Shown piece by piece: positions 1 to 64,000 of a stretch of DNA of 64,000 nt; the stretch's first letter is position 1, and each line of letters opens with the position of its first letter. Origin of the DNA: Streptomyces antibioticus (GTDB lineage: Bacteria; Actinomycetota; Actinomycetes; Streptomycetales; Streptomycetaceae); assembly GCF_001514065.1 (NCBI RefSeq), contig NZ_KQ948423.1:1015717-1079716 (forward strand), read 5' to 3'. The translations under genes and the position numbers were made by a program. Below the pieces are notes generated by a model. It was given only the letters and a program-made list of their open reading frames with translations, did not search any database and was not told the DNA's origin.

Positions 1-1373
1 CCGCGGCGGATCGCGCCCGGTTCGCCGGCGCCCTCGGGGCCGCCGGGCAGCAGCCACTCGTCCTCGGGGGTGTCCTTGGGCAGCGCCGGCAGCGGGAAGT
101 CCCGTACCGCCTGGAGGAGTTCGGCGACCGGGGCCGGGCAGGTCACGGTCTGGCCGGTCGGCAGGACGTCGCCGGTGGCCATGGCGTTGCGCAGGCGGAG
201 TTCGGCGGGGTCGATGCCCAGCTTCTTCGCCAGCTTGTCCATCTGGGCCTCGTAGGCGGCGCACACCTGCATGGCGCCCTCGCCGCGGACATGGCCGGAG
301 GGCGGGTTGTTGGTGCGCACGGCCCAGCCCTCGATGAAGGCGTTCGGGACGACGTAGGGGCCGCAGGCGAAGCCGACGGCGGCGGCGAGGGCCTCGGAGG
401 AGGTGTCGGCGTAGGCGCCCGCGTCGAGCAGGATCTGCGCCTCGACCTTCACCAGCCTGCCCTCGGCGTCGGCGTGGTGGCGGTAGCGGAGCAGCGTCGG
501 GTGGCGGTGGGCGTGGCCGAGGAAGGACTCCTCGCGCGTGGCCGTGAGTTTCACCGGGCAGCCCGTCTTGAGCGCGAGCAGGCCGAGCGGGAGCTGGATG
601 CCCTGGTCCTCGCGGTCGGCGGTGGCGCCGGGGACGCCGGTGACGACGATCTTGACGCGTTCGGGTTCCAGTCCGTAGCAGGCGGCGGCGGTGTCCCGGT
701 CGGTGTGCGGGTCGGTGGAGGCCAGGTAGAGCTCGACGCCGCCGTCGGGGCGGGGCACGGCGAGTCCGGCCTCGGCGCCGATGGGCGCCGGGTCCTGGCG
801 GCCGATGCGGTACTGGCCCTCGACGACGATGTCGCCGGTCGCGGCCGGGTCGCCGTGGTGCAGCGGGATGTGCCGGATCAGGTTGCCGTCGGCGTGCAGC
901 GGCTCGGCCTCGAAGGCCAGCTCGGGGTCGGTGACCGGGTCGAGCACCTCGTACTCGACGATGACGGCCGCGGCGGCCATCCGCGCGGTGTCGGGGTGGT
1001 CGGCGGCGACGGCCGCGATGGGCTCGCCGTGGTGGCGTACGACCTCGGAGGCGAAGACCGGGCGGTCGGCCTTGCCGCGGCCGTACAGCGGGTGGCCGGG
1101 GACGTCCTCGTGGGTGATGACCGCGCGGACGCCGGGCATCTCCCGCGCGTGGGTCGTGTCGATGGACACGATGCGCGCGTGCGGGTGCGGGGAGCGCAGC
1201 ACGGCCGCCCACAGCAGGCCCTCGGCCCACAGGTCGGCCGCGTACGGGAACGTGCCCTCGGCCTTGGCGCGGGCGTCGGCGGCCGGGAGGGAGGCGCCGA
1301 GGCCGTGCGGGATCGGCTCGGGGGCAGGTGCTGCCTCCGCGGGGGTGGTCGCGGTGGCGGCTTCATTGCTCAC
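1..1373 (-). CDS. Molybdopterin-binding subunit of xanthine dehydrogenase-type enzyme (partial)
   Basis: Large catalytic subunit of the xanthine dehydrogenase/CO dehydrogenase family, which hydroxylates purines or aldehydes at a molybdenum-pterin centre. About 457 N-terminal residues are visible; the rest lies beyond the left edge (family usually 700-800). I translated it by hand from the GTG at 1373: after a short Ala/Thr/Pro-rich leader it reads GTFPYAADL, then VLRSPHPHAR and, further on, GAYADTSSEA and RTNNPPSGHVRGEGAMQ, which match the conserved core around the Mo-cofactor site. The GTG overlaps the TGA of the Fe-S subunit gene (GTGA) and has GGAGG six bases upstream, so the two are translationally coupled. 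The substrate cannot be decided from the sequence; xanthine/hypoxanthine is the usual default. Confidence 0.9.
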   Translation of the reverse strand, partial: MSNEAATATTPAEAAPAPEPIPHGLGASLPAADARAKAEGTFPYAADLWAEGLLWAAVLRSPHPHARIVSIDTTHAREMPGVRAVITHEDVPGHPLYGRGKADRPVFASEVVRHHGEPIAAVAADHPDTARMAAAAVIVEYEVLDPVTDPELAFEAEPLHADGNLIRHIPLHHGDPAATGDIVVEGQYRIGRQDPAPIGAEAGLAVPRPDGGVELYLASTDPHTDRDTAAACYGLEPERVKIVVTGVPGATADREDQGIQLPLGLLALKTGCPVKLTATREESFLGHAHRHPTLLRYRHHADAEGRLVKVEAQILLDAGAYADTSSEALAAAVGFACGPYVVPNAFIEGWAVRTNNPPSGHVRGEGAMQVCAAYEAQMDKLAKKLGIDPAELRLRNAMATGDVLPTGQTVTCPAPVAELLQAVRDFPLPALPKDTPEDEWLLPGGPEGAGEPGAIRR

Positions 1374-2998
1374 GCCTGGCCTCCGTCCGTTCCGTACGCC
1401 TGGTCGTGCCGCGGCTCGAAGGCCGACGGGTTCACACCGCCGGCTCCCGGGCCCGCCTGATGGGGAATACGTGCCTCGTCGCCGTCCGACTCGGAGTGCG
1501 CGCCGGCGTGTGCCTCACGCTCGGCGACGACCTCCTTGACGGCGTCGACGACGCCCCGGTAGCCGGAGCAGCGGCACAGGTTGCCGCACAGCGCCTGGCG
1601 GGTCTCCAGCTCGGTGGGCGCCGGGTTGCCCTCCAGCAGGTCGTGCACGGTCATCGCCATGCCCGGCACGCAGAAGCCGCACTGCACCGCGCCGCACCGG
1701 GCGAGCGCCCGCTGCACGTCGGAGGGGCGGCCGTCCTCGGCGAGGCCCTCGACGGTACGGACCTCGCTGCCGGCGGCGGTGACGGCGGGGACCAGGCAGG
1801 AGGCGACGAGCCGCCCGTCCACCTGGACGTTGCAGGCCCCGCACTCGCCCTGCGAGCAGCCGTCCTTGGCCCCGGCGAGACCGAGCCGCTCACGCAGCAC
1901 GTAGAGCAGCGACTCGCCGATCCAGGCGTCGGCCACGGGCCGGTCGACGCCGTTGACGCGCAGGACGTAGGCGGCGAGGGGGTGTTCTTCGCCGGGGAAG
2001 GCGGGAGGCTGTTCGGCGGTGTGCTCGGCCGCGTCCTCGCCCGTGGGAGCGGCGTCGCCGTCCCGGGCTTGGTCGGCGCCGTCCGGCGCGTGCTCGTCGG
2101 GCGCCTCGGAGGCCTCTTCAGGGGCTTCTACGGCCCCTTGGGAGCCCTCGGGGGCCTCGGCCCCGCCGGCATCCTCACCGTCGCCCGGAGAGGGCTGTGA
2201 GGCGGCTGCGGCGTCGAAGGGGTGGTCCTGTGGCTCGGCGGACGTGCGCACCGCGTCCGGGCCCGCCTCCACGCGCGCGTGGACGTCCGCGGCGGTCGCG
2301 TCAGCCGTGGCCCCCGGCGGCACGTGGCCGTGCTCGTCGCCGGCCGGCAGGCCATGACCGCCGTCGGCGGGGGCGTGCGCGTGTCCGTGCTCGGCCCCGG
2401 GAGCCTGCCCTGCGTCCACCGCCCCCGTGTCCCACGGCTGTCCCGTCGGCGTCGCCCAGGGGGCCGCCGCGCCGCCGGGCAGCGTGGCCGGAGGGGTGCC
2501 GCCGCCCCACTGCTCGACGAGGGACGACGTGGTGAACTCGCCCGATTCGTCCGGAAGATCACCCCCGGCGACGGGGATGGACCACTGTCCGGTGACGTCG
2601 TGGCCGGGCGCCGGAGCGGAGTCCGACGCGTCCTGGAAGGTCCACTGCCCGGTCGCCCCCGGGTGGTACGTGAACTGGTCGCCCCCGGCCGTGTGCCCGT
2701 CGTGCGGCACGGCGTTGGGGTCGGGCCACTGCGCGCCACCGGTCGGGGGCGCGGCCCAGCCGCCGGTGGCCGCCGGGTCGGTGTCCGCCGGGTCGCCGGG
2801 CGCCGCCGTTATCTGCGGCGGCACATAGCCGTGGCCCGGCGCCGCGAGCGGGCTGTGGGAAGCCAGCAGCGCGTCGATGCCGCCTTCGGGGAGCTTCACG
2901 AAGGCGGTGGCGCCGTCGTCGTAGTCACCCTGGGGCAGCGGGTCCCAGCGGCCGCCGCTGTGCGGGGCGGCGCCTTCTCCGTGCTGGTCGTCGGTCAC
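1370..2998 (-). CDS. 2Fe-2S subunit of xanthine dehydrogenase-type enzyme with long disordered N-terminal extension
   Basis: Electron-transfer subunit of the same molybdoenzyme. The last ~200 of 542 residues are a standard two-cluster small subunit: a plant-ferredoxin-like CSQGECGAC...C site followed by CGAVQCGFC and LCGNLCRCSGY. The family is normally 150-200 residues. Here an extra ~340 residues precede it, rich in Gly, Pro, Ala, Asp, Glu and Thr, with almost no hydrophobic core and no recognisable domain. The frame is continuous from the GTG at 2998 (GGAGGG upstream, GTGA overlap with the FAD-subunit gene), and I see no ATG, GTG or TTG with a good ribosome site just ahead of the ferredoxin domain, so the extension looks genuine. 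A weak internal start cannot be fully excluded. Confidence 0.88.
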   Translation of the reverse strand: MTDDQHGEGAAPHSGGRWDPLPQGDYDDGATAFVKLPEGGIDALLASHSPLAAPGHGYVPPQITAAPGDPADTDPAATGGWAAPPTGGAQWPDPNAVPHDGHTAGGDQFTYHPGATGQWTFQDASDSAPAPGHDVTGQWSIPVAGGDLPDESGEFTTSSLVEQWGGGTPPATLPGGAAAPWATPTGQPWDTGAVDAGQAPGAEHGHAHAPADGGHGLPAGDEHGHVPPGATADATAADVHARVEAGPDAVRTSAEPQDHPFDAAAASQPSPGDGEDAGGAEAPEGSQGAVEAPEEASEAPDEHAPDGADQARDGDAAPTGEDAAEHTAEQPPAFPGEEHPLAAYVLRVNGVDRPVADAWIGESLLYVLRERLGLAGAKDGCSQGECGACNVQVDGRLVASCLVPAVTAAGSEVRTVEGLAEDGRPSDVQRALARCGAVQCGFCVPGMAMTVHDLLEGNPAPTELETRQALCGNLCRCSGYRGVVDAVKEVVAEREAHAGAHSESDGDEARIPHQAGPGAGGVNPSAFEPRHDQAYGTDGGQA

Positions 2999-3888
2999 GA
3001 CAGTGCCCTCCCCAGTGCTCGTCGGGCCAGCGCGGCGACGGTGCGCCGCAGGTGCAGTACGGCGGGCGGAAGCGGCTGCACGGAGCCGTCGGGCTCCGGG
3101 ACCGGGTCGGGGATGCAGGCCGCGGCGACGTACTCGCCGAAGGCGTGCAGCGCCTCCGGGACGAGCGCGCGGTTGTTGTCCCAGTCGATCAGCCGGCCGA
3201 CCCACTGCTCGGCGTCCAGGGGCCGCAGCGGCATCGGCGCTATGGCTCCGACGGCGCACCTGACTCCGCGCCGGGCGGGGTCGAGGACCAGCGCGACGGA
3301 GGCGATGGCCCGCCCGGGGCCGGTGCGGCCGGTGGCCTTGAGGAAGACCTGCGGCGCGTGCAGCAGCGGCACGCGCACGAAGCCGATGAGCTCGCCGCCG
3401 CGCAGCATGTCCACCCCGGCCAGCAGATGCGACACCGGCAGTTCCCGGCGGGCTCCGCCCGGGCCCGCGATGATCAGCGTCGCCTCCAGGGCGGCCAGCA
3501 CCGGGAGCGCGTCGCCGGTGGGGGACGCGGTGGCGATGTTGCCGCCCAGGGTGCCCGCGTTGCGGATCTGCGGCGGGCCCGCGGCGCGCGCGGAGGCGGC
3601 GAGCGCGGGGATGAGGGCGGCGAAGTCGGGGCGGCCCATGCGTGCGTGCGTGAGTCCGGCGCCCAGCAGGGCGTGCCCGTCCTGGTACTGCCAGCCGCGG
3701 ATCTCGCTGATGCGGCCGAGGCCGACCAGCGCGGCGGGTCTGAGCTGGCCGGAGTTCACCGCGGCCATGAGATCGGTGCCGCCCGCGACGGGCACGGCGG
3801 CGGGCGTGGCGGCCAGCGCCGCCACGGCCTCGTCGAGCGTCGTGGGCAGCGTGACGGCCTGCGCCGCCTGCGGTGCGTGCGTGGTCAA
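2995..3888 (-). CDS. FAD-binding subunit of xanthine dehydrogenase-type enzyme
   Basis: Medium, FAD-binding subunit that passes electrons from the Fe-S clusters to the acceptor. It shows the two hallmark FAD motifs of the family, VAGGTDLMAAV near residue 40 and NAGTLGGNIATASPTGDALPVL in the middle, plus a C-terminal CO-dehydrogenase-flavoprotein-like region. I chose the TTG at 3888 (GGAAGGGG 8-14 bases upstream), giving 297 residues, the usual family length. An ATG at 4029 in frame would add 47 residues of non-conserved sequence and is unlikely. It is the first gene of a three-gene operon (FAD, Fe-S, Mo) with GTGA overlaps at both junctions. The promoter should lie in the 235-base gap before the hexosaminidase gene's stop. 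Confidence 0.9.
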   Translation of the reverse strand: MTTHAPQAAQAVTLPTTLDEAVAALAATPAAVPVAGGTDLMAAVNSGQLRPAALVGLGRISEIRGWQYQDGHALLGAGLTHARMGRPDFAALIPALAASARAAGPPQIRNAGTLGGNIATASPTGDALPVLAALEATLIIAGPGGARRELPVSHLLAGVDMLRGGELIGFVRVPLLHAPQVFLKATGRTGPGRAIASVALVLDPARRGVRCAVGAIAPMPLRPLDAEQWVGRLIDWDNNRALVPEALHAFGEYVAAACIPDPVPEPDGSVQPLPPAVLHLRRTVAALARRALGRALS

Positions 3889-4123
3889 ACCGGCTGCCCC
3901 TTCCCGCTGCCCCACCTGGTCCCAGCTGGTCCCGCCTGTTGCTGCCGTACGGTACGTGCTGACAGGGCGGACGTGGCAACTCTGGCACATCTTCGCAGGG
4001 CCCGAAGAACGGGGTCCGGTAGGAGGCATTCGCCCACCTCATCAGGGAGATGGTCCGTTTTCGTACGGCATCACCGGTGTGAGCGAATTGCCTCTCTTCA
4101 GTGATCCTGCCGGGGTTTCTCCG

Positions 4124-5734
4124 CTACTTGTTCGGCGGCGTCCCCTCGATCGGGCGACCCGGCACACCGGGGCGCCGCTGCCAGGGCAGAGGACCCGTGG
4201 GCGGCCGGTAGCCGACGCCGAGCGCGTCAAGTCGCCGGTAATGGGCGGCCATCCGCCGCTCGAAGCCGGCGAAGTCCCGCTCGGCGGGGGCGGGCAGGCC
4301 GCTCCAGGCGACCTCGGCGAAGGCCGCGAGCCGGGGGAACGCCTGGTAGTCCACGCGCCCGGGGTCCTCCATCACCTCGGTCCACAGGTTGGCCTGGGTG
4401 CCGAGCACATGGACCGCCTCGTCCGGGGTCAGCTCCGCGGGAACGGGCTCGAACCGGTACACGTCCTCCAGGGTGCGCACATAGCCGATGGGCACCGGCT
4501 CGTCGGGGCCGTCGTCCTGCCGGTGGTCCAAGTAGACGTGCTGCTCGGGGCACATGACGACGTCGTGGCCCGCGCGCGCGGCCGTCACCCCGCCCTCGTA
4601 CCCGCGCCAGGAGGACACCGCCGCGCCCTCGGCGAGACCGCCGTCGAGAATCTCGTCCCAGCCGATGAGCCTGCGCCCGCGCGCGGAGAGCCACTTGTCG
4701 AAGTGCCGGACGAACCAGGCCTGAAGTCCGTCCTCGTCCCCGACCCCGAGTTCCTTGATACGGGCCTGTGCCGTGGCCGACTGCCGCCACTGGTCCTTGA
4801 GGCATTCGTCGCCGCCGATGTGGACGAACTCTCCCGGGAACAGTTCCAGCACTTCCTCCAACACCCCCTCGTAGAAGCGCAGGGTGTTGTCAGTGGGGGC
4901 GAGTACGTTCGGAGAGATCCCCCAGTTGTCCCAGACGGAGAGGGAAGTCGTGTCGATCACATCGGTGTTGCCGAGTTCCGGGTACGCGGCGATGGCGGCC
5001 TGTGAGTGGCCGGGTACGTCGATTTCCGGGACGACGGCGATATGCCGCTCGGCGGCGTAGGCGACGATCTCGCGGATGTCGTCCTGGGTGTAGTAGCCAC
5101 CGTGCGGCTTCTCCTCCCACAGCGGCGAGGCCCGGTGGCCGAATTTCGTCCGCGCCCGCCATGAGCCGACCTCGGTGAGCCGGGGATGCCGCTTGATCTC
5201 GACGCGCCAGCCCTGGTCGTCCGTCAAGTGGAAGTGGAAGACATTGAGTTTGTGGGCGGCCATCAGGTCCAGGTAGCGCAGCACCCCGTCCTTGGGCATG
5301 AAGTGCCGGGCGACGTCGAGCATGAGGCCGCGCCAGCGGAATCGGGGCGCGTCCTGGATCTCCGTCAGCGGCAGCCGCCAGGTACGCCCGGGAAGGGGGG
5401 CGCACCGGAAGGCGTCGGGGCCGAGGAGCTGACGCAGTGTCTGGGCGCCCCGGAAGACACCGGCGGGTGAGCCGCCCTGCAGGTGGACGCCGTGCGGAGC
5501 GACGACGAGGCGGTAGGCCTCCTCCCCCAGCCCGGGCCGGACGGACAGGTGGAGGACGTCGCGCTCGCCCCCCTGCCTGGGCGGCAGAGCGAATCCGGTC
5601 ACCGCGCCGAGCGTCGCGCGCAGCCAGCGCGCGGTGCCCTCGGTGCCCGGCCCGGCCTCGATCCCGAAGCCGTCGCCGAGTTCCAGGAAACCCTCGGTCC
5701 ACTCCGCCCGGTCGGGCGCCGGAATGAGATCCAT
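4124..5734 (-). CDS. GH20 beta-N-acetylhexosaminidase
   Basis: Hydrolyses terminal beta-GlcNAc from chitooligosaccharides or peptidoglycan fragments. The 536-residue protein has an N-terminal GH20b-like domain (about 1-130) and a GH20 TIM barrel beginning at FRWRGLMLDVARHF. The catalytic Asp-Glu pair is visible as HIGGDE (D309/E310); HFHLTDDQGW and PEIDVPGHSQAA are further family motifs. There is no signal peptide, so the enzyme is probably cytoplasmic and acts on imported chitobiose-like sugars. The ATG at 5734 has GAAAGG about 12 bases upstream. A DasR-type site lies 163 bases ahead of the start, which fits control by GlcNAc availability. It is separated from the xdh operon by 235 bases and is probably monocistronic. 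Confidence 0.94.
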   Translation of the reverse strand: MDLIPAPDRAEWTEGFLELGDGFGIEAGPGTEGTARWLRATLGAVTGFALPPRQGGERDVLHLSVRPGLGEEAYRLVVAPHGVHLQGGSPAGVFRGAQTLRQLLGPDAFRCAPLPGRTWRLPLTEIQDAPRFRWRGLMLDVARHFMPKDGVLRYLDLMAAHKLNVFHFHLTDDQGWRVEIKRHPRLTEVGSWRARTKFGHRASPLWEEKPHGGYYTQDDIREIVAYAAERHIAVVPEIDVPGHSQAAIAAYPELGNTDVIDTTSLSVWDNWGISPNVLAPTDNTLRFYEGVLEEVLELFPGEFVHIGGDECLKDQWRQSATAQARIKELGVGDEDGLQAWFVRHFDKWLSARGRRLIGWDEILDGGLAEGAAVSSWRGYEGGVTAARAGHDVVMCPEQHVYLDHRQDDGPDEPVPIGYVRTLEDVYRFEPVPAELTPDEAVHVLGTQANLWTEVMEDPGRVDYQAFPRLAAFAEVAWSGLPAPAERDFAGFERRMAAHYRRLDALGVGYRPPTGPLPWQRRPGVPGRPIEGTPPNK

Positions 5735-5896
5735 GCGTGATCAGAACCTTTCAGTCCTTGAGGGAGGACGAGCGGGAAGACAAGCGGGAAAAGGATCGAG
5801 AAGGCTGTTGACGAAATACCGACCAAAATCCTGTCGGCCGAACACGCGGAGGGAATCCGGAGACGGCAGGCCAGGAACTACATGAACATGCCCACA

Positions 5897-5912
5897 ACAG
5901 GTCTACACCACC
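5897..5912. promoter_or_regulatory. Candidate DasR-responsive element (dre)
   Basis: ACAGGTCTACACCACC matches 13 of 16 positions of the published dre consensus ACTGGTCTAGACCACT. It sits in the intergenic region 163 bases upstream of the GH20 hexosaminidase start. DasR is the GntR-family repressor of chitin and GlcNAc genes in Streptomyces, so the site and the gene function agree. Occupancy is inferred. Confidence 0.55.
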
Positions 5913-5996
5913 CTGCAATGGCGCACAGCACAAAGGCCCCCAGGGCACGCCGAAACGCGCCTGGAGGCCTCGGTGGGACTCAGCCGGGCAGACGGG

Positions 5997-6284
5997 CTAC
6001 TGGTCGCCGCCGCCCTTGCCGTCGCCGTCCCCGCCGGCGCCCATGGACTCGTAGATCTCCTTGCACATGGGACACACGGGGTACTTCTTCGGGTCGCGGC
6101 CCGGCACCCACACCTTGCCGCACAGCGCCACGACGGGGGTCCCGTCGAGGGCGCTCGCCATGATCTTGTCCTTCTGGACGTAGTGGGCGAAGCGCTCGTG
6201 GTCGCCGTCGCCGTGGGACACCTGTGGCGTCGGCTCTACGAGGGTCCCCGTACCAGTCCCGCGCTCGGGCTCAAGAGTGCTCAT
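5997..6284 (-). CDS. DUF3039 small putative zinc-binding protein
   Basis: Small actinobacterial protein of the DUF3039 family, function unknown. From the ATG at 6284 it is 95 residues: an acidic, Thr/Gly-rich N-terminus, then HGDGDHERFAHYVQKDKI and a compact cysteine region (ALCGKVWVP followed by PVCPMCKEIY) that looks like a zinc site, and a Gly/Asp-rich tail. A second in-frame ATG at 6308 would add eight residues; I prefer 6284 because the conserved MSTLEPE start follows it, though neither has a strong ribosome site. It lies 29 bases downstream of the YqgE gene on the same strand and may share its transcript. Confidence 0.75.
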   Translation of the reverse strand: MSTLEPERGTGTGTLVEPTPQVSHGDGDHERFAHYVQKDKIMASALDGTPVVALCGKVWVPGRDPKKYPVCPMCKEIYESMGAGGDGDGKGGGDQ

Positions 6285-6313
6285 GAAAGCCAGGGTACTG
6301 AAGGTCACATGCT

Positions 6314-6895
6314 TCAGTTGAGCGAAGGGTCGTCCGGGTAGGTGGCCACCATCGCGAGCTCGTTGCGCTGGCGGCGCAGGACCTCGCGCCAGAGTCTCTC
6401 CGGGGACGGCGAGGACACGTCACCGGGCTCGGACTCCACGACGTACCAGGCGCCCTCCACCAGCTCGTCCTCCAGCTGGCCGGGGCCCCAGCCCGCGTAT
6501 CCCGCGAAGATCCGCAGGGAGCCCAGGGCCGAGGCGAGCAGCTCCGGCGGGGCCTCCAGGTCGACCAGGCCGATCGCGCCGTGCACCCGGCGCCAGCCCA
6601 GCGGGGCCCGCTCACCGGACGCGCCGCCGGGGATGACGGCGACCCCGAGCGCCGAGTCGAGGGAGACCGGGCCGCCCTGGAAGACGACCCCGGGTTCGCC
6701 GGCGAGGTCCGCCCAGCCCTCCAGGATGTCGCCGACGTCCACCGGGGTGGGCCGGTTGAGGACGACACCGAGGGAGCCCTCCTCGTCGTGGTCGAGAAGG
6801 AGCACCACCGCACGGTCGAAGTTCGGGTCCGCCAGGGCGGGCGTTGCCACGAGCAACCGCCCTGTGAGCGAGGACACCTCGGTCATGCCAGACAT
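6314..6895 (-). CDS. YqgE/AlgH family protein (UPF0301)
   Basis: Member of the YqgE/AlgH family, widespread and still of unclear biochemical function. Diagnostic motifs are SLTGRLLVATPALADPNF at the N-terminus, SLGVVLNRPT, VFQGGPV and FAGYAGWGPGQLE, the last being the strongest family signature. I chose the ATG at 6895 (MSGMTEV) because GGGGGGAAG lies 10 bases ahead; the ATG nine bases further in is the other possibility. The length, 193 residues, is typical. It is followed closely by the DUF3039 gene. It is divergent from murA across a 244-base region that must hold both promoters. Confidence 0.92.
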   Translation of the reverse strand: MSGMTEVSSLTGRLLVATPALADPNFDRAVVLLLDHDEEGSLGVVLNRPTPVDVGDILEGWADLAGEPGVVFQGGPVSLDSALGVAVIPGGASGERAPLGWRRVHGAIGLVDLEAPPELLASALGSLRIFAGYAGWGPGQLEDELVEGAWYVVESEPGDVSSPSPERLWREVLRRQRNELAMVATYPDDPSLN

Positions 6896-7139
6896 GATCC
6901 CGCATCTTCCCCCCGAAGGGGGAGGCAATGCGGCGACGGGAGGGAATGCAGCTCAGGGCTGAATGAGGCATGCCCGGCGCACAGGCGCGCCGGTGACCCC
7001 ATGTACCCGTGAGCGAACGGTGGGTGTTGTGACACAGCTATGACGTAGCTGGGCCGTACTTGGGCTTACGGAAGGGGGGTGGACGGCGATTACCCTTTCC
7101 CTTCTGGCCCCCTGCCCCACCAATCGGAACGCGAGATAC

Positions 7140-8486
7140 ATGACCGTCAACGGCAATGACGACGTACTGCTCGTCCACGGCGGAACCCCGCTGGAGGGCG
7201 AGATCCGTGTCCGCGGTGCGAAGAACCTCGTACCGAAGGCCATGGTCGCAGCCCTGCTGGGCAGCGGGCCGAGTCGACTGCGCAACGTTCCGGACATCCG
7301 TGACGTGCGCGTCGTACGCGGTCTGCTGCAACTGCACGGTGTGACGGTCCGTCCGGGCGAGGAGCCCGGTGAGCTGGTGATGGACCCGACGCACGTCGAG
7401 AGCGCCAACGTCGCTGACATCGATGCCCACGCGGGTTCCAGCCGTATCCCGATCCTGCTGTGCGGTCCGCTGCTGCACCGTCTCGGGCACGCCTTCATCC
7501 CGGGCCTCGGCGGCTGTGACATCGGCGGTCGGCCCATCGACTTCCACTTCGAGGTGCTGCGGCAGTTCGGCGCGACCATCGAGAAGCGTGCGGACGGGCA
7601 GTTCCTGGAGGCGCCGCGGCGGCTGCGCGGTACCAAGATCCGGCTGCCGTACCCGTCCGTGGGCGCGACCGAGCAGGTGCTGCTGACGGCGGTGCTGGCG
7701 GAGGGCGTCACCGAGCTGTCCAACGCCGCGGTGGAGCCCGAGATCGAGGACCTCATCTGCGTTCTGCAGAAGATGGGCGCCATCATCGCGATGGACACCG
7801 ACCGCACGATCCGCATCACCGGTGTGGACTCGCTCGGCGGCTACAACCACAAGGCCCTGCCGGACCGCCTGGAGGCCGCCTCCTGGGCTTCGGCCGCGCT
7901 CGCGACCGAGGGCAACATCTACGTCCGCGGCGCGCAGCAGCGCTCGATGATGACGTTCCTCAACACCTACCGGAAGGTGGGCGGCGCCTTCGAGATCGAC
8001 GACGAGGGCATCCGTTTCTGGCACCCCGGCGGCCAGTTGAAGTCCATCGCGCTCGAGACCGACGTGCACCCGGGCTTCCAGACGGACTGGCAGCAGCCGC
8101 TGGTGGTCGCGCTGACGCAGGCCACGGGTCTGTCGATCATCCACGAGACGGTGTACGAGTCCCGGCTCGGGTTCACCTCCGCGCTGAACCAGATGGGTGC
8201 TCACATCCAGCTGTACCGCGAGTGCCTGGGCGGCTCCGACTGCCGCTTCGGCCAGCGCAACTTCCTCCACTCGGCGGTCGTCTCCGGACCCACCAAGCTC
8301 CAGGGCGCCGACCTGGTCATCCCCGACCTCCGCGGCGGCTTCTCGTACCTCATCGCGGCCCTCGCCGCGCAGGGGACTTCGCGAGTGCACGGCATCGACC
8401 TGATCAACCGCGGCTACGAGAACTTCATGGAGAAGCTCGTGGAGCTGGGGGCGAAGGTGGAACTGCCGGGCAAGGCCCTCGGGTAA
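7140..8486 (+). CDS. murA: UDP-N-acetylglucosamine 1-carboxyvinyltransferase (MurA)
   Basis: First committed step of peptidoglycan synthesis: transfers enolpyruvate from PEP to UDP-GlcNAc in the cytoplasm. The 448-residue protein is an EPSP-synthase-fold enzyme with the PEP-contact motif RGAKN (Lys28-Asn29) and the loop GGCDIGGRPID carrying the catalytic Cys126, the residue alkylated by fosfomycin (not replaced by Asp, so fosfomycin sensitivity of the enzyme is expected). C-terminal motifs PDLRGGFSYLIAALAA and GYENFMEKL are also conserved. It lies divergent from yqgE and is followed by a strong terminator. Streptomyces usually carry two MurA paralogues; this position next to hupA matches the one I remember in S. 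coelicolor. Confidence 0.96.
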   Translation: MTVNGNDDVLLVHGGTPLEGEIRVRGAKNLVPKAMVAALLGSGPSRLRNVPDIRDVRVVRGLLQLHGVTVRPGEEPGELVMDPTHVESANVADIDAHAGSSRIPILLCGPLLHRLGHAFIPGLGGCDIGGRPIDFHFEVLRQFGATIEKRADGQFLEAPRRLRGTKIRLPYPSVGATEQVLLTAVLAEGVTELSNAAVEPEIEDLICVLQKMGAIIAMDTDRTIRITGVDSLGGYNHKALPDRLEAASWASAALATEGNIYVRGAQQRSMMTFLNTYRKVGGAFEIDDEGIRFWHPGGQLKSIALETDVHPGFQTDWQQPLVVALTQATGLSIIHETVYESRLGFTSALNQMGAHIQLYRECLGGSDCRFGQRNFLHSAVVSGPTKLQGADLVIPDLRGGFSYLIAALAAQGTSRVHGIDLINRGYENFMEKLVELGAKVELPGKALG

Positions 8487-8499
8487 CACCGCTCATACG

Positions 8500-8549
8500 A
8501 ACGCCGATGGGGCGGTCACCCGAGTCCGGGTGACCGCCCCATCGGCGTT
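8500..8549 (+). terminator. Long hairpin terminator after murA
   Basis: Perfect 22-bp inverted repeat, 8500-8521 and 8528-8549, with a six-base loop (gagtcc). It starts 13 bases after the murA stop. A second short hairpin (GCGCCCC-AAA-GGGGCGC) follows at about 8558-8574. Confidence 0.85.
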
Positions 8550-8565
8550 GTGCTCAGCGCCCCAA

Positions 8566-8625
8566 AGGGGCGCGGGGCTGTATCGAAATGCGGCTCCGCC
8601 GCGCGGGCGCGACCAGCCACGGCGG
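8566..8625. repeat. Dispersed 60-bp intergenic repeat, copy 1
   Basis: The segment beginning AGGGGCGCGGGGCTGTATCG matches the segment starting at 39903 at 56 of 60 positions. It contains a small hairpin GCGGC-TCC-GCCGC. It sits between two convergent genes (murA and hupA), as intergenic repeats usually do. A 16-base piece of the core (atgcggctccgccgcg) also occurs in reverse orientation at 9006-9021, upstream of hupA. Confidence 0.8.
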
Positions 8626-8683
8626 TCCCGCCGGCCGAGAGACGGCCCGCAGTTACCCGGCGCTCAAAGCGGAGCGCTTTCGC

Positions 8684-8965
8684 TTACTTGCCCTTGGCGG
8701 CTTCCTTGAGCTTGGAGCCCGCCGAAACCTTCACGCTGTAGCCGGCCGGGATCTGGATCGGGTCGCCGGTCTGCGGGTTGCGCGCGGTGCGAGCGGCACG
8801 GTGGGTGCGCTCGAAGGTCAGGAAGCCGGGGATGGTGACCTTCTCGTCGCCCTTGGCGACGATCTCGCCGACGGTCTCGGCGAAAGCGGCCAGAACGGCG
8901 TCGGCGTCCTTGCGGGTCACCTCGGCGCGGTCGGCCAGCGCGGCCACCAGCTCACTGCGGTTCAT
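8684..8965 (-). CDS. hupA: HU-family nucleoid protein (HupA-type, 93 aa)
   Basis: Histone-like DNA-bending protein. The 93-residue sequence MNRSELVAALADRAEV...AVLAAFAETV...IPGFLTFERTHRAARTARNPQTG...AAGYSVKVSAGSKLK is a canonical HU monomer with the beta-arm Arg/Pro tip (ARNPQTG). It lacks the long Lys/Ala-rich tail of the second Streptomyces HU, HupS, so this is the vegetative HupA type. The ATG at 8965 has GGGAG upstream. Longer in-frame extension to 9094 is not conserved in character. It is convergent with murA; a repeat element and terminators separate them. Confidence 0.95.
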   Translation of the reverse strand: MNRSELVAALADRAEVTRKDADAVLAAFAETVGEIVAKGDEKVTIPGFLTFERTHRAARTARNPQTGDPIQIPAGYSVKVSAGSKLKEAAKGK

Positions 8966-9368
8966 GTTCTTACTCCCGTGTTCTTCTTGCCGTTGAGGCG
9001 TGCCACGCGGCGGAGCCGCATGTTGGGCGCTGTCGTTTGCCGATGCGCCGCGCCCAGAGACGCATCCTGCCCCTACCTGCGGCGGGAAAGCCAATCCGGC
9101 ACCCGTAGGAGTCGTGAGAACACCCTAGGGAGTCACACGAAAGGCCTGAGCGTGCCCGCCAACCTAACGGGCGGCCGTCGGCCTGGGGTTCCGCGACGCG
9201 CCGATGCAGGGGCCGTGGTGGTGATGCTCACAAGCCCGCACAACCACCCACAGCCCTTGCACAGTACGACACGGCTACGACAGCGGGGCGAGGCGCCCGA
9301 CGCCACGAGGCCCGGCGCCCGGCGTCACGAGGCCCGGCACCCGACGCCACGAGGCCAGGCGCCCGGCG
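8966..9368. other. 403-base intergenic region between hupA and the malic enzyme gene
   Basis: No convincing gene. The hupA promoter should lie in the left part. A 16-base reversed copy of the repeat core is at 9006-9021. The right third (9285-9372) is a 22-bp tandem repeat running into the malic enzyme stop codon and probably serves as its transcription end. Confidence 0.6.
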
Positions 9369-9372
9369 TCAC
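9285..9372. repeat. Four tandem 22-bp repeats at the 3' end of the malic enzyme gene
   Basis: Units start at 9285 (degenerate, about 18/22), 9307, 9329 and 9351. Units 1 and 3 end in cccgacgccac, units 2 and 4 in cccggcgtcac, so the array is two copies of a 44-bp unit. Neighbouring units carry GGCGTC and GACGCC and can pair into hairpins. The last unit overlaps the stop codon. Confidence 0.8.
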
Positions 9373-10784
9373 GCGGTGGCGCCCGCCGCCTTCGCCGCGT
9401 CGCGCACCGCACCGGCGACCGCGCCCGCGACCTTGTCGTTGAAGACGGACGGGATGATGTAGTTCGGGTTCAGCTCGTCCTCGCTCACCACGTCCGACAG
9501 GGCGGTGGCGGCGGCCAGCATCATGTCCGTGTTGACCGTGCGCGACTGGGCGTCGAGCAAACCGCGGAACACACCCGGGAAGACCAGCACGTTGTTGATC
9601 TGGTTCGGGAAGTCGGAGCGGCCGGTGGCCACAACCGCCGCCGTCTGGCGGGCGATTGCCGGGTCGACCTCGGGGTCCGGGTTCGCGAGCGCGAACACGA
9701 TCGCCCCCTCGGCCATCGCGGCCACGTCGTCGCCGTCGAGGACGTTGGGCGCGGAGACGCCGATGAAGACGTCGGCGCCGCGCACCGCTTCCTTCAGCGT
9801 GCCGGTCAGGCCCTCGGGGTTGGTGTTGTCGGCGATCCAGCGCAGCGGCGAGTCGGCGGCGGCTTCGACGAGGTCCTCGCGGCCGGAGTGCACGACACCG
9901 TGGATGTCGGCGACGACGGCGTTCTTCACGCCCGCGGCGAGCAGCAGCTTGAGGATGGCCGTACCGGCCGCGCCGGCGCCGGACATGACGACGCGGATGT
10001 TCTCAATTGCCTTGCCGGTGACGCGAAGTGCGTTCTTCAGGGCGGCGAGGACGACGATCGCGGTGCCGTGCTGGTCGTCGTGGAAGACGGGGATGTCGAG
10101 GGCCTCGCGCAGCCGCGCCTCGATCTCGAAGCAGCGGGGGGCGGAGATGTCCTCCAGGTTGATGCCGGCGAACCCGGGGGCGATCGCCTTGACGATCTCG
10201 ACGATCGCGTCGGTGTCCTGGGTGTCGAGGCAGAGCGGCCAGGCGTCGATGCCGGCGAACCGCTTGAAGAGGGCCGCCTTGCCCTCCATGACCGGCAGCG
10301 CGGCCTTGGGGCCGATGTTGCCCAGGCCGAGAACGGCCGAACCGTCCGTCACGACCGCAACGGAGTTGCGCTTGATGGTGAGACGGCGGGCGTCCTCGGG
10401 GTTCTCGGCGATCGCCATGCAGACGCGGGCCACGCCGGGGGTGTAGATCATCGAGAGGTCGTCGCGGTTGCGGATGGGGTGCTTGGACGCCATCTCGATC
10501 TTGCCGCCGAGGTGCATCAGGAACGTACGGTCGGAGACCTTGCCGAGCGTGACGCCCTCGATGCCGCGCAGCTGTTCGACGATCTCGTCGGCGTGCGCCG
10601 TGGAGGTGGCCGCGATGGTGACGTCGATCCGGAGCTTCTCGTGGCCGGAGGCGGTCACGTCGAGGCCGGTCACCGAGCCTCCGTGGGACTCGACGGCTCC
10701 GGTGAGCTGGGAGACCGCGGTTCCGCTCGCGGGCACCTCCAGCCGGACCGTCATCGAGTAGGAGACGCTGGGCGCCGTTGCCAT
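9369..10784 (-). CDS. ACT domain-containing NAD(P)-dependent malic enzyme
   Basis: Oxidatively decarboxylates malate to pyruvate. The 471-residue protein begins with an ACT-like regulatory domain (about 1-80, SVSYSMTVRLEVPASGTAVSQLT...), an addition that suggests allosteric control by a small molecule. The malic enzyme core follows: YTPGVARVCMAIAENP (catalytic Tyr region), VVTDGSAVLGLGNIGP, GINLEDISAPRCFEIE with the metal-binding acidic residues, HDDQHGTAIVVLAAL, then a Rossmann fold with GAGAAGTAI. The ATG at 10784 has AGAGGAAG upstream. Cofactor preference cannot be settled by eye. It is followed by tandem repeats and preceded by a structured intergenic region. Confidence 0.94.
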   Translation of the reverse strand: MATAPSVSYSMTVRLEVPASGTAVSQLTGAVESHGGSVTGLDVTASGHEKLRIDVTIAATSTAHADEIVEQLRGIEGVTLGKVSDRTFLMHLGGKIEMASKHPIRNRDDLSMIYTPGVARVCMAIAENPEDARRLTIKRNSVAVVTDGSAVLGLGNIGPKAALPVMEGKAALFKRFAGIDAWPLCLDTQDTDAIVEIVKAIAPGFAGINLEDISAPRCFEIEARLREALDIPVFHDDQHGTAIVVLAALKNALRVTGKAIENIRVVMSGAGAAGTAILKLLLAAGVKNAVVADIHGVVHSGREDLVEAAADSPLRWIADNTNPEGLTGTLKEAVRGADVFIGVSAPNVLDGDDVAAMAEGAIVFALANPDPEVDPAIARQTAAVVATGRSDFPNQINNVLVFPGVFRGLLDAQSRTVNTDMMLAAATALSDVVSEDELNPNYIIPSVFNDKVAGAVAGAVRDAAKAAGATA

Positions 10785-10901
10785 GGCCGACTTCCTCTGC
10801 TTTCACCTGTGATGCTGTATGACGCGGTATGCCGTCCGATCGTCGCACCTACTGATGAGTAGGCGTTAGCCGCGCTGGATTGCGAACGTTTTGTTCACAG
10901 C

Positions 10902-10944
10902 AGAAGAGGCCCACGTCACGTTTTCCGCGACGTGGACCTCTTCT
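10902..10944 (-). terminator. Hairpin terminator downstream of the helicase gene / candidate sRNA
   Basis: Sixteen-base arms at 10902-10917 and 10929-10944 (agaagaggcccacgtc against gacgtggacctcttct, one mismatch) with an 11-base loop. Its position would end transcripts from the helicase gene or the candidate sRNA before they reach the malic enzyme gene. Confidence 0.75.
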
Positions 10945-11041
10945 TTCGCTCAGTGACACCGACCCGCCATGCTCGCCTCGCGGCAAGTGGTCCCTCTAAG
11001 GGACGAAGGTTGGGCCCGGGGGCTTGGATCGGGCCGGTGCC
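10902..11041 (-). ncRNA. Candidate small RNA between helicase and malic enzyme genes
   Basis: The 329-base gap 10785-11113 has no gene but its minus strand is heavily structured. In order from the 5' end: a stem GGCCCG/CGGGCC (11035-11030 with 11018-11013), a hairpin GTCCC-TTAGA-GGGAC (11004-10990), a hairpin closed by a GCGA tetraloop (10987-10972), and a long terminator-like hairpin (10944-10902). A -10-like TAGCCT is at 11053-11048, with no clear -35. The arrangement (promoter-like box, three compact stems, terminator) suggests an independent transcript of roughly 140 nt, but a processed helicase 3' end is equally possible. Confidence 0.35.
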
Positions 11042-11113
11042 ACACCCAGGCTAACAAACGGATCCCGTAAGGCCATTCCCGTCTCGAGAGTTCTTCGAGA
11101 ACCAGGGCGTGGC

Positions 11114-13471
11114 CTAATCCCGCAGCAGGTCAGGCACGCCGGTCCCGTCCGGCTGGTCCCGGTCGCCCGACACGATCGTCAGCTGCTGGGTCGCCCGGGT
11201 GAGGGCCACGTACAGCACCCGCAGGCCGGCCGGGGACTCGTCCGCGATCTCGGCCGGGGAGACGACGATCGTGGCGTCGTACTCCAGGCCCTTGGCCTCC
11301 AGGCTGCCGAGGGCCACCACCCGGTCGCCGAGCCCGGCGAGCCAGCGGGCGGCCTCCTCGCGGCGCTGCATGGCGACGACGACGCCGACGGTGCCGTCGA
11401 CGCGGTCGAGGAGACGGGCGGCCTCGGCGCGGACGGTGGCCGCGAGCGAGTCCCGTACGACCGTGAAGCGGGGCTCGACCCCGGTGGAGCGGACCGCCGA
11501 GGGGGATGTGGACCCCGGCATGGCGAGGGCCAGCACCTTCGCGGCGAGTTCGGCGATCTCGGCCGGGTTGCGGTAGTTCACCGTGAGCTGGAAGCGGCGG
11601 CGGGGGCGGGTGCCGAGGGCCTCGTCGCGGGCCTCGGCAGCCTCGTCGGGGTCGGACCAGGAGGACTGGGCCGGGTCGCCGACGACCGTCCAGGTGGCGT
11701 GCCGGCCGCGGCGGCCGACCATGCGCCACTGCATCGGCGTGAGGTCCTGGGCCTCGTCGACGATGACGTGGGCGTACTCGGTGCGCTCCTGGGCGAGCCG
11801 TTCGGCCCGCTCGCGCTGCGATTCCTCGCGCACCGGCATCAGCTCCTCCAGGCCGGTGAGCTGGTCGAGCGGATCCAGTTCGCGCTTCTTCCGGGGGCGC
11901 GCCGGGGTGCCAAGGATGGCCTGGAGCTCGTCGAGCATGGCGATGTCGTGCACGGACCACCCGTCCCGCTTCAGCGAGCGGGCGACCCTGCGGACCTCGC
12001 CGGGGTTGAGGATGCGGCGGGCCCAGCGGCCGAGGCGGCGCTCGTCGGCCATGGCGGCCATGACGTCCTTCGGGGTGAGCTCGGGCCACCAGGCGTTCAG
12101 GAAGTCGAGGAAGGCGTCCTCGGAGCTGACGTCCTCGTCGAAGGAGGAGCGCAGCTCGGCGGCCAGCTCGGGGTCGGTGTGCCGGCCGGCCGCGCCGGAC
12201 TGCGCCCACAGGGCGTCCAGGAGGAGCTTGCGGGCGCGGGGGCGCAGCAGGTTCACGGGCGCGGTGCCGCCGAGGGCGTTGTGCCGGATGCGGTCCAGCT
12301 CGGCGGACTCCAGCTCCAGGCGGCGGCCGAAGGCGACGACGCGCAGGCGGGTGGGGGTGCCGGCGGGGCGGGCCGCGGTGTCCTCGTCGTCCTCGCCGAG
12401 GGCGAGCTGTCCGCCGGCCGGCCTGGTCTCCAGCGCCCCTCGCGCCGCCTTCCGCAGGACCTTGAGCATGCGGTACGAGCCCTTGGCGCGGGCGACGGCC
12501 GGGCTGTCGTACAGCGTGGCCTCGGCGCCGTCGACGAGGGAGCCGATGGCGCGGATGGCGACCTGGCCCTCCTCGCCGAGGGAGGGCAGGACGCCCTCGG
12601 TGTAGGCGACCAGGAGCGGGGTCGGCGAGACGATGAGGATGCCGCCCGAGTAGCGGCGCCGGTCCTGGTAGAGGAGGTAGGCGGCGCGGTGCAGGGCGAC
12701 GGCCGTCTTGCCGGTGCCCGGGCCGCCCTCGACGTAGGTCACGGAGGCGGCGGGGGCGCGGATGACCAGGTCCTGCTCGGCCTGGATGGAGGCGACGATG
12801 TCCCGCATGGTGTGGCTGCGGGCCTGGCCGAGGGCGGCCATCAGGGCGCCGTCGCCGATGACGGGCAGTTCGTGGCCGTCGAGGAAGGCCCTGAGCTCGG
12901 GGCGCATCAGGTCGTCCTCGACACCGAGGACGCGGCGCCCCTTGGAGCGGATGACCCGGCGGCGCACGACCCGGCCCGGGTCCACCGGGGTGGACCGGTA
13001 GAAGGGCGCCGCGGCCGGGGCCCGCCAGTCGATGACGAGCGGGGCGTACTCGGAGTCGAGGACCCCGATGCGCCCGATGTGCAGGGTCTCGGCGATGTCG
13101 GCGGTGCTGTCCTCCCGCACGGCGCCTTCGGCGGGCTCGACGGCGGTGTAGGCGCCGTCGGGTCCCTTCTTGCCGTCCTTGCCGAGGAGGAGGTCGATCC
13201 GGCCGAAGAGGAAGTCCTCGAACTCGTTGTTGAGGCGGTTGAGGTGGACGCCGGCCCGGAAGACCTGGGCGTCCCGCTCGGCGAGGGCGCCGGGCGTGCC
13301 GACCTGGCCTCGCTTGGCCGCGTCGTTCATGAGGAACTCGGCCTCGTGGATCTTCTCCTCGAGACGCCGGTAGACCCGGTCGAGATGGTCCTGTTCGACG
13401 CTGATCTCCCGGTCACGAACGGAATCGTGATCCGGACCGACCGCGGATTCCTGCTGAGCCTGAGCGGCCAC
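11114..13471 (-). CDS. HelD-like superfamily 1 ATPase (RNA polymerase-associated helicase family)
   Basis: 785-residue UvrD/Rep-superfamily ATPase. The N-terminal ~230 residues contain a coiled-coil-rich arm (EQDHLDRVYRRLEEKIHEAEFLM...) and a segment (VLDSEYAPLVIDWRAPAAAPFYR) typical of HelD proteins. Walker A is GGPGTGKT (249-256); Walker B/motif II is IVDEAQD; motif III GDPAQS and motif VI YVALTRA are present. HelD proteins in Gram-positives bind RNA polymerase and free it from stalled or rifampicin-bound complexes; the actinobacterial HelR is one example. Whether this one confers rifampicin tolerance is inference. The GTG at 13471 has AGGGGG upstream. It sits 83 bases from the anti-sigma gene and may share its transcript. 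Confidence 0.88.
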   Translation of the reverse strand: MAAQAQQESAVGPDHDSVRDREISVEQDHLDRVYRRLEEKIHEAEFLMNDAAKRGQVGTPGALAERDAQVFRAGVHLNRLNNEFEDFLFGRIDLLLGKDGKKGPDGAYTAVEPAEGAVREDSTADIAETLHIGRIGVLDSEYAPLVIDWRAPAAAPFYRSTPVDPGRVVRRRVIRSKGRRVLGVEDDLMRPELRAFLDGHELPVIGDGALMAALGQARSHTMRDIVASIQAEQDLVIRAPAASVTYVEGGPGTGKTAVALHRAAYLLYQDRRRYSGGILIVSPTPLLVAYTEGVLPSLGEEGQVAIRAIGSLVDGAEATLYDSPAVARAKGSYRMLKVLRKAARGALETRPAGGQLALGEDDEDTAARPAGTPTRLRVVAFGRRLELESAELDRIRHNALGGTAPVNLLRPRARKLLLDALWAQSGAAGRHTDPELAAELRSSFDEDVSSEDAFLDFLNAWWPELTPKDVMAAMADERRLGRWARRILNPGEVRRVARSLKRDGWSVHDIAMLDELQAILGTPARPRKKRELDPLDQLTGLEELMPVREESQRERAERLAQERTEYAHVIVDEAQDLTPMQWRMVGRRGRHATWTVVGDPAQSSWSDPDEAAEARDEALGTRPRRRFQLTVNYRNPAEIAELAAKVLALAMPGSTSPSAVRSTGVEPRFTVVRDSLAATVRAEAARLLDRVDGTVGVVVAMQRREEAARWLAGLGDRVVALGSLEAKGLEYDATIVVSPAEIADESPAGLRVLYVALTRATQQLTIVSGDRDQPDGTGVPDLLRD

Positions 13472-13554
13472 CGGGCCCCCTTCTGACGTGCTGGGCAGCC
13501 GTCAACCCTAAGTGAAGGGGGCCGGTGGAAGCTACGCGTCGGCCGTCACGCGTT

Positions 13555-14379
13555 CTACGCGTCGACCTGGACGAGCTTCTTGCCGTCGAAGGTCATGACC
13601 TCGAAGTGGTCGATCTGGTTCGGGTCGAAGGCCGCGCCGCCGTGGACGTAGAGGGGCTGCTTGGCCTCTTCGGTCTTGGCGTTCGGGATGCCGTAGCCCC
13701 AGTTCGGGACGGACCAGGAGGTGACCGTCTCGCGTTCGCCGTTCTTGCCGACGGCGATCAGGGAGCACTTCTCGGGACCCGTCACGTTCTTCAGCTGGAG
13801 GACCGCGTGGGTGCCCCAGTCCTTCTTCTCCACCGCGACGGTCGCGGTGACGTCGGTGCCGGGGTCGGTCGCGGTGACCTTGTCCTTGATGACGTCGAAG
13901 GCTTCCTTGGCGGGGCTGACGGTGGTGTGCGCGGAAACGTTCCCACCCGAGTCGTCGCCCGTCGCTCCCACGGCGACCAGCGGACCGCCGATGATCAGCG
14001 CGGCAGCCGCGGCGACCATGTAGAAGCTGCGCCGGCGCTTCTGGGCGCGGCGTTCGGCGACCTCGTCGACCAGCTTGTTCACCAGCCGCGGACTGGGCTT
14101 GGCGGACAGCGACTCGCCGATCGCGGGCGACCCGGTCCCGGGCAGGTCCGCGAGCGCGGCCAGCATCGGTTCCATCCCGGCGAGTTCGTCGAGCTGCTGG
14201 GCGCACCACTCGCATCCGGCGAGATGCATCTCGAAAGCGGTTGCCTCGGCGTCGTCGAGGATCCCGAGGGCGTAGGCGCCGACGGTCTCGTGCTCGCTCG
14301 GCACCGGAGATCCCTGCATAGCCCCAGACATACCCGAACCACCTGTGCCGAATCCCTGGTTTCCCCCGTAAACACTCAT
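13555..14379 (-). CDS. rsuA: Zinc-binding anti-sigma factor (RsuA-like)
   Basis: Membrane anti-sigma factor that should hold the adjacent ECF sigma. The cytoplasmic N-terminus carries the zinc anti-sigma motif H-x3-C-x2-C (His52, Cys56, Cys59, MHLAGCEWC). One transmembrane helix follows a basic stretch (QKRRRSFYMVAAAAALIIGGPLVAVGA), and the C-terminal ~135 residues are extracellular and may sense a signal. The ATG at 14379 overlaps the sigma gene's TGA by one base (TGATG); a GTG one codon earlier is the alternative. The S. coelicolor neighbour order helicase-rsuA-sigU, as I remember it, supports the symbol. Confidence 0.88.
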   Translation of the reverse strand: MSVYGGNQGFGTGGSGMSGAMQGSPVPSEHETVGAYALGILDDAEATAFEMHLAGCEWCAQQLDELAGMEPMLAALADLPGTGSPAIGESLSAKPSPRLVNKLVDEVAERRAQKRRRSFYMVAAAAALIIGGPLVAVGATGDDSGGNVSAHTTVSPAKEAFDVIKDKVTATDPGTDVTATVAVEKKDWGTHAVLQLKNVTGPEKCSLIAVGKNGERETVTSWSVPNWGYGIPNAKTEEAKQPLYVHGGAAFDPNQIDHFEVMTFDGKKLVQVDA

Positions 14380-14954
14380 CACGCCGTCACCCCCCGCTCC
14401 TCCAGTGCCAGCTTCATCGACCGCAGGGCATAGAAGACCCGCGAGCGGACGGTGCCGCTGGGTATTCCGAGCGTCTCAGCCGCCTCATTGACGGTACGCC
14501 CCTTGAAGTACGTCTCGACGAGCACCTCCCGGTGCGCGGGAGTCAGGTCGTCGAGCGCGTCCGACAGCGTCATCAACCACAGCGCCTTGTCGATCTCGTC
14601 CTCCGCGGGGATGACCTCCAGCGGCGACGGATCGACCTCCTGCGGCCGGGCCTGCCGGCTTCGGTGGCCGTCGATGACGATGCGCCGGGCAACCGTCACC
14701 AGCCAGGGGCGTACAGATCCGGTCGCTCGATTGAGCTGACCGGCGTTCTTCCAGGCACGGATCAGCGTCTCCTGCACGACGTCCTCGGCTCTTTGCCGGT
14801 CTCCCGCGACCAGCCTGAGCACATACGCGAGCAGGGGTCCCGCGTGCTCTCTGTACAGAGCACGCATGAGCTCCTCATCAGGTTCCGAGGGCTGGGACAT
14901 GCGATGTCGGGCCCTCGATCCACGTTCATTGGCCACGACGGAATCCTTGCGCAC
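14379..14954 (-). CDS. sigU: ECF RNA polymerase sigma factor (SigU-like)
   Basis: Extracytoplasmic-function sigma factor of 191 residues with sigma region 2 (MRALYREHAGPLLAYVLRLV...AEDVVQETLIRAWKN) and region 4 (LTPAHREVLVETYFKGRTVNEAAETLGIPSGTVRSRVFYALRSM), the latter containing the -35-binding helix-turn-helix. It lacks regions 1 and 3, as expected. I chose the GTG at 14954, five bases after GGAGG; a GTG at 14960 is too close to the ribosome site. Another possible start is the ATG at 14900. It is cotranscribed with, and overlaps, its anti-sigma gene. Two GTGACGTGAC direct repeats lie 80-110 bases upstream and may belong to its promoter region. Confidence 0.9.
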   Translation of the reverse strand: MRKDSVVANERGSRARHRMSQPSEPDEELMRALYREHAGPLLAYVLRLVAGDRQRAEDVVQETLIRAWKNAGQLNRATGSVRPWLVTVARRIVIDGHRSRQARPQEVDPSPLEVIPAEDEIDKALWLMTLSDALDDLTPAHREVLVETYFKGRTVNEAAETLGIPSGTVRSRVFYALRSMKLALEERGVTA

Positions 14955-15032
14955 GCCCACCTCCGATGTCCGGGGGTTCCCCCGACCGGTCGCTCAACAC
15001 GGGGTACGGACGCGGGCTGTTGTGTGTTCAAA

Positions 15033-15065
15033 GTGACGTGACAGTTTTCTTCCGGGTGACGTGAC
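15033..15065. promoter_or_regulatory. Two direct repeats GTGACGTGAC upstream of sigU
   Basis: Identical ten-base copies at 15033-15042 and 15056-15065, 23 bases apart start to start, about two helical turns. They lie between the CGNR-protein gene and sigU, 80-110 bases ahead of sigU. They could bind a dimeric regulator; the factor is unknown. Confidence 0.45.
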
Positions 15066-15240
15066 GAGGGGGGACATGCACGCACATTCCCACCGTGCGA
15101 TCTTTACATTTCCACCACATCGGCAAGATCGGCTCGGCTGCCCGTGGCGCGGCCGGAGTAAACGACGTGTAATCGAAATCACTTCGACGCTCGCTCCACA
15201 GAAGCCGCATAACGGACGCCCGGGTTCCGCCGTGGTCCCC

Positions 15241-15822
15241 TCAAGCACGCGCGAGGGCCGCGCGACGGCGGTGCCGGGCCACCCTTTCGCGGTTCCCGCA
15301 GACCTCACTGGAGCACCAGCGCCTCCTGCGTCCCCGTGAGGTGTCGAGGTAGACGATCGGGCAGTTGTCGCCGGCGCACTGCCTCAGACCCGCCCGCGCG
15401 AGCGGATCGGTGAGCAGTTCGACGGCGTCCCGGGCGATCGCCCCGAGCAGCGCGGCCAGTTCGGGCGGACCGTCCAATTGCCGTACGAGGGTGCCGTCTT
15501 CGGCCGACACGGCGCACGGGGCCGGGGGCGCGGCCCGGGCGAGCTCGTTGACGCGGGCCAGCGCGATGTCCGTGCCGGCGGACCCCGGCCGCACCAACTG
15601 TCCTGTTCGGCCCCTCAGTTCACGGAAGCCCACCAGCCAGGAGACGCCGGCGTGCGTCAGCGGGGTGTCCGCCGGGACAAGGCCGGAACCGACGATCCAG
15701 GCGCACAGCACCTCGACCGAGTCGAGCCGTTCGACGGGGTGGGTGGTCGCGAGGAGGTCGAGGCAGATCCGTCCGGCGTCGAACCGCAGCTCGTACGGGG
15801 CCGCGGCCGTATCAAGTGCCAT
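15241..15822 (-). CDS. ABATE/CGNR zinc-finger protein, probable transcription regulator
   Basis: 193-residue protein with an N-terminal stress-induced ABATE-type domain (FDAGRICLDLLATTHPVERLDSVEVLCAWIVGSGLV) and a C-terminal CGNR zinc finger (about 150-193): CAGDNCPIVYLD followed by RRRRWCSSEVCGNRERVARHRRR. The C-x4-C and C-x4-CGNR pairs are complete. Such proteins are thought to bind DNA but few have been characterised. The ATG at 15822 gives the conserved start; longer upstream frame is not protein-like. It is divergent from a DUF1772 membrane protein gene; the 204-base region between them holds repeated sequence that could be its operator. Confidence 0.85.
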   Translation of the reverse strand: MALDTAAAPYELRFDAGRICLDLLATTHPVERLDSVEVLCAWIVGSGLVPADTPLTHAGVSWLVGFRELRGRTGQLVRPGSAGTDIALARVNELARAAPPAPCAVSAEDGTLVRQLDGPPELAALLGAIARDAVELLTDPLARAGLRQCAGDNCPIVYLDTSRGRRRRWCSSEVCGNRERVARHRRRAALARA

Positions 15823-15849
15823 GTGCCTGTCACCGCCTTGGGGTGCCGT

Positions 15850-15901
15850 GAGAAACGGTTCCGGGAGAGTTCCGGGAGAAAACTCCGGGAGAAACGGTTC
15901 C
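15850..15901. promoter_or_regulatory. Repeated motif cluster between CGNR regulator and DUF1772 genes
   Basis: GAGAAACGGTTCC occurs twice (15850-15862 and 15889-15901, 39 bases apart), and TCCGGGAGA occurs three times in and between. The cluster lies in the divergent intergenic region 28-80 bases upstream of the CGNR gene, a plausible autoregulatory operator. Confidence 0.45.
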
Positions 15902-16026
15902 CTCTCACAGTGCCCTCCCGCCCGCGCCGCCGGAAGCCCTCGTACCGGCGGCGCGTGGACGCAGGCGTATGGGGCTGGGCGTCTCGGCCATGTCGGCGGC
16001 GGTCCCGGGCCCGTTGACTGGAGGAC

Positions 16027-16569
16027 ATGACGAAGCGAAGCGGTACGACGGGCGGGGTACTGGGGGCGGCCACGGTCGCCATGGGGCTGATCGCGGGGAC
16101 GTTCTACGTGTTCGCGTGCGCGGTGATGCCGGGGCTGGCCCGCAGTGACGACCGGGTCTACGTCGAGGTGATGCGGAACATCAACGGCGTCATCCAGAAC
16201 CCGGTGTTCATGCTCAGCTTCCTCGGGGCACTGCTGCTGACCGGGGTGGCGGCGTGGCAGGGCCGCGGGGAGCCGCACCGCCGGTGGGTGTGGGCGGCCC
16301 TCGCCGCGTACGCCCTCGCCTTCCTGGTGACGGTCGCCTTCAACATCCCGCTCAACAACGCCTTGGACACCGCCACCGACCCGACCACCGCACGCGCCGA
16401 CTTCGAGGACGCGTGGGTGGCGTGGAACGTGGTGCGGGGGGTGCTGTCGACGGTGGCCGTGGGGTGTTTGGCGAGGGCGCTGCTGGTGCGGGGGCGGTCT
16501 TACGGGTCGGCGTCGGCGTACTCGGCGTCGGCAGCGGGGTCGGCAGCCCGATCCAGCGCCGCCAGGTGA
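16027..16569 (+). CDS. DUF1772 (anthrone oxygenase-like) membrane protein
   Basis: 180-residue integral membrane protein with four predicted helices (about 9-33, 60-77, 86-108, 135-153). The features FNIPLNNAL and the FEDAWVAWNVVRGVLS segment before the last helix are typical of the DUF1772 family, whose best-known members are anthrone oxygenase-like proteins; activity of this member is unknown. The C-terminus is Ser/Ala-rich. It is divergent from the CGNR regulator and convergent with nnaR, 29 bases between stops. Confidence 0.8.
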   Translation: MTKRSGTTGGVLGAATVAMGLIAGTFYVFACAVMPGLARSDDRVYVEVMRNINGVIQNPVFMLSFLGALLLTGVAAWQGRGEPHRRWVWAALAAYALAFLVTVAFNIPLNNALDTATDPTTARADFEDAWVAWNVVRGVLSTVAVGCLARALLVRGRSYGSASAYSASAAGSAARSSAAR

Positions 16570-16598
16570 CCCCCTCGGCCCCTACGCCCCACCAGCCC

Positions 16599-17753
16599 CT
16601 ACACGTCCGCGTACTTGGCGTCGGCGGCCGGGTCCAGGGCCAGGCGGTAGCCCCGTTTCACCACCGTCTGGATCAGCTTCGGGGCGCCGAGAGACGTGCG
16701 GAGGCGGGCCATGGCTGTTTCCACCGCGTGTTCGTCGCGGCCCGCGCCGGGCAGGGCGCGGAGGAGCTCCGCGCGGGCCACCACCCAGCCCGGCCGGCGG
16801 GACAGGGCGCGCAGCAGGGACATCCCGGCCGGCGGTACGGGGCGCAGGGCGCCGTCGACGAGGACCGCGTGGCCGCGGATCTCGACGCGGTGACCCGCGA
16901 TGGGGAGGGTGCGGGCCCGGGCCGGAAGTTCCTGGCAGAGGAGCTGGACGAGCGGGCCGAGGCGGAAGCGCTCGGGCTGGACGGTGTCGACGCCGCGGGC
17001 CTGGAGGGGAAGGGCCGTGACCGGGCCCACGCAGGCCGGGAGGACGTCGTGGTTGAGGGCGGCCAGCAGCTCCGGGAGCAGGCCCCGCTCCTCGGCGCGG
17101 CTCAGGAGCGACGCCGCCGCGGGAGCGCTGGTGAAGGTCAGGGCGTCCAGGCCCCGGGAGACGGTGGCGTCCAGGAGGCGGTCCACCGGGCCGATGTCCT
17201 CCGGTGGCATCCACCGGTAGACCGGCACCCCCAGCACATCCGCTCCCCCGGCCCGGAGCGCCTCCACGAAACCGGGCAGCGGTTCGCCGTGCAGCTGGAC
17301 GGCGATACGGCGATCCTCGACGCCCTCCTCCAGCAGCCGGTCCAGCACCTCGGCCATGGACTCGGACGACGGCGACCAGTCCTCGGTCAGCCCGGCGGCC
17401 CGGATCGCGCCCTTCACCTTGGGGCCGCGCGCCAGCACCTCGACGCCGCGCAGCCGCTCCAGCAGGTCCTCGCCCAGGCCCCAGCCGTCGGCGGCCTCGA
17501 TCCAGCCCCGGAACCCGATGGCGGTCGTGGCGACCACGACATCAGGTACCTCGTCGATGACCTGCTTGGTCGCGGCGAGCAGCTCGCTGTCGTCGGCGAG
17601 CTGCACGATCCGCAGGGCCGGTGCGTGCAGGACGGCGGCTCCCCGTCGCTGCAGCAGCGCGCCCAGCTCGTCGGCCCGGCGTGCGGCTGTCACCCCGACG
17701 GTGAAGCCGGCCAGGGGGCCGTGTTGTTCTGGTCGCTGCTCTTCGTCGTACAT
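16599..17753 (-). CDS. nnaR: NnaR-type regulator: HemD-like domain fused to winged helix
   Basis: 384-residue protein with an N-terminal uroporphyrinogen-III-synthase (HemD)-like domain (about 15-270, LAGFTVGVTAARRADELGALLQRRGA...VVVATTAIGFRGWIEA...TFTSAPAAASLL) and a C-terminal OmpR-type winged helix (about 285-375, MSLLRALSRRPGWVVARAELLRALPG...LIQTVVKRGYRL). The combination matches NnaR, described in S. coelicolor and mycobacteria as an activator of nitrate/nitrite assimilation that works with GlnR. The adjacent nitrate transporter gene supports this. It is unlikely to serve in haem synthesis. The ATG at 17753 has GAGAG very close by. A terminator separates it from narK. Confidence 0.88.
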   Translation of the reverse strand: MYDEEQRPEQHGPLAGFTVGVTAARRADELGALLQRRGAAVLHAPALRIVQLADDSELLAATKQVIDEVPDVVVATTAIGFRGWIEAADGWGLGEDLLERLRGVEVLARGPKVKGAIRAAGLTEDWSPSSESMAEVLDRLLEEGVEDRRIAVQLHGEPLPGFVEALRAGGADVLGVPVYRWMPPEDIGPVDRLLDATVSRGLDALTFTSAPAAASLLSRAEERGLLPELLAALNHDVLPACVGPVTALPLQARGVDTVQPERFRLGPLVQLLCQELPARARTLPIAGHRVEIRGHAVLVDGALRPVPPAGMSLLRALSRRPGWVVARAELLRALPGAGRDEHAVETAMARLRTSLGAPKLIQTVVKRGYRLALDPAADAKYADV

Positions 17754-17816
17754 AACTCTCGTCCCGCAGTCGAGTCGTTAGCACCTACACCGGGTGTGAC
17801 GGCACCTGCATGCCGA

Positions 17817-17848
17817 CCGAGCCTGTCAACGGCGCGTGACAGGCTCGG
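17817..17848 (-). terminator. Terminator between narK and nnaR
   Basis: Perfect 12-bp inverted repeat CCGAGCCTGTCA (17817-17828) and TGACAGGCTCGG (17837-17848), loop eight bases. It lies 27 bases after the narK stop and would insulate nnaR from narK transcription. Confidence 0.8.
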
Positions 17849-17874
17849 TTCGGCTTCATTGCGCCGGTGTTACG

Positions 17875-19257
17875 TCACACCTCGGCATAGCTGAGCTGGG
17901 GCTTCGTCTCAGCGGCAGCCGTCGCTTCCGTCGTGGCGGCCGTGCGGCGAAGGTATACGGCCCAAGTCACCGTGAAGCAGAGGGCGTAGTACACGAGGAA
18001 GGTGACGAAGGCGCCGGTGCCGGAGCCGTTCGACAGGAACGACTGGCGGAAGGCGAGGTTGATGCCCACGCCGCCGAGTGCGCCGACCGCGCCGATGAGT
18101 CCCATGGAGGCGCCGGAGAGCCGGCGGCCGTAGGCGACGGCCGCGTCACCCTGGAGCCCCTTGGCGAGGGCCTTGGTGCGGAAGATGCCGGGGATCATCT
18201 TGAACGTCGAGCCATTGCCGACCCCGCTGAGGACGAACAGCACCACGAAGGCGGTGGTGAACAGCGGCAGCGACTTCTGCATGCTGGCGAAGATCAGGAC
18301 GGCGGTGGCGGCGCCCATGCCGACGTAGTTGTAGAGGGTGATCTTCGCGCCGCCGTACTTGTCGGCGAGCCAGCCGCCGAGCGGGCGGATCAGCGAGCCG
18401 AGCAGCGGGCCGATGAAGGTGACGTACGCGGCCTGCAGCGGCGTACGGCCGAACTGGACCTGGAGGACCTGGCCGAAGGCGAAGGAGAAGCCGATGAAGG
18501 AGCCGAAGGTGCCGATGTAGAGGAAGGACATGATCCAGGTGTGGCCGTCCTTCGCCGAGTCGACGGCGGCACCGGTGTCGTTCTTCACGGTGGCGAGGTT
18601 GTCCATGTACAGCGCGGCGAGGACGGCGGCGACGACGATGAACGGGATGTAGATCCCGAGCAGCACGCGCGGGCCGCCGCTGGCGCCGATGACCGCGAGG
18701 GCGATCAGCTGGATGACCGGGACGCCGATGTTGCCGCCGCCCGCGTTGAGGCCGAGCGCCCACCCCTTCTTGCGCAGCGGGAAGAAGGCGTTGATGTTGG
18801 TCATCGAGGAGGCGAAGTTGCCGCCGCCGATACCGGCCAGCAGGCCGACGAGCAGGAAGGTGTTGAAGGAGGTCCCCGGCTCCATCACGGTGAACGCGGC
18901 AATGGTGGGGACGAGGAGCAGACCGGCGGAGACGATGGTCCAGTTCCGGCCGCCGAAGAGCGCCACGGCGAAGGTGTACGGGACGCGGACGACGGCGCCG
19001 ACGAGCGTGACCATCGAGGTCAGCAGGAACTTGTCGGCCGGGGTCAGGCCGTACTCCGGGCCCATGAAGAGCACCAGCACGGACCACATGGTCCAGATCG
19101 AGAATCCGATGTGCTCGGAGAGCACGGAGAAGACGAGATTGCGGCGGGCGACCTTCTCTCCCGTCTCGTTCCAGAAGGTCTCGTCCTCCGGATCCCACTG
19201 CTGGATCCAGCGGCCGCCCCTGCTCGGGGATGCGGGGGCTGTGCTAGGGGCTGTCAT
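17875..19257 (-). CDS. narK: NarK-type nitrate/nitrite transporter (MFS, NNP family)
   Basis: 460-residue major facilitator with about 12 helices. It contains both nitrate-signature regions of the nitrate/nitrite porter family: GIGGGNFASSMTNINAFFP with GWALGLNAGGGNIG in the first half and VLSGVGNGSTFKMIP in the second. It moves nitrate and/or nitrite across the membrane. The neighbouring nnaR gene and the GlnR-like box 90-115 bases upstream suggest an assimilatory role under nitrogen control. The ATG at 19257 follows GTGGAGG. The N-terminus is a cytoplasmic stretch of some 45 residues. Confidence 0.93.
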   Translation of the reverse strand: MTAPSTAPASPSRGGRWIQQWDPEDETFWNETGEKVARRNLVFSVLSEHIGFSIWTMWSVLVLFMGPEYGLTPADKFLLTSMVTLVGAVVRVPYTFAVALFGGRNWTIVSAGLLLVPTIAAFTVMEPGTSFNTFLLVGLLAGIGGGNFASSMTNINAFFPLRKKGWALGLNAGGGNIGVPVIQLIALAVIGASGGPRVLLGIYIPFIVVAAVLAALYMDNLATVKNDTGAAVDSAKDGHTWIMSFLYIGTFGSFIGFSFAFGQVLQVQFGRTPLQAAYVTFIGPLLGSLIRPLGGWLADKYGGAKITLYNYVGMGAATAVLIFASMQKSLPLFTTAFVVLFVLSGVGNGSTFKMIPGIFRTKALAKGLQGDAAVAYGRRLSGASMGLIGAVGALGGVGINLAFRQSFLSNGSGTGAFVTFLVYYALCFTVTWAVYLRRTAATTEATAAAETKPQLSYAEV

Positions 19258-19345
19258 GACGCCTCCACGGTGCTTCGGGGCTCGGGGCTCTCTGAGCGGC
19301 TGGTCCCGAAGTTAGGGAGGGCGCGTTTCCTCGCTGTGGCAGTGG

Positions 19346-19372
19346 GTGACCGGAAGGGAACTTTGCTCTCAC
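19346..19372. promoter_or_regulatory. Candidate GlnR box upstream of narK
   Basis: GTGAC-n6-GGAAC-n6-CTCAC (19346-19350, 19357-19361, 19368-19372) fits the GlnR consensus gTnAC-n6-GaAAC with a third half-site in the right register. It lies about 90 bases ahead of narK. GlnR is the global nitrogen regulator of actinobacteria and is known to control narK/nnaR-type genes. Confidence 0.55.
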
Positions 19373-19463
19373 CCGGCGGACGGGCGGGATGAGAGGTACT
19401 TGCGACCCTTTGTTACGAACGGCTCCCAGCGGGCGTGGGCCGCCGCTGAGGTCACCGCCGAGG

Positions 19464-20381
19464 TCACCCCTGGGGCGCCTGCCAGTTGGGGTTCTGCTGG
19501 GGGTAGGGCTGCTGCGGCGGGTACGGCTGCTGCTGCGGGTAGGGCTGCTGGGGGCTGTACGGGCCGGGGGCGGCGGGGGGCTGCTGGGGGTAGCCGTAGG
19601 GCTGCGGCTGGGGCTGCGGCTGGCCGTAGCCGGGCTGGGGCGAGTACGGCTGGGGGTACGGCTGCTGCGGTTGCCCGCCATAACCCGGCTGGGGCTGCTG
19701 CCCGTACCCCGGCTGCGGTTGCTGCCCGTACCCCGGCTGCGGCTGGTTGCCGTACGGACCGGCGGCGAAGGGGTTCGCCTGGCCCGGCACCTGGGCGCCC
19801 GGCGGCAGATACCGCACCCGGCCGCTCTCGTCGGTGACCGGCATGAACCCGGCGGCCTGGAGCCGGCCGGCGAACTTGACGTTGCGCTTGCCGTTGACGA
19901 GGAAGCCGATGCCGATCACCGCCAGGAGCACGACCCAGATGACGGCCGCGGCGACGAAGTCCTCGGACCGGCCGCCGAAGCGGTACGCGAGGACCAGGCA
20001 CGCGACGCTGGCACCGGCGACGGCGTAGCCCAGGCGCTTCTTGGCCTGCCCCGTGAGGTCGAAGTTGATCCGGGCCTTGAGGAGTTCGAAGGCGTCGGGG
20101 ACGAGGGGCGGCACGGAAACCCCGTCACCGGCGTTCGGATACTGCGCCCAGTTCTGCGCGGCGCGGCTGCGGGCCTGCGGGCTGGGGTCGGGGACGAGCA
20201 GCATGACGAGGGCGTTGTTCCGGCCGCCGCTCTGTCGTACGTCGGCGTACTCGTAGCCGAACTGCTGGGCGATGAAGGCGAGTCGGGCGAGCTTCTTCAC
20301 GGAGGCCATGGGGCTGGTGAGTTCGACGGCCTCCCCGCTCGCCATCAACCGCAGCATCTTCTGCACTTGCCGCTTGCTCAT
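19464..20381 (-). CDS. Two-helix membrane protein with Pro/Gln/Tyr/Gly-repeat tail
   Basis: 305 residues, function unknown. The first ~115 residues form a soluble domain beginning MSKRQVQKMLRLMASGEAVELTSPMASVKKLARLAFIAQQFGYEYADVRQSG. Two helices follow (about 117-137 and 142-162), then a short linker ending GFMPVTDESGRVRYLPPGAQ. The last ~105 residues are low-complexity repeats of the QPQPGYGQ and PYPQQ type, probably disordered. Such tails in actinobacterial membrane proteins often mediate weak multivalent contacts, but nothing specific can be claimed. The gene is downstream-facing toward narK and divergent from a lipoprotein gene. Confidence 0.8.
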   Translation of the reverse strand: MSKRQVQKMLRLMASGEAVELTSPMASVKKLARLAFIAQQFGYEYADVRQSGGRNNALVMLLVPDPSPQARSRAAQNWAQYPNAGDGVSVPPLVPDAFELLKARINFDLTGQAKKRLGYAVAGASVACLVLAYRFGGRSEDFVAAAVIWVVLLAVIGIGFLVNGKRNVKFAGRLQAAGFMPVTDESGRVRYLPPGAQVPGQANPFAAGPYGNQPQPGYGQQPQPGYGQQPQPGYGGQPQQPYPQPYSPQPGYGQPQPQPQPYGYPQQPPAAPGPYSPQQPYPQQQPYPPQQPYPQQNPNWQAPQG

Positions 20382-20543
20382 CGTCGTCCGCTCCCCACCG
20401 GGCCACCCCGTTCACTTCCGCAACCGGGGCAGTCTCGCATGCCGTGTGCCACGGGGGCACCGCTGTCCCCCGCGGTTTACAGGATCTTGGCGCGCGCGCC
20501 CACGCCGGTAATCTCTGGGTCACCTGTGATCTGTGGGGGAACT

Positions 20544-21218
20544 GTGCGAAGAAGAGCGGCGGCGGTGCTGGCGTGCCTGGTGGTGGCCGGGTGCTCGGGG
20601 GGCGGCGGCGGTGGGGACGACCGCTCCGGGCGGGAGATCCTCGACGAGGCGAACAAGACGATGAGCAAGCTGACGTCCGTGACCGTCGAGGGGACGACCG
20701 CCAACCCCGAGGGCAAGGGTTTCACCGCCCGCGTCACGACCGACCTTCACAGCAGGTGTTCGACGAAGACCACCTGGAACTGGAACGGCGCCGCCCTCGA
20801 ACAGATCCGCATCGGCAAGACGGACTACGTCCGCCCGAACCGCGCGTACGTCGAGTGGTGGTCGGACAAGTCGATGGACGGGGACCAGGACCGGTGGATC
20901 AAGACCCCGGCGAGCAAGGCCGAACCGCGCGAAGGGCTGGTCGACTGCCCCCGTGACTTCTCCTCCTTCGGCACGGCGAAACGAGGCCGGCCGACCGAGG
21001 TCGACGGCACCCCGGCGATCTCGGTGATCGTGACCGACAAGTCGGTGAAGACCGGCAAGTACACGTTCTACGTGGCCACCGAGGGCAAGCCGTACCTTCT
21101 GAAGGTCGTCTACAAGGGGTCGGACTTCCATACGACCACCACCTACAGCGGCTTCGACAAGCCCCTGGACGTGAAGCCGCCGGCAAAGGTGCTGGACACC
21201 AGTGCCTGGAGCCACTGA
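20544..21218 (+). CDS. Putative secreted lipoprotein (LppX/LprG-like size)
   Basis: 224-residue lipoprotein. The start is a GTG at 20544 behind GGGGGA: VRRRAAAVLACLVVAGCSGGGG, with lipobox VAGC, so Cys17 should be lipidated. The mature part has the pattern ILDEANKTMSKLTSVTVEGTTANPEGKGFTARVTTDLHSRC...WIKTPA...KPYLLKVVYKG, which resembles the single-domain beta-sheet-plus-helix lipoproteins of the LolA/LppX type that shield hydrophobic ligands. This likeness is by pattern only. It is divergent from the repeat-tailed membrane protein gene and is followed at 50 bases by another membrane protein gene. Confidence 0.82.
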   Translation: MRRRAAAVLACLVVAGCSGGGGGGDDRSGREILDEANKTMSKLTSVTVEGTTANPEGKGFTARVTTDLHSRCSTKTTWNWNGAALEQIRIGKTDYVRPNRAYVEWWSDKSMDGDQDRWIKTPASKAEPREGLVDCPRDFSSFGTAKRGRPTEVDGTPAISVIVTDKSVKTGKYTFYVATEGKPYLLKVVYKGSDFHTTTTYSGFDKPLDVKPPAKVLDTSAWSH

Positions 21219-21268
21219 CCGCGGGCTGGCTATCCTCTACCGGACCCCGTACAGGAATGGGAGAGTCC

Positions 21269-21799
21269 ATGTCCGCCGAGTCGAGGGCCGAGGGGCCGGA
21301 CGCGACGCAGTCCGGTGTGCGGCGATCTGTCGCCGGAAATGTCGCGTTCGGGGTCGGGGTCGTCGTCGTGCTGGCGGCCATGGCGCTCGGCGTGTACGCG
21401 GCCGTGGCGCTGCTCGGGGACGCGGTGGACCGGGCGCCGCTGTCCGATGTCGTGCCGGAGGACGGGCGGATCGCCCTCCTCATCGGCGGGATCGCCGTCG
21501 GGGGCGTCACCGGGCTGATGGTGCCGGTGATCGTCTTCGGGATGTTCAAGGGGGGCGAGGCCCGGGTCGGTCTCGGGGCCGCCCTGCGGAAGATCCTCGC
21601 CGTGCTCGTCTTCGATGTGTATCTGCTGGTCGTGGCCCTGCTGGTCAGCCAGCTCGGGTGGGTGTTGCCCAAGCAGCTCGTCAACATTCTCGGCGTCTTC
21701 GCCGTCGGCTTCAGCTGGATGCCCCTCGCGATGCTGCCGTGGGAGAAGCTCGGGCTCGGGGAGCCTCCGATCAGGCGGCGGTCACGTCAGGCGGAGTGA
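21269..21799 (+). CDS. Four-helix membrane protein of unknown function
   Basis: 176 residues from the ATG at 21269 (GGGAGA close upstream; an ATG at 21257 is the alternative). Hydrophobic segments occur at about 22-50, 70-92, 108-125 and 134-155 (VAFGVGVVVVLAAMALGVYAAVAL, IALLIGGIAVGGVTGLMVPVIVFGMF and others). No family recognised. The last 18 bases overlap, tail to tail, with the end of the gene at 21782-22375. It may be cotranscribed with the preceding lipoprotein gene. Confidence 0.75.
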   Translation: MSAESRAEGPDATQSGVRRSVAGNVAFGVGVVVVLAAMALGVYAAVALLGDAVDRAPLSDVVPEDGRIALLIGGIAVGGVTGLMVPVIVFGMFKGGEARVGLGAALRKILAVLVFDVYLLVVALLVSQLGWVLPKQLVNILGVFAVGFSWMPLAMLPWEKLGLGEPPIRRRSRQAE

Positions 21800-22375
21800 C
21801 GCCGCCAGTTCGTCGGCCATCCCCGCCAGCACCTCGCCCAGACCCGGAGAGCTCCACAGCAGGCGGCACTCCAGGGCTGTCCCCGAGTAGCGGGCGGGCA
21901 GGACGTAGTGGGCGACGCCCTCCACTATCTCGCCGGACGCGGACTCCGGAGCCGTGGGCTCCATGCGCTGGACGCGGAGCGCCGGGCCCAGGGGGAGGTC
22001 CACCTCCTCCAGCAACTGGGTGCCGAAGAACGGGCCCTCCGTCTCCCCCACCTCCGCGCGCAGCGCCGCGACCGTCGCCGCCTCCGGCGGCACCCGCACC
22101 TCCCGGACCGTGTAGCTCGCCAGCACCGGCGCGTCCGGCGGGGTGAGCAGGGACGCGCACAGGGCGTTCTGGCGGCGGGCCGCTCCCCAGTACCAGAGGA
22201 CGTCCGTGGCGAAGGCGTCGTACAGCTCCGGCGGTGTGCCCTGTGCCAGGTGCTCGTCGGCGATCTCTCGCGCCCAGGTCTCCGGGTCCTCGGTGCGCAG
22301 GTCGAGCACCAGCCAGTTGTGCGGGGCGGGGAGGTCCACGCGGCACTCGCTCCAGTCGGCCGTGTCGGTCGCCAT
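21782..22375 (-). CDS. Unknown protein, partner gene of a WXG100-type cassette (outer gene 2)
   Basis: 197 residues, no signal peptide or membrane segment, from the ATG at 22375 (GGGGAGGTGACCCGG upstream). It starts ATDTADWSECRVDLPAPHNWLVLDLRTEDPETWAREIADEHL. The C-terminal pattern, YVLPAR...LECRLLWSSPGLGEVLAGMADELAASLRL, parallels the end of the product of the first gene of this operon (YFVPVPGRDEVLMLTFSTPLEPIADAMVELFDAIAGTLRW), so the two are probably distant paralogues. It is the fourth gene of a tight minus-strand operon, five bases after the preceding stop. A chaperone-like or immunity-like partner for the secreted protein is possible but unproven. Confidence 0.72.
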   Translation of the reverse strand: MATDTADWSECRVDLPAPHNWLVLDLRTEDPETWAREIADEHLAQGTPPELYDAFATDVLWYWGAARRQNALCASLLTPPDAPVLASYTVREVRVPPEAATVAALRAEVGETEGPFFGTQLLEEVDLPLGPALRVQRMEPTAPESASGEIVEGVAHYVLPARYSGTALECRLLWSSPGLGEVLAGMADELAASLRLT

Positions 22376-22380
22376 CCGGG

Positions 22381-23772
22381 TCACCTCCCCGCCAGCGACG
22401 CGTCCGGGCCCGTCACGTCGATCTCCTCGTCGCCGCCGAACAGGCCGATGAAGCTGTTGGTGTCGGAGCCCGCGCCGGTGCCGGTGGCGCCGAGGGCCCA
22501 GGAGTTGTAGGAGAGGGCCTGCTTGAAGGCGTCCGGGGTGCCGACGAAGTTCAGGTCGGCCGGGTCGATGTTCTTCATGCGGCCGAGTTCGTCGACCATG
22601 CCGGGTCCGACGTACATGCTGGCCAGGCCGCGGGCGCCGGCGGTGTTGTAGGCGTTGCGGGCGGCGGTGAGGTTGTCGCCGACCTTGAAGAGGTCGCGCC
22701 AGTTGCCGCGGATGGTGCCGAGGTCGTCCGCGAAGGAGCGGGGCAGGCCCTTGAAGGCGGCGGCGAGGGAGACGTCGGGCAGGGCGCCGGCACCGGTCGC
22801 CCCGGCACGCGGGCCGACCATCGCCTCGACGAGGCGGCGGCGGGCGGCGGAGTTCATACCCCGGTTCCAGGCCCGGACGTAGTCGTCGGCGGCCTGCCAG
22901 ACGCGGCTGCGGCCGACGGTGGCGGCGAGCTTGGACCCGGCGGAGAAGACGCGGCCGATACCGAAGGTGGCGAGGCCCAGGGCGTCCATGGCGACGTCGC
23001 CCCAGGAGCCGTCGCCGTTGATGGCCAACAACACATGACAGACCAAGGAGATCACCGTCATCACCAGCGCGATCGTGCCGAGCACGCCCGCGAGCGCCTG
23101 GCCGATGATCGGGATCCAGCCGACGAGCAGCGCGAGGATGCCGCAGACCGCGGCGATCGCCCCCGTGATGTCGCTGATGATCTTCAGGGCGTCGCGCAGG
23201 TCGTCCAGCCACGAGTCGTTGAGGCCGTCGCCCTCGGTGGTGTCGTGGATCTTCTTGGCGGCCTTGTCGCCGGCCTCCTTGTGGCGCCGCTTGACGTCCG
23301 CGAGCTGACCGCGCAGGCCGTCGAGGCCGTCCTGGATGTCGGTGACCTTCTTGTCGAGCTTCTTCTGGTCGGCCTCCTCTGTGCCCTTCGGAGGGTTCTC
23401 GGCGCTCGACTGCGCCGTGCTCAGGTCGCCGGCCTTGGTCTCCGCGTCGCGCAGCAGCTTGTCGGCGTCCTCCTGGATGGTCTCCAGGTCGGTGTAGTAC
23501 GTCTTCAGCGCGGACGCGGCGTCGGCGTAGCGGTCGTGCGCCTTGCTCACCGTCTTCGCGGTGTCGTTCGCCTTGTCGGCGAAGGCGCGGCCCGCCTCGG
23601 AGTCCCAGCTCTCCTGGTTGCCGAGGCGGCGCAGCGCGGCCGCGGTCTCGGTGATGGTCTTCGCGGTGGCCTCGAAGCGGCGGGAGAGGGCCTTGAGGTC
23701 GGTGACGTCGCCGGGGACCGGGTCACCGCTCTCCCCCAGCACCTCCCAGCGGTGATCGGCCGGGCGGGTCAC
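22381..23772 (-). CDS. Putative type VII-secreted protein with WXG-like N-terminal domain and membrane segment
   Basis: 463 residues. Residues 1-100 match the plan of the actinobacterial type VII secretion-signal domain: GDPVPGDVTDLKALSRRFEATAKTITETAAALRRLG, then SWDSEAGRAF (Trp56) at the helical turn. A long charged helical region (about 95-175) follows, then a hydrophobic block of two or three helices (about 198-252, GAIAAVCGILALLVGWIPIIGQALAGVLGTIALVMTVISLVCHVLL). The last ~200 residues show no toxin motif that I recognise. The GTG at 23772 overlaps the stop of the WXG100-like gene (GTGA). Polymorphic toxins share this design, but a toxin activity is not shown. Confidence 0.72.
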   Translation of the reverse strand: MTRPADHRWEVLGESGDPVPGDVTDLKALSRRFEATAKTITETAAALRRLGNQESWDSEAGRAFADKANDTAKTVSKAHDRYADAASALKTYYTDLETIQEDADKLLRDAETKAGDLSTAQSSAENPPKGTEEADQKKLDKKVTDIQDGLDGLRGQLADVKRRHKEAGDKAAKKIHDTTEGDGLNDSWLDDLRDALKIISDITGAIAAVCGILALLVGWIPIIGQALAGVLGTIALVMTVISLVCHVLLAINGDGSWGDVAMDALGLATFGIGRVFSAGSKLAATVGRSRVWQAADDYVRAWNRGMNSAARRRLVEAMVGPRAGATGAGALPDVSLAAAFKGLPRSFADDLGTIRGNWRDLFKVGDNLTAARNAYNTAGARGLASMYVGPGMVDELGRMKNIDPADLNFVGTPDAFKQALSYNSWALGATGTGAGSDTNSFIGLFGGDEEIDVTGPDASLAGR

Positions 23773-24071
23773 TTCTTCTTCCCCTTGCCGATGAGCGCGT
23801 TGTAGAGCGCGGTGTCCAGTTCCTTGTACGCCTTGCCCGACTCGTGGGCGACCTGCCCGAGGCCCTGGATCTCCTCGATCATCTTCTTGCGGTTGTCGTC
23901 CCAGCCGTCGGAGAAGTCCTGGAGCCGCTCGTGGAGTTGCTGGTGGCCGACCGTGCGGCGGTCGTACTGGTCCATCAGCTTGTCGAGTCCTTCGAGTTCG
24001 GTGGCCACCGTCCGCAGTCCGGTGCCGGCCGTCTCCAGGTCGTCCGTGGAGACCCTCAGTCGTTCGCCCAT
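23769..24071 (-). CDS. WXG100-like small protein
   Basis: 100 residues, all helical in character: RVSTDDLETAGTGLRTVATELEGLDKLMDQ, then FSDGWDDNRKKMIEEIQGLGQVAHESGKAYKELDTALYNAL and a Lys-rich end. Length, two-helix hairpin and central Trp fit the WXG100/ESAT-6 superfamily, although the turn reads WDD rather than WxG. The start overlaps the preceding gene by 16 bases and its stop overlaps the next gene's GTG, so it is expressed together with the larger secreted-type protein. It may dimerise with the N-terminal domain of that protein, as WXG100 pairs do. Confidence 0.75.
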   Translation of the reverse strand: MGERLRVSTDDLETAGTGLRTVATELEGLDKLMDQYDRRTVGHQQLHERLQDFSDGWDDNRKKMIEEIQGLGQVAHESGKAYKELDTALYNALIGKGKKK

Positions 24072-24691
24072 GTCTCGTCATCCCCCGTGTCGTCCTGCCG
24101 CTGCCAGCGCAGCGTTCCGGCGATCGCGTCGAACAGTTCCACCATGGCGTCGGCGATCGGTTCCAGCGGTGTGCTGAAGGTGAGCATCAGCACCTCGTCG
24201 CGGCCCGGGACCGGTACGAAGTACTCGACGACCGTGTCCTGGAACTCCGACCCCAGCTTCCGCGACTGCTTCGACTGCTCCCGCCGCACCAGCCGGGCCG
24301 CCCGCCCCACCGCGGGCAGCTTCGTCAGACCGACCTCGCCGGAGCCGGCGAGCGCCGCGACGGCGTCGAGCGCGTCGAATCTCTGGTGCAGGCGGGAGAC
24401 GAGCAGCGAGGCGGACAGCGGGATGCCGCCGACCTCCAGGAAGGAGAGGTACAGCACGACGCCGCCCTGCTCGACGCCGGCCTCGGCGGTGTCGCGCAGT
24501 TGCTCCTCCGCCTTGCGGCGCAGCACGGGCTGGTCGTCGACACCGGCGAACTGCCGTCTGATCAGCGCGGCGATGGACGCCTCACGGCGGTCCCGCGGCT
24601 GGAGCGGCATGCGGTACCAGTCCACGGGCGTGACCAGCCCGAACACCGGCGCGGCTCCGGCGGGCGGGGCGGTGGCGGGTTCCTGGCTCAA
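24056..24691 (-). CDS. Unknown protein, first gene of the WXG100-type cassette (outer gene 1)
   Basis: 211 residues from a TTG at 24691; a GTG at 24754 in frame would add a basic, non-conserved leader. Soluble, no signal. Begins MSQEPATAPPAGAAPVFGLVTPVDWYRMPLQPRDRREASIAALIRRQF, with VEYFVPVPGRDEVLMLTFSTPLEPIADAMVELFDAIAGTLRW at the C-terminus, which resembles the end of the product of the last gene of the operon. Function unknown. It opens a four-gene operon with WXG100-like and type VII-signal proteins; a role in their folding, targeting or regulation is the simplest guess. Confidence 0.68.
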   Translation of the reverse strand: MSQEPATAPPAGAAPVFGLVTPVDWYRMPLQPRDRREASIAALIRRQFAGVDDQPVLRRKAEEQLRDTAEAGVEQGGVVLYLSFLEVGGIPLSASLLVSRLHQRFDALDAVAALAGSGEVGLTKLPAVGRAARLVRREQSKQSRKLGSEFQDTVVEYFVPVPGRDEVLMLTFSTPLEPIADAMVELFDAIAGTLRWQRQDDTGDDETWAND

Positions 24692-25153
24692 TTTCTTCGG
24701 TCTCTCGGTGGTGGTGCGGGCAGCGCCACGGTAGCGGGGGCTCGGAGCGGGCACCAGAGCGAAGGGTGGGGTGTGTGGGGTGCTTAACAGCGGGAGAGAA
24801 AGTAGGGGTTATCGCTTCCGTTTTGCGGACGTGAGCAACTTGCCCGGCAGGGCGCCCACTTGAAAGCGGTGGCCGGACAGCCGTGCCTTTTGCCGGAGCA
24901 ACCGCACGGAGGCACCGACTCCGGATACCCGGGTCTTGCGGCGATGATCACGGCTCGCCTAGGGTCTGCGGTGATCAAGCGGATCCGTCTTTCTCCGCCG
25001 CTGCGGTCGGCTCTGCCGCCGCTTTCCCCTACGGCCTCCCGACGGAACACGCCAAGCGCGTGACGTCCGCAGGCAGTTCTCTTTTTCCTCTCTTCTCTTT
25101 CCTTTCTCCGGTGCCTTTTCTGTGCGCCGGCATTCCCTCACCTCGAGAGCGAC
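24692..25153. other. 462-base divergent intergenic region
   Basis: No gene. It separates the WXG100-type operon from the first subtilisin gene. A promoter-like pair for the subtilisin lies at 24936-24965, implying a leader of about 180 bases. The leader has a pyrimidine-rich tract (about 25075-25125). No start with a good ribosome site is seen. Confidence 0.6.
24936..24965 (+). promoter_or_regulatory. Candidate housekeeping promoter for the subtilisin gene
   Basis: TTGCGG (24936-24941), 18-base spacer, TAGGGT (24960-24965); close to the Streptomyces HrdB consensus. Transcription would begin near 24972. Confidence 0.45.
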
Positions 25154-27550
25154 ATGACCAGACGGATCTGGGCTGCCGTCATCACGTCCGTGATGGCCGC
25201 CACCCTCAGCGCGATACCCGCCCACGCCACCGACTCCACGACCGGCACCTCGACGGCCACCACTGCCGACGACCCGATCGACCCGCCCCTCTACGACCGG
25301 ACCGCCGACGGCGACACCGTCCGCGTGAACGTCGTCACCGAGACCCGCGCCGACCTCTCCGGCGCGGCGAGCGTCGGCGACACCCTGCAGTCCTTCGACA
25401 CCCTGCCCCTCGTCACCCTGCGCGTCGACAAGGCCGGGCTGGCCGAACTAGCCGCCCAGGACGGCGTGGTGAGCGTCACCGAGGACGGGCTCTCCGCGCC
25501 CTCGCTGGACCAGAGCATCCCGGTCATCGGCGCCGACACCGCGCACAAGGCCGGCAAGACCGGTGCGGGCAGCGCCATCGCGATCATCGACACCGGTGTC
25601 GCCACCAACCATCCGTTCTTCAAGGACCGGATCGTCGCCGAGGCCTGCTTCTCGCCGATCGACGCCGCCTATGGCGCCACCAGCCTGTGCGGGAACGGCG
25701 CGGCCACCCAGGAGGGCACCGGTGCCGCCAACTCCGCGGCCGGCGCCTGCGCCGGCCTCGACGGCTGCGACCACGGCACCCATGTCGCCGGTATCGCCGC
25801 CGGTGACGGCACCGGCCTGAGCGGCGCCCCCGCCACCGGTGTCGCGCCGGACGCGGGCATCGTCGCCATGCAGGTCTTCTCCAAGTTCGACTCGACGAAG
25901 TACTGCGGCGCCACCACCCCGTGCATCCGCAGCTTCACCAGCGCCCAGATCGCCGCGCTGGAGAAGGTGCTGGCACTCAAGCAGGCCGGCACCCCGATCA
26001 TCGCCGCCAACCTCAGCCTGGGCTCGGCGAGTTACTCCACCGCCTGCACCAAGGACGCCCGCGCCGCGGCCATCGACAAGCTCTACGCCGCCGGTGTCGC
26101 CACCGTCGTCGCCGCCGGCAACAACGGCAGCGCGACCGCCGTCACCGCCCCCGCCTGCGTGCCCAACGCGATCTCCGTCGGCGCCACGACCGACGACGAC
26201 CAGATCGCCTCCTTCTCCAACCACGGCCCGCTGCTCGACGTCCTCGCCCCCGGCAACGCCATCATCTCGTCGGTCCCGGGCGGCGGTTACGACTCCATGA
26301 GCGGCACCTCCATGGCGACCCCGCATGTCGCCGGTGCCCTCGCGGTCCTCCGCCAGGCCTACCCGACCGAGGGGCTGGCCAGCCTGATCTCGCTGCTCGC
26401 CACCACCGGCAAGCCGGTCACCGACGAGGCGGGCGTGACCGTACCCCGTATCGACGTGGCCAAGGCCGTCGCCGCGGTCGAGCCGAAGCCCGAGGCGGAC
26501 AAGAAGCCGCGCGCCTTCCAGGTCGACAACGACAAGGACGTCGCCATCCCGGACGCGCCGACCGGCGGCACCGGCACCGCGGTGACCTCGCCGATCACCG
26601 TCGCCGAATACCCGGGCAACGCGCCGAAGAACCTCAAGGCGTACGTCAGCATCACCCATGCCTTCCGCGGTGACGTGAAGCTGGAGCTGATCGCGCCGAA
26701 CGGCACGGCCCATCTGCTGAAGGCCGCGAGCGCCTCCGACGGCGCCGACGACATCATCGCCACGTACACCGTGGACGCCTCCGCCTCGGTCGCGAACGGC
26801 GAGTGGAAGCTGCGGATGACCGACACGGACGACGGCGACGCCGGCACGCTCACCACCTGGTCGCTGATCTTCCCGACGCCGTTCGAGAACACCACCGCCC
26901 AGACCATCCCGGACTCCGGCACCCTCAGCTCCACCATCGCCGTCTCCCAGATCGACGGCAGCGCCGCCGGGCCGCTCCAGGTCTACACGAACCTCACCCA
27001 CACCAAGATCGGTGACCTGAAGCTCGCCCTGACCAGCCCGGACGGCAAGTCGTACCCCCTCAAGCCGTACGGCTCCGAGGCCGGTGGCACCCTCCAGACG
27101 ACGTACGGCGTCGACGCCACGGACGCGGTCGCCAACGGCACCTGGACGCTGAAGGTCACCGACTCCGCGACCGGTTCGACGGGCATCCTCACCGGCTGGT
27201 CGCTCGGCTTCCCGTCGTACGAGAACCAGACCGTGAAGGCCATCCCGGACAAGAACTACACGGAGATCTGGACCAAGGCGGACGGCCTGTCGGGCGTCGG
27301 CTCCGGCAAGCTCAAGGTGTACGTGGACGTCGAGCACAGGTACCTGGGTGACCTCAAGATCGACCTGATCGCGCCGGACGGCTCGATGCACCTGCTCAAG
27401 GACAACGGCGAGGAACCCGGCGGAACCCTCAAGAAGGTCTACACGGTCGACGCGACCGATCTGCCGGTCAACGGCTGGTGGAAGCTCCGCGTCGACGACG
27501 TGGCCACGGGTGACACCGGGACGGTGCGGAACTTCGTCGTGAGGTTCTGA
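25154..27550 (+). CDS. Secreted subtilisin-family (S8) serine protease with three P-type domains (paralogue A)
   Basis: 798 residues. A Sec signal peptide (about 1-26, ending IPAHA) precedes an I9-like propeptide (about 50-115) and an S8 domain with Asp146 (IIDTGVATNHP), His207 (CDHGTHVAG), the oxyanion Asn323 (AAGNNGS) and Ser386 (SGTSMATPH). Cysteine-containing inserts lie around the His. Three consecutive ~110-residue proprotein-convertase P-like domains fill 455-798, each with the pattern IPD...PITV...GDVKLELIAPNGT...W.L...D...G.L..W.L.F. The protease is expected outside the cell. A paralogue of the same build is encoded in opposite orientation at 30393-32765. A strong terminator follows. 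Confidence 0.95.
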   Translation: MTRRIWAAVITSVMAATLSAIPAHATDSTTGTSTATTADDPIDPPLYDRTADGDTVRVNVVTETRADLSGAASVGDTLQSFDTLPLVTLRVDKAGLAELAAQDGVVSVTEDGLSAPSLDQSIPVIGADTAHKAGKTGAGSAIAIIDTGVATNHPFFKDRIVAEACFSPIDAAYGATSLCGNGAATQEGTGAANSAAGACAGLDGCDHGTHVAGIAAGDGTGLSGAPATGVAPDAGIVAMQVFSKFDSTKYCGATTPCIRSFTSAQIAALEKVLALKQAGTPIIAANLSLGSASYSTACTKDARAAAIDKLYAAGVATVVAAGNNGSATAVTAPACVPNAISVGATTDDDQIASFSNHGPLLDVLAPGNAIISSVPGGGYDSMSGTSMATPHVAGALAVLRQAYPTEGLASLISLLATTGKPVTDEAGVTVPRIDVAKAVAAVEPKPEADKKPRAFQVDNDKDVAIPDAPTGGTGTAVTSPITVAEYPGNAPKNLKAYVSITHAFRGDVKLELIAPNGTAHLLKAASASDGADDIIATYTVDASASVANGEWKLRMTDTDDGDAGTLTTWSLIFPTPFENTTAQTIPDSGTLSSTIAVSQIDGSAAGPLQVYTNLTHTKIGDLKLALTSPDGKSYPLKPYGSEAGGTLQTTYGVDATDAVANGTWTLKVTDSATGSTGILTGWSLGFPSYENQTVKAIPDKNYTEIWTKADGLSGVGSGKLKVYVDVEHRYLGDLKIDLIAPDGSMHLLKDNGEEPGGTLKKVYTVDATDLPVNGWWKLRVDDVATGDTGTVRNFVVRF

Positions 27551-27568
27551 CGCCCGGTCAACCGCCCC

Positions 27569-27612
27569 GCGACTGCGCCCCCGCACCTCTTCCGGTGCGG
27601 GGGCGCAGTCGC
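27569..27612 (+). terminator. Terminator after subtilisin A gene
   Basis: Perfect 19-bp inverted repeat, 27569-27587 and 27594-27612, six-base loop (tcttcc), 18 bases after the stop. Confidence 0.88.
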
Positions 27613-27622
27613 TTGCACGGCT

Positions 27623-27668
27623 TATCGTTTCTCGATAACATCGAAACTCGATACATCGAAAAACGATA
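27623..27668. promoter_or_regulatory. Three tandem ATCG-N5-CGAT operators upstream of DUF2975/XRE genes
   Basis: TATCG-TTTCT-CGATA (27623-27637), ATCG-AAACT-CGATA (27640-27653) and ATCG-AAAAA-CGATA (27655-27668): three inverted repeats of the same design at 15-16-base intervals, AT-rich in a GC-rich genome. They end 17 bases before the DUF2975 start and thus cover its promoter. The XRE protein encoded in the same operon is the natural candidate to bind them. Confidence 0.65.
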
Positions 27669-27684
27669 AGCGAGGCGGGGGACC

Positions 27685-28299
27685 ATGTCCGAGGACCGGA
27701 AGATGCTGGAGCCGATGGCGACGGTGGTGTCGATAGCGCTGCGGGTGCTGTTGACGCTGGTGACGCTGGGGGTCGTCCTCAGAACCGTTCACGGCGGCTG
27801 GGGCGACGGCGGCGCCTGCATCACCGACGACTCGACCGGCGTCGGCATCGACGGCGACTACTTCTTCCCCGAGAAGGGCGCCCTGGCCGACGCGATCCCG
27901 CACTACTGCGCCGAGGCGCCCAGCACGTCCTTGCAGCTCCTCGACGAGCTCAGCACGCTGCCCTCGACGCTGCTGCTGATCGGCGGCATCTTCCTGCTGC
28001 ACCGGCTCCTCCAGGGCGCCGCCCGGGACGGTGTCTACACGGCGCGCACGGCCTACCGGTTCCGGCTCCTCGGCTGGTGGCTGCTGGCCGGCGGTCTCGT
28101 CGCCCACCTCATCGAGTCGAACGCCAAGGCCGCCGTGCTCGCGAAGCTCGCCACCGACCACGACTTCACGGCCGCCTCCTGGCTGGAGATGTGGTCGACC
28201 CCCTACCTGCTCATCCTCACCGGCCTCGGCCTCCTCACCTTCGCCCGTATCACCAGCGCCGGCGCCGCCATGCGCGAGGACCTCGAAGGGGTCGTCTGA
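27685..28299 (+). CDS. DUF2975 membrane protein
   Basis: 204-residue integral membrane protein with four helices (about 13-33, 92-110, 126-146, 172-192). The large loop after helix 1 has two Cys (ACITDDS and PHYCAEAP) and is extracellular by charge. DUF2975 proteins are typically encoded beside a small Cro/CI-type regulator, as here, and are thought to sense or transmit a membrane signal, but no function is established. The start has GGGGGA upstream; the TGA overlaps the ATG of the XRE gene (TGATG). It is first in a three-gene micro-operon under tandem palindromes. Confidence 0.85.
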   Translation: MSEDRKMLEPMATVVSIALRVLLTLVTLGVVLRTVHGGWGDGGACITDDSTGVGIDGDYFFPEKGALADAIPHYCAEAPSTSLQLLDELSTLPSTLLLIGGIFLLHRLLQGAARDGVYTARTAYRFRLLGWWLLAGGLVAHLIESNAKAAVLAKLATDHDFTAASWLEMWSTPYLLILTGLGLLTFARITSAGAAMREDLEGVV

Positions 28300-28532
28300 T
28301 GGCCGAGGACGAGCACGAGGGCCACGACATCGAGGTCCATCTCGACCGGCTCCTCAGCGAGCGCGGGATGACCGTCACCGAACTCGCCCACCGCGTCGGC
28401 GTCACCAACGTCAATCTGTCCGTCCTCAAGAACGGGCGCGCGAAGGCGATCCGCTTCACCACCCTCACCCGGATCTGCGAGGTCCTGGACTGCCAGCCGG
28501 GTGACCTGCTCAGCTACCGCCCCAAGTCATAA
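28299..28532 (+). CDS. Small XRE/Cro-type transcription regulator
   Basis: 77 residues. After an acidic leader (MAEDEHEGHDIEVHLDRLLSERGMTVTELA) comes a helix-turn-helix (TELAHRVGVTNVNLSVLKNGRAKAIRFTTLTRICEVLDCQPGDLLSY), the YozG-like single-domain XRE pattern found next to DUF2975 genes. It should bind DNA as a dimer; the ATCG-N5-CGAT palindromes in front of the operon are the likely target. The start overlaps the DUF2975 stop by one base. The stop TAA forms part of the AAGGAG ribosome site of the following tiny gene. Confidence 0.88.
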   Translation: MAEDEHEGHDIEVHLDRLLSERGMTVTELAHRVGVTNVNLSVLKNGRAKAIRFTTLTRICEVLDCQPGDLLSYRPKS

Positions 28533-28543
28533 GGAGACAGGAC

Positions 28544-28648
28544 ATGTTCGGCGTCATGGACACCAGCATGAAGATAGTCATCACCGTCGTCGCGGCCGCC
28601 CTCATCACGGGCGTGATCCTGCTCGGCCGCTGGCTCACGAAGAAGTAA
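28544..28648 (+). CDS. 34-residue single-helix membrane peptide
   Basis: Short gene, 34 codons plus TAA, with a strong AAGGAG (28531-28536) seven bases ahead of ATG. The peptide is a short N-terminus (MFGVMDTSMK), one helix (IVITVVAAALITGVILLGRWL) and a basic end (TKK). It follows the XRE stop by 11 bases, so it is the third gene of the DUF2975 operon. Good ribosome site, hydrophobicity and position argue for a real gene. It may partner the DUF2975 protein or act as a small membrane effector; neither is shown. Confidence 0.65.
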   Translation: MFGVMDTSMKIVITVVAAALITGVILLGRWLTKK

Positions 28649-28659
28649 CCCGCGGAAAG

Positions 28660-28796
28660 CTCAATTGGGCCTCAAATAGAAAGACTTGAGTTCCCCGTAA
28701 GCTCAATTGATGCTCAGGAAAGGTCATTTGAGCTTCCCGCACCCCCATTCCATGCGGAAGGATCAAGGCAAGCGAGAACGCCGAAGGGGAAAGGCG
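28660..28796 (+). promoter_or_regulatory. Shared promoter module, copy 1 (upstream of unknown secreted protein)
   Basis: Two near-copies of CTCAATTGARGCTCAA (28660-28675 and 28702-28717, each 14/16), further CTCAA/TTGAG half-sites (28685-28690, 28728-28733), then GGAAGGATCA (28756-28765) and AACGCCGAAGGGGAAAGGCG (28777-28796). The same elements, in the same order and orientation relative to the gene, stand before subtilisin B; the distance from last repeat to GGAAGGATCA is 38 bases in both. Confidence 0.7.
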
Positions 28797-28883
28797 GAAT
28801 CGCTTGTAGGGGGGCGAATCATCGCGCTTTCCCTACTGCTTATTTCAGTTCGTGTACTCATTCACGTAACGGAGGCAGTAGAT

Positions 28884-29648
28884 ATGCGTACCACGTCCAA
28901 GATGAACCGCAAGCGGCTCGTCGGAATGGCCGTCGCCACCGCGGCGGCGATCACGATGGCGGCCCTGCCGGGCTCCGCGTTCGCCGACGACACCACCGGC
29001 ACCACGCCCGAGGCCTACGAGGCCTATCTGGTGGAGCAGGTGGAGCTCGGTGACACGGACGCCCAGGAGACCCTGGACCAGTACTCGGCGCTCTCCGACG
29101 GCGACAAGGAACAGTTCGTCGATCTGCTGAACGATCCTCAGCGCGGCCAGGAGCTGGGCGACTTCATATCGGACGTCTCCGACATCGAGTCCATCGACGA
29201 GGAGCACTACACCACCGAGACGAGAAAGGAGGCCGCGGACGGCAACGTCGTCCTGGAGGCCACCCTCGCCGTCGAGGAGACCGAGACGCCCCCGACCACC
29301 GACGAGGAACTCGCCGACCCGAGCGCCCGGTACTACGACCGGAGCGCCTGGTACTCCGTCTCCGACACCATCTTCGGCGTGAAGGTGACGACCGTGAAGA
29401 TCGGCGTCAACTACCGCACGACCTCGTCCCGTGTCGTGAAGGTCTACGGCGGCTGGGCCTCGCACCGCAACTTCGTGCCGTTCGCCGAGTTCTCCAACAG
29501 CCCGGTCCAGACGTGGATCTCCGCCGACCCGGCGAACAACGCCACCGCGCAGACCATCTGGCAGGGCAAGTGGTCCGGCTTCTCCTGGGACGCCCGTGAG
29601 CGCATCTGGGCCGACCAGAGCGGCTTCAAGGGCGGCTACCTGAAGTAG
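28884..29648 (+). CDS. Secreted protein of unknown function
   Basis: 254 residues from the ATG at 28884 (GGAGG eight bases ahead). A signal peptide MRTTSKMNRKRLVGMAVATAAAITMAALPGSAFA is followed by an acidic, mostly helical half (TPEAYEAYLVEQVELGDTDAQETLDQYSALSDGDKEQFVDLLNDPQ) and a C-terminal half rich in aromatic residues and beta character (SDTIFGVKVTTVKIGVNYRTTSS, VYGGWASHRNFVPFAEFSNS, WQGKWSGFSWDARERIW). No cysteines or known catalytic motif. I do not recognise the family. Its promoter region closely matches that of subtilisin B, so the two are probably coregulated; it could be a substrate, inhibitor or partner of that protease. Confidence 0.85.
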   Translation: MRTTSKMNRKRLVGMAVATAAAITMAALPGSAFADDTTGTTPEAYEAYLVEQVELGDTDAQETLDQYSALSDGDKEQFVDLLNDPQRGQELGDFISDVSDIESIDEEHYTTETRKEAADGNVVLEATLAVEETETPPTTDEELADPSARYYDRSAWYSVSDTIFGVKVTTVKIGVNYRTTSSRVVKVYGGWASHRNFVPFAEFSNSPVQTWISADPANNATAQTIWQGKWSGFSWDARERIWADQSGFKGGYLK

Positions 29649-29664
29649 GCCCCTCCCGTCCCGC

Positions 29665-29719
29665 ACCGGCAGAGCCGGTCGTGTCGAGCATCTCGCTCGG
29701 CGCGGCCGGCTCTGCCGGT
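29665..29719 (+). terminator. Terminator after secreted protein gene
   Basis: Inverted repeat ACCGGCAGAGCCGG (29665-29678) and CCGGCTCTGCCGGT (29706-29719), followed by TTTT. Confidence 0.8.
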
Positions 29720-29786
29720 TTTCCGTGTGCGCTCTCGCGCGCAAAAGCGTTTGCCGCCGGCCCGTCCGGCCCGATAAGAAGCCTGC

Positions 29787-30329
29787 ATGCTTAAAGGCAG
29801 CAAGGTCGGGCTCCGGGCCCGGCACGAGGACGACATCCCGGTTCTCCAGGCCGAGCTCTACGACGACGTGGTCAACACGGCGCGCGCCGACGGCAGGCCC
29901 TGGCGGCCGCTCCCGCCCAGCACCACCGACGGGAAGTTCGTGGTGGACCCCACGGACCAGGAGAACCTCCCGTTCTCCGTGGTGGACCTGGAGAGCGGCG
30001 AGCTGGTCGGCGCGGCGACGCTGTGGGGGCTCGACACCCACAACCGGTACGCCCACATCGGGCTCGGCCTGCTGCCGTCCGCCCGCGGCAAAGGCTACGG
30101 CACCGACGTGGTCGCGGTGCTGTGCCACTACGGCTTCGTCGTACGCGGCCTGCAACGGCTCCAGATCGAGACGCTGACGGACAACGTCGCGATGCTGCGC
30201 TCCGCCGAGAGCAACGGCTTCGTCCGCGAGGGCGTGCTGCGCTCCGCGGCCTGGGTGCTGGGCGAGTTCGTGGACGAGGTGATCCTGGGACTGCTCGCCG
30301 AGGAGTGGAAGCAGGGCACGAACGAGTAG
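29787..30329 (+). CDS. GNAT family N-acetyltransferase
   Basis: 180-residue acyl-CoA-dependent acetyltransferase of the RimJ/RimL type. It starts MLKGSKVGLRARHEDDIPVL. The acetyl-CoA-binding motif is GLLPSARGKGYGTDVVAVLCHYGF (R/Q-x-x-G-x-G/A present as RGKGYG), and LTDNVAMLRSAESNGFVREGVLR is the usual end of the fold. Substrate unknown: ribosomal protein N-termini, antibiotics or polyamines are all possible. It is convergent with the second subtilisin gene; a bidirectional terminator lies between them. Confidence 0.9.
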   Translation: MLKGSKVGLRARHEDDIPVLQAELYDDVVNTARADGRPWRPLPPSTTDGKFVVDPTDQENLPFSVVDLESGELVGAATLWGLDTHNRYAHIGLGLLPSARGKGYGTDVVAVLCHYGFVVRGLQRLQIETLTDNVAMLRSAESNGFVREGVLRSAAWVLGEFVDEVILGLLAEEWKQGTNE

Positions 30330-30345
30330 GCGGCGGAAACACGTC

Positions 30346-30377
30346 AAAGCCCGGCCGGGTGACCCCGGCCGGGCTTT
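30346..30377. terminator. Bidirectional terminator between GNAT and subtilisin B genes
   Basis: Perfect 14-bp inverted repeat AAAGCCCGGCCGGG (30346-30359) and CCCGGCCGGGCTTT (30364-30377), four-base loop, T-rich on the plus strand and A-rich arms making it work both ways. Confidence 0.85.
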
Positions 30378-30392
30378 TCGGTCGTACGGCTG

Positions 30393-32765
30393 TCAGAAGG
30401 TCAGCGCCCAGTCGTCCAGCGTGCCCGTCCCGCCCGCCGACTTGTCGGCGACCTGGAGCTTCCAGGTGCCCGCGACCGGGGAGGCGCTCGCGTCGACCGT
30501 GTAGACCTTGTTGAGCGTGCCGCCCGGGTCCGTCGCGTTGGTGGCCTTCACGGCGTAGACCAGGCCGTTCGGGGCGACCAGGTCGATCTTCACCTCGCCG
30601 AGCCAGTCGTGGGTGAGGGCGAGGGAGACCTTCAGGGTCTTCGGCGCGTTGCCGGAGATGCCGGTCAGCTTGATCGGCGCCTGGAGCGTGCCGGCGTCCG
30701 GGATGGCATACGTGGACTGGCTCTCGATCGACGGGAAGGCCAGGGACCAGTTGTTCAGGGTGCCAATGCCGCCCGCCGACTTGTCGGCGACGAGGAGCTT
30801 CCAGGTGCCGTTGGCCGCGGAGGCGCTCGCGTCGACCGTGTACGTCTTGCTGAGCGTCCCGCCCGGGTCGGTGCCGTTGGTGGCCTTCAGGGCGTACGTC
30901 TGACCGTTCGGGGCCACCAGGTCGATCTTCACCTCACCGAGCCACTCGTGGGTGACGTTCACGGACGCCTGGAGCGCGCCGGAGGCGTTGCCGCTGACGC
31001 CGTCCACCGTGATCTCGGAGGTGAGGGTCGCCGCGTCCGGGACGGCGGCTGAGGCCGTCTTCGCGAACGGGGTCGGGAACGTCAGCGCCCAGTCGTCGAT
31101 GGTCCCGGTGCCGCCGGCGGACTTGTCGGCGACCTGGAGCTTCCAGGTGCCGCTCGCCGGGGAGACGCTCGCGTCGACCGTGTACGTCTTGGTCAGCGTG
31201 CCGCCCGGGTCGGTGCCGTTGGTGGCCTTCAGGGCGTACGTCTGGCCGTCGGGGGCGACCAGGTCGATCTTCACCTCGCCGAGCCACTCGTGGGTGACGG
31301 CCACGGAGACCTGGAGGGTCTTGGGCGCGTTGCCGGTGACGCCGGAGACGGTGATCGGGGACTGGACGGTGCCGAGGTCCGGGACGGCGTACGAGGCGTC
31401 GTTGAGGATCTTCGTCCGGCGGGTGGTGTCGGCGGGCTGCGGGACCGGCTGGGGCGTCGCGGCGCCGACCGCCTTGCCGACGTCGATACGGGGTACGGTC
31501 ACGCCCGCCTCGTCGGTGACCGGCGTGCCGGTCGACTTCAGCAGCGTCTCCAGCTCGGCGAGGGTCTTGTCCGGGTAGGCCTGGCGCAGGACGGCGAGGG
31601 CACCGGCGACGTGCGGGGTGGCCATGGAGGTGCCGCTCTTGGAGTCGTAGCCGGTGAGGACGGAGGAGATGATGCCGTTGCCGGGGGCGAGGACGTCGAG
31701 CAGCGGGCCGTGGTTGGAGAAGGAGGCGATCTGGTCGTCGTCGGTCGTGGCGCCGACGGAGATCGCGTTGGGCACGCAGGCGGGGGCGGTGACGGCGGTC
31801 GCGCTGCCGTTGTTGCCGGCGGCGACGACGGTGGCGACTCCGGCCTCGTAGAGGCTGTCGATGACGGTCTTGCGGGCGTCCTTGGTGCAGGCGGCGGAGT
31901 AACTCGCCGAGCCCAGGCTGAGGTTGGCGGCGATGATCGGGGTGCCGGCCTGCTTGAGCGCCAGCACCTTCTCCAGCGCGGCGATCTGGGCGCTGGTGAA
32001 GCTGCGGATGCACGGGGTGGTGGTGCCGCAGTACTTCGTGGAGTCGAGCTTGGAGAAGACCTGGATGGCGACGATGTCCGCGCCGGGGGCGACACCGGTG
32101 GCGGGGGCGCCGGTCAGGCCGGTGCCGTCACCGGCGGCGATACCGGCGACATGGGTGCCGTGGTCGCACTCGGCGATGGCCGCGCAGGTGGCGGCATTGG
32201 CGGCGCCGGTGCCCTCCTGGGTGGCCGCGCCGTTCCCGCACAGGCTGGTGGCGCCGTAGGCGGCGTCGACCGGCGAGAAGCAGGCCTCGGTGGTGACCCG
32301 GCCCTTCAGGAAGGGGTGGTTGGCGGCGACCCCGGTGTCCAGGACGGCGATCGCGCTGCCCTTGCCGGTCTTACCGGCCGCGATGGCCTTGTCGCCGCCG
32401 ATGATCCGCACGCTCTCGTCGAGCGAGGGCGCGACCAGCTCGTCCTCGGTGACGCTGACGACGCCCGGCTGGGCCGCCAGTTCGTCCAGGCCGCCCTTGT
32501 CCACCTCCAGGGTGACCATGGGCAGCGTCTTGAAGGACAGCCGCGTCTCACCGGCGCCCGCCGCGGTGGCGATGTCCCCGCGGTCCTCGGTGACGACATT
32601 GACGCGCACGGTGCCGCCGTCGGCGGTCTCGTCGTAGAGCGGCGGATCGATCGGATCGGATTCCGTGACCGCCGGGCTCGATATCTCGGTGGCGTAGGCG
32701 GGAATTGCTCCGAGGCTTACGGTCATCAGCACAGTGGCGACCGTCGCCCATATCTGTCTCTTCAT
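30393..32765 (-). CDS. Secreted subtilisin-family (S8) serine protease with three P-type domains (paralogue B)
   Basis: 790 residues from the ATG at 32765 (MKRQIWATV, GAGAG upstream); an in-frame start at 32825 is not signal-peptide-like. Same build as paralogue A: signal peptide ending IPAYA, propeptide, S8 domain with VLDTGVAANHP, CDHGTHVAG, AAGNNGS and SGTSMATPH, and three P-like domains. Large stretches are nearly identical to A through the catalytic domain, while the P domains have drifted: those of B are more like one another (repeated SVxVTHEWLGEVKIDLVAP and TYTVDASxSxAxGTWKLxVADKSAGG), suggesting recent internal duplication. Upstream lies the shared CTCAATTGARGCTCAA promoter module, which paralogue A lacks. 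Confidence 0.95.
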   Translation of the reverse strand: MKRQIWATVATVLMTVSLGAIPAYATEISSPAVTESDPIDPPLYDETADGGTVRVNVVTEDRGDIATAAGAGETRLSFKTLPMVTLEVDKGGLDELAAQPGVVSVTEDELVAPSLDESVRIIGGDKAIAAGKTGKGSAIAVLDTGVAANHPFLKGRVTTEACFSPVDAAYGATSLCGNGAATQEGTGAANAATCAAIAECDHGTHVAGIAAGDGTGLTGAPATGVAPGADIVAIQVFSKLDSTKYCGTTTPCIRSFTSAQIAALEKVLALKQAGTPIIAANLSLGSASYSAACTKDARKTVIDSLYEAGVATVVAAGNNGSATAVTAPACVPNAISVGATTDDDQIASFSNHGPLLDVLAPGNGIISSVLTGYDSKSGTSMATPHVAGALAVLRQAYPDKTLAELETLLKSTGTPVTDEAGVTVPRIDVGKAVGAATPQPVPQPADTTRRTKILNDASYAVPDLGTVQSPITVSGVTGNAPKTLQVSVAVTHEWLGEVKIDLVAPDGQTYALKATNGTDPGGTLTKTYTVDASVSPASGTWKLQVADKSAGGTGTIDDWALTFPTPFAKTASAAVPDAATLTSEITVDGVSGNASGALQASVNVTHEWLGEVKIDLVAPNGQTYALKATNGTDPGGTLSKTYTVDASASAANGTWKLLVADKSAGGIGTLNNWSLAFPSIESQSTYAIPDAGTLQAPIKLTGISGNAPKTLKVSLALTHDWLGEVKIDLVAPNGLVYAVKATNATDPGGTLNKVYTVDASASPVAGTWKLQVADKSAGGTGTLDDWALTF

Positions 32766-32830
32766 GGCACTCTCGAAATAGGAAGGTGAATTACCGTGCA
32801 TTACCCTGGCGTTGCCCCAGGACACGGTTT

Positions 32831-32979
32831 CGCCTTTCCCCTTCGGCGTTGCCGCGCAGGCATGATCCTTCCACCGGCCACCAGCCGAGAGCGAGGGCTA
32901 CTCGAGTCTTCTGAGCTTCAATTGAGCCTGACCCCGCGTTTTGAGCTTCAATTGAGACTCTGTTTGAGCCTCAATTGAG
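32831..32979 (-). promoter_or_regulatory. Shared promoter module, copy 2 (upstream of subtilisin B)
   Basis: Read toward the gene: CTCAATTGARGCTCAA-type repeats at 32979-32964, 32956-32941 (both perfect) and 32926-32911 (one mismatch), then GGAAGGATCA (32872-32863) and AACGCCGAAGGGGAAAGGCG (32850-32831). Order, orientation and the 38-base gap between last repeat and GGAAGGATCA equal those of copy 1. Confidence 0.72.
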
Positions 32980-32988
32980 AATGACTCA

Positions 32989-34242
32989 TCAGGCGCGGTG
33001 CGAACCAGACTTGGCCCGCGAACCGTCCGGCCACAGCTGCGGCCTGCGCTTGGCGGCGAGGTCCTCCGCCCAGCCGAACCAGACGATGCAGCTGCCGATG
33101 AGGATCCAGGCGAAGACCAGCACCGGCCACGGGCTCTCCAGGAGCCAGGAGAAGTGCTGCCACATCAGGTCGATGCCCCACAGCCGGTCCCAGATCGTCA
33201 TCGCGACGACGATGCAGGTGTTGTGCCACAGATAGATCGTCACGGCACGGGAGTTGAGGAGGGTGATCGGCCGGTCGAAGCGCTTGAGCCGCTTGGGCCA
33301 CTCGGACCAGGACGGGCTGACGTGCAGCAGGATCATGACCGTGCCCAGCGACCACAGGGCCTGCGCGAAGGGCATGCTGTCGAGGTCGTTGCCCTGGGAG
33401 AAGTCGTGCTTGGTCGCGTACCAGAGGCCGAGCAGGGCGATGGCCGGCGCGACGGACGGGACGACGTAGCGCGGCAGTTGCTTGAGCAGGCCCTCCTGGT
33501 GGGCCATGCCGAGGATCCAGCAGGCGCCGAAGGTGCTGAAGTCGGTGAGGGCGGAGGGGAAGCGCTCACCGGGCAGCGTGATGTAACCGAACTCGAAGGC
33601 GGCCGACAGGACGATCGGCGCGAAGACGGTCGCGACCGGCAGGGCGCGCAGCGCCTTGAGGAGGAACGGCGACAGCAGGACGTACCAGAGGTAGGCGCGG
33701 ATGTACCAGAGCGGTCCGGCGAGGTCCACGGCCCAGTTCTCGGCGAGGTAGCCGTGCACACCGGGCAGACCCTCGGCGTACGGCGGGTCGCTCAACGGCA
33801 GGATCCAGTAGGTGAGATGGAGCCACCACCAGCCCGGGTGACCGTCGTCGGACGGACCCCAGCCCTGGACGACCATGCCGGTGACGCCGACGACGCCCAG
33901 CACCCACAGCGGCGGCAGCAGCCGGCGGATGCGGCTCTTGATGACCTGCGCGGCCGGGCGCTTGAGCGAGCGGGCCATGAGGTTGCCGGCGAGGGCGAAC
34001 ATCACGCCCATGGACGGGAACACCAGCGGCAGCCACGCCCAGCCGGTCAGGTGGTAGAGGACCACGCGGAACAGGGCGAGGGCCCGCAGCAGGTCGAAGT
34101 AGCGGTCGCGGACGGGGCCCTTGGGCCGGACGGCCGGCGGCTGCTCCTGCTGCTCGGGGACGGTCGGCACGAGGGGAACGGTCACGTCCACGGCTTTCTG
34201 CGACGAAGAGGAAGGTGAGGGCGGGTAGTACGGCGTGCTCAT
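32989..34242 (-). CDS. Acyltransferase 3-family membrane protein
   Basis: 417-residue multi-pass membrane acyltransferase (O-acyl modification of cell-surface glycans). After a Pro/Ser-rich cytoplasmic leader the domain opens RDRYFDLLRALALFRVVLYHLTGWAW, with the Arg and His expected in the first helix of this family, followed by about ten helices and the basic end AAKRRPQLWPDG. Its ATG overlaps the matB stop (ATGA), so it belongs to the mat operon. The simplest reading is that it O-acylates the MatAB polysaccharide, as succinyl- or acetyltransferases do in other exopolysaccharide operons. That is inference. Confidence 0.9.
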   Translation of the reverse strand: MSTPYYPPSPSSSSQKAVDVTVPLVPTVPEQQEQPPAVRPKGPVRDRYFDLLRALALFRVVLYHLTGWAWLPLVFPSMGVMFALAGNLMARSLKRPAAQVIKSRIRRLLPPLWVLGVVGVTGMVVQGWGPSDDGHPGWWWLHLTYWILPLSDPPYAEGLPGVHGYLAENWAVDLAGPLWYIRAYLWYVLLSPFLLKALRALPVATVFAPIVLSAAFEFGYITLPGERFPSALTDFSTFGACWILGMAHQEGLLKQLPRYVVPSVAPAIALLGLWYATKHDFSQGNDLDSMPFAQALWSLGTVMILLHVSPSWSEWPKRLKRFDRPITLLNSRAVTIYLWHNTCIVVAMTIWDRLWGIDLMWQHFSWLLESPWPVLVFAWILIGSCIVWFGWAEDLAAKRRPQLWPDGSRAKSGSHRA

Positions 34243-36431
34243 CGGACGGGCCCCCCGTCCATGACCTGCCGGCGTCCGGCGGGCGCGCTCGGCGGGGCGG
34301 AGACGCCGCCCTTGCGGCGCAGCTTCTGCCAGCGCAGCCGGCCGCCGGTGAGCGCCGTGATCCAGGACTGGAGCAGCACGACGTACATCAGCTGGCGGTA
34401 GAGGATCTGCTGGAGCGGCAGCGAGATCAGCGGGGCGAGGCGTTCCCGGTCCAGGATGAACGCGTAGGCGGCGCAGACCAGTTGGATGGCGAGGACGCCG
34501 AACCAGGCGAGGATCGTCTTGTCGGTGGGCCCGAAGACCAGGCCGTAGACGAGGAACACGTCGATCAGCGGCGCCAGCAGCGGCGCGAGGACCATGAAGA
34601 GGGAGACGAGCGGCAGCCCGACCCGGCCGAAGCGCCCCGAGGGGCCGCGTTCCACCAGCGCCCTGCGGTGCTTCCAGATCGCCTGCATGGTGCCGTACGA
34701 CCACCGGTAGCGCTGGGACCACAGCTGCTGGACGGACTCCGGGGCCTCGGTCCAGGCGCGGGCCTTCTCGGCGTAGACGACGCGCCAGCCGTCCCGGTGC
34801 ATCGCCATGGTGATGTCGGTGTCCTCGGCGAGGGTGTCGTCGCTCATCCCGCCGACCCGCTCCAGGGCGGAGCGGCGGAACGCGCCGACGGCGCCGGGGA
34901 TGGTCGGCATGCACTGAAGGACGTCGTACATCCGGCGGTCGAGGTTGAAGCCCATCACGTACTCGATGTGCTGCCAGGCGCCGATGAGGGTGTCCTTGTT
35001 GCCGACCTTGGCGTTGCCGGCGACGGCGCCGACGCGCGGGTCGGCGAAGGGCTGGACGAGTTCGCGGACGGTGGCGGGTTCGAAGACGGTGTCGCCGTCC
35101 ATCATCACGATCAGGTCGTGACGGGCGTTCGCCAGGCCCCGGTTGAGGGCGGCGGGCTTGCCCGCGTTGAGCTGTCTGATCACGCGTACGTTGGGCAGTC
35201 CGAGCCCTTCCACCAGCCGGGCGGTGCCGTCGCTGGAGCCGTCGTCGATGACGATGACCTCGATGGGATGCTCGCTGCGCATCAGGGACCGCACGGTGTT
35301 CTCGATGCATTTGGCCTCGTTGTACGCGGGCACCAGCACCGACACCGGTTCGGTGACCGGCAGCGGGCCCCAGCGGAAGTCCCGGCGGCGGGTGCGGCGC
35401 GCGTGGAGGCCGGAGAGCAGCAGCATCAGGCCGAAGCGGGCGAAGACGAGGAAGCCGATGACCGCCAGGCAGACGACGAGGACGCCGGTGACGTGGTCGG
35501 AGGCGTCGACCAGGAAGACCCAGGCCTTGCCCTTCCACAGCTCCAGACCGGTGACCGGGGTGTGCGCGCTCGGCGCGTTGAGGGCCTCGGTGAGGTTCTG
35601 GAACTTGTAGCCCTTCTCCATGAGCTGGGGAAGGAGCCGGTCCAGGGCCTGGACGGTCTGGTGGCGGTCACCGCCGGAGTCGTGCATGAGGACGATGCCG
35701 CCGTGGCCGCTCTTGGGCGTGGAGTTGCGGACGATCTCTTCCACACCCGGCTTGCGCCAGTCCTCGCTGTCGGTGTCGTTGACGACCGTGATGTAGCCGC
35801 GGCTGCCGATGTACTGGGTGACCGGCCAGGAGTTGTTGTCCATGTTCGCGGCCTTGGAGGAGTACGGCGGCCGGAACAGCGAGCTGCGGATGCCCACCGA
35901 GCCCGCGAGCGCGAGCTGGTTCTGGGAGAGCTCCCAGTCGATGCGCTTCTTCGACTGGTAGGACAGATCGGGGTGGTTGAAGGAGTGCAGCCCGATCTCG
36001 TGGCCCTCGTCGACCATGCGCTGGACGAGGTCGGGGTAGCGGGAGGCCATGGTGCCGGTGATGAAGAAGACGGCGTGCGCTTCGTTCTTCTTCAGGATGT
36101 CCAGCACCTTCGGGGTCCAGGTCGGGTCCGGGCCGTCGTCGAAGGTGAGCACGACGCTGTCGTCCGGCACGGTCATGCTGATGCTGCGGCCGCTGCGGGT
36201 GTCGATGACCGGGCCGCCCTTGAGGATGTCCTGCGGCACCTTGTCGTTGGCCGTGGCGGGCGCCACCCGGTAGTCGGCGAGGATCTCGCTGTGGACGTAG
36301 CCGCGCAGCATCAGCATCGCCGTCATCGCGACGAGGACGAGCAGCGGCAGCAGCAGGCGCAGGGGCAGACGGCGACGGGAGCCGTCACGGGCTCCGGTCG
36401 CGGGCCCGGGACGGCTTGAGCGGGAGGCCAT
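34239..36431 (-). CDS. matB: MatB: fused polysaccharide deacetylase (NodB) and family 2 glycosyltransferase
   Basis: 730-residue bifunctional membrane protein. After one N-terminal helix comes an extracytoplasmic NodB deacetylase domain (about 90-300) with TFDDGPDPTWTP (catalytic Asp and metal Asp), HEIGLHSFNHPD (metal His pair) and RPPYSS. A second helix leads to a cytoplasmic GT2 synthase (about 370-620): VLVPAYNEAKCIE, IDDGSSDGT, MMDGDTVFEP, EDTDITMAM and the processivity motif QRYRW, then C-terminal helices. This matches MatB of S. coelicolor, needed with MatA for poly-beta-1,6-N-acetylglucosamine and mycelial aggregation. The ATG overlaps the matA stop by one base. Confidence 0.93.
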   Translation of the reverse strand: MASRSSRPGPATGARDGSRRRLPLRLLLPLLVLVAMTAMLMLRGYVHSEILADYRVAPATANDKVPQDILKGGPVIDTRSGRSISMTVPDDSVVLTFDDGPDPTWTPKVLDILKKNEAHAVFFITGTMASRYPDLVQRMVDEGHEIGLHSFNHPDLSYQSKKRIDWELSQNQLALAGSVGIRSSLFRPPYSSKAANMDNNSWPVTQYIGSRGYITVVNDTDSEDWRKPGVEEIVRNSTPKSGHGGIVLMHDSGGDRHQTVQALDRLLPQLMEKGYKFQNLTEALNAPSAHTPVTGLELWKGKAWVFLVDASDHVTGVLVVCLAVIGFLVFARFGLMLLLSGLHARRTRRRDFRWGPLPVTEPVSVLVPAYNEAKCIENTVRSLMRSEHPIEVIVIDDGSSDGTARLVEGLGLPNVRVIRQLNAGKPAALNRGLANARHDLIVMMDGDTVFEPATVRELVQPFADPRVGAVAGNAKVGNKDTLIGAWQHIEYVMGFNLDRRMYDVLQCMPTIPGAVGAFRRSALERVGGMSDDTLAEDTDITMAMHRDGWRVVYAEKARAWTEAPESVQQLWSQRYRWSYGTMQAIWKHRRALVERGPSGRFGRVGLPLVSLFMVLAPLLAPLIDVFLVYGLVFGPTDKTILAWFGVLAIQLVCAAYAFILDRERLAPLISLPLQQILYRQLMYVVLLQSWITALTGGRLRWQKLRRKGGVSAPPSAPAGRRQVMDGGPVR

Positions 36432-37423
36432 CAGAGGGTGTTCTCCAGGGATGGTGCGGTGGAGAGGCCGGGCGCGCTGTCCGCGCCGTCGGCGAGGTTG
36501 TCCGTGCCGGTGCCGGCGCCGCCGCCGGCCGGGGAGTCGGACGGACCGGGCGGGGTGGTCGGCGGGGTGACCGACGGGTTGGGCGAGCCGGTGGTGGGCT
36601 CTTCGGTGGGCTTCGCCGAGACGGAGGGCCGGGTGACCGGGCTGGTGGCGGTCTTGGTCGGCGTCGGCGTCGGGTCGGCGGACGCGCCCGGGGTGGTGGC
36701 GGTCGCGGAGGCACCGGGAGCGGTGGCGCCGGCACCCGGCGCCGGGGTCGTGCCGCCGAGGGTCGGCGAGGCGCCGGGTGTGATGCCGGTGGCGTCGGTG
36801 GGCGCGGCGGAGTCGGTGGGCAGCGGCGAGGTCTCCACCTGCCCGGCCTCCTTGCCCTCCTGGCCCGGCACGGGCAGCCAGGGCGCGTTGGAGTTGCCGG
36901 AGAGCATGGTGGCGACGATGACGACGGCGTAGATCGCGCAGGCGATGCCGACGAAGATGCCGATACGGCGGAATCTGCGGCTGCGCCGGCCCGACTCGTC
37001 GACGAACACGGGCCCGTCGGAGCCGTCGGCGGCACCCCCCGCACCGCCGCCGGCCTGACCGACGAGACGGTGATCGGCCCGCAGGGCGACGGCGTCCAGC
37101 TGGACGGTCACCTCGTGCGGGTCGTGGGTGTTGCCGGCGGCACCGCTCGGGTCCCACGGGTCACGGAAGGCGGGAGCGTCGGATCCCTGCCCGGCGGACG
37201 GTCCGGCGAGCGGTTCGGAGCTCGCCCCTGCGGGCGGCCGGGTGGCGGACCGGGACGGGATCTTCGGCAGCGCCTCGGCCTCGTCCGCGGACGCGAGGAC
37301 TTCGGTTCCTCTCGTCTCCGGCAACGGCTGGGCACCGCCCCCCGTCGCAGGGAACTCCCGACCCCCGGATGGCACATCGGGCCATTCCGGTTGGGCGTCT
37401 TCCCGCCATTTGTTTTCGCGCAC
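36431..37423 (-). CDS. matA: MatA: single-helix protein of the mycelial aggregation locus
   Basis: 330 residues from a GTG at 37423 (GGGGGG upstream; start VRENKWREDAQPEWPDVPSG). A disordered N-terminal half leads to one transmembrane helix (RRSRRFRRIGIFVGIACAIYAVVIVATML, about residues 145-175) and a Pro/Thr/Ser/Gly-rich extracellular tail (repeated PTPTPTKTATSP-like and TPGASxT patterns). Enzyme motifs are absent. Position directly ahead of matB with a one-base overlap, and the S. coelicolor order I recall, support the name. It could anchor or assist the glycan synthase, with the tail spanning the wall. Confidence 0.8.
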   Translation of the reverse strand: MRENKWREDAQPEWPDVPSGGREFPATGGGAQPLPETRGTEVLASADEAEALPKIPSRSATRPPAGASSEPLAGPSAGQGSDAPAFRDPWDPSGAAGNTHDPHEVTVQLDAVALRADHRLVGQAGGGAGGAADGSDGPVFVDESGRRSRRFRRIGIFVGIACAIYAVVIVATMLSGNSNAPWLPVPGQEGKEAGQVETSPLPTDSAAPTDATGITPGASPTLGGTTPAPGAGATAPGASATATTPGASADPTPTPTKTATSPVTRPSVSAKPTEEPTTGSPNPSVTPPTTPPGPSDSPAGGGAGTGTDNLADGADSAPGLSTAPSLENTL

Positions 37424-37573
37424 GCAATCCCCCCAGGGACAGTTCCGGGTGCGCATACGACTCCGGGCACCCGTCGACCGAACCAGGCCCCCACCCGGTC
37501 CGAGCGCCCCCTTTATCACATGGTGCTCAGGCCAAGAATGTAGCGCACACGAGGGAGGCGTGTTTGCCGTGTG

Positions 37574-38545
37574 TCACTTGTGAGCATTTTCGATCTCTAT
37601 GTCGGTGGCTGGAAACCATCCCTCGGCGGGCCGGTTCAGCCATCCCTCCGCCGCCGACAGTTCGGCCGCCGCGCGCCGAAGAGCGTCGAAACCGGGGTGC
37701 ACCAGCCCCTTTCGCCACACCAGGGACACCGGTGACAGAGGCACGGGGTCGATCAACGGGCGCAACACGGTCGACGGCATGGCCGGAAAGTCCACCACGG
37801 CGAGAATCGGGTTCCGGAACTTGGCCATGATCCTTTGGAACTCCTCGTGACCGACGGCCATCGGCGCGGGTGACGCCACCTCGATCCCACGTCCCTCGAA
37901 CAGGTGCCGGGCGAGGTCGGTCCACTCGGGCGTACGGGGGTTCCCGGCCCCGGCGTACACCTCCTCGCCGGCCAGCTCGGCCAGCGGCACCGCGTCCAGC
38001 GCCGCCAGCCGGTGGTCCTCGGGCAGCACGACGGCCATGGGTTCGAGGCGGACGAGCAGATGGTCGAGACCCGAGCGCAGCGCCGGGTCCAGACCGGCGA
38101 ACCGGCCGAACGAGACGTCGAGACGACCGGCGAGGATGTCGGCCGCCGCGCCCGTCAGACCGCTCTCGTAGCGGGCCATCAGCTCCTGCTCGGGCGCGAG
38201 TTCGCGGGCCCGTCGGAGCACCCGGCTCCCGGTGCCGAGCCCTGGCGAGTTGACGTCGACGAGCAGCGGCCGGGCCTGTCCGAAGGCGGCGATCAGCTCG
38301 TCCTGCGCCGCGAGCACCCGGCGCGCGTGCGGCACCAGCCGCTCCCCGTCACCGGTCAGCGTGACCTGCCGGGTGGTCCGTACGAAGAGCTCGGCGCCCA
38401 ACTCCCGCTCCAGCCGCCGCACATCACGGCTGAGCGCCTGCTGGGCGACGTACAGCCGGGCCGCGGCGCGCGTGAAGTGCAGCTCCTCGGCGACGGCGAG
38501 GAAGGCGCGCAGCAGACGCGGGTCGAGATGGGCGGGTCCAGGCAT
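37574..38545 (-). CDS. LysR-family transcription regulator
   Basis: 323 residues. N-terminal winged helix-turn-helix LDPRLLRAFLAVAEELHFTRAAARLYVAQQALSRDVRRLERELGAELFVRTTRQVTLT is classical LysR; the remainder is a periplasmic-binding-like effector domain. The effector is unknown. The gene is divergent from an MFS transporter gene, the usual LysR arrangement, and an inverted repeat of LysR type (GGCGATTGAC-N11-GTCAATCGCC) lies between them. It should regulate that transporter and itself. The ATG at 38545 opens the conserved domain. Confidence 0.93.
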   Translation of the reverse strand: MPGPAHLDPRLLRAFLAVAEELHFTRAAARLYVAQQALSRDVRRLERELGAELFVRTTRQVTLTGDGERLVPHARRVLAAQDELIAAFGQARPLLVDVNSPGLGTGSRVLRRARELAPEQELMARYESGLTGAAADILAGRLDVSFGRFAGLDPALRSGLDHLLVRLEPMAVVLPEDHRLAALDAVPLAELAGEEVYAGAGNPRTPEWTDLARHLFEGRGIEVASPAPMAVGHEEFQRIMAKFRNPILAVVDFPAMPSTVLRPLIDPVPLSPVSLVWRKGLVHPGFDALRRAAAELSAAEGWLNRPAEGWFPATDIEIENAHK

Positions 38546-38567
38546 CCGGTGAACCTACAACGCCCAC

Positions 38568-38598
38568 GGCGATTGACAACACCGATGCGTCAATCGCC
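38568..38598. promoter_or_regulatory. LysR-type operator
   Basis: Perfect ten-base inverted repeat GGCGATTGAC (38568-38577) and GTCAATCGCC (38589-38598), 11 bases apart; contains the T-N11-A core of LysR boxes. It lies between the divergent LysR and MFS genes. Confidence 0.65.
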
Positions 38599-38647
38599 CC
38601 GCAGAAGGTGTTGGACCGCAAGATCACCCACGGGCGACGGTGGACCC

Positions 38648-39904
38648 ATGCCGCAACCGACCCACCGCCCCCTCTTCACCACCACCGGCGAAACCCTGGT
38701 CATCGCCGACTTCACCCCGCGCCCGCCCCGCGAACCCGGCCCCTACCGCCGTCTCTTCACCCACCCCGGCACCCGCGCCTTCACCGCCGGCAACCTGCTG
38801 GCCCGGCTCCCCATGGGCATGTTCAGCGTGAGCGCGGTCGTCATGATCGCCGGGACGCGGGGGTCGTACGCCCTCGCCGGCGCCGTCACCGCCACGGGCC
38901 TCGCGGCGACGGCCGTACTGGCCCCCTACACCGCCCGCCTCATCGACCGCCACGGCCAGGCCCGCGTCGCCCTGCCCGCCACCCTCCTCGCCGCCCTCGG
39001 CTCACTCGCCCTCCTGCTCTGCGTGCGCCACGACGCCCCGGCCTGGACCCTGTTCGCCGCGTACGCGACCACCGCCACGACCCCCAACATCGGCGGCATG
39101 TCCCGGGCCCGCTGGGCCCACCTCCTCAAGGGCGACGACACGTCCCTGCACACCGCGAACTCCTTCGAGCAGGCCGCCGACGAGCTCTGCTTCATGCTGG
39201 GCCCGGTGCTCGCGGCCCTGCTGTGCGGGACGCTCTTCCCGGAGGCGGGCACGCTGGTCGCCGCCGTGCTGCTGGTGACGGGGATGCTCCTGTTCACGGC
39301 CCAGCGCTCGACGGAACCCCCGGTCCAGAAACAGCCCCACGCGAAGGCACCGCTGCGGGCCCCGGGCATGCCCCCGCTGCTGCTCGCCTGTCTGGCCATG
39401 GGCGCGGTGTTCGGCTCCATGGAGGTCGTCACGATCGCGTTCGCGGACGCACACGGCCATGCGTCGGCGGCGGGGCTCGTCCTCGGCCTTCAGGCGGCGG
39501 GTTCGTGCGGGGCGGGCCTGGTGTACGGCGCGCTGAAACTGCGCGGCCGGCCCGAGACCCGCCACCCGTGGTGCCTGGCCGCGATGACGGCACTCCTGAC
39601 GCTGCCCCTGCTGGCGGCGGCCACGACGGGCTCCCTGCTCCTCCTCGCGGGCGCCCTGCTGATCGCCGGCATGGCAACGGCTCCCACGATGGTCACCACG
39701 ATGACGCTGGTCCAGGAACGCACTCCGGCGGGCCGCCTCAACGAGGGCATGACCCTCGCGGTGACGGGCCTGCTGGGCGGCATAGCAGCGGGCAGCGCGC
39801 TGGGCGGCTGGACGACCGAGCACCTGTCACCGACAGCGGGCTTCAGCGTCCCGGTGACAGCTGCGGCCCTCGCCTTGATGATCAGCCTCGCTGCAACTTC
39901 TTAG
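38648..39904 (+). CDS. MFS transporter (efflux-type)
   Basis: 418 residues with about 12 helices. The N-terminus ...PYRRLFTHPGTRAFTAGNLLARLPMGMFSVSAVVMI and the loop after helix 3 (LIDRHGQARVAL) are typical of the YfcJ/arabinose-efflux-like MFS group. The mid loop is Glu/Lys/Pro-rich (RSTEPPVQKQPHAKAPLRAPG). Substrate unknown; with a divergent LysR it probably exports a metabolite or drug. The ATG at 38648 has GGTGG nearby. The stop codon lies at the first bases of the second copy of the dispersed repeat. Confidence 0.88.
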   Translation: MPQPTHRPLFTTTGETLVIADFTPRPPREPGPYRRLFTHPGTRAFTAGNLLARLPMGMFSVSAVVMIAGTRGSYALAGAVTATGLAATAVLAPYTARLIDRHGQARVALPATLLAALGSLALLLCVRHDAPAWTLFAAYATTATTPNIGGMSRARWAHLLKGDDTSLHTANSFEQAADELCFMLGPVLAALLCGTLFPEAGTLVAAVLLVTGMLLFTAQRSTEPPVQKQPHAKAPLRAPGMPPLLLACLAMGAVFGSMEVVTIAFADAHGHASAAGLVLGLQAAGSCGAGLVYGALKLRGRPETRHPWCLAAMTALLTLPLLAAATTGSLLLLAGALLIAGMATAPTMVTTMTLVQERTPAGRLNEGMTLAVTGLLGGIAAGSALGGWTTEHLSPTAGFSVPVTAAALALMISLAATS

Positions 39905-39962
39905 GGGCGCGGGGCTGTATCGATCTGCGGCTCCGCCGCGTGGGCGCGACCAGCCACGACGG
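39903..39962. repeat. Dispersed 60-bp intergenic repeat, copy 2
   Basis: Same sequence as 8566-8625 with four differences. It begins at the last two bases of the MFS stop codon and ends 22 bases before the P450 stop, again between convergent genes. Confidence 0.8.
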
Positions 39963-39984
39963 CGCAGCACCCGCAAAACCACAC

Positions 39985-41352
39985 TCACCCCCGCGGCGCG
40001 ATCCTCACCCGAGCCGCCCCCTTGGCCCGCAACGTCACCTCAGCCCCCACCGGCACCTCCTCCTCCCCTACCACCTCGAACGAGAAGTCACGCAGCAACA
40101 CACCCACCCCCAGCACCGACTCCAACATCGACAGGTGCTGCCCGATACAGGCCCGCGGCCCACCCCCAAAGGGGAACCAGGCATACCGAGGCCGCCCGAC
40201 CTCCGCCTCGGGCAAGAAGCGATCAGGGTCAAAACGCCCCGGCTCGGCCCAGTACGCGGGATGCCGATGCGTCACCCACGGACAGACGATCACGTCAGCC
40301 CCGGCAGGAATCCGCACGCCGTCGATCGACGCGTCGCCGACCGCCCGCCGCCCGATCACCGGCGCCGACGGATACAACCGCATCGCCTCCTTCACCACCC
40401 TGGTGAGCCGGGGCAGCGCCGCCATGTCCGCGGCCGTCGGCGCCAGTCCCCCACCCAGCACCCCGTCGACCTCCTCCTGCACCCGCCGCTGCTCCTCCGG
40501 ATGGCGGGCGAGGAGGTGCAGGGCGAACGCCAGCGCCGTGGCGGTCGTCTCGTGCCCGGCCACCAGAAAGATCAGCACCTGCTCCCGGAGTTCGCCGGCG
40601 TCGAGGCTGCCGTCCTCGGCGTTACGGGCGTGCACCAGCAAACTGGCGAGATCCTCGGAGTCTCCCGCGCCACCACCCCGCCGACTGGCGATGATCTCGT
40701 CGCACAGCGCGAACAGCTCGCCTTGCAGCCGGGCCGCCCGGCGGTTGGCCGGGGTGGGCCAGGAGCGCGGCAGCTTGACCGGGGACAGGCCCCGCTTGAG
40801 CGAGTACGCCTGGAGCGGCGGCAGCGTGCGCTCGACGACGTCGAACGCCTTCTCCGTGTCCGTGCCGAACAGGATCCGCCCGACCATCCGCAACGCGAAC
40901 CGGTGCATCTCACCGACGAGTTCGACGACACCCCCGTCCCGCTCGCGCCACTCCCCGGCCAGTGCCGCCCCTTCGGCCGCGACCTGCCCCGCGTATCCGT
41001 CCACCCGCCGCCGGGTGAACAGCGGCTGCACCAGCCGGCGTTGCCGCAGATACGTCTCGTCCTGGCTGGTGAGCAGCCCGTTGCCGATGGACCTGCGCAA
41101 CTCCTCGTAGAAGACGTTGTCCTTGCGGAAGTTCGAGGCCTGCCCGGCCAGCACCTGCTGGGCGCCCTCCGCCGAGAAGACGGCGTAGACATCCGCGCGC
41201 AGGCCCGGCGGCCCGGCCCGGAAGCGCACCACGTCGCCGTGGTCGCGGCGGGCCCGTTCGTAGGTGCCGAGCGGGTCTGTGAGCAGGTCGTTCATCGAAC
41301 CCAGCACGGGGTTCGCGGTCACGATCGGCGCCTCGCGCACCACAGTCGTCAT
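39985..41352 (-). CDS. Cytochrome P450
   Basis: 455-residue haem monooxygenase. Visible landmarks: I-helix oxygen-binding AGHETTA, K-helix KEAMRLYPSAP (ExxR), PERF-type FDPDRFLPE and the haem loop FPFGGGPRACIGQHL with the ligand Cys. The length and the FGGGPRACIG loop place it nearer the class of CYP102/CYP4-like bacterial P450s than the ~400-residue class common in Streptomyces. No ferredoxin or reductase gene is adjacent. The ATG at 41352 has GGGGGAAGG seven bases upstream. It is divergent from the sugar ABC operon, with two LacI-type palindromes between the starts, so it may share that control. Confidence 0.94.
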   Translation of the reverse strand: MTTVVREAPIVTANPVLGSMNDLLTDPLGTYERARRDHGDVVRFRAGPPGLRADVYAVFSAEGAQQVLAGQASNFRKDNVFYEELRRSIGNGLLTSQDETYLRQRRLVQPLFTRRRVDGYAGQVAAEGAALAGEWRERDGGVVELVGEMHRFALRMVGRILFGTDTEKAFDVVERTLPPLQAYSLKRGLSPVKLPRSWPTPANRRAARLQGELFALCDEIIASRRGGGAGDSEDLASLLVHARNAEDGSLDAGELREQVLIFLVAGHETTATALAFALHLLARHPEEQRRVQEEVDGVLGGGLAPTAADMAALPRLTRVVKEAMRLYPSAPVIGRRAVGDASIDGVRIPAGADVIVCPWVTHRHPAYWAEPGRFDPDRFLPEAEVGRPRYAWFPFGGGPRACIGQHLSMLESVLGVGVLLRDFSFEVVGEEEVPVGAEVTLRAKGAARVRIAPRG

Positions 41353-41443
41353 CGTCCAGCCTTCCCCCGCTCCCGGCGATCGCGGTCCCGGCAATTCTCG
41401 CGCGATCCATTGACTCGTCCACAGCCCGCGCCTACCTTCCATC

Positions 41444-41482
41444 GTCGAAGCGCTTCGACATAAACCGTCGAAACGATTCGAC
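41444..41482. promoter_or_regulatory. Pair of LacI-family operators
   Basis: GTCGAAGCGCTTCGAC (41444-41459, perfect palindrome with central CG) and GTCGAAACGATTCGAC (41467-41482, two base pairs off), centres 23 bases apart. They lie 92 bases from the P450 start and 61 from the ABC operon start. The LacI protein encoded at 46864-47874 is the likely ligand. Confidence 0.75.
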
Positions 41483-41542
41483 TGACGAGCGGCAAGAACG
41501 ACCCCGAGAACCATCCGGCTCCGACTCCCCTGGAGGCACGGG

Positions 41543-42838
41543 ATGTTGACGGCACGAAGGCGTGCGGTGGCGACGGCGGTACTGACCGCCGGGGCACTGC
41601 TCCTGACCTCCTGCGGGGACTCCGACAACGGGTCCTCAGGAGACGGCAAGACACTCAAGCTCTGGCACTACGAGGGCCCGAACAGCGCGATGGGCCAGGC
41701 CTGGAACGAGGCGATCAAGGAGTTCAAGGCCACCCACCCGGGTGTGAAGGTGGAGTTCGAGGAGAAGGGCTTCGAGCAGATCCAGAAGACCGCCCCGATG
41801 GTCCTCAACTCCTCCGACGCGCCGGACGTCATGGAGTACCTCAAGGGCAACGCGAGCGCCGGCCTGCTGTCCAAGCAGGGGCTGCTCACCGACCTCACGC
41901 AGGAGGCCACGTCCCGCGGCTGGGACAAGAAGCTCAGCGCGAGCGTCCGCACCGTCAGCCTGTACGACACCAACGGGATCATGGGCTCCGGCAAGTGGTA
42001 CGGCGTGCCCAACTACGCGGAGTACACGATGGTGTACTACAACAAGGACCTCTTCAAGAAGTACGGGATCGCCGAGCCGAAGACGTTCGACGAACTGACG
42101 GCCGCGATGGACAAGTTCGTCCAGAACAAGATCACGCCGCTGGCCAACGCCGGTGCCGAATATCCGGCCCAGCAGTACCTCTACCAGCTCGCCCTGTCGA
42201 AGGCCGACCGCGCCTGGGTCGACTCCTTCCAGCTCTACAAGGGCAAGAACGACTTCCACGACCCCGCCTGGACCTACGCCGCCGACACCTTCGCCGACTG
42301 GGTGAAGAAGGGCTACATCGCCAAGACCTCCAGCAGCACCAAGGCCGAGGACGCGGGCGTCTCCTTCATCCAGGGCAAGTCGCCGATCCTCTTCTCCGGC
42401 AGCTGGTGGTACGGCCGGTTCATCGACGAGGTGAAGTTCGACTGGGGCACCTTCCTGTGGCCCGGCTCGAACCTCAGCCCCGGATCCGGCGGCAACATCT
42501 GGGTCGTCCCCAAGGGCGCCAAGAACAAGGAACTCGCCTACGACTTCATCGACATCACCATGTCGAAGAAGATCCAGAACCTGCTCGGCAACAAGGGCGG
42601 TGTCCCGGTCGCCGCCGACGCGAGCGCCATCACCGACCCCAAGGCGAAGACGCTCATCGACAACTTCAACACCCTCTCCCAGCGCGACGGCCTGGCCTTC
42701 TACCCCGACTGGCCGGTGCCCGGCTACTACGACGTCCTGGTCTCCCAGACCCAGAAGCTGATCACCGACAGCGAGAAGCCGGACGGCTATCTGGACGCCC
42801 TCCAGGACGCGTACGACAAGGGCGTGCCGAAGCAATGA
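41543..42838 (+). CDS. Sugar ABC transporter substrate-binding lipoprotein
   Basis: 431-residue extracellular solute-binding protein, family 1. Signal peptide with lipobox LLLTSC and a Ser/Gly/Asp linker, then LKLWHYEGPNSAMGQAWNEAIKEFKATHPGVKVEFEEKGFEQIQ, a typical carbohydrate-binding-protein opening. Aromatic residues (GSWWYGRFIDE, YPDWPVPGYYD) would stack on sugar rings. First gene of the operon SBP-permease-permease-GH31-LacI, with a 4-base ATGA overlap to the first permease. The alpha-xylosidase in the operon suggests a xylose-containing oligosaccharide as substrate. Confidence 0.94.
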   Translation: MLTARRRAVATAVLTAGALLLTSCGDSDNGSSGDGKTLKLWHYEGPNSAMGQAWNEAIKEFKATHPGVKVEFEEKGFEQIQKTAPMVLNSSDAPDVMEYLKGNASAGLLSKQGLLTDLTQEATSRGWDKKLSASVRTVSLYDTNGIMGSGKWYGVPNYAEYTMVYYNKDLFKKYGIAEPKTFDELTAAMDKFVQNKITPLANAGAEYPAQQYLYQLALSKADRAWVDSFQLYKGKNDFHDPAWTYAADTFADWVKKGYIAKTSSSTKAEDAGVSFIQGKSPILFSGSWWYGRFIDEVKFDWGTFLWPGSNLSPGSGGNIWVVPKGAKNKELAYDFIDITMSKKIQNLLGNKGGVPVAADASAITDPKAKTLIDNFNTLSQRDGLAFYPDWPVPGYYDVLVSQTQKLITDSEKPDGYLDALQDAYDKGVPKQ

Positions 42839-43782
42839 CGATGACCGTCGAGAAGCGCGGGGTGACCGGCACGGCGGCACAGGCCGGTCACCCCCGCCGC
42901 CGCCGAGACTCCTACGCCCTGTTCCTGCTGCCCGGGGTCCTCGCCTTCCTGGCCGTGATCATCGTCCCGTTCCTGATGAACACCTACGTCGGCTTCACCG
43001 ACTGGCAGGGCGTGGGCTCCCCCAGCTGGACCGGGCTCGCCAACTACCGCGAGCTGATGGACGACTCCGATTTCTGGGCGTCGTTCCGGCACAGCCTGTT
43101 CATGGTCGTCGCGATGGCGGCCGTACCGACGGCGGTCGGACTGGTCCTGGCCGCCGCCCTGTTCGACTACATCGGCAAGCACTTCGGCTCGAAGGTCGTG
43201 GCCGTGCTGCGCGCGTGCTTCTACCTCCCCCAGGTGCTGCCGATCGCCGTCGCGGGCATCGTCTGGAGCTGGATCCTCGCCCCCGACAACGGATCGCTCA
43301 ACGCGCTGCTCAAGGCCATCGGCCTCTCCTCCTGGCAGCAGGACTGGCTCGGTGACCCCGACATCGCGCTCTACAGCGTGATGGGCGTGATGGTGTGGGT
43401 GCAGATCGGCTTCCCGCTGGTGGTCTTCATGGCCGGACTACAGCGTGTGGACCCGCAGTTGCACGAGGCGGCCGAACTGGACGGGGCCGGCTGGTGGCGC
43501 CGCTTCTGGCACGTCACGCTGCCGCAGATCCGCCCGGAGATCTACGTCGTGCTGACCTGGTGCACGGTCGCCGCACTCAAGGTGTTCGGAGCGGTGTACG
43601 TCCTGACCAAGGGCGGCCCGGGCGGGGCGACGAACGTCCCCTCCTACTTCTCCTTCACCACGTTCTTCGAGAAGACCCAGGTCGGCTACGGCGCCGCGAT
43701 CTCCACCGTGCTCACGGTGATCATCCTGGCGCTCTCCCTGATCGGCCTGAAACTCCAGACCCGCGCGGAGGAAAGAGCATGA
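42835..43782 (+). CDS. Sugar ABC transporter permease 1 (MalF/LacF type)
   Basis: 315 residues, six helices. The ATPase-contact EAA loop reads EAAELDGAGWWRRFWHVTLPQIRPE. N-terminal YALFLLPGVLAFLAVIIVPFLMNTYVGFTDWQ is typical of the MalF/UgpA class. Starts at ATG 42835 overlapping the binding-protein stop; ends overlapping the second permease (ATGA). No ATPase gene is present; in Streptomyces such importers use the shared ATPase MsiK. Confidence 0.95.
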   Translation: MTMTVEKRGVTGTAAQAGHPRRRRDSYALFLLPGVLAFLAVIIVPFLMNTYVGFTDWQGVGSPSWTGLANYRELMDDSDFWASFRHSLFMVVAMAAVPTAVGLVLAAALFDYIGKHFGSKVVAVLRACFYLPQVLPIAVAGIVWSWILAPDNGSLNALLKAIGLSSWQQDWLGDPDIALYSVMGVMVWVQIGFPLVVFMAGLQRVDPQLHEAAELDGAGWWRRFWHVTLPQIRPEIYVVLTWCTVAALKVFGAVYVLTKGGPGGATNVPSYFSFTTFFEKTQVGYGAAISTVLTVIILALSLIGLKLQTRAEERA

Positions 43783-44603
43783 GCACCGCGCTCAGGCGTT
43801 ACCCCGTCCTCATCGCCCTGTGCGTCGCCGCCCTCTTCATGATCGTGCCGTTCCTGATCGTCGCCCTGAACGCCGTCAAGTCCCCGGCGGAGTACAGCCA
43901 GAACGGCCCGCTCAGCATCCCCGACGGCCTCTACGTCGACGGCTTGAAGGATTTCTGGGAGCGCGTCGACTACAGCCAGAAGCTGTTCAACTCCCTGCTG
44001 ATCAGCGGCTTCGTGGCGATCCTGGCCGTGGCCCTGTCGGTCCTCAACGCGTACGCGATCGGCATCGGCCGCGTCCGGGGCCGCACCTGGGTCCTCGCCT
44101 TCTTCGTCCTGGCGAACCTGCTGCCGCAGGAGGCGCTGGTCTACCCGATCTACTACCTGAGCAAGGAGGCGGGCCTCTACGACACCCGGCTGAGCGTGAT
44201 CATCGTGTTCACGGTCATCCAGGCGGCGTTCGGCACGTATCTCCTCTCCTCCGTGCTCGGCGAGTTCCCCCGCGAGATCATCGAGGCGGCCCGGATCGAC
44301 GGCGCGAACAAGTGGCAGATCCTGTGGCGGATCGTCGTCCCGGTGAGCCGTCCGACCCTCGGTGTGCTGGCGGTGTTCTTCTTCATCTGGACCTGGAACG
44401 AGTTCCTGCTCCCCCTGGTCATGCTGATCTCCAACGACAACCAGACGGTGTCGGTGGCCCTCGGCGTCCTCCAGGGCCAGCGTCTGATGGACGCGACGAT
44501 GACCAACGCGGCCGCCCTGCTCGGCGTACTGCCCGCGATCGTGTTCTTCCTCCTCTTCCAGCGCACGCTCACCCGCGGCATCGCCGTGGGAGCGGTGAAG
44601 TAA
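43779..44603 (+). CDS. Sugar ABC transporter permease 2 (MalG type)
   Basis: 274 residues, six helices, MalG/UgpE class. EAA loop: EAARIDGANKWQILWRIVVPVSRP. The last part (WTWNEFLLPLVMLISNDNQTVSVALGVLQGQ) is characteristic. It forms a heterodimer with permease 1. The GH31 gene starts 11 bases after its stop, so the enzyme is made with the transporter. Confidence 0.95.
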   Translation: MSTALRRYPVLIALCVAALFMIVPFLIVALNAVKSPAEYSQNGPLSIPDGLYVDGLKDFWERVDYSQKLFNSLLISGFVAILAVALSVLNAYAIGIGRVRGRTWVLAFFVLANLLPQEALVYPIYYLSKEAGLYDTRLSVIIVFTVIQAAFGTYLLSSVLGEFPREIIEAARIDGANKWQILWRIVVPVSRPTLGVLAVFFFIWTWNEFLLPLVMLISNDNQTVSVALGVLQGQRLMDATMTNAAALLGVLPAIVFFLLFQRTLTRGIAVGAVK

Positions 44604-44614
44604 GGAACCCCCAC

Positions 44615-46864
44615 ATGAAGTTCACCGACGGCTACTGGCTGCTGCGCGAGGGTGTCACCGCGGCCCACCCGGTCGAGGTCCTCGATGTCACCGCCGCCGA
44701 GGGCGCGCTGGAGATCCACGCGCCCACGCAGCCCATCCGGCACCGCGGCGACCTGCTGAAGGGACCGGTCGTGACGATCAGCGCCCACTCCCCGATGCCG
44801 GACGTCATCGGCCTCACCTTCACCCACTTCGAGGGCGAGCAGCCGCGCGGACCCCAGTTCGACGTCGGCAGGGAGGAGTTCTCCGTCCACACGGAGTACG
44901 ACGAGGAGCACGCCACCCTCACCTCCGGCGCACTGTCGGTCCGGGTGGCCCGCACCGGCTCCTGGCACGTCGAGTTCCTCGCCGAGGGCCGCACGCTCAC
45001 CTCCAGCGGCCCCAAGGGCATGGGCATCATGCGCGACGCGGACGGCGCCCACTACCTGCGCGAGCAGCTGAACCTCACCGTCGGCACCTCGGTCTACGGC
45101 CTCGGCGAACGCTTCGGCCCGCTCGTCAAGAACGGCCAGGTCGTCGACATCTGGAACGCCGACGGCGGCACCGCCACCGAACAGGCCTACAAGAACGTGC
45201 CGTTCTACCTCACGGACGCCGGCTACGGCGTCTTCGTCGACCACCCGGGCAAGGTCTCCTTCGAGGTCGGCTCGGAGGCGGTGTCCCGGGTGCAGTTCAG
45301 CGCCGAGACCCAGCAGTTGACGTACTACGTCATCCACGGCCCGGAGCCGAAGGACATCCTCCGCAAGTACACGGCCCTCACCGGCCGCCCCGCGCTGCCG
45401 CCCGCCTGGTCGTTCGGGCTGTGGCTGTCGACGTCCTTCACGACGTCGTACGACGAGGAGACGGTGACCTCGTTCATCGAAGGCATGCGGGAGCGTGAAC
45501 TGCCGCTGTCGGTCTTCCACTTCGACTGCTTCTGGATGCGCGAGTTCAACTGGTGCGACTTCCAGTGGGACCCGCGGGTCTTCCCCGACCCGGCGGGCAT
45601 GCTGTCCCGCCTGCACTCCAGGGATCTCCGGGTCTCCGTCTGGATCAACCCGTACATCGCCCAGCGCTCCCCGCTGTTCGCGGAGGGCAAGGCGCTCGGG
45701 CATCTGCTGAAGCGGCCCGACGGCAGTGTCTGGCAGTGGGATCTGTGGCAACCGGGCATGGCGCTCGTCGACTTCACCTCCCCGGCCGCCCGCGACTGGT
45801 ACGCGGGCAAGCTGGAGGCCCTGCTCGCCATGGGCGTGGACTGCTTCAAGACGGACTTCGGCGAGCGGGTGCCGACGGACGTGGCCTGGGCCGACGGCTC
45901 GGACCCGGAGCGGATGCACAACTACTACACGTACCTCTACAACCGCACGGTCTTCGACGTGCTGCGCAAGCACCGCGGCGAGCAGGAGGCGGTGGTCTTC
46001 GCCCGCTCGGCGACGGCCGGCAGCCAGAAGTTCCCGGTGCACTGGGGCGGCGACTGCGAGGCGACGTACGAGTCGATGGCCGAGTCGCTGCGGGGCGGCC
46101 TGTCCCTCGGGCTGTCCGGCTTCGGCTTCTGGAGCCATGACATCGGCGGCTTCGAGGGCACACCGACCCCCGCCCTGTTCAAGCGGTGGCTGGCGTTCGG
46201 CCTGCTGTCCTCCCACAGCCGGCTGCACGGCAGCTCCTCCTACCGCGTCCCGTGGCTCTTCGACGAGGAGTCGGTGGACGTCCTGCGGCACTTCACCCGG
46301 CTGAAGCTCAGCCTGATGCCCTACCTCTACGAGGCCGCCCGCACCGCCCACACCGAGGGCACGCCCGTCATGCGGGCCATGGTCCTCGAGTTCCCGGACG
46401 ACCCCGGGTGCGCGCATCTGGAGCGGCAGTACATGCTCGGCCCCGACCTGCTGGTGGCGCCGGTGTTCTCCGACGACGGGGAGGTGGCGTACTACGTGCC
46501 CGAGGGCACCTGGACCCACTATCCGACCGGCGAGACGGTGACCGGGCCGCGCTGGGTGAAGGAGAAGCACGCCTTCCTGAGCGTGCCGCTGCTGGTCCGG
46601 CCGGGTGCGGTGATCCCGGTGGGCGCGGTGGCCGACCGGCCCGACTACGACCACGCCGACGGGGTGACCCTGCACGCCTACCGGCTGCGGCGGGGCGACC
46701 GGACGGTGGTGCGGGTCGGGGAGGTCGCCTTCACCGTCGTACGCGAAGGGGACACCCTGCGGGCGTCGTGCAGCGATCCGTCGGCGCCGTGGGGACTGGC
46801 CGCCGGGGAGCGGACCGCGCGGGCCGCGGCCGGCACCGGGTTCCTCTCGCTGGAGCTGGACTGA
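44615..46864 (+). CDS. GH31 alpha-xylosidase (YicI-like)
   Basis: 749-residue cytoplasmic glycosidase, no signal peptide. The barrel shows FHFDCFWMREFNWCDFQWDP, the nucleophile in CFKTDFGERVPTD (Asp414) and the acid/base in VHWGGDCEATYESM (Asp480). These sequences and positions agree closely with E. coli YicI (Asp416 and Asp482), a true alpha-xylosidase, rather than with alpha-glucosidases (which have DMNE/DGxR patterns). It should release xylose from alpha-xylosyl oligosaccharides such as isoprimeverose taken up by the neighbouring transporter. AAGGAA lies seven bases before ATG 44615; the stop overlaps lacI-type gene start by one base. Confidence 0.93.
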   Translation: MKFTDGYWLLREGVTAAHPVEVLDVTAAEGALEIHAPTQPIRHRGDLLKGPVVTISAHSPMPDVIGLTFTHFEGEQPRGPQFDVGREEFSVHTEYDEEHATLTSGALSVRVARTGSWHVEFLAEGRTLTSSGPKGMGIMRDADGAHYLREQLNLTVGTSVYGLGERFGPLVKNGQVVDIWNADGGTATEQAYKNVPFYLTDAGYGVFVDHPGKVSFEVGSEAVSRVQFSAETQQLTYYVIHGPEPKDILRKYTALTGRPALPPAWSFGLWLSTSFTTSYDEETVTSFIEGMRERELPLSVFHFDCFWMREFNWCDFQWDPRVFPDPAGMLSRLHSRDLRVSVWINPYIAQRSPLFAEGKALGHLLKRPDGSVWQWDLWQPGMALVDFTSPAARDWYAGKLEALLAMGVDCFKTDFGERVPTDVAWADGSDPERMHNYYTYLYNRTVFDVLRKHRGEQEAVVFARSATAGSQKFPVHWGGDCEATYESMAESLRGGLSLGLSGFGFWSHDIGGFEGTPTPALFKRWLAFGLLSSHSRLHGSSSYRVPWLFDEESVDVLRHFTRLKLSLMPYLYEAARTAHTEGTPVMRAMVLEFPDDPGCAHLERQYMLGPDLLVAPVFSDDGEVAYYVPEGTWTHYPTGETVTGPRWVKEKHAFLSVPLLVRPGAVIPVGAVADRPDYDHADGVTLHAYRLRRGDRTVVRVGEVAFTVVREGDTLRASCSDPSAPWGLAAGERTARAAAGTGFLSLELD

Positions 46865-47874
46865 TGGTGAAGATCACCGACGTGGCCCGGCACGCCGGTG
46901 TCTCCCCCAGCACCGTCTCCTACGTCCTCAGCGGCAAGCGCCCCATCTCCGAGGAGACCCGGCAGCGGGTCGAGGCGTCCATCCGCGAGCTCGGCTACCG
47001 CCCGCACGCGGGCGCCCGCGCCCTGGCCAGCAGTCGGTCCAATGTGCTGGCCCTCGTCGTGCCCTTACGGGCCGGCATCCACGTCCCGGTCGTCATGCAG
47101 TTCGCAGTGTCGGTGGTGACCACGGCCCGGCGTCACGACCACGACGTGCTGCTCCTCACCCAGGAGGAGGGCGAGGACGGGCTGCGGCGGGTCGCGGACA
47201 CCGCGCTCGTGGACGGGTTCGTCGTCATGGACGTCCAACTCGACGACCCCCGGCTGCCGTTGCTGCGCTCCCTGGAACGGCCGTCCGTGATGATCGGCTT
47301 CCCCGCCGACGCCGAGGGCCTGACCTGCATCGACCTCGACTTCAAGGCGGCCGGCGAGGCGTGCGTGGAGCATCTGGCCAGGCTCGGACACCGGGTGATC
47401 GCGCTCGTCGGCTCACCGCCCGAGGTCTACGTCCGCCAGACCGCGTTCGCCCAGCGCGTGGTCCAGGGTTTCACGGCCGCAGCCGCCCGGGGCCGCCTCG
47501 CCTCCTCCGTCCACCCCTGCGAGGCCACCCCCGCCGCCGCCCGCGAGGTCGCCGAGCAACTGGTGCGCGAGCAGCCCGCGCTGACCGGGGTCGTCGTGCA
47601 CAACGAGGCGGTCCTGGAGCCGCTCGTCGACGCCTTCGAGCAGCTCGGTCTGCGCGTCCCCACCGATCTGTCCGTCACCGCCATCTGCCCCGACGAACTC
47701 GCCGAGAACCTCCGCGTCCCCCTCACCTCCGTCGCCCTGCCGTCCGCCGAGGTGGGCGAGCGGGCCGTGGAGCTGCTGATGCGCAAGCTCGACGCCAAGA
47801 CCACGCCCGAGGCCACGCTGCTGCCGCCCCGGATGACGGAACGCGCGAGCACGGCACCGCGCAACACGCCCTGA
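46864..47874 (+). CDS. LacI-family transcription regulator with a TTA codon
   Basis: 336 residues. N-terminal LacI helix-turn-helix KITDVARHAGVSPSTVSYVLSGKRPISEETRQRV and hinge RPHAGARALASSRSN, then a periplasmic-binding-like sugar domain. The start overlaps the GH31 stop (TGATG). It probably represses the operon through the palindromes at 41444-41482 and responds to a xyloside. Codon 68 (47065-47067) is TTA, readable in Streptomyces only by the bldA tRNA, so its translation should be tied to development. Confidence 0.92.
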   Translation: MVKITDVARHAGVSPSTVSYVLSGKRPISEETRQRVEASIRELGYRPHAGARALASSRSNVLALVVPLRAGIHVPVVMQFAVSVVTTARRHDHDVLLLTQEEGEDGLRRVADTALVDGFVVMDVQLDDPRLPLLRSLERPSVMIGFPADAEGLTCIDLDFKAAGEACVEHLARLGHRVIALVGSPPEVYVRQTAFAQRVVQGFTAAAARGRLASSVHPCEATPAAAREVAEQLVREQPALTGVVVHNEAVLEPLVDAFEQLGLRVPTDLSVTAICPDELAENLRVPLTSVALPSAEVGERAVELLMRKLDAKTTPEATLLPPRMTERASTAPRNTP

Positions 47875-47892
47875 GACGAACCCTGTTGACGC

Positions 47893-47931
47893 AAGGACCT
47901 ACTCGAAGGACCTACTCGAAGGAGCCGCTCG
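47893..47931 (+). repeat. Triplicated 13-bp unit containing the GH3 ribosome site
   Basis: Three tandem units: AAGGACCTACTCG at 47893 and 47906 (identical) and AAGGAGCCGCTCG at 47919. Each starts with AAGGA; only the third is at the right distance from the ATG at 47932. It looks like slipped-strand duplication of a ribosome site. Confidence 0.75.
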
Positions 47932-50835
47932 ATGCGAGGCAGCAAGAGACGTAGATCCACGCTCGTGGTGGCGCTGGCCCTGGTGGCGGGGCTCGGCGCC
48001 ACCGTCCCCGCGCACGCCGACGACCCCGCGTACCCCTTCCGGAACCCGTCCCTGACCGTGGACCAGCGCGTCGACGACCTGCTGGGCCGGCTGACCCTCG
48101 ACGAGAAGATCTCCCTCCTCCACCAGTACCAGCCCGCCATCCCCCGCCTCGGCATCCCGTCCTTCCGCACCGGCACCGAGGCCCTGCACGGCGTCGCCTG
48201 GCTCGGCAAGACCACTGTCTTCCCGCAGGCCATCGGACTCGCCTCCAGCTGGGACCCGGCCCTGCTCGAACAGGTCGGCTCGGCGGTCGGCGACGAGGCC
48301 CGCGGCTTCCAGCAGGAACGCCCCGCCGGCTGGGGCCTCAACCTCTGGGCACCGGTGGTCAACCCCCTCCGCGACCCGCGCTGGGGCCGCAACGAGGAGG
48401 GCTACAGCGAGGACCCCGCACTGACCGGAGCGCTCTCCACGGCGTACGGCGAGGGCCTGACCGGCGGCGACCCCGACCATCTCAAGACGGCCCCCACCAT
48501 CAAGCACTACCTCGCCAACAACAACGAGTGGCACCGCACCACCACCGACTCCGAGCTGCGCCCGCGCGTGGCGAAGGAATACGACGAGGCGGCCTTCAAA
48601 CCGGCCATCGAGGCGGACGCTGCCACGGGCGTGATGTCCTCGTACAACCTCGTCAACGGCCGTCCCAACACGGTGAACCCGGACCTGGACGACCTCGTCC
48701 GCGGCTGGTCCTCCCGCGACCTCATGAACGTCACCGACGCCGGCGGCCCCGGCAACCTCCACGGCGACCAGAAGTACTACCCGAGCGTGGTCGAGGGCGA
48801 CGCGGCCGCGATCAAGGCCGGCATCGACAGCTTCACGGACAACGACGCGAACTCCTCGGTGACCACCGGCGCCGTCAAGTCGGCCCTGGACCAAGGCCTG
48901 CTGAAGGAAGCGGACGTGAACGAGGCGGCCGGGCACATCCTGTCCGTCCGCGTCCGCCTCGGAGAGTTCGACCCGGGCGGCGGCAGGTACGGCTCGATCG
49001 ACAAGTCCGTCATCAACAGCCCCGCCCACCAGCAGCTGGCCCGCAAGGCGGCGGCCGAGGGCGCGGTGCTGCTCAAGAACCAGTCGGGCACGCTGCCGCT
49101 GAAGAAGTCGGAGAAGGACGTGGCCGTGGTCGGCCCGCTCGCCGACACCCTCTACACCGACTGGTACTCCGGCACCCTCCCCTACGCGGTCACCCCGGCC
49201 GAGGGCATCGCGGCGAAACTCGGCACCGACGTGGCGACCAGCGAAGGCGCCGACCGCATCGCGCTGAAGAACACGGCGACCGGGAAGTACATCACCACGG
49301 GTGACGCCCTGCTGAAGGAGACCGCCCAAACCCCGTCCGCACAAGCGCAGTTCGACGTCCTCGACTGGGGCGGCGGAGTGGTGACCCTGCGCGCGGCGGT
49401 CAGCGGCAAGTACGTCGGCTACAACTGGTCCGGCTTCGCCGACGACCAGGCGCAGCCCGGCGGCTGGTTCGTCCAGCAGCAGTTCAAGCTGGAGCAGCAG
49501 AGCGACGGCACCTACCTCCTCCGGTACGCGGGCTACGAGACCGAGGAGTCCTGGTGGGGCAACCCGGTCTACGTCGGCCCGACCGGCACGGACGGCACCC
49601 TCGGCCTGGTGTCCAAGGAGCAGGCCGCCCACTACACGAAGGACATCGTCCGCAGCGGTGCCGACGAGGCCGTGGCCGCCGTGCGGGGCAAGGACGCGGC
49701 GGTCGTCGTGGTCGGCTCCAACCCGTCGATCAACGGCCGCGAGGGCCACGACCGCACCGACATGGGCCTGGCCCCGGCACAGGAAGCCCTGGTCAAGGCG
49801 GTCCGCAAGGCCAACCCGAAGACGGTCGTGATCGTCGAGAACAGCTACCCGACCACCCTCGGCGCCCTCCAGCAGGAGGTCCCGTCCCTCCTGTGGACGT
49901 CCCACGCGGGCCAGGAGACCGGCAACGCCCTGGCGGACCTGCTGTACGGCGACGCCAACCCCTCCGGCCGCCTCACCCAGACCTGGTACCGCTCCGAGGC
50001 CGACCTCCCGTCGATCCTCGACTACGACATCATCAAGTCCGACCGCACCTACCAGTACTTCAAGGGCCAGGCCCTCTACCCGTTCGGCTACGGCCTCTCC
50101 TACACGTCCTTCCGCTACGGCGACCTGCGCAGGACGGCCGACGGCTTCGAGGTGAAGGTCACCAACACCGGCGGCCGGGCGGGCGACGAGGTCGTCCAGC
50201 TCTACACCCACCAGCGCGTCTCCCGTGACAAGCAGCCGCTGAAGCAGCTCAAGGCCTTCCAGCGGGTCGCGCTGAAGCCGGGCCAGACCAGGACGGTCCA
50301 CCTGAAGCTGTCGCCGAAGGACCTCGCCCACTGGGACGTCACCCGCTCCAAGTGGGTCACGGAGAAGGGTACTTACGACGTCCTGGCCGGCGCCTCCTCC
50401 GCCGACATCCGCACCCGCACCACCTGGAAGGTCGCCGGCGAGACCATCCCGGCCCGCGACCTCACCCGCACGACCCGCGCCGAGAACTTCGACGACTACG
50501 CCGGCACCCACCTCGTCGACGAGTCCAAGGAGCGCGGTACGGCGGTGTCGGCGGCGTCCGACGGGGCGTGGCTGAAGTTCGCCGACGCCCGACTCGGCGC
50601 CGGTGCAGCCAAGTTCACGGCTAGCGTGGCTGGTCCGTCCGGCACGGTCGAGGTACGGCTCGGCTCCCCGACCGGCACCCTCGCCGGCACGGCGACCTTC
50701 GGCGGCACCGCCTCGCCGTACACCTACGAGACGGTGACCGCCGACCTGTCCCGGGCGGCTGCGAAGGGCCGTACGGACGTCTATCTGGTGCTGAAGGGGA
50801 CGGGCCTGCGCCTGTCGACGTTCAGTCTGCGCTGA
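47932..50835 (+). CDS. Secreted GH3 beta-glycosidase with beta-trefoil-like insert and C-terminal carbohydrate-binding-like module
   Basis: 967 residues. A signal peptide (ending VPAHA) precedes a GH3 N-domain with RLTLDEKISLLHQ, PTIKHYLANNNEW and the nucleophile region LMNVTDAGG. The second GH3 domain is interrupted at about 440-560 by a segment that reads like a fascin/beta-trefoil (IALKNTATGKYITTGD...VTLRAAVSGKYVGYNW...). A fibronectin-III-like domain follows (GDEVVQLYTHQRVS...LKAFQRVALKPGQTRTV), and the last ~120 residues resemble a family 6 carbohydrate-binding module. Beta-glucosidase or beta-xylosidase on plant polysaccharide is likely. It lies 57 bases after the LacI gene and may be cotranscribed or separately started. 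Confidence 0.92.
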   Translation: MRGSKRRRSTLVVALALVAGLGATVPAHADDPAYPFRNPSLTVDQRVDDLLGRLTLDEKISLLHQYQPAIPRLGIPSFRTGTEALHGVAWLGKTTVFPQAIGLASSWDPALLEQVGSAVGDEARGFQQERPAGWGLNLWAPVVNPLRDPRWGRNEEGYSEDPALTGALSTAYGEGLTGGDPDHLKTAPTIKHYLANNNEWHRTTTDSELRPRVAKEYDEAAFKPAIEADAATGVMSSYNLVNGRPNTVNPDLDDLVRGWSSRDLMNVTDAGGPGNLHGDQKYYPSVVEGDAAAIKAGIDSFTDNDANSSVTTGAVKSALDQGLLKEADVNEAAGHILSVRVRLGEFDPGGGRYGSIDKSVINSPAHQQLARKAAAEGAVLLKNQSGTLPLKKSEKDVAVVGPLADTLYTDWYSGTLPYAVTPAEGIAAKLGTDVATSEGADRIALKNTATGKYITTGDALLKETAQTPSAQAQFDVLDWGGGVVTLRAAVSGKYVGYNWSGFADDQAQPGGWFVQQQFKLEQQSDGTYLLRYAGYETEESWWGNPVYVGPTGTDGTLGLVSKEQAAHYTKDIVRSGADEAVAAVRGKDAAVVVVGSNPSINGREGHDRTDMGLAPAQEALVKAVRKANPKTVVIVENSYPTTLGALQQEVPSLLWTSHAGQETGNALADLLYGDANPSGRLTQTWYRSEADLPSILDYDIIKSDRTYQYFKGQALYPFGYGLSYTSFRYGDLRRTADGFEVKVTNTGGRAGDEVVQLYTHQRVSRDKQPLKQLKAFQRVALKPGQTRTVHLKLSPKDLAHWDVTRSKWVTEKGTYDVLAGASSADIRTRTTWKVAGETIPARDLTRTTRAENFDDYAGTHLVDESKERGTAVSAASDGAWLKFADARLGAGAAKFTASVAGPSGTVEVRLGSPTGTLAGTATFGGTASPYTYETVTADLSRAAAKGRTDVYLVLKGTGLRLSTFSLR

Positions 50836-50848
50836 GACCGCGCGGCGC

Positions 50849-52405
50849 TCAGCAGAGCACGGGCTTGCGCCATGCGCACTCCAGGTCGCCGCCCCGGGCC
50901 GTCTTCGGCCCGACCAGGGTGGCGGCCTGTGCCGTCGACTTCGCGAGCGTCACCACGATGGCGTCCTCCAACGGCTTCACGGAGGACGCCAAGTAGTTGT
51001 TGAGGACGATGCTGAAGACCAGTTCACGGCCGTCGGCGCCCGTCACGTACCCGGAGAGCCCGGACGCCCCCGTCAACGACCCCGTCTTCGCGCGGGCGTT
51101 GAGAGCGGCGGGCGTCCCGCACATCCGCGACCGCAGGGTGCCGCCGACGAACCGGTCCGGATCACAGGCCACCGGCAACGAGCGCTTCCACTCCGGGTAC
51201 CAGGGCTCGGCGCGCACGGCGAGCAGCAGCTTCACGAACTGCCCGGCGGGGAAGTTGTCCCTGCGCGACAGCCCCGACCCGTCGACCTGTCGCAGCTTGG
51301 TCACGTCGACGCCGACGCCCTTGAGGTATCCGGCGATCGCGGCGAGCCCGGCGCTCCAGGTCCCCTGCTTCGACACCTCGTACCCCATGGCCTTGGTGAG
51401 GATCTCCGCGTGCATGTTGTTGGAGAGCTTCAGGAACGGGATGAGCAGGTCCTTGAGCGGCATGGAGTCGTGCGTCGCCAACCGCTCGGCGGTGGCCGGG
51501 GTCCGGCGTCCCAGCCGGGTCGGCCCGGTGACCTCGACGCCGTGGTCGGCGAGCGCGGCGCGGAAGACGTCGGCCGCGTATCCGGTCGGCTCCCACACCG
51601 TCGACCACTGCTTGGTACCGGCGCCGCCCACGGGCGTCGTACCGCTGACGACGATGTCATTGGTGCCGTGCGCCCGTTCGACGCTGAGGTCGTTCGCGCC
51701 GCCGGCGGCGACGGTCGTGGCCCGCACATGGATGTCGACGTAGTCGGTGTCGGGCGTGACGGTGACGACGGGCTTGTCCCCCGCCGCCGCGCCCGGCGCG
51801 ACCGTCACGATGACGGTCCCGGTGTCGTAGTCGGTGTCCGGCGCCACACTGAGCGCGCTGATCTGCGCCGCGTAGTAGTACGGCTCGTCGTCGTTGGCCC
51901 AGTCGCTTCCGAGCCGCTGGGCGTCGAACCGGGTGTCGTCGGCGAGCAGCCGGCCCTCGACGCGGGTGATCCCGGCGGCGGCGACCTGGGCCGCGAGCCG
52001 GTCGTAGTCGGCGGCGAGCAGGGTCGGGTCGCCGGTGCCGCGCAGATACAGGTCCCCGCGGAGCACGGACCCGTGGCGCCGTCCGCCGGACAGCACGTCG
52101 GTGGTGAACCGGTAGTCGGGGCCGAGGATCTCCATCGCCGCGGCCGAGGTGGCCAGCTTGGTGTTGGAGGCGGGCATCAGCCGGGTGGTCGGCTGGCGCT
52201 GGTACAGCAGCTCACCGCTGTCGGCATCGGCGACGACGACACTCGCGACACCGCCCTCCATCCGGGGATCACTCAGAACGGTGTCGATGGCCTCGGACAG
52301 GCCGGAGCGGTCGGAGTCCGCCCCGGCCTGCGCACCCGGGCCGAGAACGGCCGCGACGAGCACGCACGCCACGGCCCAAGTCCACTTACCTCTATGGAAG
52401 TTCAT
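50849..52405 (-). CDS. D-alanyl-D-alanine carboxypeptidase/endopeptidase (PBP4/DacB class)
   Basis: 518 residues from the ATG at 52405. Signal peptide, then an S13 peptidase with SNTK (Ser80, SxxK), SNN in KLSNNMHAE, and AKTG in NARAKTGSLTGASG; all three penicillin-binding motifs are present. The large insert between the first two motifs (about 130-330) is the class C PBP domain. It trims or opens peptide cross-links in the wall. The stop is 14 bases from that of the GH3 gene, so the two converge. An ATG at 52477 would add 24 non-signal residues and is unlikely. Confidence 0.94.
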   Translation of the reverse strand: MNFHRGKWTWAVACVLVAAVLGPGAQAGADSDRSGLSEAIDTVLSDPRMEGGVASVVVADADSGELLYQRQPTTRLMPASNTKLATSAAAMEILGPDYRFTTDVLSGGRRHGSVLRGDLYLRGTGDPTLLAADYDRLAAQVAAAGITRVEGRLLADDTRFDAQRLGSDWANDDEPYYYAAQISALSVAPDTDYDTGTVIVTVAPGAAAGDKPVVTVTPDTDYVDIHVRATTVAAGGANDLSVERAHGTNDIVVSGTTPVGGAGTKQWSTVWEPTGYAADVFRAALADHGVEVTGPTRLGRRTPATAERLATHDSMPLKDLLIPFLKLSNNMHAEILTKAMGYEVSKQGTWSAGLAAIAGYLKGVGVDVTKLRQVDGSGLSRRDNFPAGQFVKLLLAVRAEPWYPEWKRSLPVACDPDRFVGGTLRSRMCGTPAALNARAKTGSLTGASGLSGYVTGADGRELVFSIVLNNYLASSVKPLEDAIVVTLAKSTAQAATLVGPKTARGGDLECAWRKPVLC

Positions 52406-52451
52406 ACCGGCCGAGCATTCCGGATGCCGACGCCCGTCACCAGAACGCCTC

Positions 52452-53417
52452 TCAGCCTCCCAGCCCCCACGCGGCACCCATCCGATACGCGGCGCAGAGG
52501 TTCACGTCGAGGAGGTAGGCCCCGGCGGTCCCGCACTGCCCGCTCCCGCTCCCCGGGTCGACGGGCTGCCCGTGCCCCATCCCGGTGATGCTGTACGTCT
52601 CGACGACGGGGGTACCGCCCGCGTTCCGGTACGTCTGGTGCGGATACCCGGCGACGGTGTCGCTGACGTCCGCCGTCTGGTCGGCGCCCTGCACGTCGGT
52701 CCACTGCTTGACCAGGTCGGTCATGTTGACGGGCTTCACCGTGTAGTCGGCGGTCCCCTGGAAGGCGACGAGAGTCGGCCAGGGCCCGGTGTACCCGGGG
52801 CGCGCGGCCCGCACCCGGTCACCCCACTGCGCGGCGGTCTGCGTGGCGCCGACGTACATGCACACGTACGGCGACCCGGCGGCCTGCGCACACCCGTACG
52901 GCAGCCCGGCGACGATCCCGCCCGCCGTGAACTTCTCCGGGTACGCGGCCATCAGCACGGCGGCCATCCCGCCCCCGGCGGACAGCCCGGTGACGTACAC
53001 CCGCCCGCCGGAGACGTCCGCGACCTGCCGGTCCACCATCTGCGCGACGGACGCGGCCTCGCCCTGGCCGCGCGTGATGTCACCGCTCTGGAACCAGTCG
53101 AAGCACAGCGAGGAGTTGTTCGCGCTCTGCTGCTGCGGCAGCACGACGGAGAACCCCCACCGGTCGGCGAGCTGCGTCCACCCGCTGCCGGTGCCGTACC
53201 CGGAGGCGTTCTGTGTGCACCCGTGCAGGGCGACGACGACCGGCCGCCCGGCCGGCAGCCCGTCGGGCACGTACCGGAACATCCGCAGCGCCCCCGGGTT
53301 GGTCCCGAACCCGGTGACCTCCTGGAGGGACGCGGCGGACGCCGGCACGGGAGTGAGGAGGACGGCGAGGAGCGCCGTGAGGACGGCGAGAAGGCTTGCG
53401 GCTCTGGTGTGTGTCAT
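52452..53417 (-). CDS. Secreted PHB-depolymerase-type esterase
   Basis: 321-residue secreted alpha/beta-hydrolase of the PHB depolymerase/LpqC family (carbohydrate esterase 1-like). Signal peptide ending VPASA; oxyanion region VVVALHGCTQNA; nucleophile elbow GLSAGGGMA; C-terminal GMGHGQPVD carries the catalytic His. Cysteines (ALHGCTQ, SLCFDW, YGCAQ, YVCMY, SGQCG, NLCAAY) should form disulphides. The substrate could be polyhydroxybutyrate oligomers or feruloyl/acetyl esters on xylan, which would suit the glycosidase locus nearby. Start chosen at 53417 (MTHTRAAS); the in-frame start at 53465 lacks a signal character. Confidence 0.9.
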   Translation of the reverse strand: MTHTRAASLLAVLTALLAVLLTPVPASAASLQEVTGFGTNPGALRMFRYVPDGLPAGRPVVVALHGCTQNASGYGTGSGWTQLADRWGFSVVLPQQQSANNSSLCFDWFQSGDITRGQGEAASVAQMVDRQVADVSGGRVYVTGLSAGGGMAAVLMAAYPEKFTAGGIVAGLPYGCAQAAGSPYVCMYVGATQTAAQWGDRVRAARPGYTGPWPTLVAFQGTADYTVKPVNMTDLVKQWTDVQGADQTADVSDTVAGYPHQTYRNAGGTPVVETYSITGMGHGQPVDPGSGSGQCGTAGAYLLDVNLCAAYRMGAAWGLGG

Positions 53418-53501
53418 GGGCAGGGACCGTAGAAGCGTGAACGACCCCTTGATATGGGGCCGCACACCACAACGGGCCGATGCGCCATGGTGGTTGGCGG
53501 C

Positions 53502-54428
53502 TCAGCGGGAGGACGGCTCGTCCGGCTCCCAGGGCCCGACGCCGAGCTTCCCGGTCGTCCCGAGGTCCAGTTCGGGGATCACCATCACGGGGGCGGCGCC
53601 CGGCTTCGGGCGGACGCGGACGTACGGGGCGTTCACGGCGTCGCCGGCTTGGGTCGTGTTCCGCCACGCGAGCGTCGTCCGCGCGGCCTCGCCCGGCTTC
53701 AGCACCACCGGCCGTGGGCTGCCTCCGCCGCCCGCGCCGGTGCTGATCGCGTCGGTGCCGTGCAGGATCCGCACGCCGTCGACCTTCTCGTGGTCCTCGT
53801 CGAGGAGTTCGAGCCCGGGGTAGCCGTTGAGCCGGTAGGGGGCGGTACCGCAGTTGACGAGGTGCAGGCCGACCACGCGCAGGCCCATGGCGGCGTCGCC
53901 CTCATCGGCGTAGACGTGCACCCCGGACGCCGGGCAGGGGCCGGAGGCGGACGACGCCTCGGCGGTGGGCACGCTGCGCATCTTGACGACCTTCACGCCC
54001 GTCACCTCGGGCGCGCTGCCGACCGACTGCGCCCTGACGACGGTCCCCTTGACGGTCCGCCCCGGCGCGACCGCCTCCACGGTCCGCTCGACGTTGTCCA
54101 CCGAGCCACCGGACGCGGACAGGAATCCGAAGGTGACCGTGTAGGTCGTCCTGCTGGTCCCCTGGTTGGTGAGTTCGAAGGCGGCGGAGTAATCGGCGCA
54201 CTCGTTCCCCACCTTCCGGCCATACAGCCCGGTGATCCTCACGCCGTCCTCACCGGGCCCGTCGGCGGAGGGCACCGGAAAGGACCGGCACGACGACTCG
54301 GCGCCGGCGGATGACTCAGGGGCCCCCTCGGCCCGCTCGGCTCCCGTTGAGGCGTTCTCGGAACCGCAGGCGGCAAGGAACAGGACGGCACCGGCGAGTG
54401 CGGGAAGGACACGTATGACGGCAGGCAT
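53502..54428 (-). CDS. DUF4232 lipoprotein
   Basis: 308 residues from the ATG at 54428. Lipobox LAAC with signal MPAVIRVLPALAGAVLFLAACGSE, then a Ser/Ala/Glu-rich linker. Two beta-sandwich-like regions follow; the second (CPASGVHVYADEGDAAMGLRVVGLHLVNCGTAPYRLNGYPGLELLDEDHEKV...VVLKPGEAARTTLAWRN) is the DUF4232 pattern common in Streptomyces surface proteins. Function unknown. It lies 84 bases upstream of the esterase gene and may be cotranscribed with it. The tmRNA terminator is just upstream on the same strand. Confidence 0.85.
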   Translation of the reverse strand: MPAVIRVLPALAGAVLFLAACGSENASTGAERAEGAPESSAGAESSCRSFPVPSADGPGEDGVRITGLYGRKVGNECADYSAAFELTNQGTSRTTYTVTFGFLSASGGSVDNVERTVEAVAPGRTVKGTVVRAQSVGSAPEVTGVKVVKMRSVPTAEASSASGPCPASGVHVYADEGDAAMGLRVVGLHLVNCGTAPYRLNGYPGLELLDEDHEKVDGVRILHGTDAISTGAGGGGSPRPVVLKPGEAARTTLAWRNTTQAGDAVNAPYVRVRPKPGAAPVMVIPELDLGTTGKLGVGPWEPDEPSSR

Positions 54429-54463
54429 CCGCCCACCCCACCAGATCAAGACCCGCACGACAA

Positions 54464-54491
54464 AGCCCCGCTGCTCAGGAGCAGCGGGGCT
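54464..54491 (-). terminator. Terminator of tmRNA gene
   Basis: Perfect 12-bp inverted repeat agccccgctgct (54464-54475) and agcagcggggct (54480-54491), loop four bases, 35 bases beyond the tmRNA 3' end and followed by T residues on the minus strand. Confidence 0.88.
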
Positions 54492-54525
54492 GAGCCCACA
54501 TGGGGTGCCCATCGGTCTGGGCGAG

Positions 54526-54910
54526 TGGAGATGGCGGGAATCGAACCCGCGTCCAACGGTGCTGAATCAGGGCTTCTCCGTGTGCAGTTCGCTGTGATTT
54601 TCTCGGCCCCGGCAATCACGCGAACAAGTCGCCGACGGGCCCAGTCACTGTTTGATTTCCCATCCGACCCCGTGACCGGGCCGAATGGTTTAGTCCCCTA
54701 GATTATGCCAGGGTCCGGGTCGGGAACACCCCCGGTCTGACACCCGTTAAGGGCCTTCACTCACTGCTTATTAGGCAGCGAGGGCGAAGGCGCGGGAATC
54801 GCTCTTGGAATTGGCGATTATTGGTTGCGACATATGGTTTACGAGATCATTGCCGCTTCCTCGACACGCTTCCCCTGCTTCGACAGCCGCTGTCGAAACC
54901 GATCATCCCC
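54526..54910 (-). ncRNA. ssrA: Transfer-messenger RNA (tmRNA)
   Basis: 385 nt. The 5' end GGGGATG pairs with CATCTCC before the encoded CCA (54528-54526), with the G3-U pair recognised by alanyl-tRNA synthetase; GGTTCGATTCC of the T arm is present. The tag frame at 54815-54774 reads ANSKSDSRAFALAA and ends TAA TAA; the C-terminal ALAA is the usual protease signal. With SmpB it rescues stalled ribosomes. smpB lies 98 bases upstream on the same strand, which is the common Streptomyces arrangement. Confidence 0.97.
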
Positions 54911-55008
54911 ATGTTGTGTTTTCAATGTGCGCACCGACCGGGGCCGGTGCTGATGCCATCGTACGTGACCAACGCACGCCGATGCCACCGTATTCCCGGG
55001 GGCTCGCC

Positions 55009-55566
55009 CTACTGCCCCCGCTGCTTCCGCTTGGCGGCCGCGATCGCCCGGTCCGACTCCCTCCGGTCCTGCTTCTCCCGCAGGGTCTGGCGCTTGTCGT
55101 ACTCCTTCTTGCCTCGCGCGAGCGCGATCTCGGCCTTCGCCCGGCCGTCCTTGAAGTAGAGGGCGAGGGGCACGATCGTGTGCCCCGTCTCCTGGGCCTT
55201 CGACTCCAGCTTGTCGATCTCCTCGCGGTGCAGGAGCAGCTTGCGCTTGCGGCGCGCGGAGTGGTTGGTCCAGCTGCCCTGGTGATACTCCGGGATGTGG
55301 GCGTTGTGCAGCCACGCCTCGCCCCCGTCGATCTGGACGAAGCCGTCGGTCAGCGAGGTCCGACCCTCCCGCAGCGACTTGACCTCGGTGCCCATGAGGA
55401 CCAGACCGGCCTCGAAGGTGTCGATGATCGCGTAGTCGTGCCGGGCCTTCTTGTTCTGGGCGACGATCTTCTTCTTGCCGCCCTTCTCGCCGTCCCTGGC
55501 CTTGGCGGCGGCCGTCCCGCCCTGCTTGGGCTGGGACTCCTTCGGTACGTACATTCCCTTGCTCAT
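55009..55566 (-). CDS. smpB: SsrA-binding protein SmpB
   Basis: 185 residues from the ATG at 55566 ([12 protein letters not shown]). After a ~40-residue Lys/Gly-rich actinobacterial leader the SmpB core appears: [60 protein letters not shown], and the basic C-terminal tail [30 protein letters not shown] that enters the decoding channel. It carries tmRNA to stalled ribosomes. An ATG at 55578 or 55554 is also possible. It follows the S41 protease gene by 69 bases on the same strand. Confidence 0.96.
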
Positions 55567-55635
55567 AGTGCCGTCCATTTTCGCACTACGGAGGGGGTGC
55601 GTGGAAAGCCGTTTACCGTGGGGGACGCAGGTCGG

Positions 55636-56805
55636 CTACGACTCGGGGGCGAGCCCGCTCAGCACGGTCTCCGCCCGTTCCAGCACCTGCGCGTCGGCCT
55701 CCAGGTCCGGGGTGATGCCCTTGCCGTCGACGCCCCGGCCGGAGGGGGTGCGGTAGTGGCCGACGGTCAGCTCGGCGACCGACCCGTCGGGCAGCCGGCT
55801 CGGCATCTGCACCGAGCCCTTGCCGAAGGTCCGGGAGCCCACGACCACGGCCCGGCCCCGGTCCTGCAAGGCGCCCGTGAGCAGTTCGGCCGCGCTCATG
55901 GTGCCGCCGTCGACGAGTGCGACGAGGGGGCTGGTGGTGTCGCCGCCGGGGTCGGCGTGCAGGACCTGCTGCTCGCCGTCGACGTCGTAGGTGGCGACGA
56001 GACCGCCGTCGAGGAAGGCGGAGGCGGCGGTGACGGCCTCGGTGACGAGTCCGCCGGAGTTGCCGCGCAGGTCGAGGACGATCCCGGCACCGGCGGGCGC
56101 CTGCCGCACGGCGGTCCGCACGACGTCACCCGAGCCCTTCGTAAAGGAGTCGATCTTGATGACGGTGATCCCGTCGGCGAGCCTGCGCACGGTGACCGAG
56201 TCGGTGGACAGCCGCGCGCGCCGCAGGGTCTCGGTCCACACGCGCGTACCGCGCTCAAGGCCGAGGGTGACGGCCGTCCCGGCGGCCGCGTCCTTGGCGT
56301 CACCGCGCAGTAAGGAGACGACCTCGGTGACGGGCCGGCCCCCGACATCGGCCCCGTCGACACTGCGCAACAGGTCCCCGGAGCGAATCCCGGCCCCGGC
56401 GGCGGGCGACCCGGCCCGTACCTTGGTCACCTCGATCCGGCCGTCCCGCTCCCGCCGCGCCCACAGCCCGACGCCGGTGTACTCACCGTCGAGGGCCTCC
56501 TCGAACTCCTCGTACTCCCCGCGGGAGTACACCGCCCCCCACCGGTCCCCGCTACGGCTGACGGCCCGCTCGGCGGCCTCCATGGGCGACTTGCCGTCGG
56601 CCATGGCCTCCTCGGCGGCCTTCGCCACGTCCTGGTGATGTCCGGCGGGCGCGGCCGAACGGGCCGCGTCGGGCGGGGATTTCCGGTCGGGCCCCGGCAA
56701 CGACCCCGTCGCCGCCCCCGCGACCAGCACACTCGCGAACACCAACGTCAGAGCCGCCCCGCGGCCGATACGGCGGGGCTGACAGAACAGCTCACGGCCT
56801 GACAT
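55636..56805 (-). CDS. S41 C-terminal processing protease with a TTA codon
   Basis: 389 residues, secreted or membrane-anchored (N-terminal helix AALTLVFASVLVAGAATG). PDZ domain at about 110-195 (EYTGVGLWARRERDGRIEVTKVRAGSPAAGAGIRSGDLLRSVDG), then the S41 core with the catalytic Ser in DGGTMSAAELLTGAL and Lys in FGKGSVQ. It probably degrades or trims exported proteins. Codon 165 (56313-56311) is TTA, so translation should need bldA. In S. coelicolor, as I recall, this gene directly follows ftsX; here a TnpB element separates them. Confidence 0.92.
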   Translation of the reverse strand: MSGRELFCQPRRIGRGAALTLVFASVLVAGAATGSLPGPDRKSPPDAARSAAPAGHHQDVAKAAEEAMADGKSPMEAAERAVSRSGDRWGAVYSRGEYEEFEEALDGEYTGVGLWARRERDGRIEVTKVRAGSPAAGAGIRSGDLLRSVDGADVGGRPVTEVVSLLRGDAKDAAAGTAVTLGLERGTRVWTETLRRARLSTDSVTVRRLADGITVIKIDSFTKGSGDVVRTAVRQAPAGAGIVLDLRGNSGGLVTEAVTAASAFLDGGLVATYDVDGEQQVLHADPGGDTTSPLVALVDGGTMSAAELLTGALQDRGRAVVVGSRTFGKGSVQMPSRLPDGSVAELTVGHYRTPSGRGVDGKGITPDLEADAQVLERAETVLSGLAPES

Positions 56806-57024
56806 GCGGGTGAGTCTAGGACAACGCGAAGGGCCGCACGGTCGGTTGACCGGACGCCTCCCGTGGGATGCGTCACCGATGCATCTGGTGCAGGACGTGC
56901 CGAGATCGACAAGGGGCGAACGCCAGTGCCCACGCTCACCTCTTGGCGTGACGGTGGGGCGACAGAGTCCGGGCATTCGAGTTTCGTGCGTACGGTCGGA
57001 ACAGTCGAGGCAGAGAACGGCAGG

Positions 57025-58233
57025 ATGCAGGGGGACGACTTGGTTGCCACAGCCGAAGCCAGGCACGTCCGGTACACCTACCGGCTGCGTGTCCCCCCGG
57101 GCGCACGGGCAGCGCTGCTGGCCGAGTGGGACCGCTGCCGATGGCTGTGGAACGAGTGCGTGTCGCGCTCGCAGAAGGCCTACCGCGACGGGCAGAAGTG
57201 CGGTCCGGCGCGTCTGGACAAGATGCTGACTCAGGCCCGCGCCATGACACCTTGGCTGGCCGCAGGCTCCTCCGTGCCCCAACAACAGCTCATCCGGGAC
57301 TTCGGCGCGTCACGCGCGAAGGCTCTGAAGGACATCAAGGAGCGATTGTCCGCCGAGCGGCGGGCCGGGATGCCTCGGTACAAGAGGAAACGTGAGGCGG
57401 ATCCGACGCTGAACTACACCCGCCGGGGATTCCGACTCAAGGACGGGCGGCTGCGTCTGGCGGGCGGGATCGCCGTCTCGGTTGTGTGGTCCCGGGATCT
57501 GCCCGCGGAGCCGTCGAGTGTGCGGGTCTACCGGGACAGTGTCGGCCACTGGCACGCCTCGTTCGTCGTTCCCGCCGCACCCGAGCCGCTCGCTGCCACC
57601 GGTGCGGTGATCGGTATCGACTGGGGCGTGCGGGAGATCGCGACGACCACCTCGGACGCCCACGACCTCCCGCACTCCGAGTTCGGCGAGAAGACCAGGG
57701 AGAGGCTGACCCGTTACGACCGAATGATGGGCCGCCGCGAACCGAAGAAGGGCCAGGCCGCCTCCAAGGGGTACCGCCGAGCGAAGCAGTGGCGGGCGAA
57801 GACCCACCAGAAGATCGCCCGGCAGCGGCGCGACCGTGCTCGCAAGTGGGCCAAGAAAGTCGTACGCGACCACGATGTGATCGCCGTGGAGGACTTCAAG
57901 CCGAGGTTCCTCTCCAGAACCACCATGGCCCGCAAAGCGGCCGACGCCGCGATCGGTGCCACCAAGCAGGCCCTGCTGGAGATGGGCCGCAAACACGCAC
58001 GGGACGTACGACTTGTCCATCCCGCGCACACCACCATGGACTGCGGCAAGTGCGGAGCGAGAGCCAAGCACGCCCTGCCACTGTCGGAACGCACCTACAC
58101 CTGCACCGCGTGCGGGCTTGTGTCCCCCAGAGACAAGAACTCCGCGCGCGTGATGCTCGTCCGGGCAGGTCTGAACCCGGCTGGTGACGACGGCGTAGGA
58201 CCTCCCGGAGCGCCGCTCCGGGAGGCGGCCTGA
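57025..58233 (+). CDS. tnpB: TnpB RNA-guided nuclease (IS605 OrfB family)
   Basis: 402 residues from the ATG at 57025 (a TTG at 57040 behind GGGGGA is equally possible). Intact RuvC-like nuclease: first Asp in VIGIDWGVREIATTT, Glu in VIAVEDFKPRF, third Asp in SPRDKNSARVM. Zinc ribbon CGKCG...CTACG lies before the third motif. N-terminal wedge/REC region 1-190 (VRYTYRLRVPPGARAALLAEWDRCRWLWNECVSRS). TnpB proteins are guided by an omega RNA made from the 3' end of the gene and the right end. The 3' end also has a strong hairpin (58201-58225) inside the reading frame, within the expected omega RNA. Confidence 0.93.
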   Translation: MQGDDLVATAEARHVRYTYRLRVPPGARAALLAEWDRCRWLWNECVSRSQKAYRDGQKCGPARLDKMLTQARAMTPWLAAGSSVPQQQLIRDFGASRAKALKDIKERLSAERRAGMPRYKRKREADPTLNYTRRGFRLKDGRLRLAGGIAVSVVWSRDLPAEPSSVRVYRDSVGHWHASFVVPAAPEPLAATGAVIGIDWGVREIATTTSDAHDLPHSEFGEKTRERLTRYDRMMGRREPKKGQAASKGYRRAKQWRAKTHQKIARQRRDRARKWAKKVVRDHDVIAVEDFKPRFLSRTTMARKAADAAIGATKQALLEMGRKHARDVRLVHPAHTTMDCGKCGARAKHALPLSERTYTCTACGLVSPRDKNSARVMLVRAGLNPAGDDGVGPPGAPLREAA

Positions 58234-58242
58234 GCCAGGAAT

Positions 58243-58263
58243 CCCCTCCCTTCGCGGGAGGGG
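58243..58263 (+). repeat. Right-end hairpin of the tnpB element
   Basis: CCCCTCCC-TTCGC-GGGAGGGG. It is the subterminal imperfect palindrome recognised by TnpA in IS200/IS605 elements and the scaffold end of the omega RNA. Confidence 0.75.
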
Positions 58264-58268
58264 AGCGG

Positions 58269-59186
58269 TCAAACCTTGAGGTACTTGCGCAGCGCGAAGA
58301 ACGCCGCCAGTGCCGGCATCAGCAGGCTGGTCGCGAGGATGAGCGGGAGCTTCGTCAGGACCGCGTCCCAGCCGATGAAGTTGATCAGGTTCAGCTTCTC
58401 GGACAGGGCCAGGCCGTGGTCGATGATGAAGTAACGCGAGACCACCAGGAACGCGCAGGCGACGCCGCCGCCGATCAGGCCGGCCACCGCGGCCTCCATG
58501 ATGAACGGGGCCTGGATGTAGAAGCCCGAGGCGCCGACCAGGCGCATGATGCCGGTCTCGCGCCGTCGGCTGAACGCGGAGACGCGCACGGTGTTGACGA
58601 TCAGCATCAGGGCGACGACCAGCATCAGGGCCATGACCGCGCGCGCGGCCCAGTTCATGCCGTTGAGGAGACCGAAGAGGTTGTCGAGGATGCCCTTCTG
58701 GTCCTGCACCGACTGCACGCCGTCCCGGCCGTCGAAGGCGGTCGCGACGACCTGGTACTTCTCCGGGTCCTTCAGCTTGATCCGGTACGACTCCTGCATC
58801 TGGTCCGGCGTGAGGGAGGCCGCCAGCGGGGAGTCGCCGAACTGCTCCTTGTAGTGCTTGTACGCCTGGTCCTGGGACTCGTACGTGACCTTCTCGACGA
58901 CCGACATCTTGTCCAGGTCGGCGAGGATCTGCTTCTTCTGGTCGTCGGTCACGGCGCCCTTGGCGCAGTTGGGGTCGGACTCGGCGTCGCTCTTGTTGCA
59001 GAGGAAGACGGAGACGTTGACCTTGTCGTACCAGTAGCCCTTCATGGTGCTGACCTGGTCGCTCATCAGGAGCGAGGCGCCGAACAGGGCCAGCGACAGG
59101 GCGACGGAGACGATGACGGCGAACGTCATCGTCAGGTTGCGGCGGAGACCGACACCGATCTCGGAGAGTACGAACTGGGCGCGCAT
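58269..59186 (-). CDS. ftsX: Cell-division protein FtsX
   Basis: 305-residue membrane component of FtsEX, which transmits ATP hydrolysis to peptidoglycan hydrolases outside the cell. Helices at about 22-42, 175-200, 228-250 and 275-300; the extracellular loop has two Cys (VFLCNKSDAESDPNCAKG), typical of actinobacterial FtsX. MRAQFVLSEIGVGLRRNLTMTFAVIVSVALSLALFGASLLM is a classical N-terminus. The stop TGA (58271-58269) lies in the last bases of the TnpB element's right end, but the C-terminus ALRKYLKV looks intact. It is 36 bases downstream of ftsE. Confidence 0.95.
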   Translation of the reverse strand: MRAQFVLSEIGVGLRRNLTMTFAVIVSVALSLALFGASLLMSDQVSTMKGYWYDKVNVSVFLCNKSDAESDPNCAKGAVTDDQKKQILADLDKMSVVEKVTYESQDQAYKHYKEQFGDSPLAASLTPDQMQESYRIKLKDPEKYQVVATAFDGRDGVQSVQDQKGILDNLFGLLNGMNWAARAVMALMLVVALMLIVNTVRVSAFSRRRETGIMRLVGASGFYIQAPFIMEAAVAGLIGGGVACAFLVVSRYFIIDHGLALSEKLNLINFIGWDAVLTKLPLILATSLLMPALAAFFALRKYLKV

Positions 59187-59222
59187 GGCGGGAAGATCAG
59201 GCCTTTCCGTGGACGGTCGCGG

Positions 59223-59912
59223 TCAGTGCTGGTAGCCGTAGACGCCGCGCGCCTGGTCACGGACGAGGCGGCCCTGCTCCAGCTCGATGACGCGCTTGCG
59301 CATCTGGTCCACGATGTTCTGGTCGTGCGTCGCCATCACCACGGTGGTGCCCGTCCGGTTGATCCGGTCGAGCAGCTTCATGATGCCGACGGAGGTCTGC
59401 GGGTCCAGGTTGCCCGTGGGCTCGTCGCAGATCAGCAGCTTGGGGCGGTTGACGAAGGCCCGTGCGATGGCCACGCGCTGCTGCTCACCACCGGAGAGCT
59501 CGCCCGGCATCCGCTCCTCCTTGCCGCCGAGCCCGACGAGGTCGAGCACCTGCGGCACGGACTTGCGGATCTCGCCCTTGGACTTGCCGATGACCTCCTG
59601 CGCGAAGGCCACGTTCTCCGCGACCGTCTTGTTGGGCAGGAGCCGGAAGTCCTGGAAGACCGTCCCCAGCTGGCGCCGGATCTGCGGCACCTTCCAGTTG
59701 GAGACGCGGGCGAGGTCCTTGCCCAGGACGTGCACCTGCCCGTGGCTGCATCGCTCCTCGCGGAGGATCAACCGCAGGAAGGTGGACTTTCCGGAGCCGG
59801 AGGACCCGACGAGGAAGACGAACTCACCCTTCTCCACTTCCAGGGAGACATCCCTGAGTGCGGGGCGGGTCTGCTTGGGGTAGACCTTGGAGACGTTGTC
59901 GAATCGGATCAC
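59223..59912 (-). CDS. ftsE: Cell-division ATP-binding protein FtsE
   Basis: 229-residue ABC ATPase from a GTG at 59912 ([12 protein letters not shown]). Walker [10 protein letters not shown]-loop [12 protein letters not shown], signature [14 protein letters not shown], Walker [13 protein letters not shown] and switch His in MATHDQ are complete. With FtsX it activates wall hydrolases at division and, in Streptomyces, sporulation septa. It is the first gene of the ftsEX operon; the divergent region to the zinc-ribbon peptide gene holds both promoters. Confidence 0.96.
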
Positions 59913-60132
59913 GGATGCACCACGGGTCGCCGGGGGTAGATGAGCGTGACCATACGCGAAGCGGGTGTGTGAGCGCAGGCACAGGTTGCGGTTGCGCGCC
60001 TGTTGTGCCTTTTGTGCCCACCCATCCGACAGCGCCCGAGCCGAATCCGAGGGAACCTGGCACAGTGGAGGGGGAACGTTCTCCGCCCCGGGAGCGTTCT
60101 GTGGAGAGAACCGGTATGAGGAGGGCGAGCGC

Positions 60133-60324
60133 ATGACGTACGACCGGCTGGTGTGCGCGAACTGCGCGGCGCCCGTCAATGAGGGCCGCTGCCCCGTGTG
60201 CCGCGCCAACCGCGAGCGGCTCTCGCAGGAGAACCCGTTCGCGCAGCTCAACCCCATGACGCTGATCGCCCTGCTCGCGGTGCTGATCGCGGCGGTGGCC
60301 CTGCTGGCGCACCAGACCGCGTAG
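60133..60324 (+). CDS. 63-residue zinc-ribbon membrane peptide
   Basis: Starts at ATG 60133 with GGAGGG seven bases ahead. A four-cysteine zinc ribbon ([20 protein letters not shown]) and one C-terminal helix ([25 protein letters not shown]). Typical of small actinobacterial membrane peptides of unknown role. It is divergent from ftsE and ends with a strong terminator, so it is likely its own unit. Confidence 0.8.
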
Positions 60325-60343
60325 CGCCGGTACGGAACGCCCG

Positions 60344-60378
60344 AGAGGCCCGGAGCGAGTCCTTCGCTCCGGGCCTCT
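60344..60378 (+). terminator. Terminator after zinc-ribbon peptide gene
   Basis: Perfect 15-bp inverted repeat 60344-60358 / 60364-60378, loop gtcct, 20 bases after the stop. Convergent with the gene at 60445 and probably works both ways. Confidence 0.88.
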
Positions 60379-60444
60379 AGTCGTATGACAGGGCGTACGA
60401 CGGGGCGTACGCCTGGCACACGCTGCGCGTGCGTACGGCTACCG

Positions 60445-61068
60445 TCAGGCGACAGCGCCGCCGCGGCCGCCCATCAGGCGCGGCAGGACGCGGAAACCGA
60501 TACCGCCGGCGATCATCGTGGCGGCACCCACCAGCAGGAAGGCGGTCTGGCCGGCGCCGGTCTCGGCGAGCTCGTCGCCACCGCCCTGGGCGGTGGTGTC
60601 GGAGCCGGTGTCGGTGAGGGCGGAGGTGCCCTCCTCCTGCGCGGAGGTGCCGGAGCCGCCATCGGGGTCGGCGTTGTTGCCGCCGCCGCCGTTGCCGTTG
60701 CCGCCGCCGTTGCCGCCGTCGTCGGTCGGGTCCTCGGAGGGCTCGTCCGTCGGGTCCTCGGTCGGGTCCTGGGTGGGCTCCTCGGTGGGCTCGGTGGGCT
60801 CCTCGGTGGGCTCCGTCGGCTCCTCCGTCGGCTCCTCGGTGGGCGGGTCCGTCGGGAGGTCGGTGGGCGGGTCGGTCGGCAGCTCGGTCGGCGGGTCCGT
60901 CGGGTCGTCGCCGAGGCCGGTGTCGACGTTGACGCCGACCCCGCTCTCGTCCACGTTCACGCCGATGTCCAGCGCGGAAGCGGCGCCGGCGGCGGTCAGC
61001 GAGGCACCGGCCGCGATCACGGCACCGGCGGCTATCCGCGCGATCCGGATCCGCGTCTTCTTGGTCAT
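60445..61068 (-). CDS. LAETG sortase-anchored surface protein with PTEEPTE repeats
   Basis: 207 residues. Signal peptide ([31 protein letters not shown]), a short [20 protein letters not shown] motif, a Pro/Thr/Glu/Asp repeat region (about 55-115, PTDPPTE and PTEEPTE units), an Asn/Gly-rich linker and the sorting signal [38 protein letters not shown]. LAxTG is the class E sortase signal of Streptomyces. The repeat region is probably a stiff wall spacer, with the N-terminal piece exposed. GTG-rich codon usage is normal. Confidence 0.85.
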
Positions 61069-61313
61069 AAGGTTGCTACCCCCAGTAGCTCATCGTCAGT
61101 GAGGCGGCGCCCGGGACCGTGATCAACGGGGGTGGCGGTACTCAACTCTCCCCCGGTTCACATGCGCCCCAGAGATACGCATGCCACGCTTTACCCTTCC
61201 CATTTTTCAAAGCAACGTCAAGGCCGTTGCGTACGCGATGTCCAGGTACGGGTTCTTTGCCGGGGGATGGAGCCTGTGAGTGTGATGTAAAACCCAGACA
61301 TCCGGCCACAGAA

Positions 61314-61348
61314 AAGGCAACTGCCGCCTCGGGGGCGGCAGTTGCCTT
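61314..61348 (-). terminator. Terminator after prfB
   Basis: Perfect 15-bp inverted repeat 61314-61328 / 61334-61348 (AAGGCAACTGCCGCC and partner), loop tcggg, 31 bases after the prfB stop. Confidence 0.85.
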
Positions 61349-61378
61349 GTCGACAAATCTCTGTCGGGTCTGTGCGGG

Positions 61379-62482
<1,104 letters not shown>

Positions 62483-62593
62483 GCCTCCAGCCTAACGGCT
62501 GTGGCAACCGACCTCGGCCGGGCATTACCGGGTCGCACTTCGCAGGGCGCCCGCCCGCATCTCTCAGCCCGGGCGCGCACCCCCACCCGCCCC

Positions 62594-63835
62594 TCAAGGC
62601 GAGACCGGCGCCGAGTTCTTCGTGTCCTGCGGAGTCGCCCCCGAGTCGTCCCCCGAGACCGCCGCCCACGTACCGACCCCGGCCGCGGCCACCAGCACCA
62701 CCGCCGCCACGCTCACCACCACCCGGCGCCGGCGCGTGGCCGCCCGGTTGCGCGCGGAGCCGGGCCGCGGCGCTCCGGCCGCCCTCGGCACCCGTGCGGT
62801 GCCGTGCGCGCCCCCCGCCAGCTCGTCCGGTGCCGGCACCCTCATCGACGTATGGGTGTCACGGTTGGAGTCGGCGGGCTTCGCGCCCGGGACCAGGGGA
62901 ACGGCGCCCCGCCGTACCGGACGCGCGGACACCGGCTCCTCCGCGGACGACGGGAACTCCTCGGGCTCCTCCTCGTCCGCGTCCGGCTCGTCCACGTCCA
63001 GCGGCGGCATCCCGGCCAGCATCGGCAGCAGCTCCCGCAGCCGTGCCGCCAGCTCGGAGGCGCGCAGCCGGGAGGCGGGTGCCTTGGCGAGGCACTGCAC
63101 GATCAGCTGCCACAGTTCGTCGGGGATGCCGGGGAGCGGGGCGACCGTCTCCGTCACGTGGCGGCGCAGCACCGCGCCCGGGTGCCCGCCGCCGAACGGC
63201 GTGAAGCCCGCAAGGAGCTCGTACAGCACCGTCGCCAGCGCGTAGATGTCCACCGCCGCGCGCGGGGGCAGCCCCTCGACGATCTCGGGCGCCAGATAGT
63301 CCGGCGTGCCGATGATCTTCGTGGCCCGGGTCCGGCGCGGGGTGTCGATCAGCTTCGCGACGCCGAAGTCGGTGAGCAGCGCGCGGTGCGAGCCGCCGGG
63401 GCCGAGCGGGCCCTGCATGTCGAGGAGGACGTTCTCCGGCTTGACGTCCCGGTGCACGACGCCCGCCGCGTGCGCGGCCGCGAGCCCGTCGGCGACGTCG
63501 GCGACGATCGCCACCGCGGCCTCGGGCGCGAGCCGCCGGTCGCGGTCGAGGCGGGTGCGCAGATCGGTGCCGCGGACGAGGTCCATGACGAGCGCGAGGT
63601 CGTTGCCGTCGACCACCAGGTCGCGGACGGACACGACGTTGGGGTGCTCCAGGCCGAGCAGCGCCGTGCGCTCCTGCACGAACCGTCCGACGAGCTCCTC
63701 GTCGGACGCGAGGTCCTCGCGCAGCAGCTTGATGGCGACGGGCCCCTCGGGCCCCTCACCCAGCCACACCGTGCCGGCGCTGCCCCGCCCCAGGATCTGG
63801 TGGGCGGTGTACCGGCTGCCGATCTTCCGTGCCAA
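62594..63835 (-). CDS. Membrane Ser/Thr protein kinase (PkaA/PkaB-like)
   Basis: 413 residues from a TTG at 63835 (GGAG five bases ahead; MARKIGSRYTAHQILGRGSAGTVWL). Hanks-type kinase domain to about 270: glycine loop GRGSAGTV, Lys36 (VAIK), HRDVKPEN, DFGVAK, APE in YLAPEIVEG. A Glu/Asp-rich juxtamembrane stretch, a single helix (RRRVVVSVAAVVLVAAAGVGTWAAV, about 370-395) and a short extracellular tail without PASTA repeats follow. The position near prfB matches the pkaA/pkaB pair of S. coelicolor as I remember it. A GTG/ATG at 63913 would add a non-conserved leader. Confidence 0.92.
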   Translation of the reverse strand: MARKIGSRYTAHQILGRGSAGTVWLGEGPEGPVAIKLLREDLASDEELVGRFVQERTALLGLEHPNVVSVRDLVVDGNDLALVMDLVRGTDLRTRLDRDRRLAPEAAVAIVADVADGLAAAHAAGVVHRDVKPENVLLDMQGPLGPGGSHRALLTDFGVAKLIDTPRRTRATKIIGTPDYLAPEIVEGLPPRAAVDIYALATVLYELLAGFTPFGGGHPGAVLRRHVTETVAPLPGIPDELWQLIVQCLAKAPASRLRASELAARLRELLPMLAGMPPLDVDEPDADEEEPEEFPSSAEEPVSARPVRRGAVPLVPGAKPADSNRDTHTSMRVPAPDELAGGAHGTARVPRAAGAPRPGSARNRAATRRRRVVVSVAAVVLVAAAGVGTWAAVSGDDSGATPQDTKNSAPVSP

Positions 63836-63958
63836 GGCTGCTCCTACCGACGCGACTTGGCGACAAAAATACGCGTCCGAAGAGCCGACCTTCACCGCGG
63901 AGGCCGAAATCACCCGCCGGGTGTCGACAAATCAACAGACTCACGTCGGCTGATACCG

Positions 63959-64000
63959 CTACTGCCCGGACGAACCGCCCCCGAGGTCACCGATCCACCC
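63959..64000 (-). CDS. C-terminal end of an upstream gene (partial)
   Basis: Last 13 codons before TAG (63961-63959): GWIGDLGGGSSGQ. Only the frame, the stop and the distance to the next gene (124 bases) support it. It is on the same strand as the kinase and could be the second kinase of the pair. No domain is visible. Confidence 0.4.
   Translation of the reverse strand, partial: GWIGDLGGGSSGQ

Follow-up and report, generated by a model that had tools for sequence, protein, structure and literature searches.

Which control unit do two unrelated genes for exported proteins share, and which regulator reads it? The question is raised by a locus of Streptomyces antibioticus, analysed here in a window of 64,000 nucleotides (the whole stretch of DNA under study). 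One gene (28884..29648, + strand) encodes a secreted protein of 254 aa, predicted to be helical in its N domain and beta in its C domain, for which no Pfam or NCBIfam match was found at E ≤ 0.001. The other gene (30393..32765, - strand) encodes a secreted subtilisin (Peptidase_S8) that contains three stretches of P domain. An earlier note on this DNA had described three blocks in both promoters, namely AT-rich repeats, a short block 2 and an identical 20-mer, and had read them as the operator parts of an undescribed factor for exported proteins. Our analysis argues, with somewhat better than even confidence, for an activator-dependent promoter coupled to a hairpin in the 5' leader, a unit which would be read by an OmpR/PhoB-family regulator and would have been copied to the subtilisin gene.

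The motif searches agree that the repeats, block 2 and the 20-mer are common to both promoters. The 20-mer AACGCCGAAGGGGAAAGGCG occurs in exactly two copies in the window, at 28777-28796 (+) and 32831-32850 (-); a third copy was not found there with up to 3 mismatches (0.03 in shuffles). Block 2, GGAAGGATCA, also has exactly two copies, at 28756-28765 (+) and 32863-32872 (-). CTCAATTGARGCTCAA, searched with up to 3 mismatches, gave five matches in the window, split between the promoters as two and three. The distance from the last repeat to GGAAGGATCA is 38 nt in both promoters and the gap from GGAAGGATCA to the 20-mer is 11 versus 12, as claimed before. The control unit is genuine, since order, orientation and spacing are kept before two unrelated exported proteins and are conserved in relatives. 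In the whole genome (10.1 Mb), the module core GCCGAAGGGGAAAGGC was found in exact form only at these two promoters, which is far from a repeat of hundreds of copies, and exact repeats are confined to the subtilisin promoter. The paralogous subtilisin (25154..27550, +), 63% identical, was correctly described as lacking the module: no match to the 20-mer, GGAAGGATCA, CTCAATTGARGCTCAA or CTCAR-N6-CTCAR is listed nearby.

All five repeats have CTCAR-N6-CTCAR in common (five matches in the window, 0.32 expected by chance). In the secreted-protein promoter the motif searches place a distal unit at 28660..28675 (+) and a proximal unit at 28702..28717 (+), the latter kept at this place in loci L044-L047. 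The subtilisin promoter has a distal (32964..32979, -), a middle (32941..32956, -) and a proximal unit (32911..32926, -). The repeats had been taken as palindromic operators, but the perfect palindrome CTCAATTGAG is present in just one of the five, and it is the direct repeat CTCAR-N6-CTCAR with its 11-bp period that relatives keep. Among 12 other genomes with homologues of the secreted protein, the direct repeat lies upstream in the orientation of the gene in 9; it is reversed in 2, and the last is a fragment without the gene start. It was the sole match in each of ten loci of 10-18 kb, and the repeats are present in all 6 named loci. Nine further distinct homologues (E < 1e-25) gave three exact operators, one with one mismatch (judged by eye) and two in reverse; the operator was absent from the remaining 3 and from 7 of 7 distant homologues. 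Across the genome, the loose pattern barely exceeds its reversed control, with 8 matches against 6, or 35 against 31 when one mismatch is permitted.

Downstream of the operator, block 2 fits the -10 region of a promoter. Motif search and promoter scan place a predicted -10, AAGGAT, within it on both sides (28758-28763 in block 28756..28765, +; block 32863..32872, -). A weak -35-like hexamer lies 21 nt from the second CTCA in both cases: TTCCCG (28734..28739, +), which belongs to the best promoter of the scan, and TCGCTC (32889..32894, -), both predicted by the scan. A scan of 20 related promoters put the best -35 at 10 or at 20/21 nt from the second CTCA in all 20, compared with 10% and a maximum of 6/20 in shuffled controls; these are predicted promoters obtained with hand-set weights, the positions were first noticed by eye and several promoters are near relatives. 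OmpR/PhoB-type response regulators bind head-to-tail direct repeats with a period of about 11 bp. The repeats found here are head-to-tail with about this period, and in all 20 scanned promoters the operator lies immediately before the predicted -35 and in phase with the helix. Judged from these sequence features, the regulator probably belongs to the OmpR/PhoB family. Such a regulator would bind the tandem CTCAR-N6-CTCAR on one helix face and recruit RNA polymerase to a promoter whose -35 (TTCCCG or TCGCTC) is poor and whose -10, AAGGAT, lies 18 bp downstream, and transcription would start a few bases ahead of the 20-mer, near 28768-28772 (+) and about 32858 (-).

The subtilisin promoter appears to have been copied from the secreted-protein promoter: the blocks were retained and the 38-nt spacer decayed to chance. 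When the two are aligned, the operator is identical at 15 of 16 positions, the -10 block at 10/10 and the 20-mer at 20/20, compared with 12 of 38 in the spacer (9.8 expected). The secreted-protein promoter is probably the older one, whose copy would have landed before the second subtilisin. Promoter and leader hairpin were kept as one cassette, and functional blocks can therefore be distinguished from decayed spacer in a single genome. The same copying could mean that the blocks are functionless remnants of a recent duplication, for which the simple derivation of one promoter from the other would speak. We regard this as highly improbable, because the blocks were kept while the spacer between them fell to chance identity, the hairpin stems changed with compensation and the operator recurs before homologues at 26-58% protein identity.

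Several known regulators were compared with the module. PhoB/PhoP-type boxes are 11-bp direct repeats, with the PHO box GTTCACC-N4-GTTCACC; they resemble the operator in period, head-to-tail order and place just upstream of the -35, but differ in sequence. The PHO box, searched with up to 3 mismatches, gave 6 matches in the window, which equals chance, and none at the two promoters, so PhoP was rejected. A secretion-stress regulator, CutR or CssR, would suit targets that are exported proteins, one of them a protease, and HtrA proteases are described as being under CutRS and CssRS control (PMC12802291). The CutR site TAWATAAA has no match in the whole window, which speaks against CutR but not against CssR, and we regard secretion-stress control as quite unlikely. 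The MerR-like protein BldC is a still weaker candidate and very unlikely to be the regulator. According to PMC6428758, it binds head-to-tail AATT(N3-4)(C/G) direct repeats, and its sites resemble the module in their varying number of AT-containing repeats. By eye, the window repeats, which come in several copies, hold AATT followed by C/G at about the right distance, the consensus being degenerate, and a repeat with one mismatch lies upstream of a gene of the same genome which we take to be bldC-like. Unlike these sites, however, the homologues keep CTCA and not AATT, and the 560 nt ahead of bldC contained no CTCA-N7-CTCA in any of 30 other genomes examined, out of 60 with the gene.

The refined operator CTCARNTNNNNCTCARA, a pattern drawn up after the gluA site had been seen, has five exact sites in the whole genome, four in these promoters and one between genes for an OmpR-family regulator and a glutamate/glutamine-type ABC component (gluR/gluA-like). 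The products flanking this fifth site are the OmpR-family regulator and a GlnQ-like ATPase, and the gene names were assigned by arrangement and reviews. CTCA-N7-CTCA stands there with the same geometry in 23 of 23 Streptomyces, own genome included, these being the genomes with a regulator start among 25 fetched. As far as the reviews describe it, GluR binds upstream of gluA and gluABCD is its direct target. The divergent arrangement of regulator and ABC genes is that of GluR-GluK/gluABCD, again with names by arrangement and reviews, and the module operator is the same as in the gluA-like promoter, named in the same way. Since the gluA-like gene conserves both this operator and its geometry, the foremost candidate is GluR or a regulator with similar specificity. 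The identification with GluR of the glutamate-sensing GluR-GluK system, drawn from the sequence, is itself tentative and somewhat short of an even chance. In the gluA promoter CTCA-N7-CTCA is 10 nt from the -35, followed by 18 nt to the -10, like one class of secreted-protein promoters. In the promoters of the window, by contrast, there are 2-3 operator units, placed one helical turn more distant from the -35, and an RNA hairpin is present in addition.

The operator may instead be read by another OmpR/PhoB-family regulator of CTCA-type specificity which, itself or through paralogues, would then also control the gluA-like gene and typA, a possibility to which we give considerable though clearly minority weight. 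In other Streptomyces, typA promoters carry CTCAG-N6-CTCAA, 10 nt and TTGCCC, 17 of 30 loci fetched lie before typA, and a second OmpR-type regulator gene of the same genome has three CTCAGA repeats upstream with an 11-bp period (L141). Against this, exact CTCARNTNNNNCTCARA sites outside the two promoters occur in the own genome only at gluA/gluR. An undescribed factor restricted to exported proteins, as proposed earlier, does not agree with an operator and geometry conserved before the gluA-like gene and present also before typA in other Streptomyces; the typA matches point to a broader range of promoters that carry this operator. At the typA gene of the own genome the operator was not found, and its place before typA in other species does not point to glutamate. 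That the operator is shared with genes resembling those of glutamate uptake hints that nutrient sensing controls secretion. The data supply an operator and a promoter geometry, both open to testing, for the response regulator of gluABCD, and would bring a secreted protease and a family of secreted proteins that has no Pfam match under GluR-type control as candidate targets.

Block 3 is probably transcribed leader, because the predicted start precedes it and its sequence shows the covariation of a hairpin. The reading of the three blocks as three DNA operator parts is not supported, since block 2 fits the -10; the transcribed repeat that the earlier note named as a refuting condition would apply to one block of the three. 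With a start a few bases ahead of the 20-mer, the mRNA would open with a two-stem hairpin that displays the loop GAAGGGGAAA. This hairpin, SL1 (28769..28806, +), was defined by covariation and folding; it holds the 20-mer and has the outer stem CAAGCG/CGCTTG and the inner stem CGCC/GGCG. Its subtilisin counterpart (32822..32857, -) holds the other 20-mer and has the outer stem GCGCGG/CCGTGT with the same inner stem and loop. In silico, the SL1 stems covary, with 98.9% of cells paired and both sides changed in 4 of 10 pairs; none of 500 shuffles was as high on four of five measures, and on the fifth SL1 was no better than the shuffles. SL1 was found in close relatives only. The subtilisin SL1 folded alone was no better than shuffles, and the best fold of the longer subtilisin leader lacks it. 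Across the whole window, Rfam matched tmRNA alone; within 28500-33100 four hits stayed under the gathering score, and none of them covered either hairpin.

Two further elements in the secreted-protein leader show invariance or one-sided changes only. In SL2 (28806..28836, +), which is invariant apart from such changes, the G-tract GTAGGGGGG is paired with CTTTCCCTAC, and its CTTTCCC (28827-28833) could alternatively pair with the SL1 loop. A helix CTACTGC/GCAGTAG (28833..28881, +), with one-sided changes only, extends into the ribosome-binding site GGAGG (28871-28875). The leader might then be a new cis-regulatory RNA, in which CUUUCCC would pair with either the SL1 loop GAAGGGGAAA or the G-tract and so gate the ribosome-binding site, combined with a glutamate-sensing regulator of transcription and moved as a unit to a new protease gene. 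We consider this full combination unlikely; if true, extracellular proteolysis would be set at two levels, by RNA and by a response regulator. Most simply, the hairpin would protect the mRNA or tune translation. Stem-loops of the Bacillus aprE type in the 5' leader stabilise the mRNA of secreted proteases. The module likewise has a stem-loop, which is predicted to open the mRNA of a secreted subtilisin, but here the purine loop is conserved and the form is one of two covarying stems.

The earlier note had described a three-part module, consisting of operator repeats, a 10-base block 2 and a 20-mer as block 3, upstream of the secreted-protein gene (28884..29648, +) and the second subtilisin gene (30393..32765, -). 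Positions, order, orientation and spacing were all found as claimed and well beyond chance expectation. The observation is confirmed; its interpretation as a small regulon of exported proteins under an undescribed factor holds in part only. On sequence grounds, the best reading is a response-regulator-type activator promoter followed by a 5' leader hairpin, which would have been copied to a second gene. In the 10.1-Mb genome, exact matches of the 16-base core GCCGAAGGGGAAAGGC are confined to the two module promoters. With up to one mismatch, the repeat matches four times, three times in the subtilisin promoter and once upstream of a bldC-like gene, where none of 30 other genomes inspected conserves it. 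Both repeats of the secreted-protein promoter carry two mismatches. A small ORF of ~34 aa (28544-28649, +), located 3' of the HTH gene, stops directly ahead of the operator, and its end is also visible in the related loci L044-L047.

The operator-to-promoter spacing was noticed by eye first and scan-tested afterwards by a simple primary-sigma scan with weights set by hand, starting from the second CTCA. The best -35 lies 10 or 20/21 nt from this point in 20/20 promoters (18 secreted-protein or subtilisin and 2 gluA-like), many of which are akin and do not represent 20 independent events; the shuffle control reached 10% (max 6/20). The two classes are one helical turn apart. Both window promoters combine a predicted -10 AAGGAT at 45 nt with a poor -35, the pattern expected where transcription depends on an activator. 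Therefore, block 2 (GGAAGGATCA) is the predicted -10 region, and transcription is predicted to start directly 5' of the 20-mer.

For the 44-45-nt stretches of both promoters, folding predicts the same two-stem hairpin (SL1), which contains the 20-mer. In an alignment covering both genes (11 rows, 9 distinct), 98.9% of cells are paired and 4 of 10 pairs show two-sided changes; slid controls reach at most 42.7% pairing. On four of five covariation measures none of 500 shuffles reached the observed value; for further pair types, the fifth measure, 478 of 500 did. The secreted-protein leader fold has a z of -4.69. The SL1 of the subtilisin leader by itself is not better than shuffles (z -0.40), and when the longer leader is folded, the best structure is a different one that lacks it. 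All seven secreted-protein leader sequences share an invariant G-tract and CUUUCCC, including two with an extra hairpin-bearing stretch between these elements. Support for this region consists of invariance and one-sided changes only, and CUUUCCC could pair with either the G-tract or the SL1 loop. Rfam gave no match at either leader, and an SL1 model search of 392 genomes was confident only in the own genome (two places) and one relative.

Relatives of the secreted protein were found in six named Streptomyces records, four of which (L044-L047) retain all three blocks. The more distant S. resistomycificus and S. sclerotialus retain the repeats, with blocks 2 and 3 in diverged form. Their repeats are tandem GCTCAA-N5 with a period of 11 bp, so the palindrome is incidental. 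Among the genomes searched, the family is confined to Streptomyces (16/293 of the order, 1/9 genera), and 13 of 392 genus genomes, own counted, contain a homologue. CTCAR-N6-CTCAR (background ~0.02 per 300 nt and strand) occurs upstream in the gene's orientation in 9 of the 12 others; the remaining three comprise two reversed repeats, one ~300 nt upstream, and a start-less fragment. Nine later-found homologues, kept out of the motif definition, showed an exact match in three cases, one mismatch in one, reversal in two and absence in three, including one homologue with its N-terminal part missing. In seven distant homologues the operator was not found. The reversed direct repeats are those upstream of the homologues L179, L180 and L095, and ~300 nt upstream of L096. 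Several distant paralogues (L187-L194) share another upstream box, approximately GAGACAATTTCGGCCAA and then a stretch resembling GTAAGGTCGTTG.

The two subtilisins (the first at 25154..27550, +) are 63% identical, and the unit is present only at the second. Between the two window promoters, identity is 15/16 in the operator, 12/38 in the spacer (expected 9.8), 10/10 in the -10 block, 20/20 in the 20-mer and 12/40 beyond it. The simplest history would be a copied promoter whose unimportant parts have since decayed. A second unit resembling that of the subtilisin lies ~4 kb downstream on the opposite strand in three records (GKU 895, S. justiciae and Act143); in S. resistomycificus, no second subtilisin is present in the space 3' of the secreted-protein gene. 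The secreted-protein promoter is probably the older one because it is more widely spread.

The leading candidate for the regulator is GluR, a putative assignment based on sequence comparison. The refined pattern CTCARNTNNNNCTCARA, selected after the gluR/gluA-like site had already been seen, has five exact matches in the own genome, four in the window and one between genes for an OmpR-family regulator and a GlnQ-like ATPase; an earlier, looser pattern gave 8 matches vs 6 for the reversed control. The same gene arrangement is described for gluR-gluABCD in two reviews, with a GluR binding site upstream of gluA (PMC10345050, PMC9518994). CTCA-N7-CTCA was present at this site in 23/23 Streptomyces, own counted (25 fetched, two without identifiable regulator start left out). 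It is possible that a regulator other than GluR reads the operator; CutR, PhoP and BldC were also checked, at the sequence level only. In 246 genomes, the operator plus TTGNC occurs at 110 places in 99 genomes vs ~41 in the control, and typA/bipA lies downstream in 17 of 30 fetched loci (L195-L224); the own typA has no operator. Since gluA-like promoters, and typA promoters of other Streptomyces, carry it, the operator is not restricted to exported proteins. The 17 typA/bipA loci show CTCAG-N6-CTCAA or a near form, 10 nt and TTGCC; in most of them, the -35/-10 spacer contains a GC-rich inverted repeat. At L141 (G000:C9:222301-222328), three CTCAGA repeats with an 11-bp period precede a gene encoding an OmpR-type response regulator, whose divergently oriented neighbour encodes a 449-aa protein with a membrane-protein-like beginning. 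The window also contains a tmRNA gene (54523-54910, -; Rfam RF00023).
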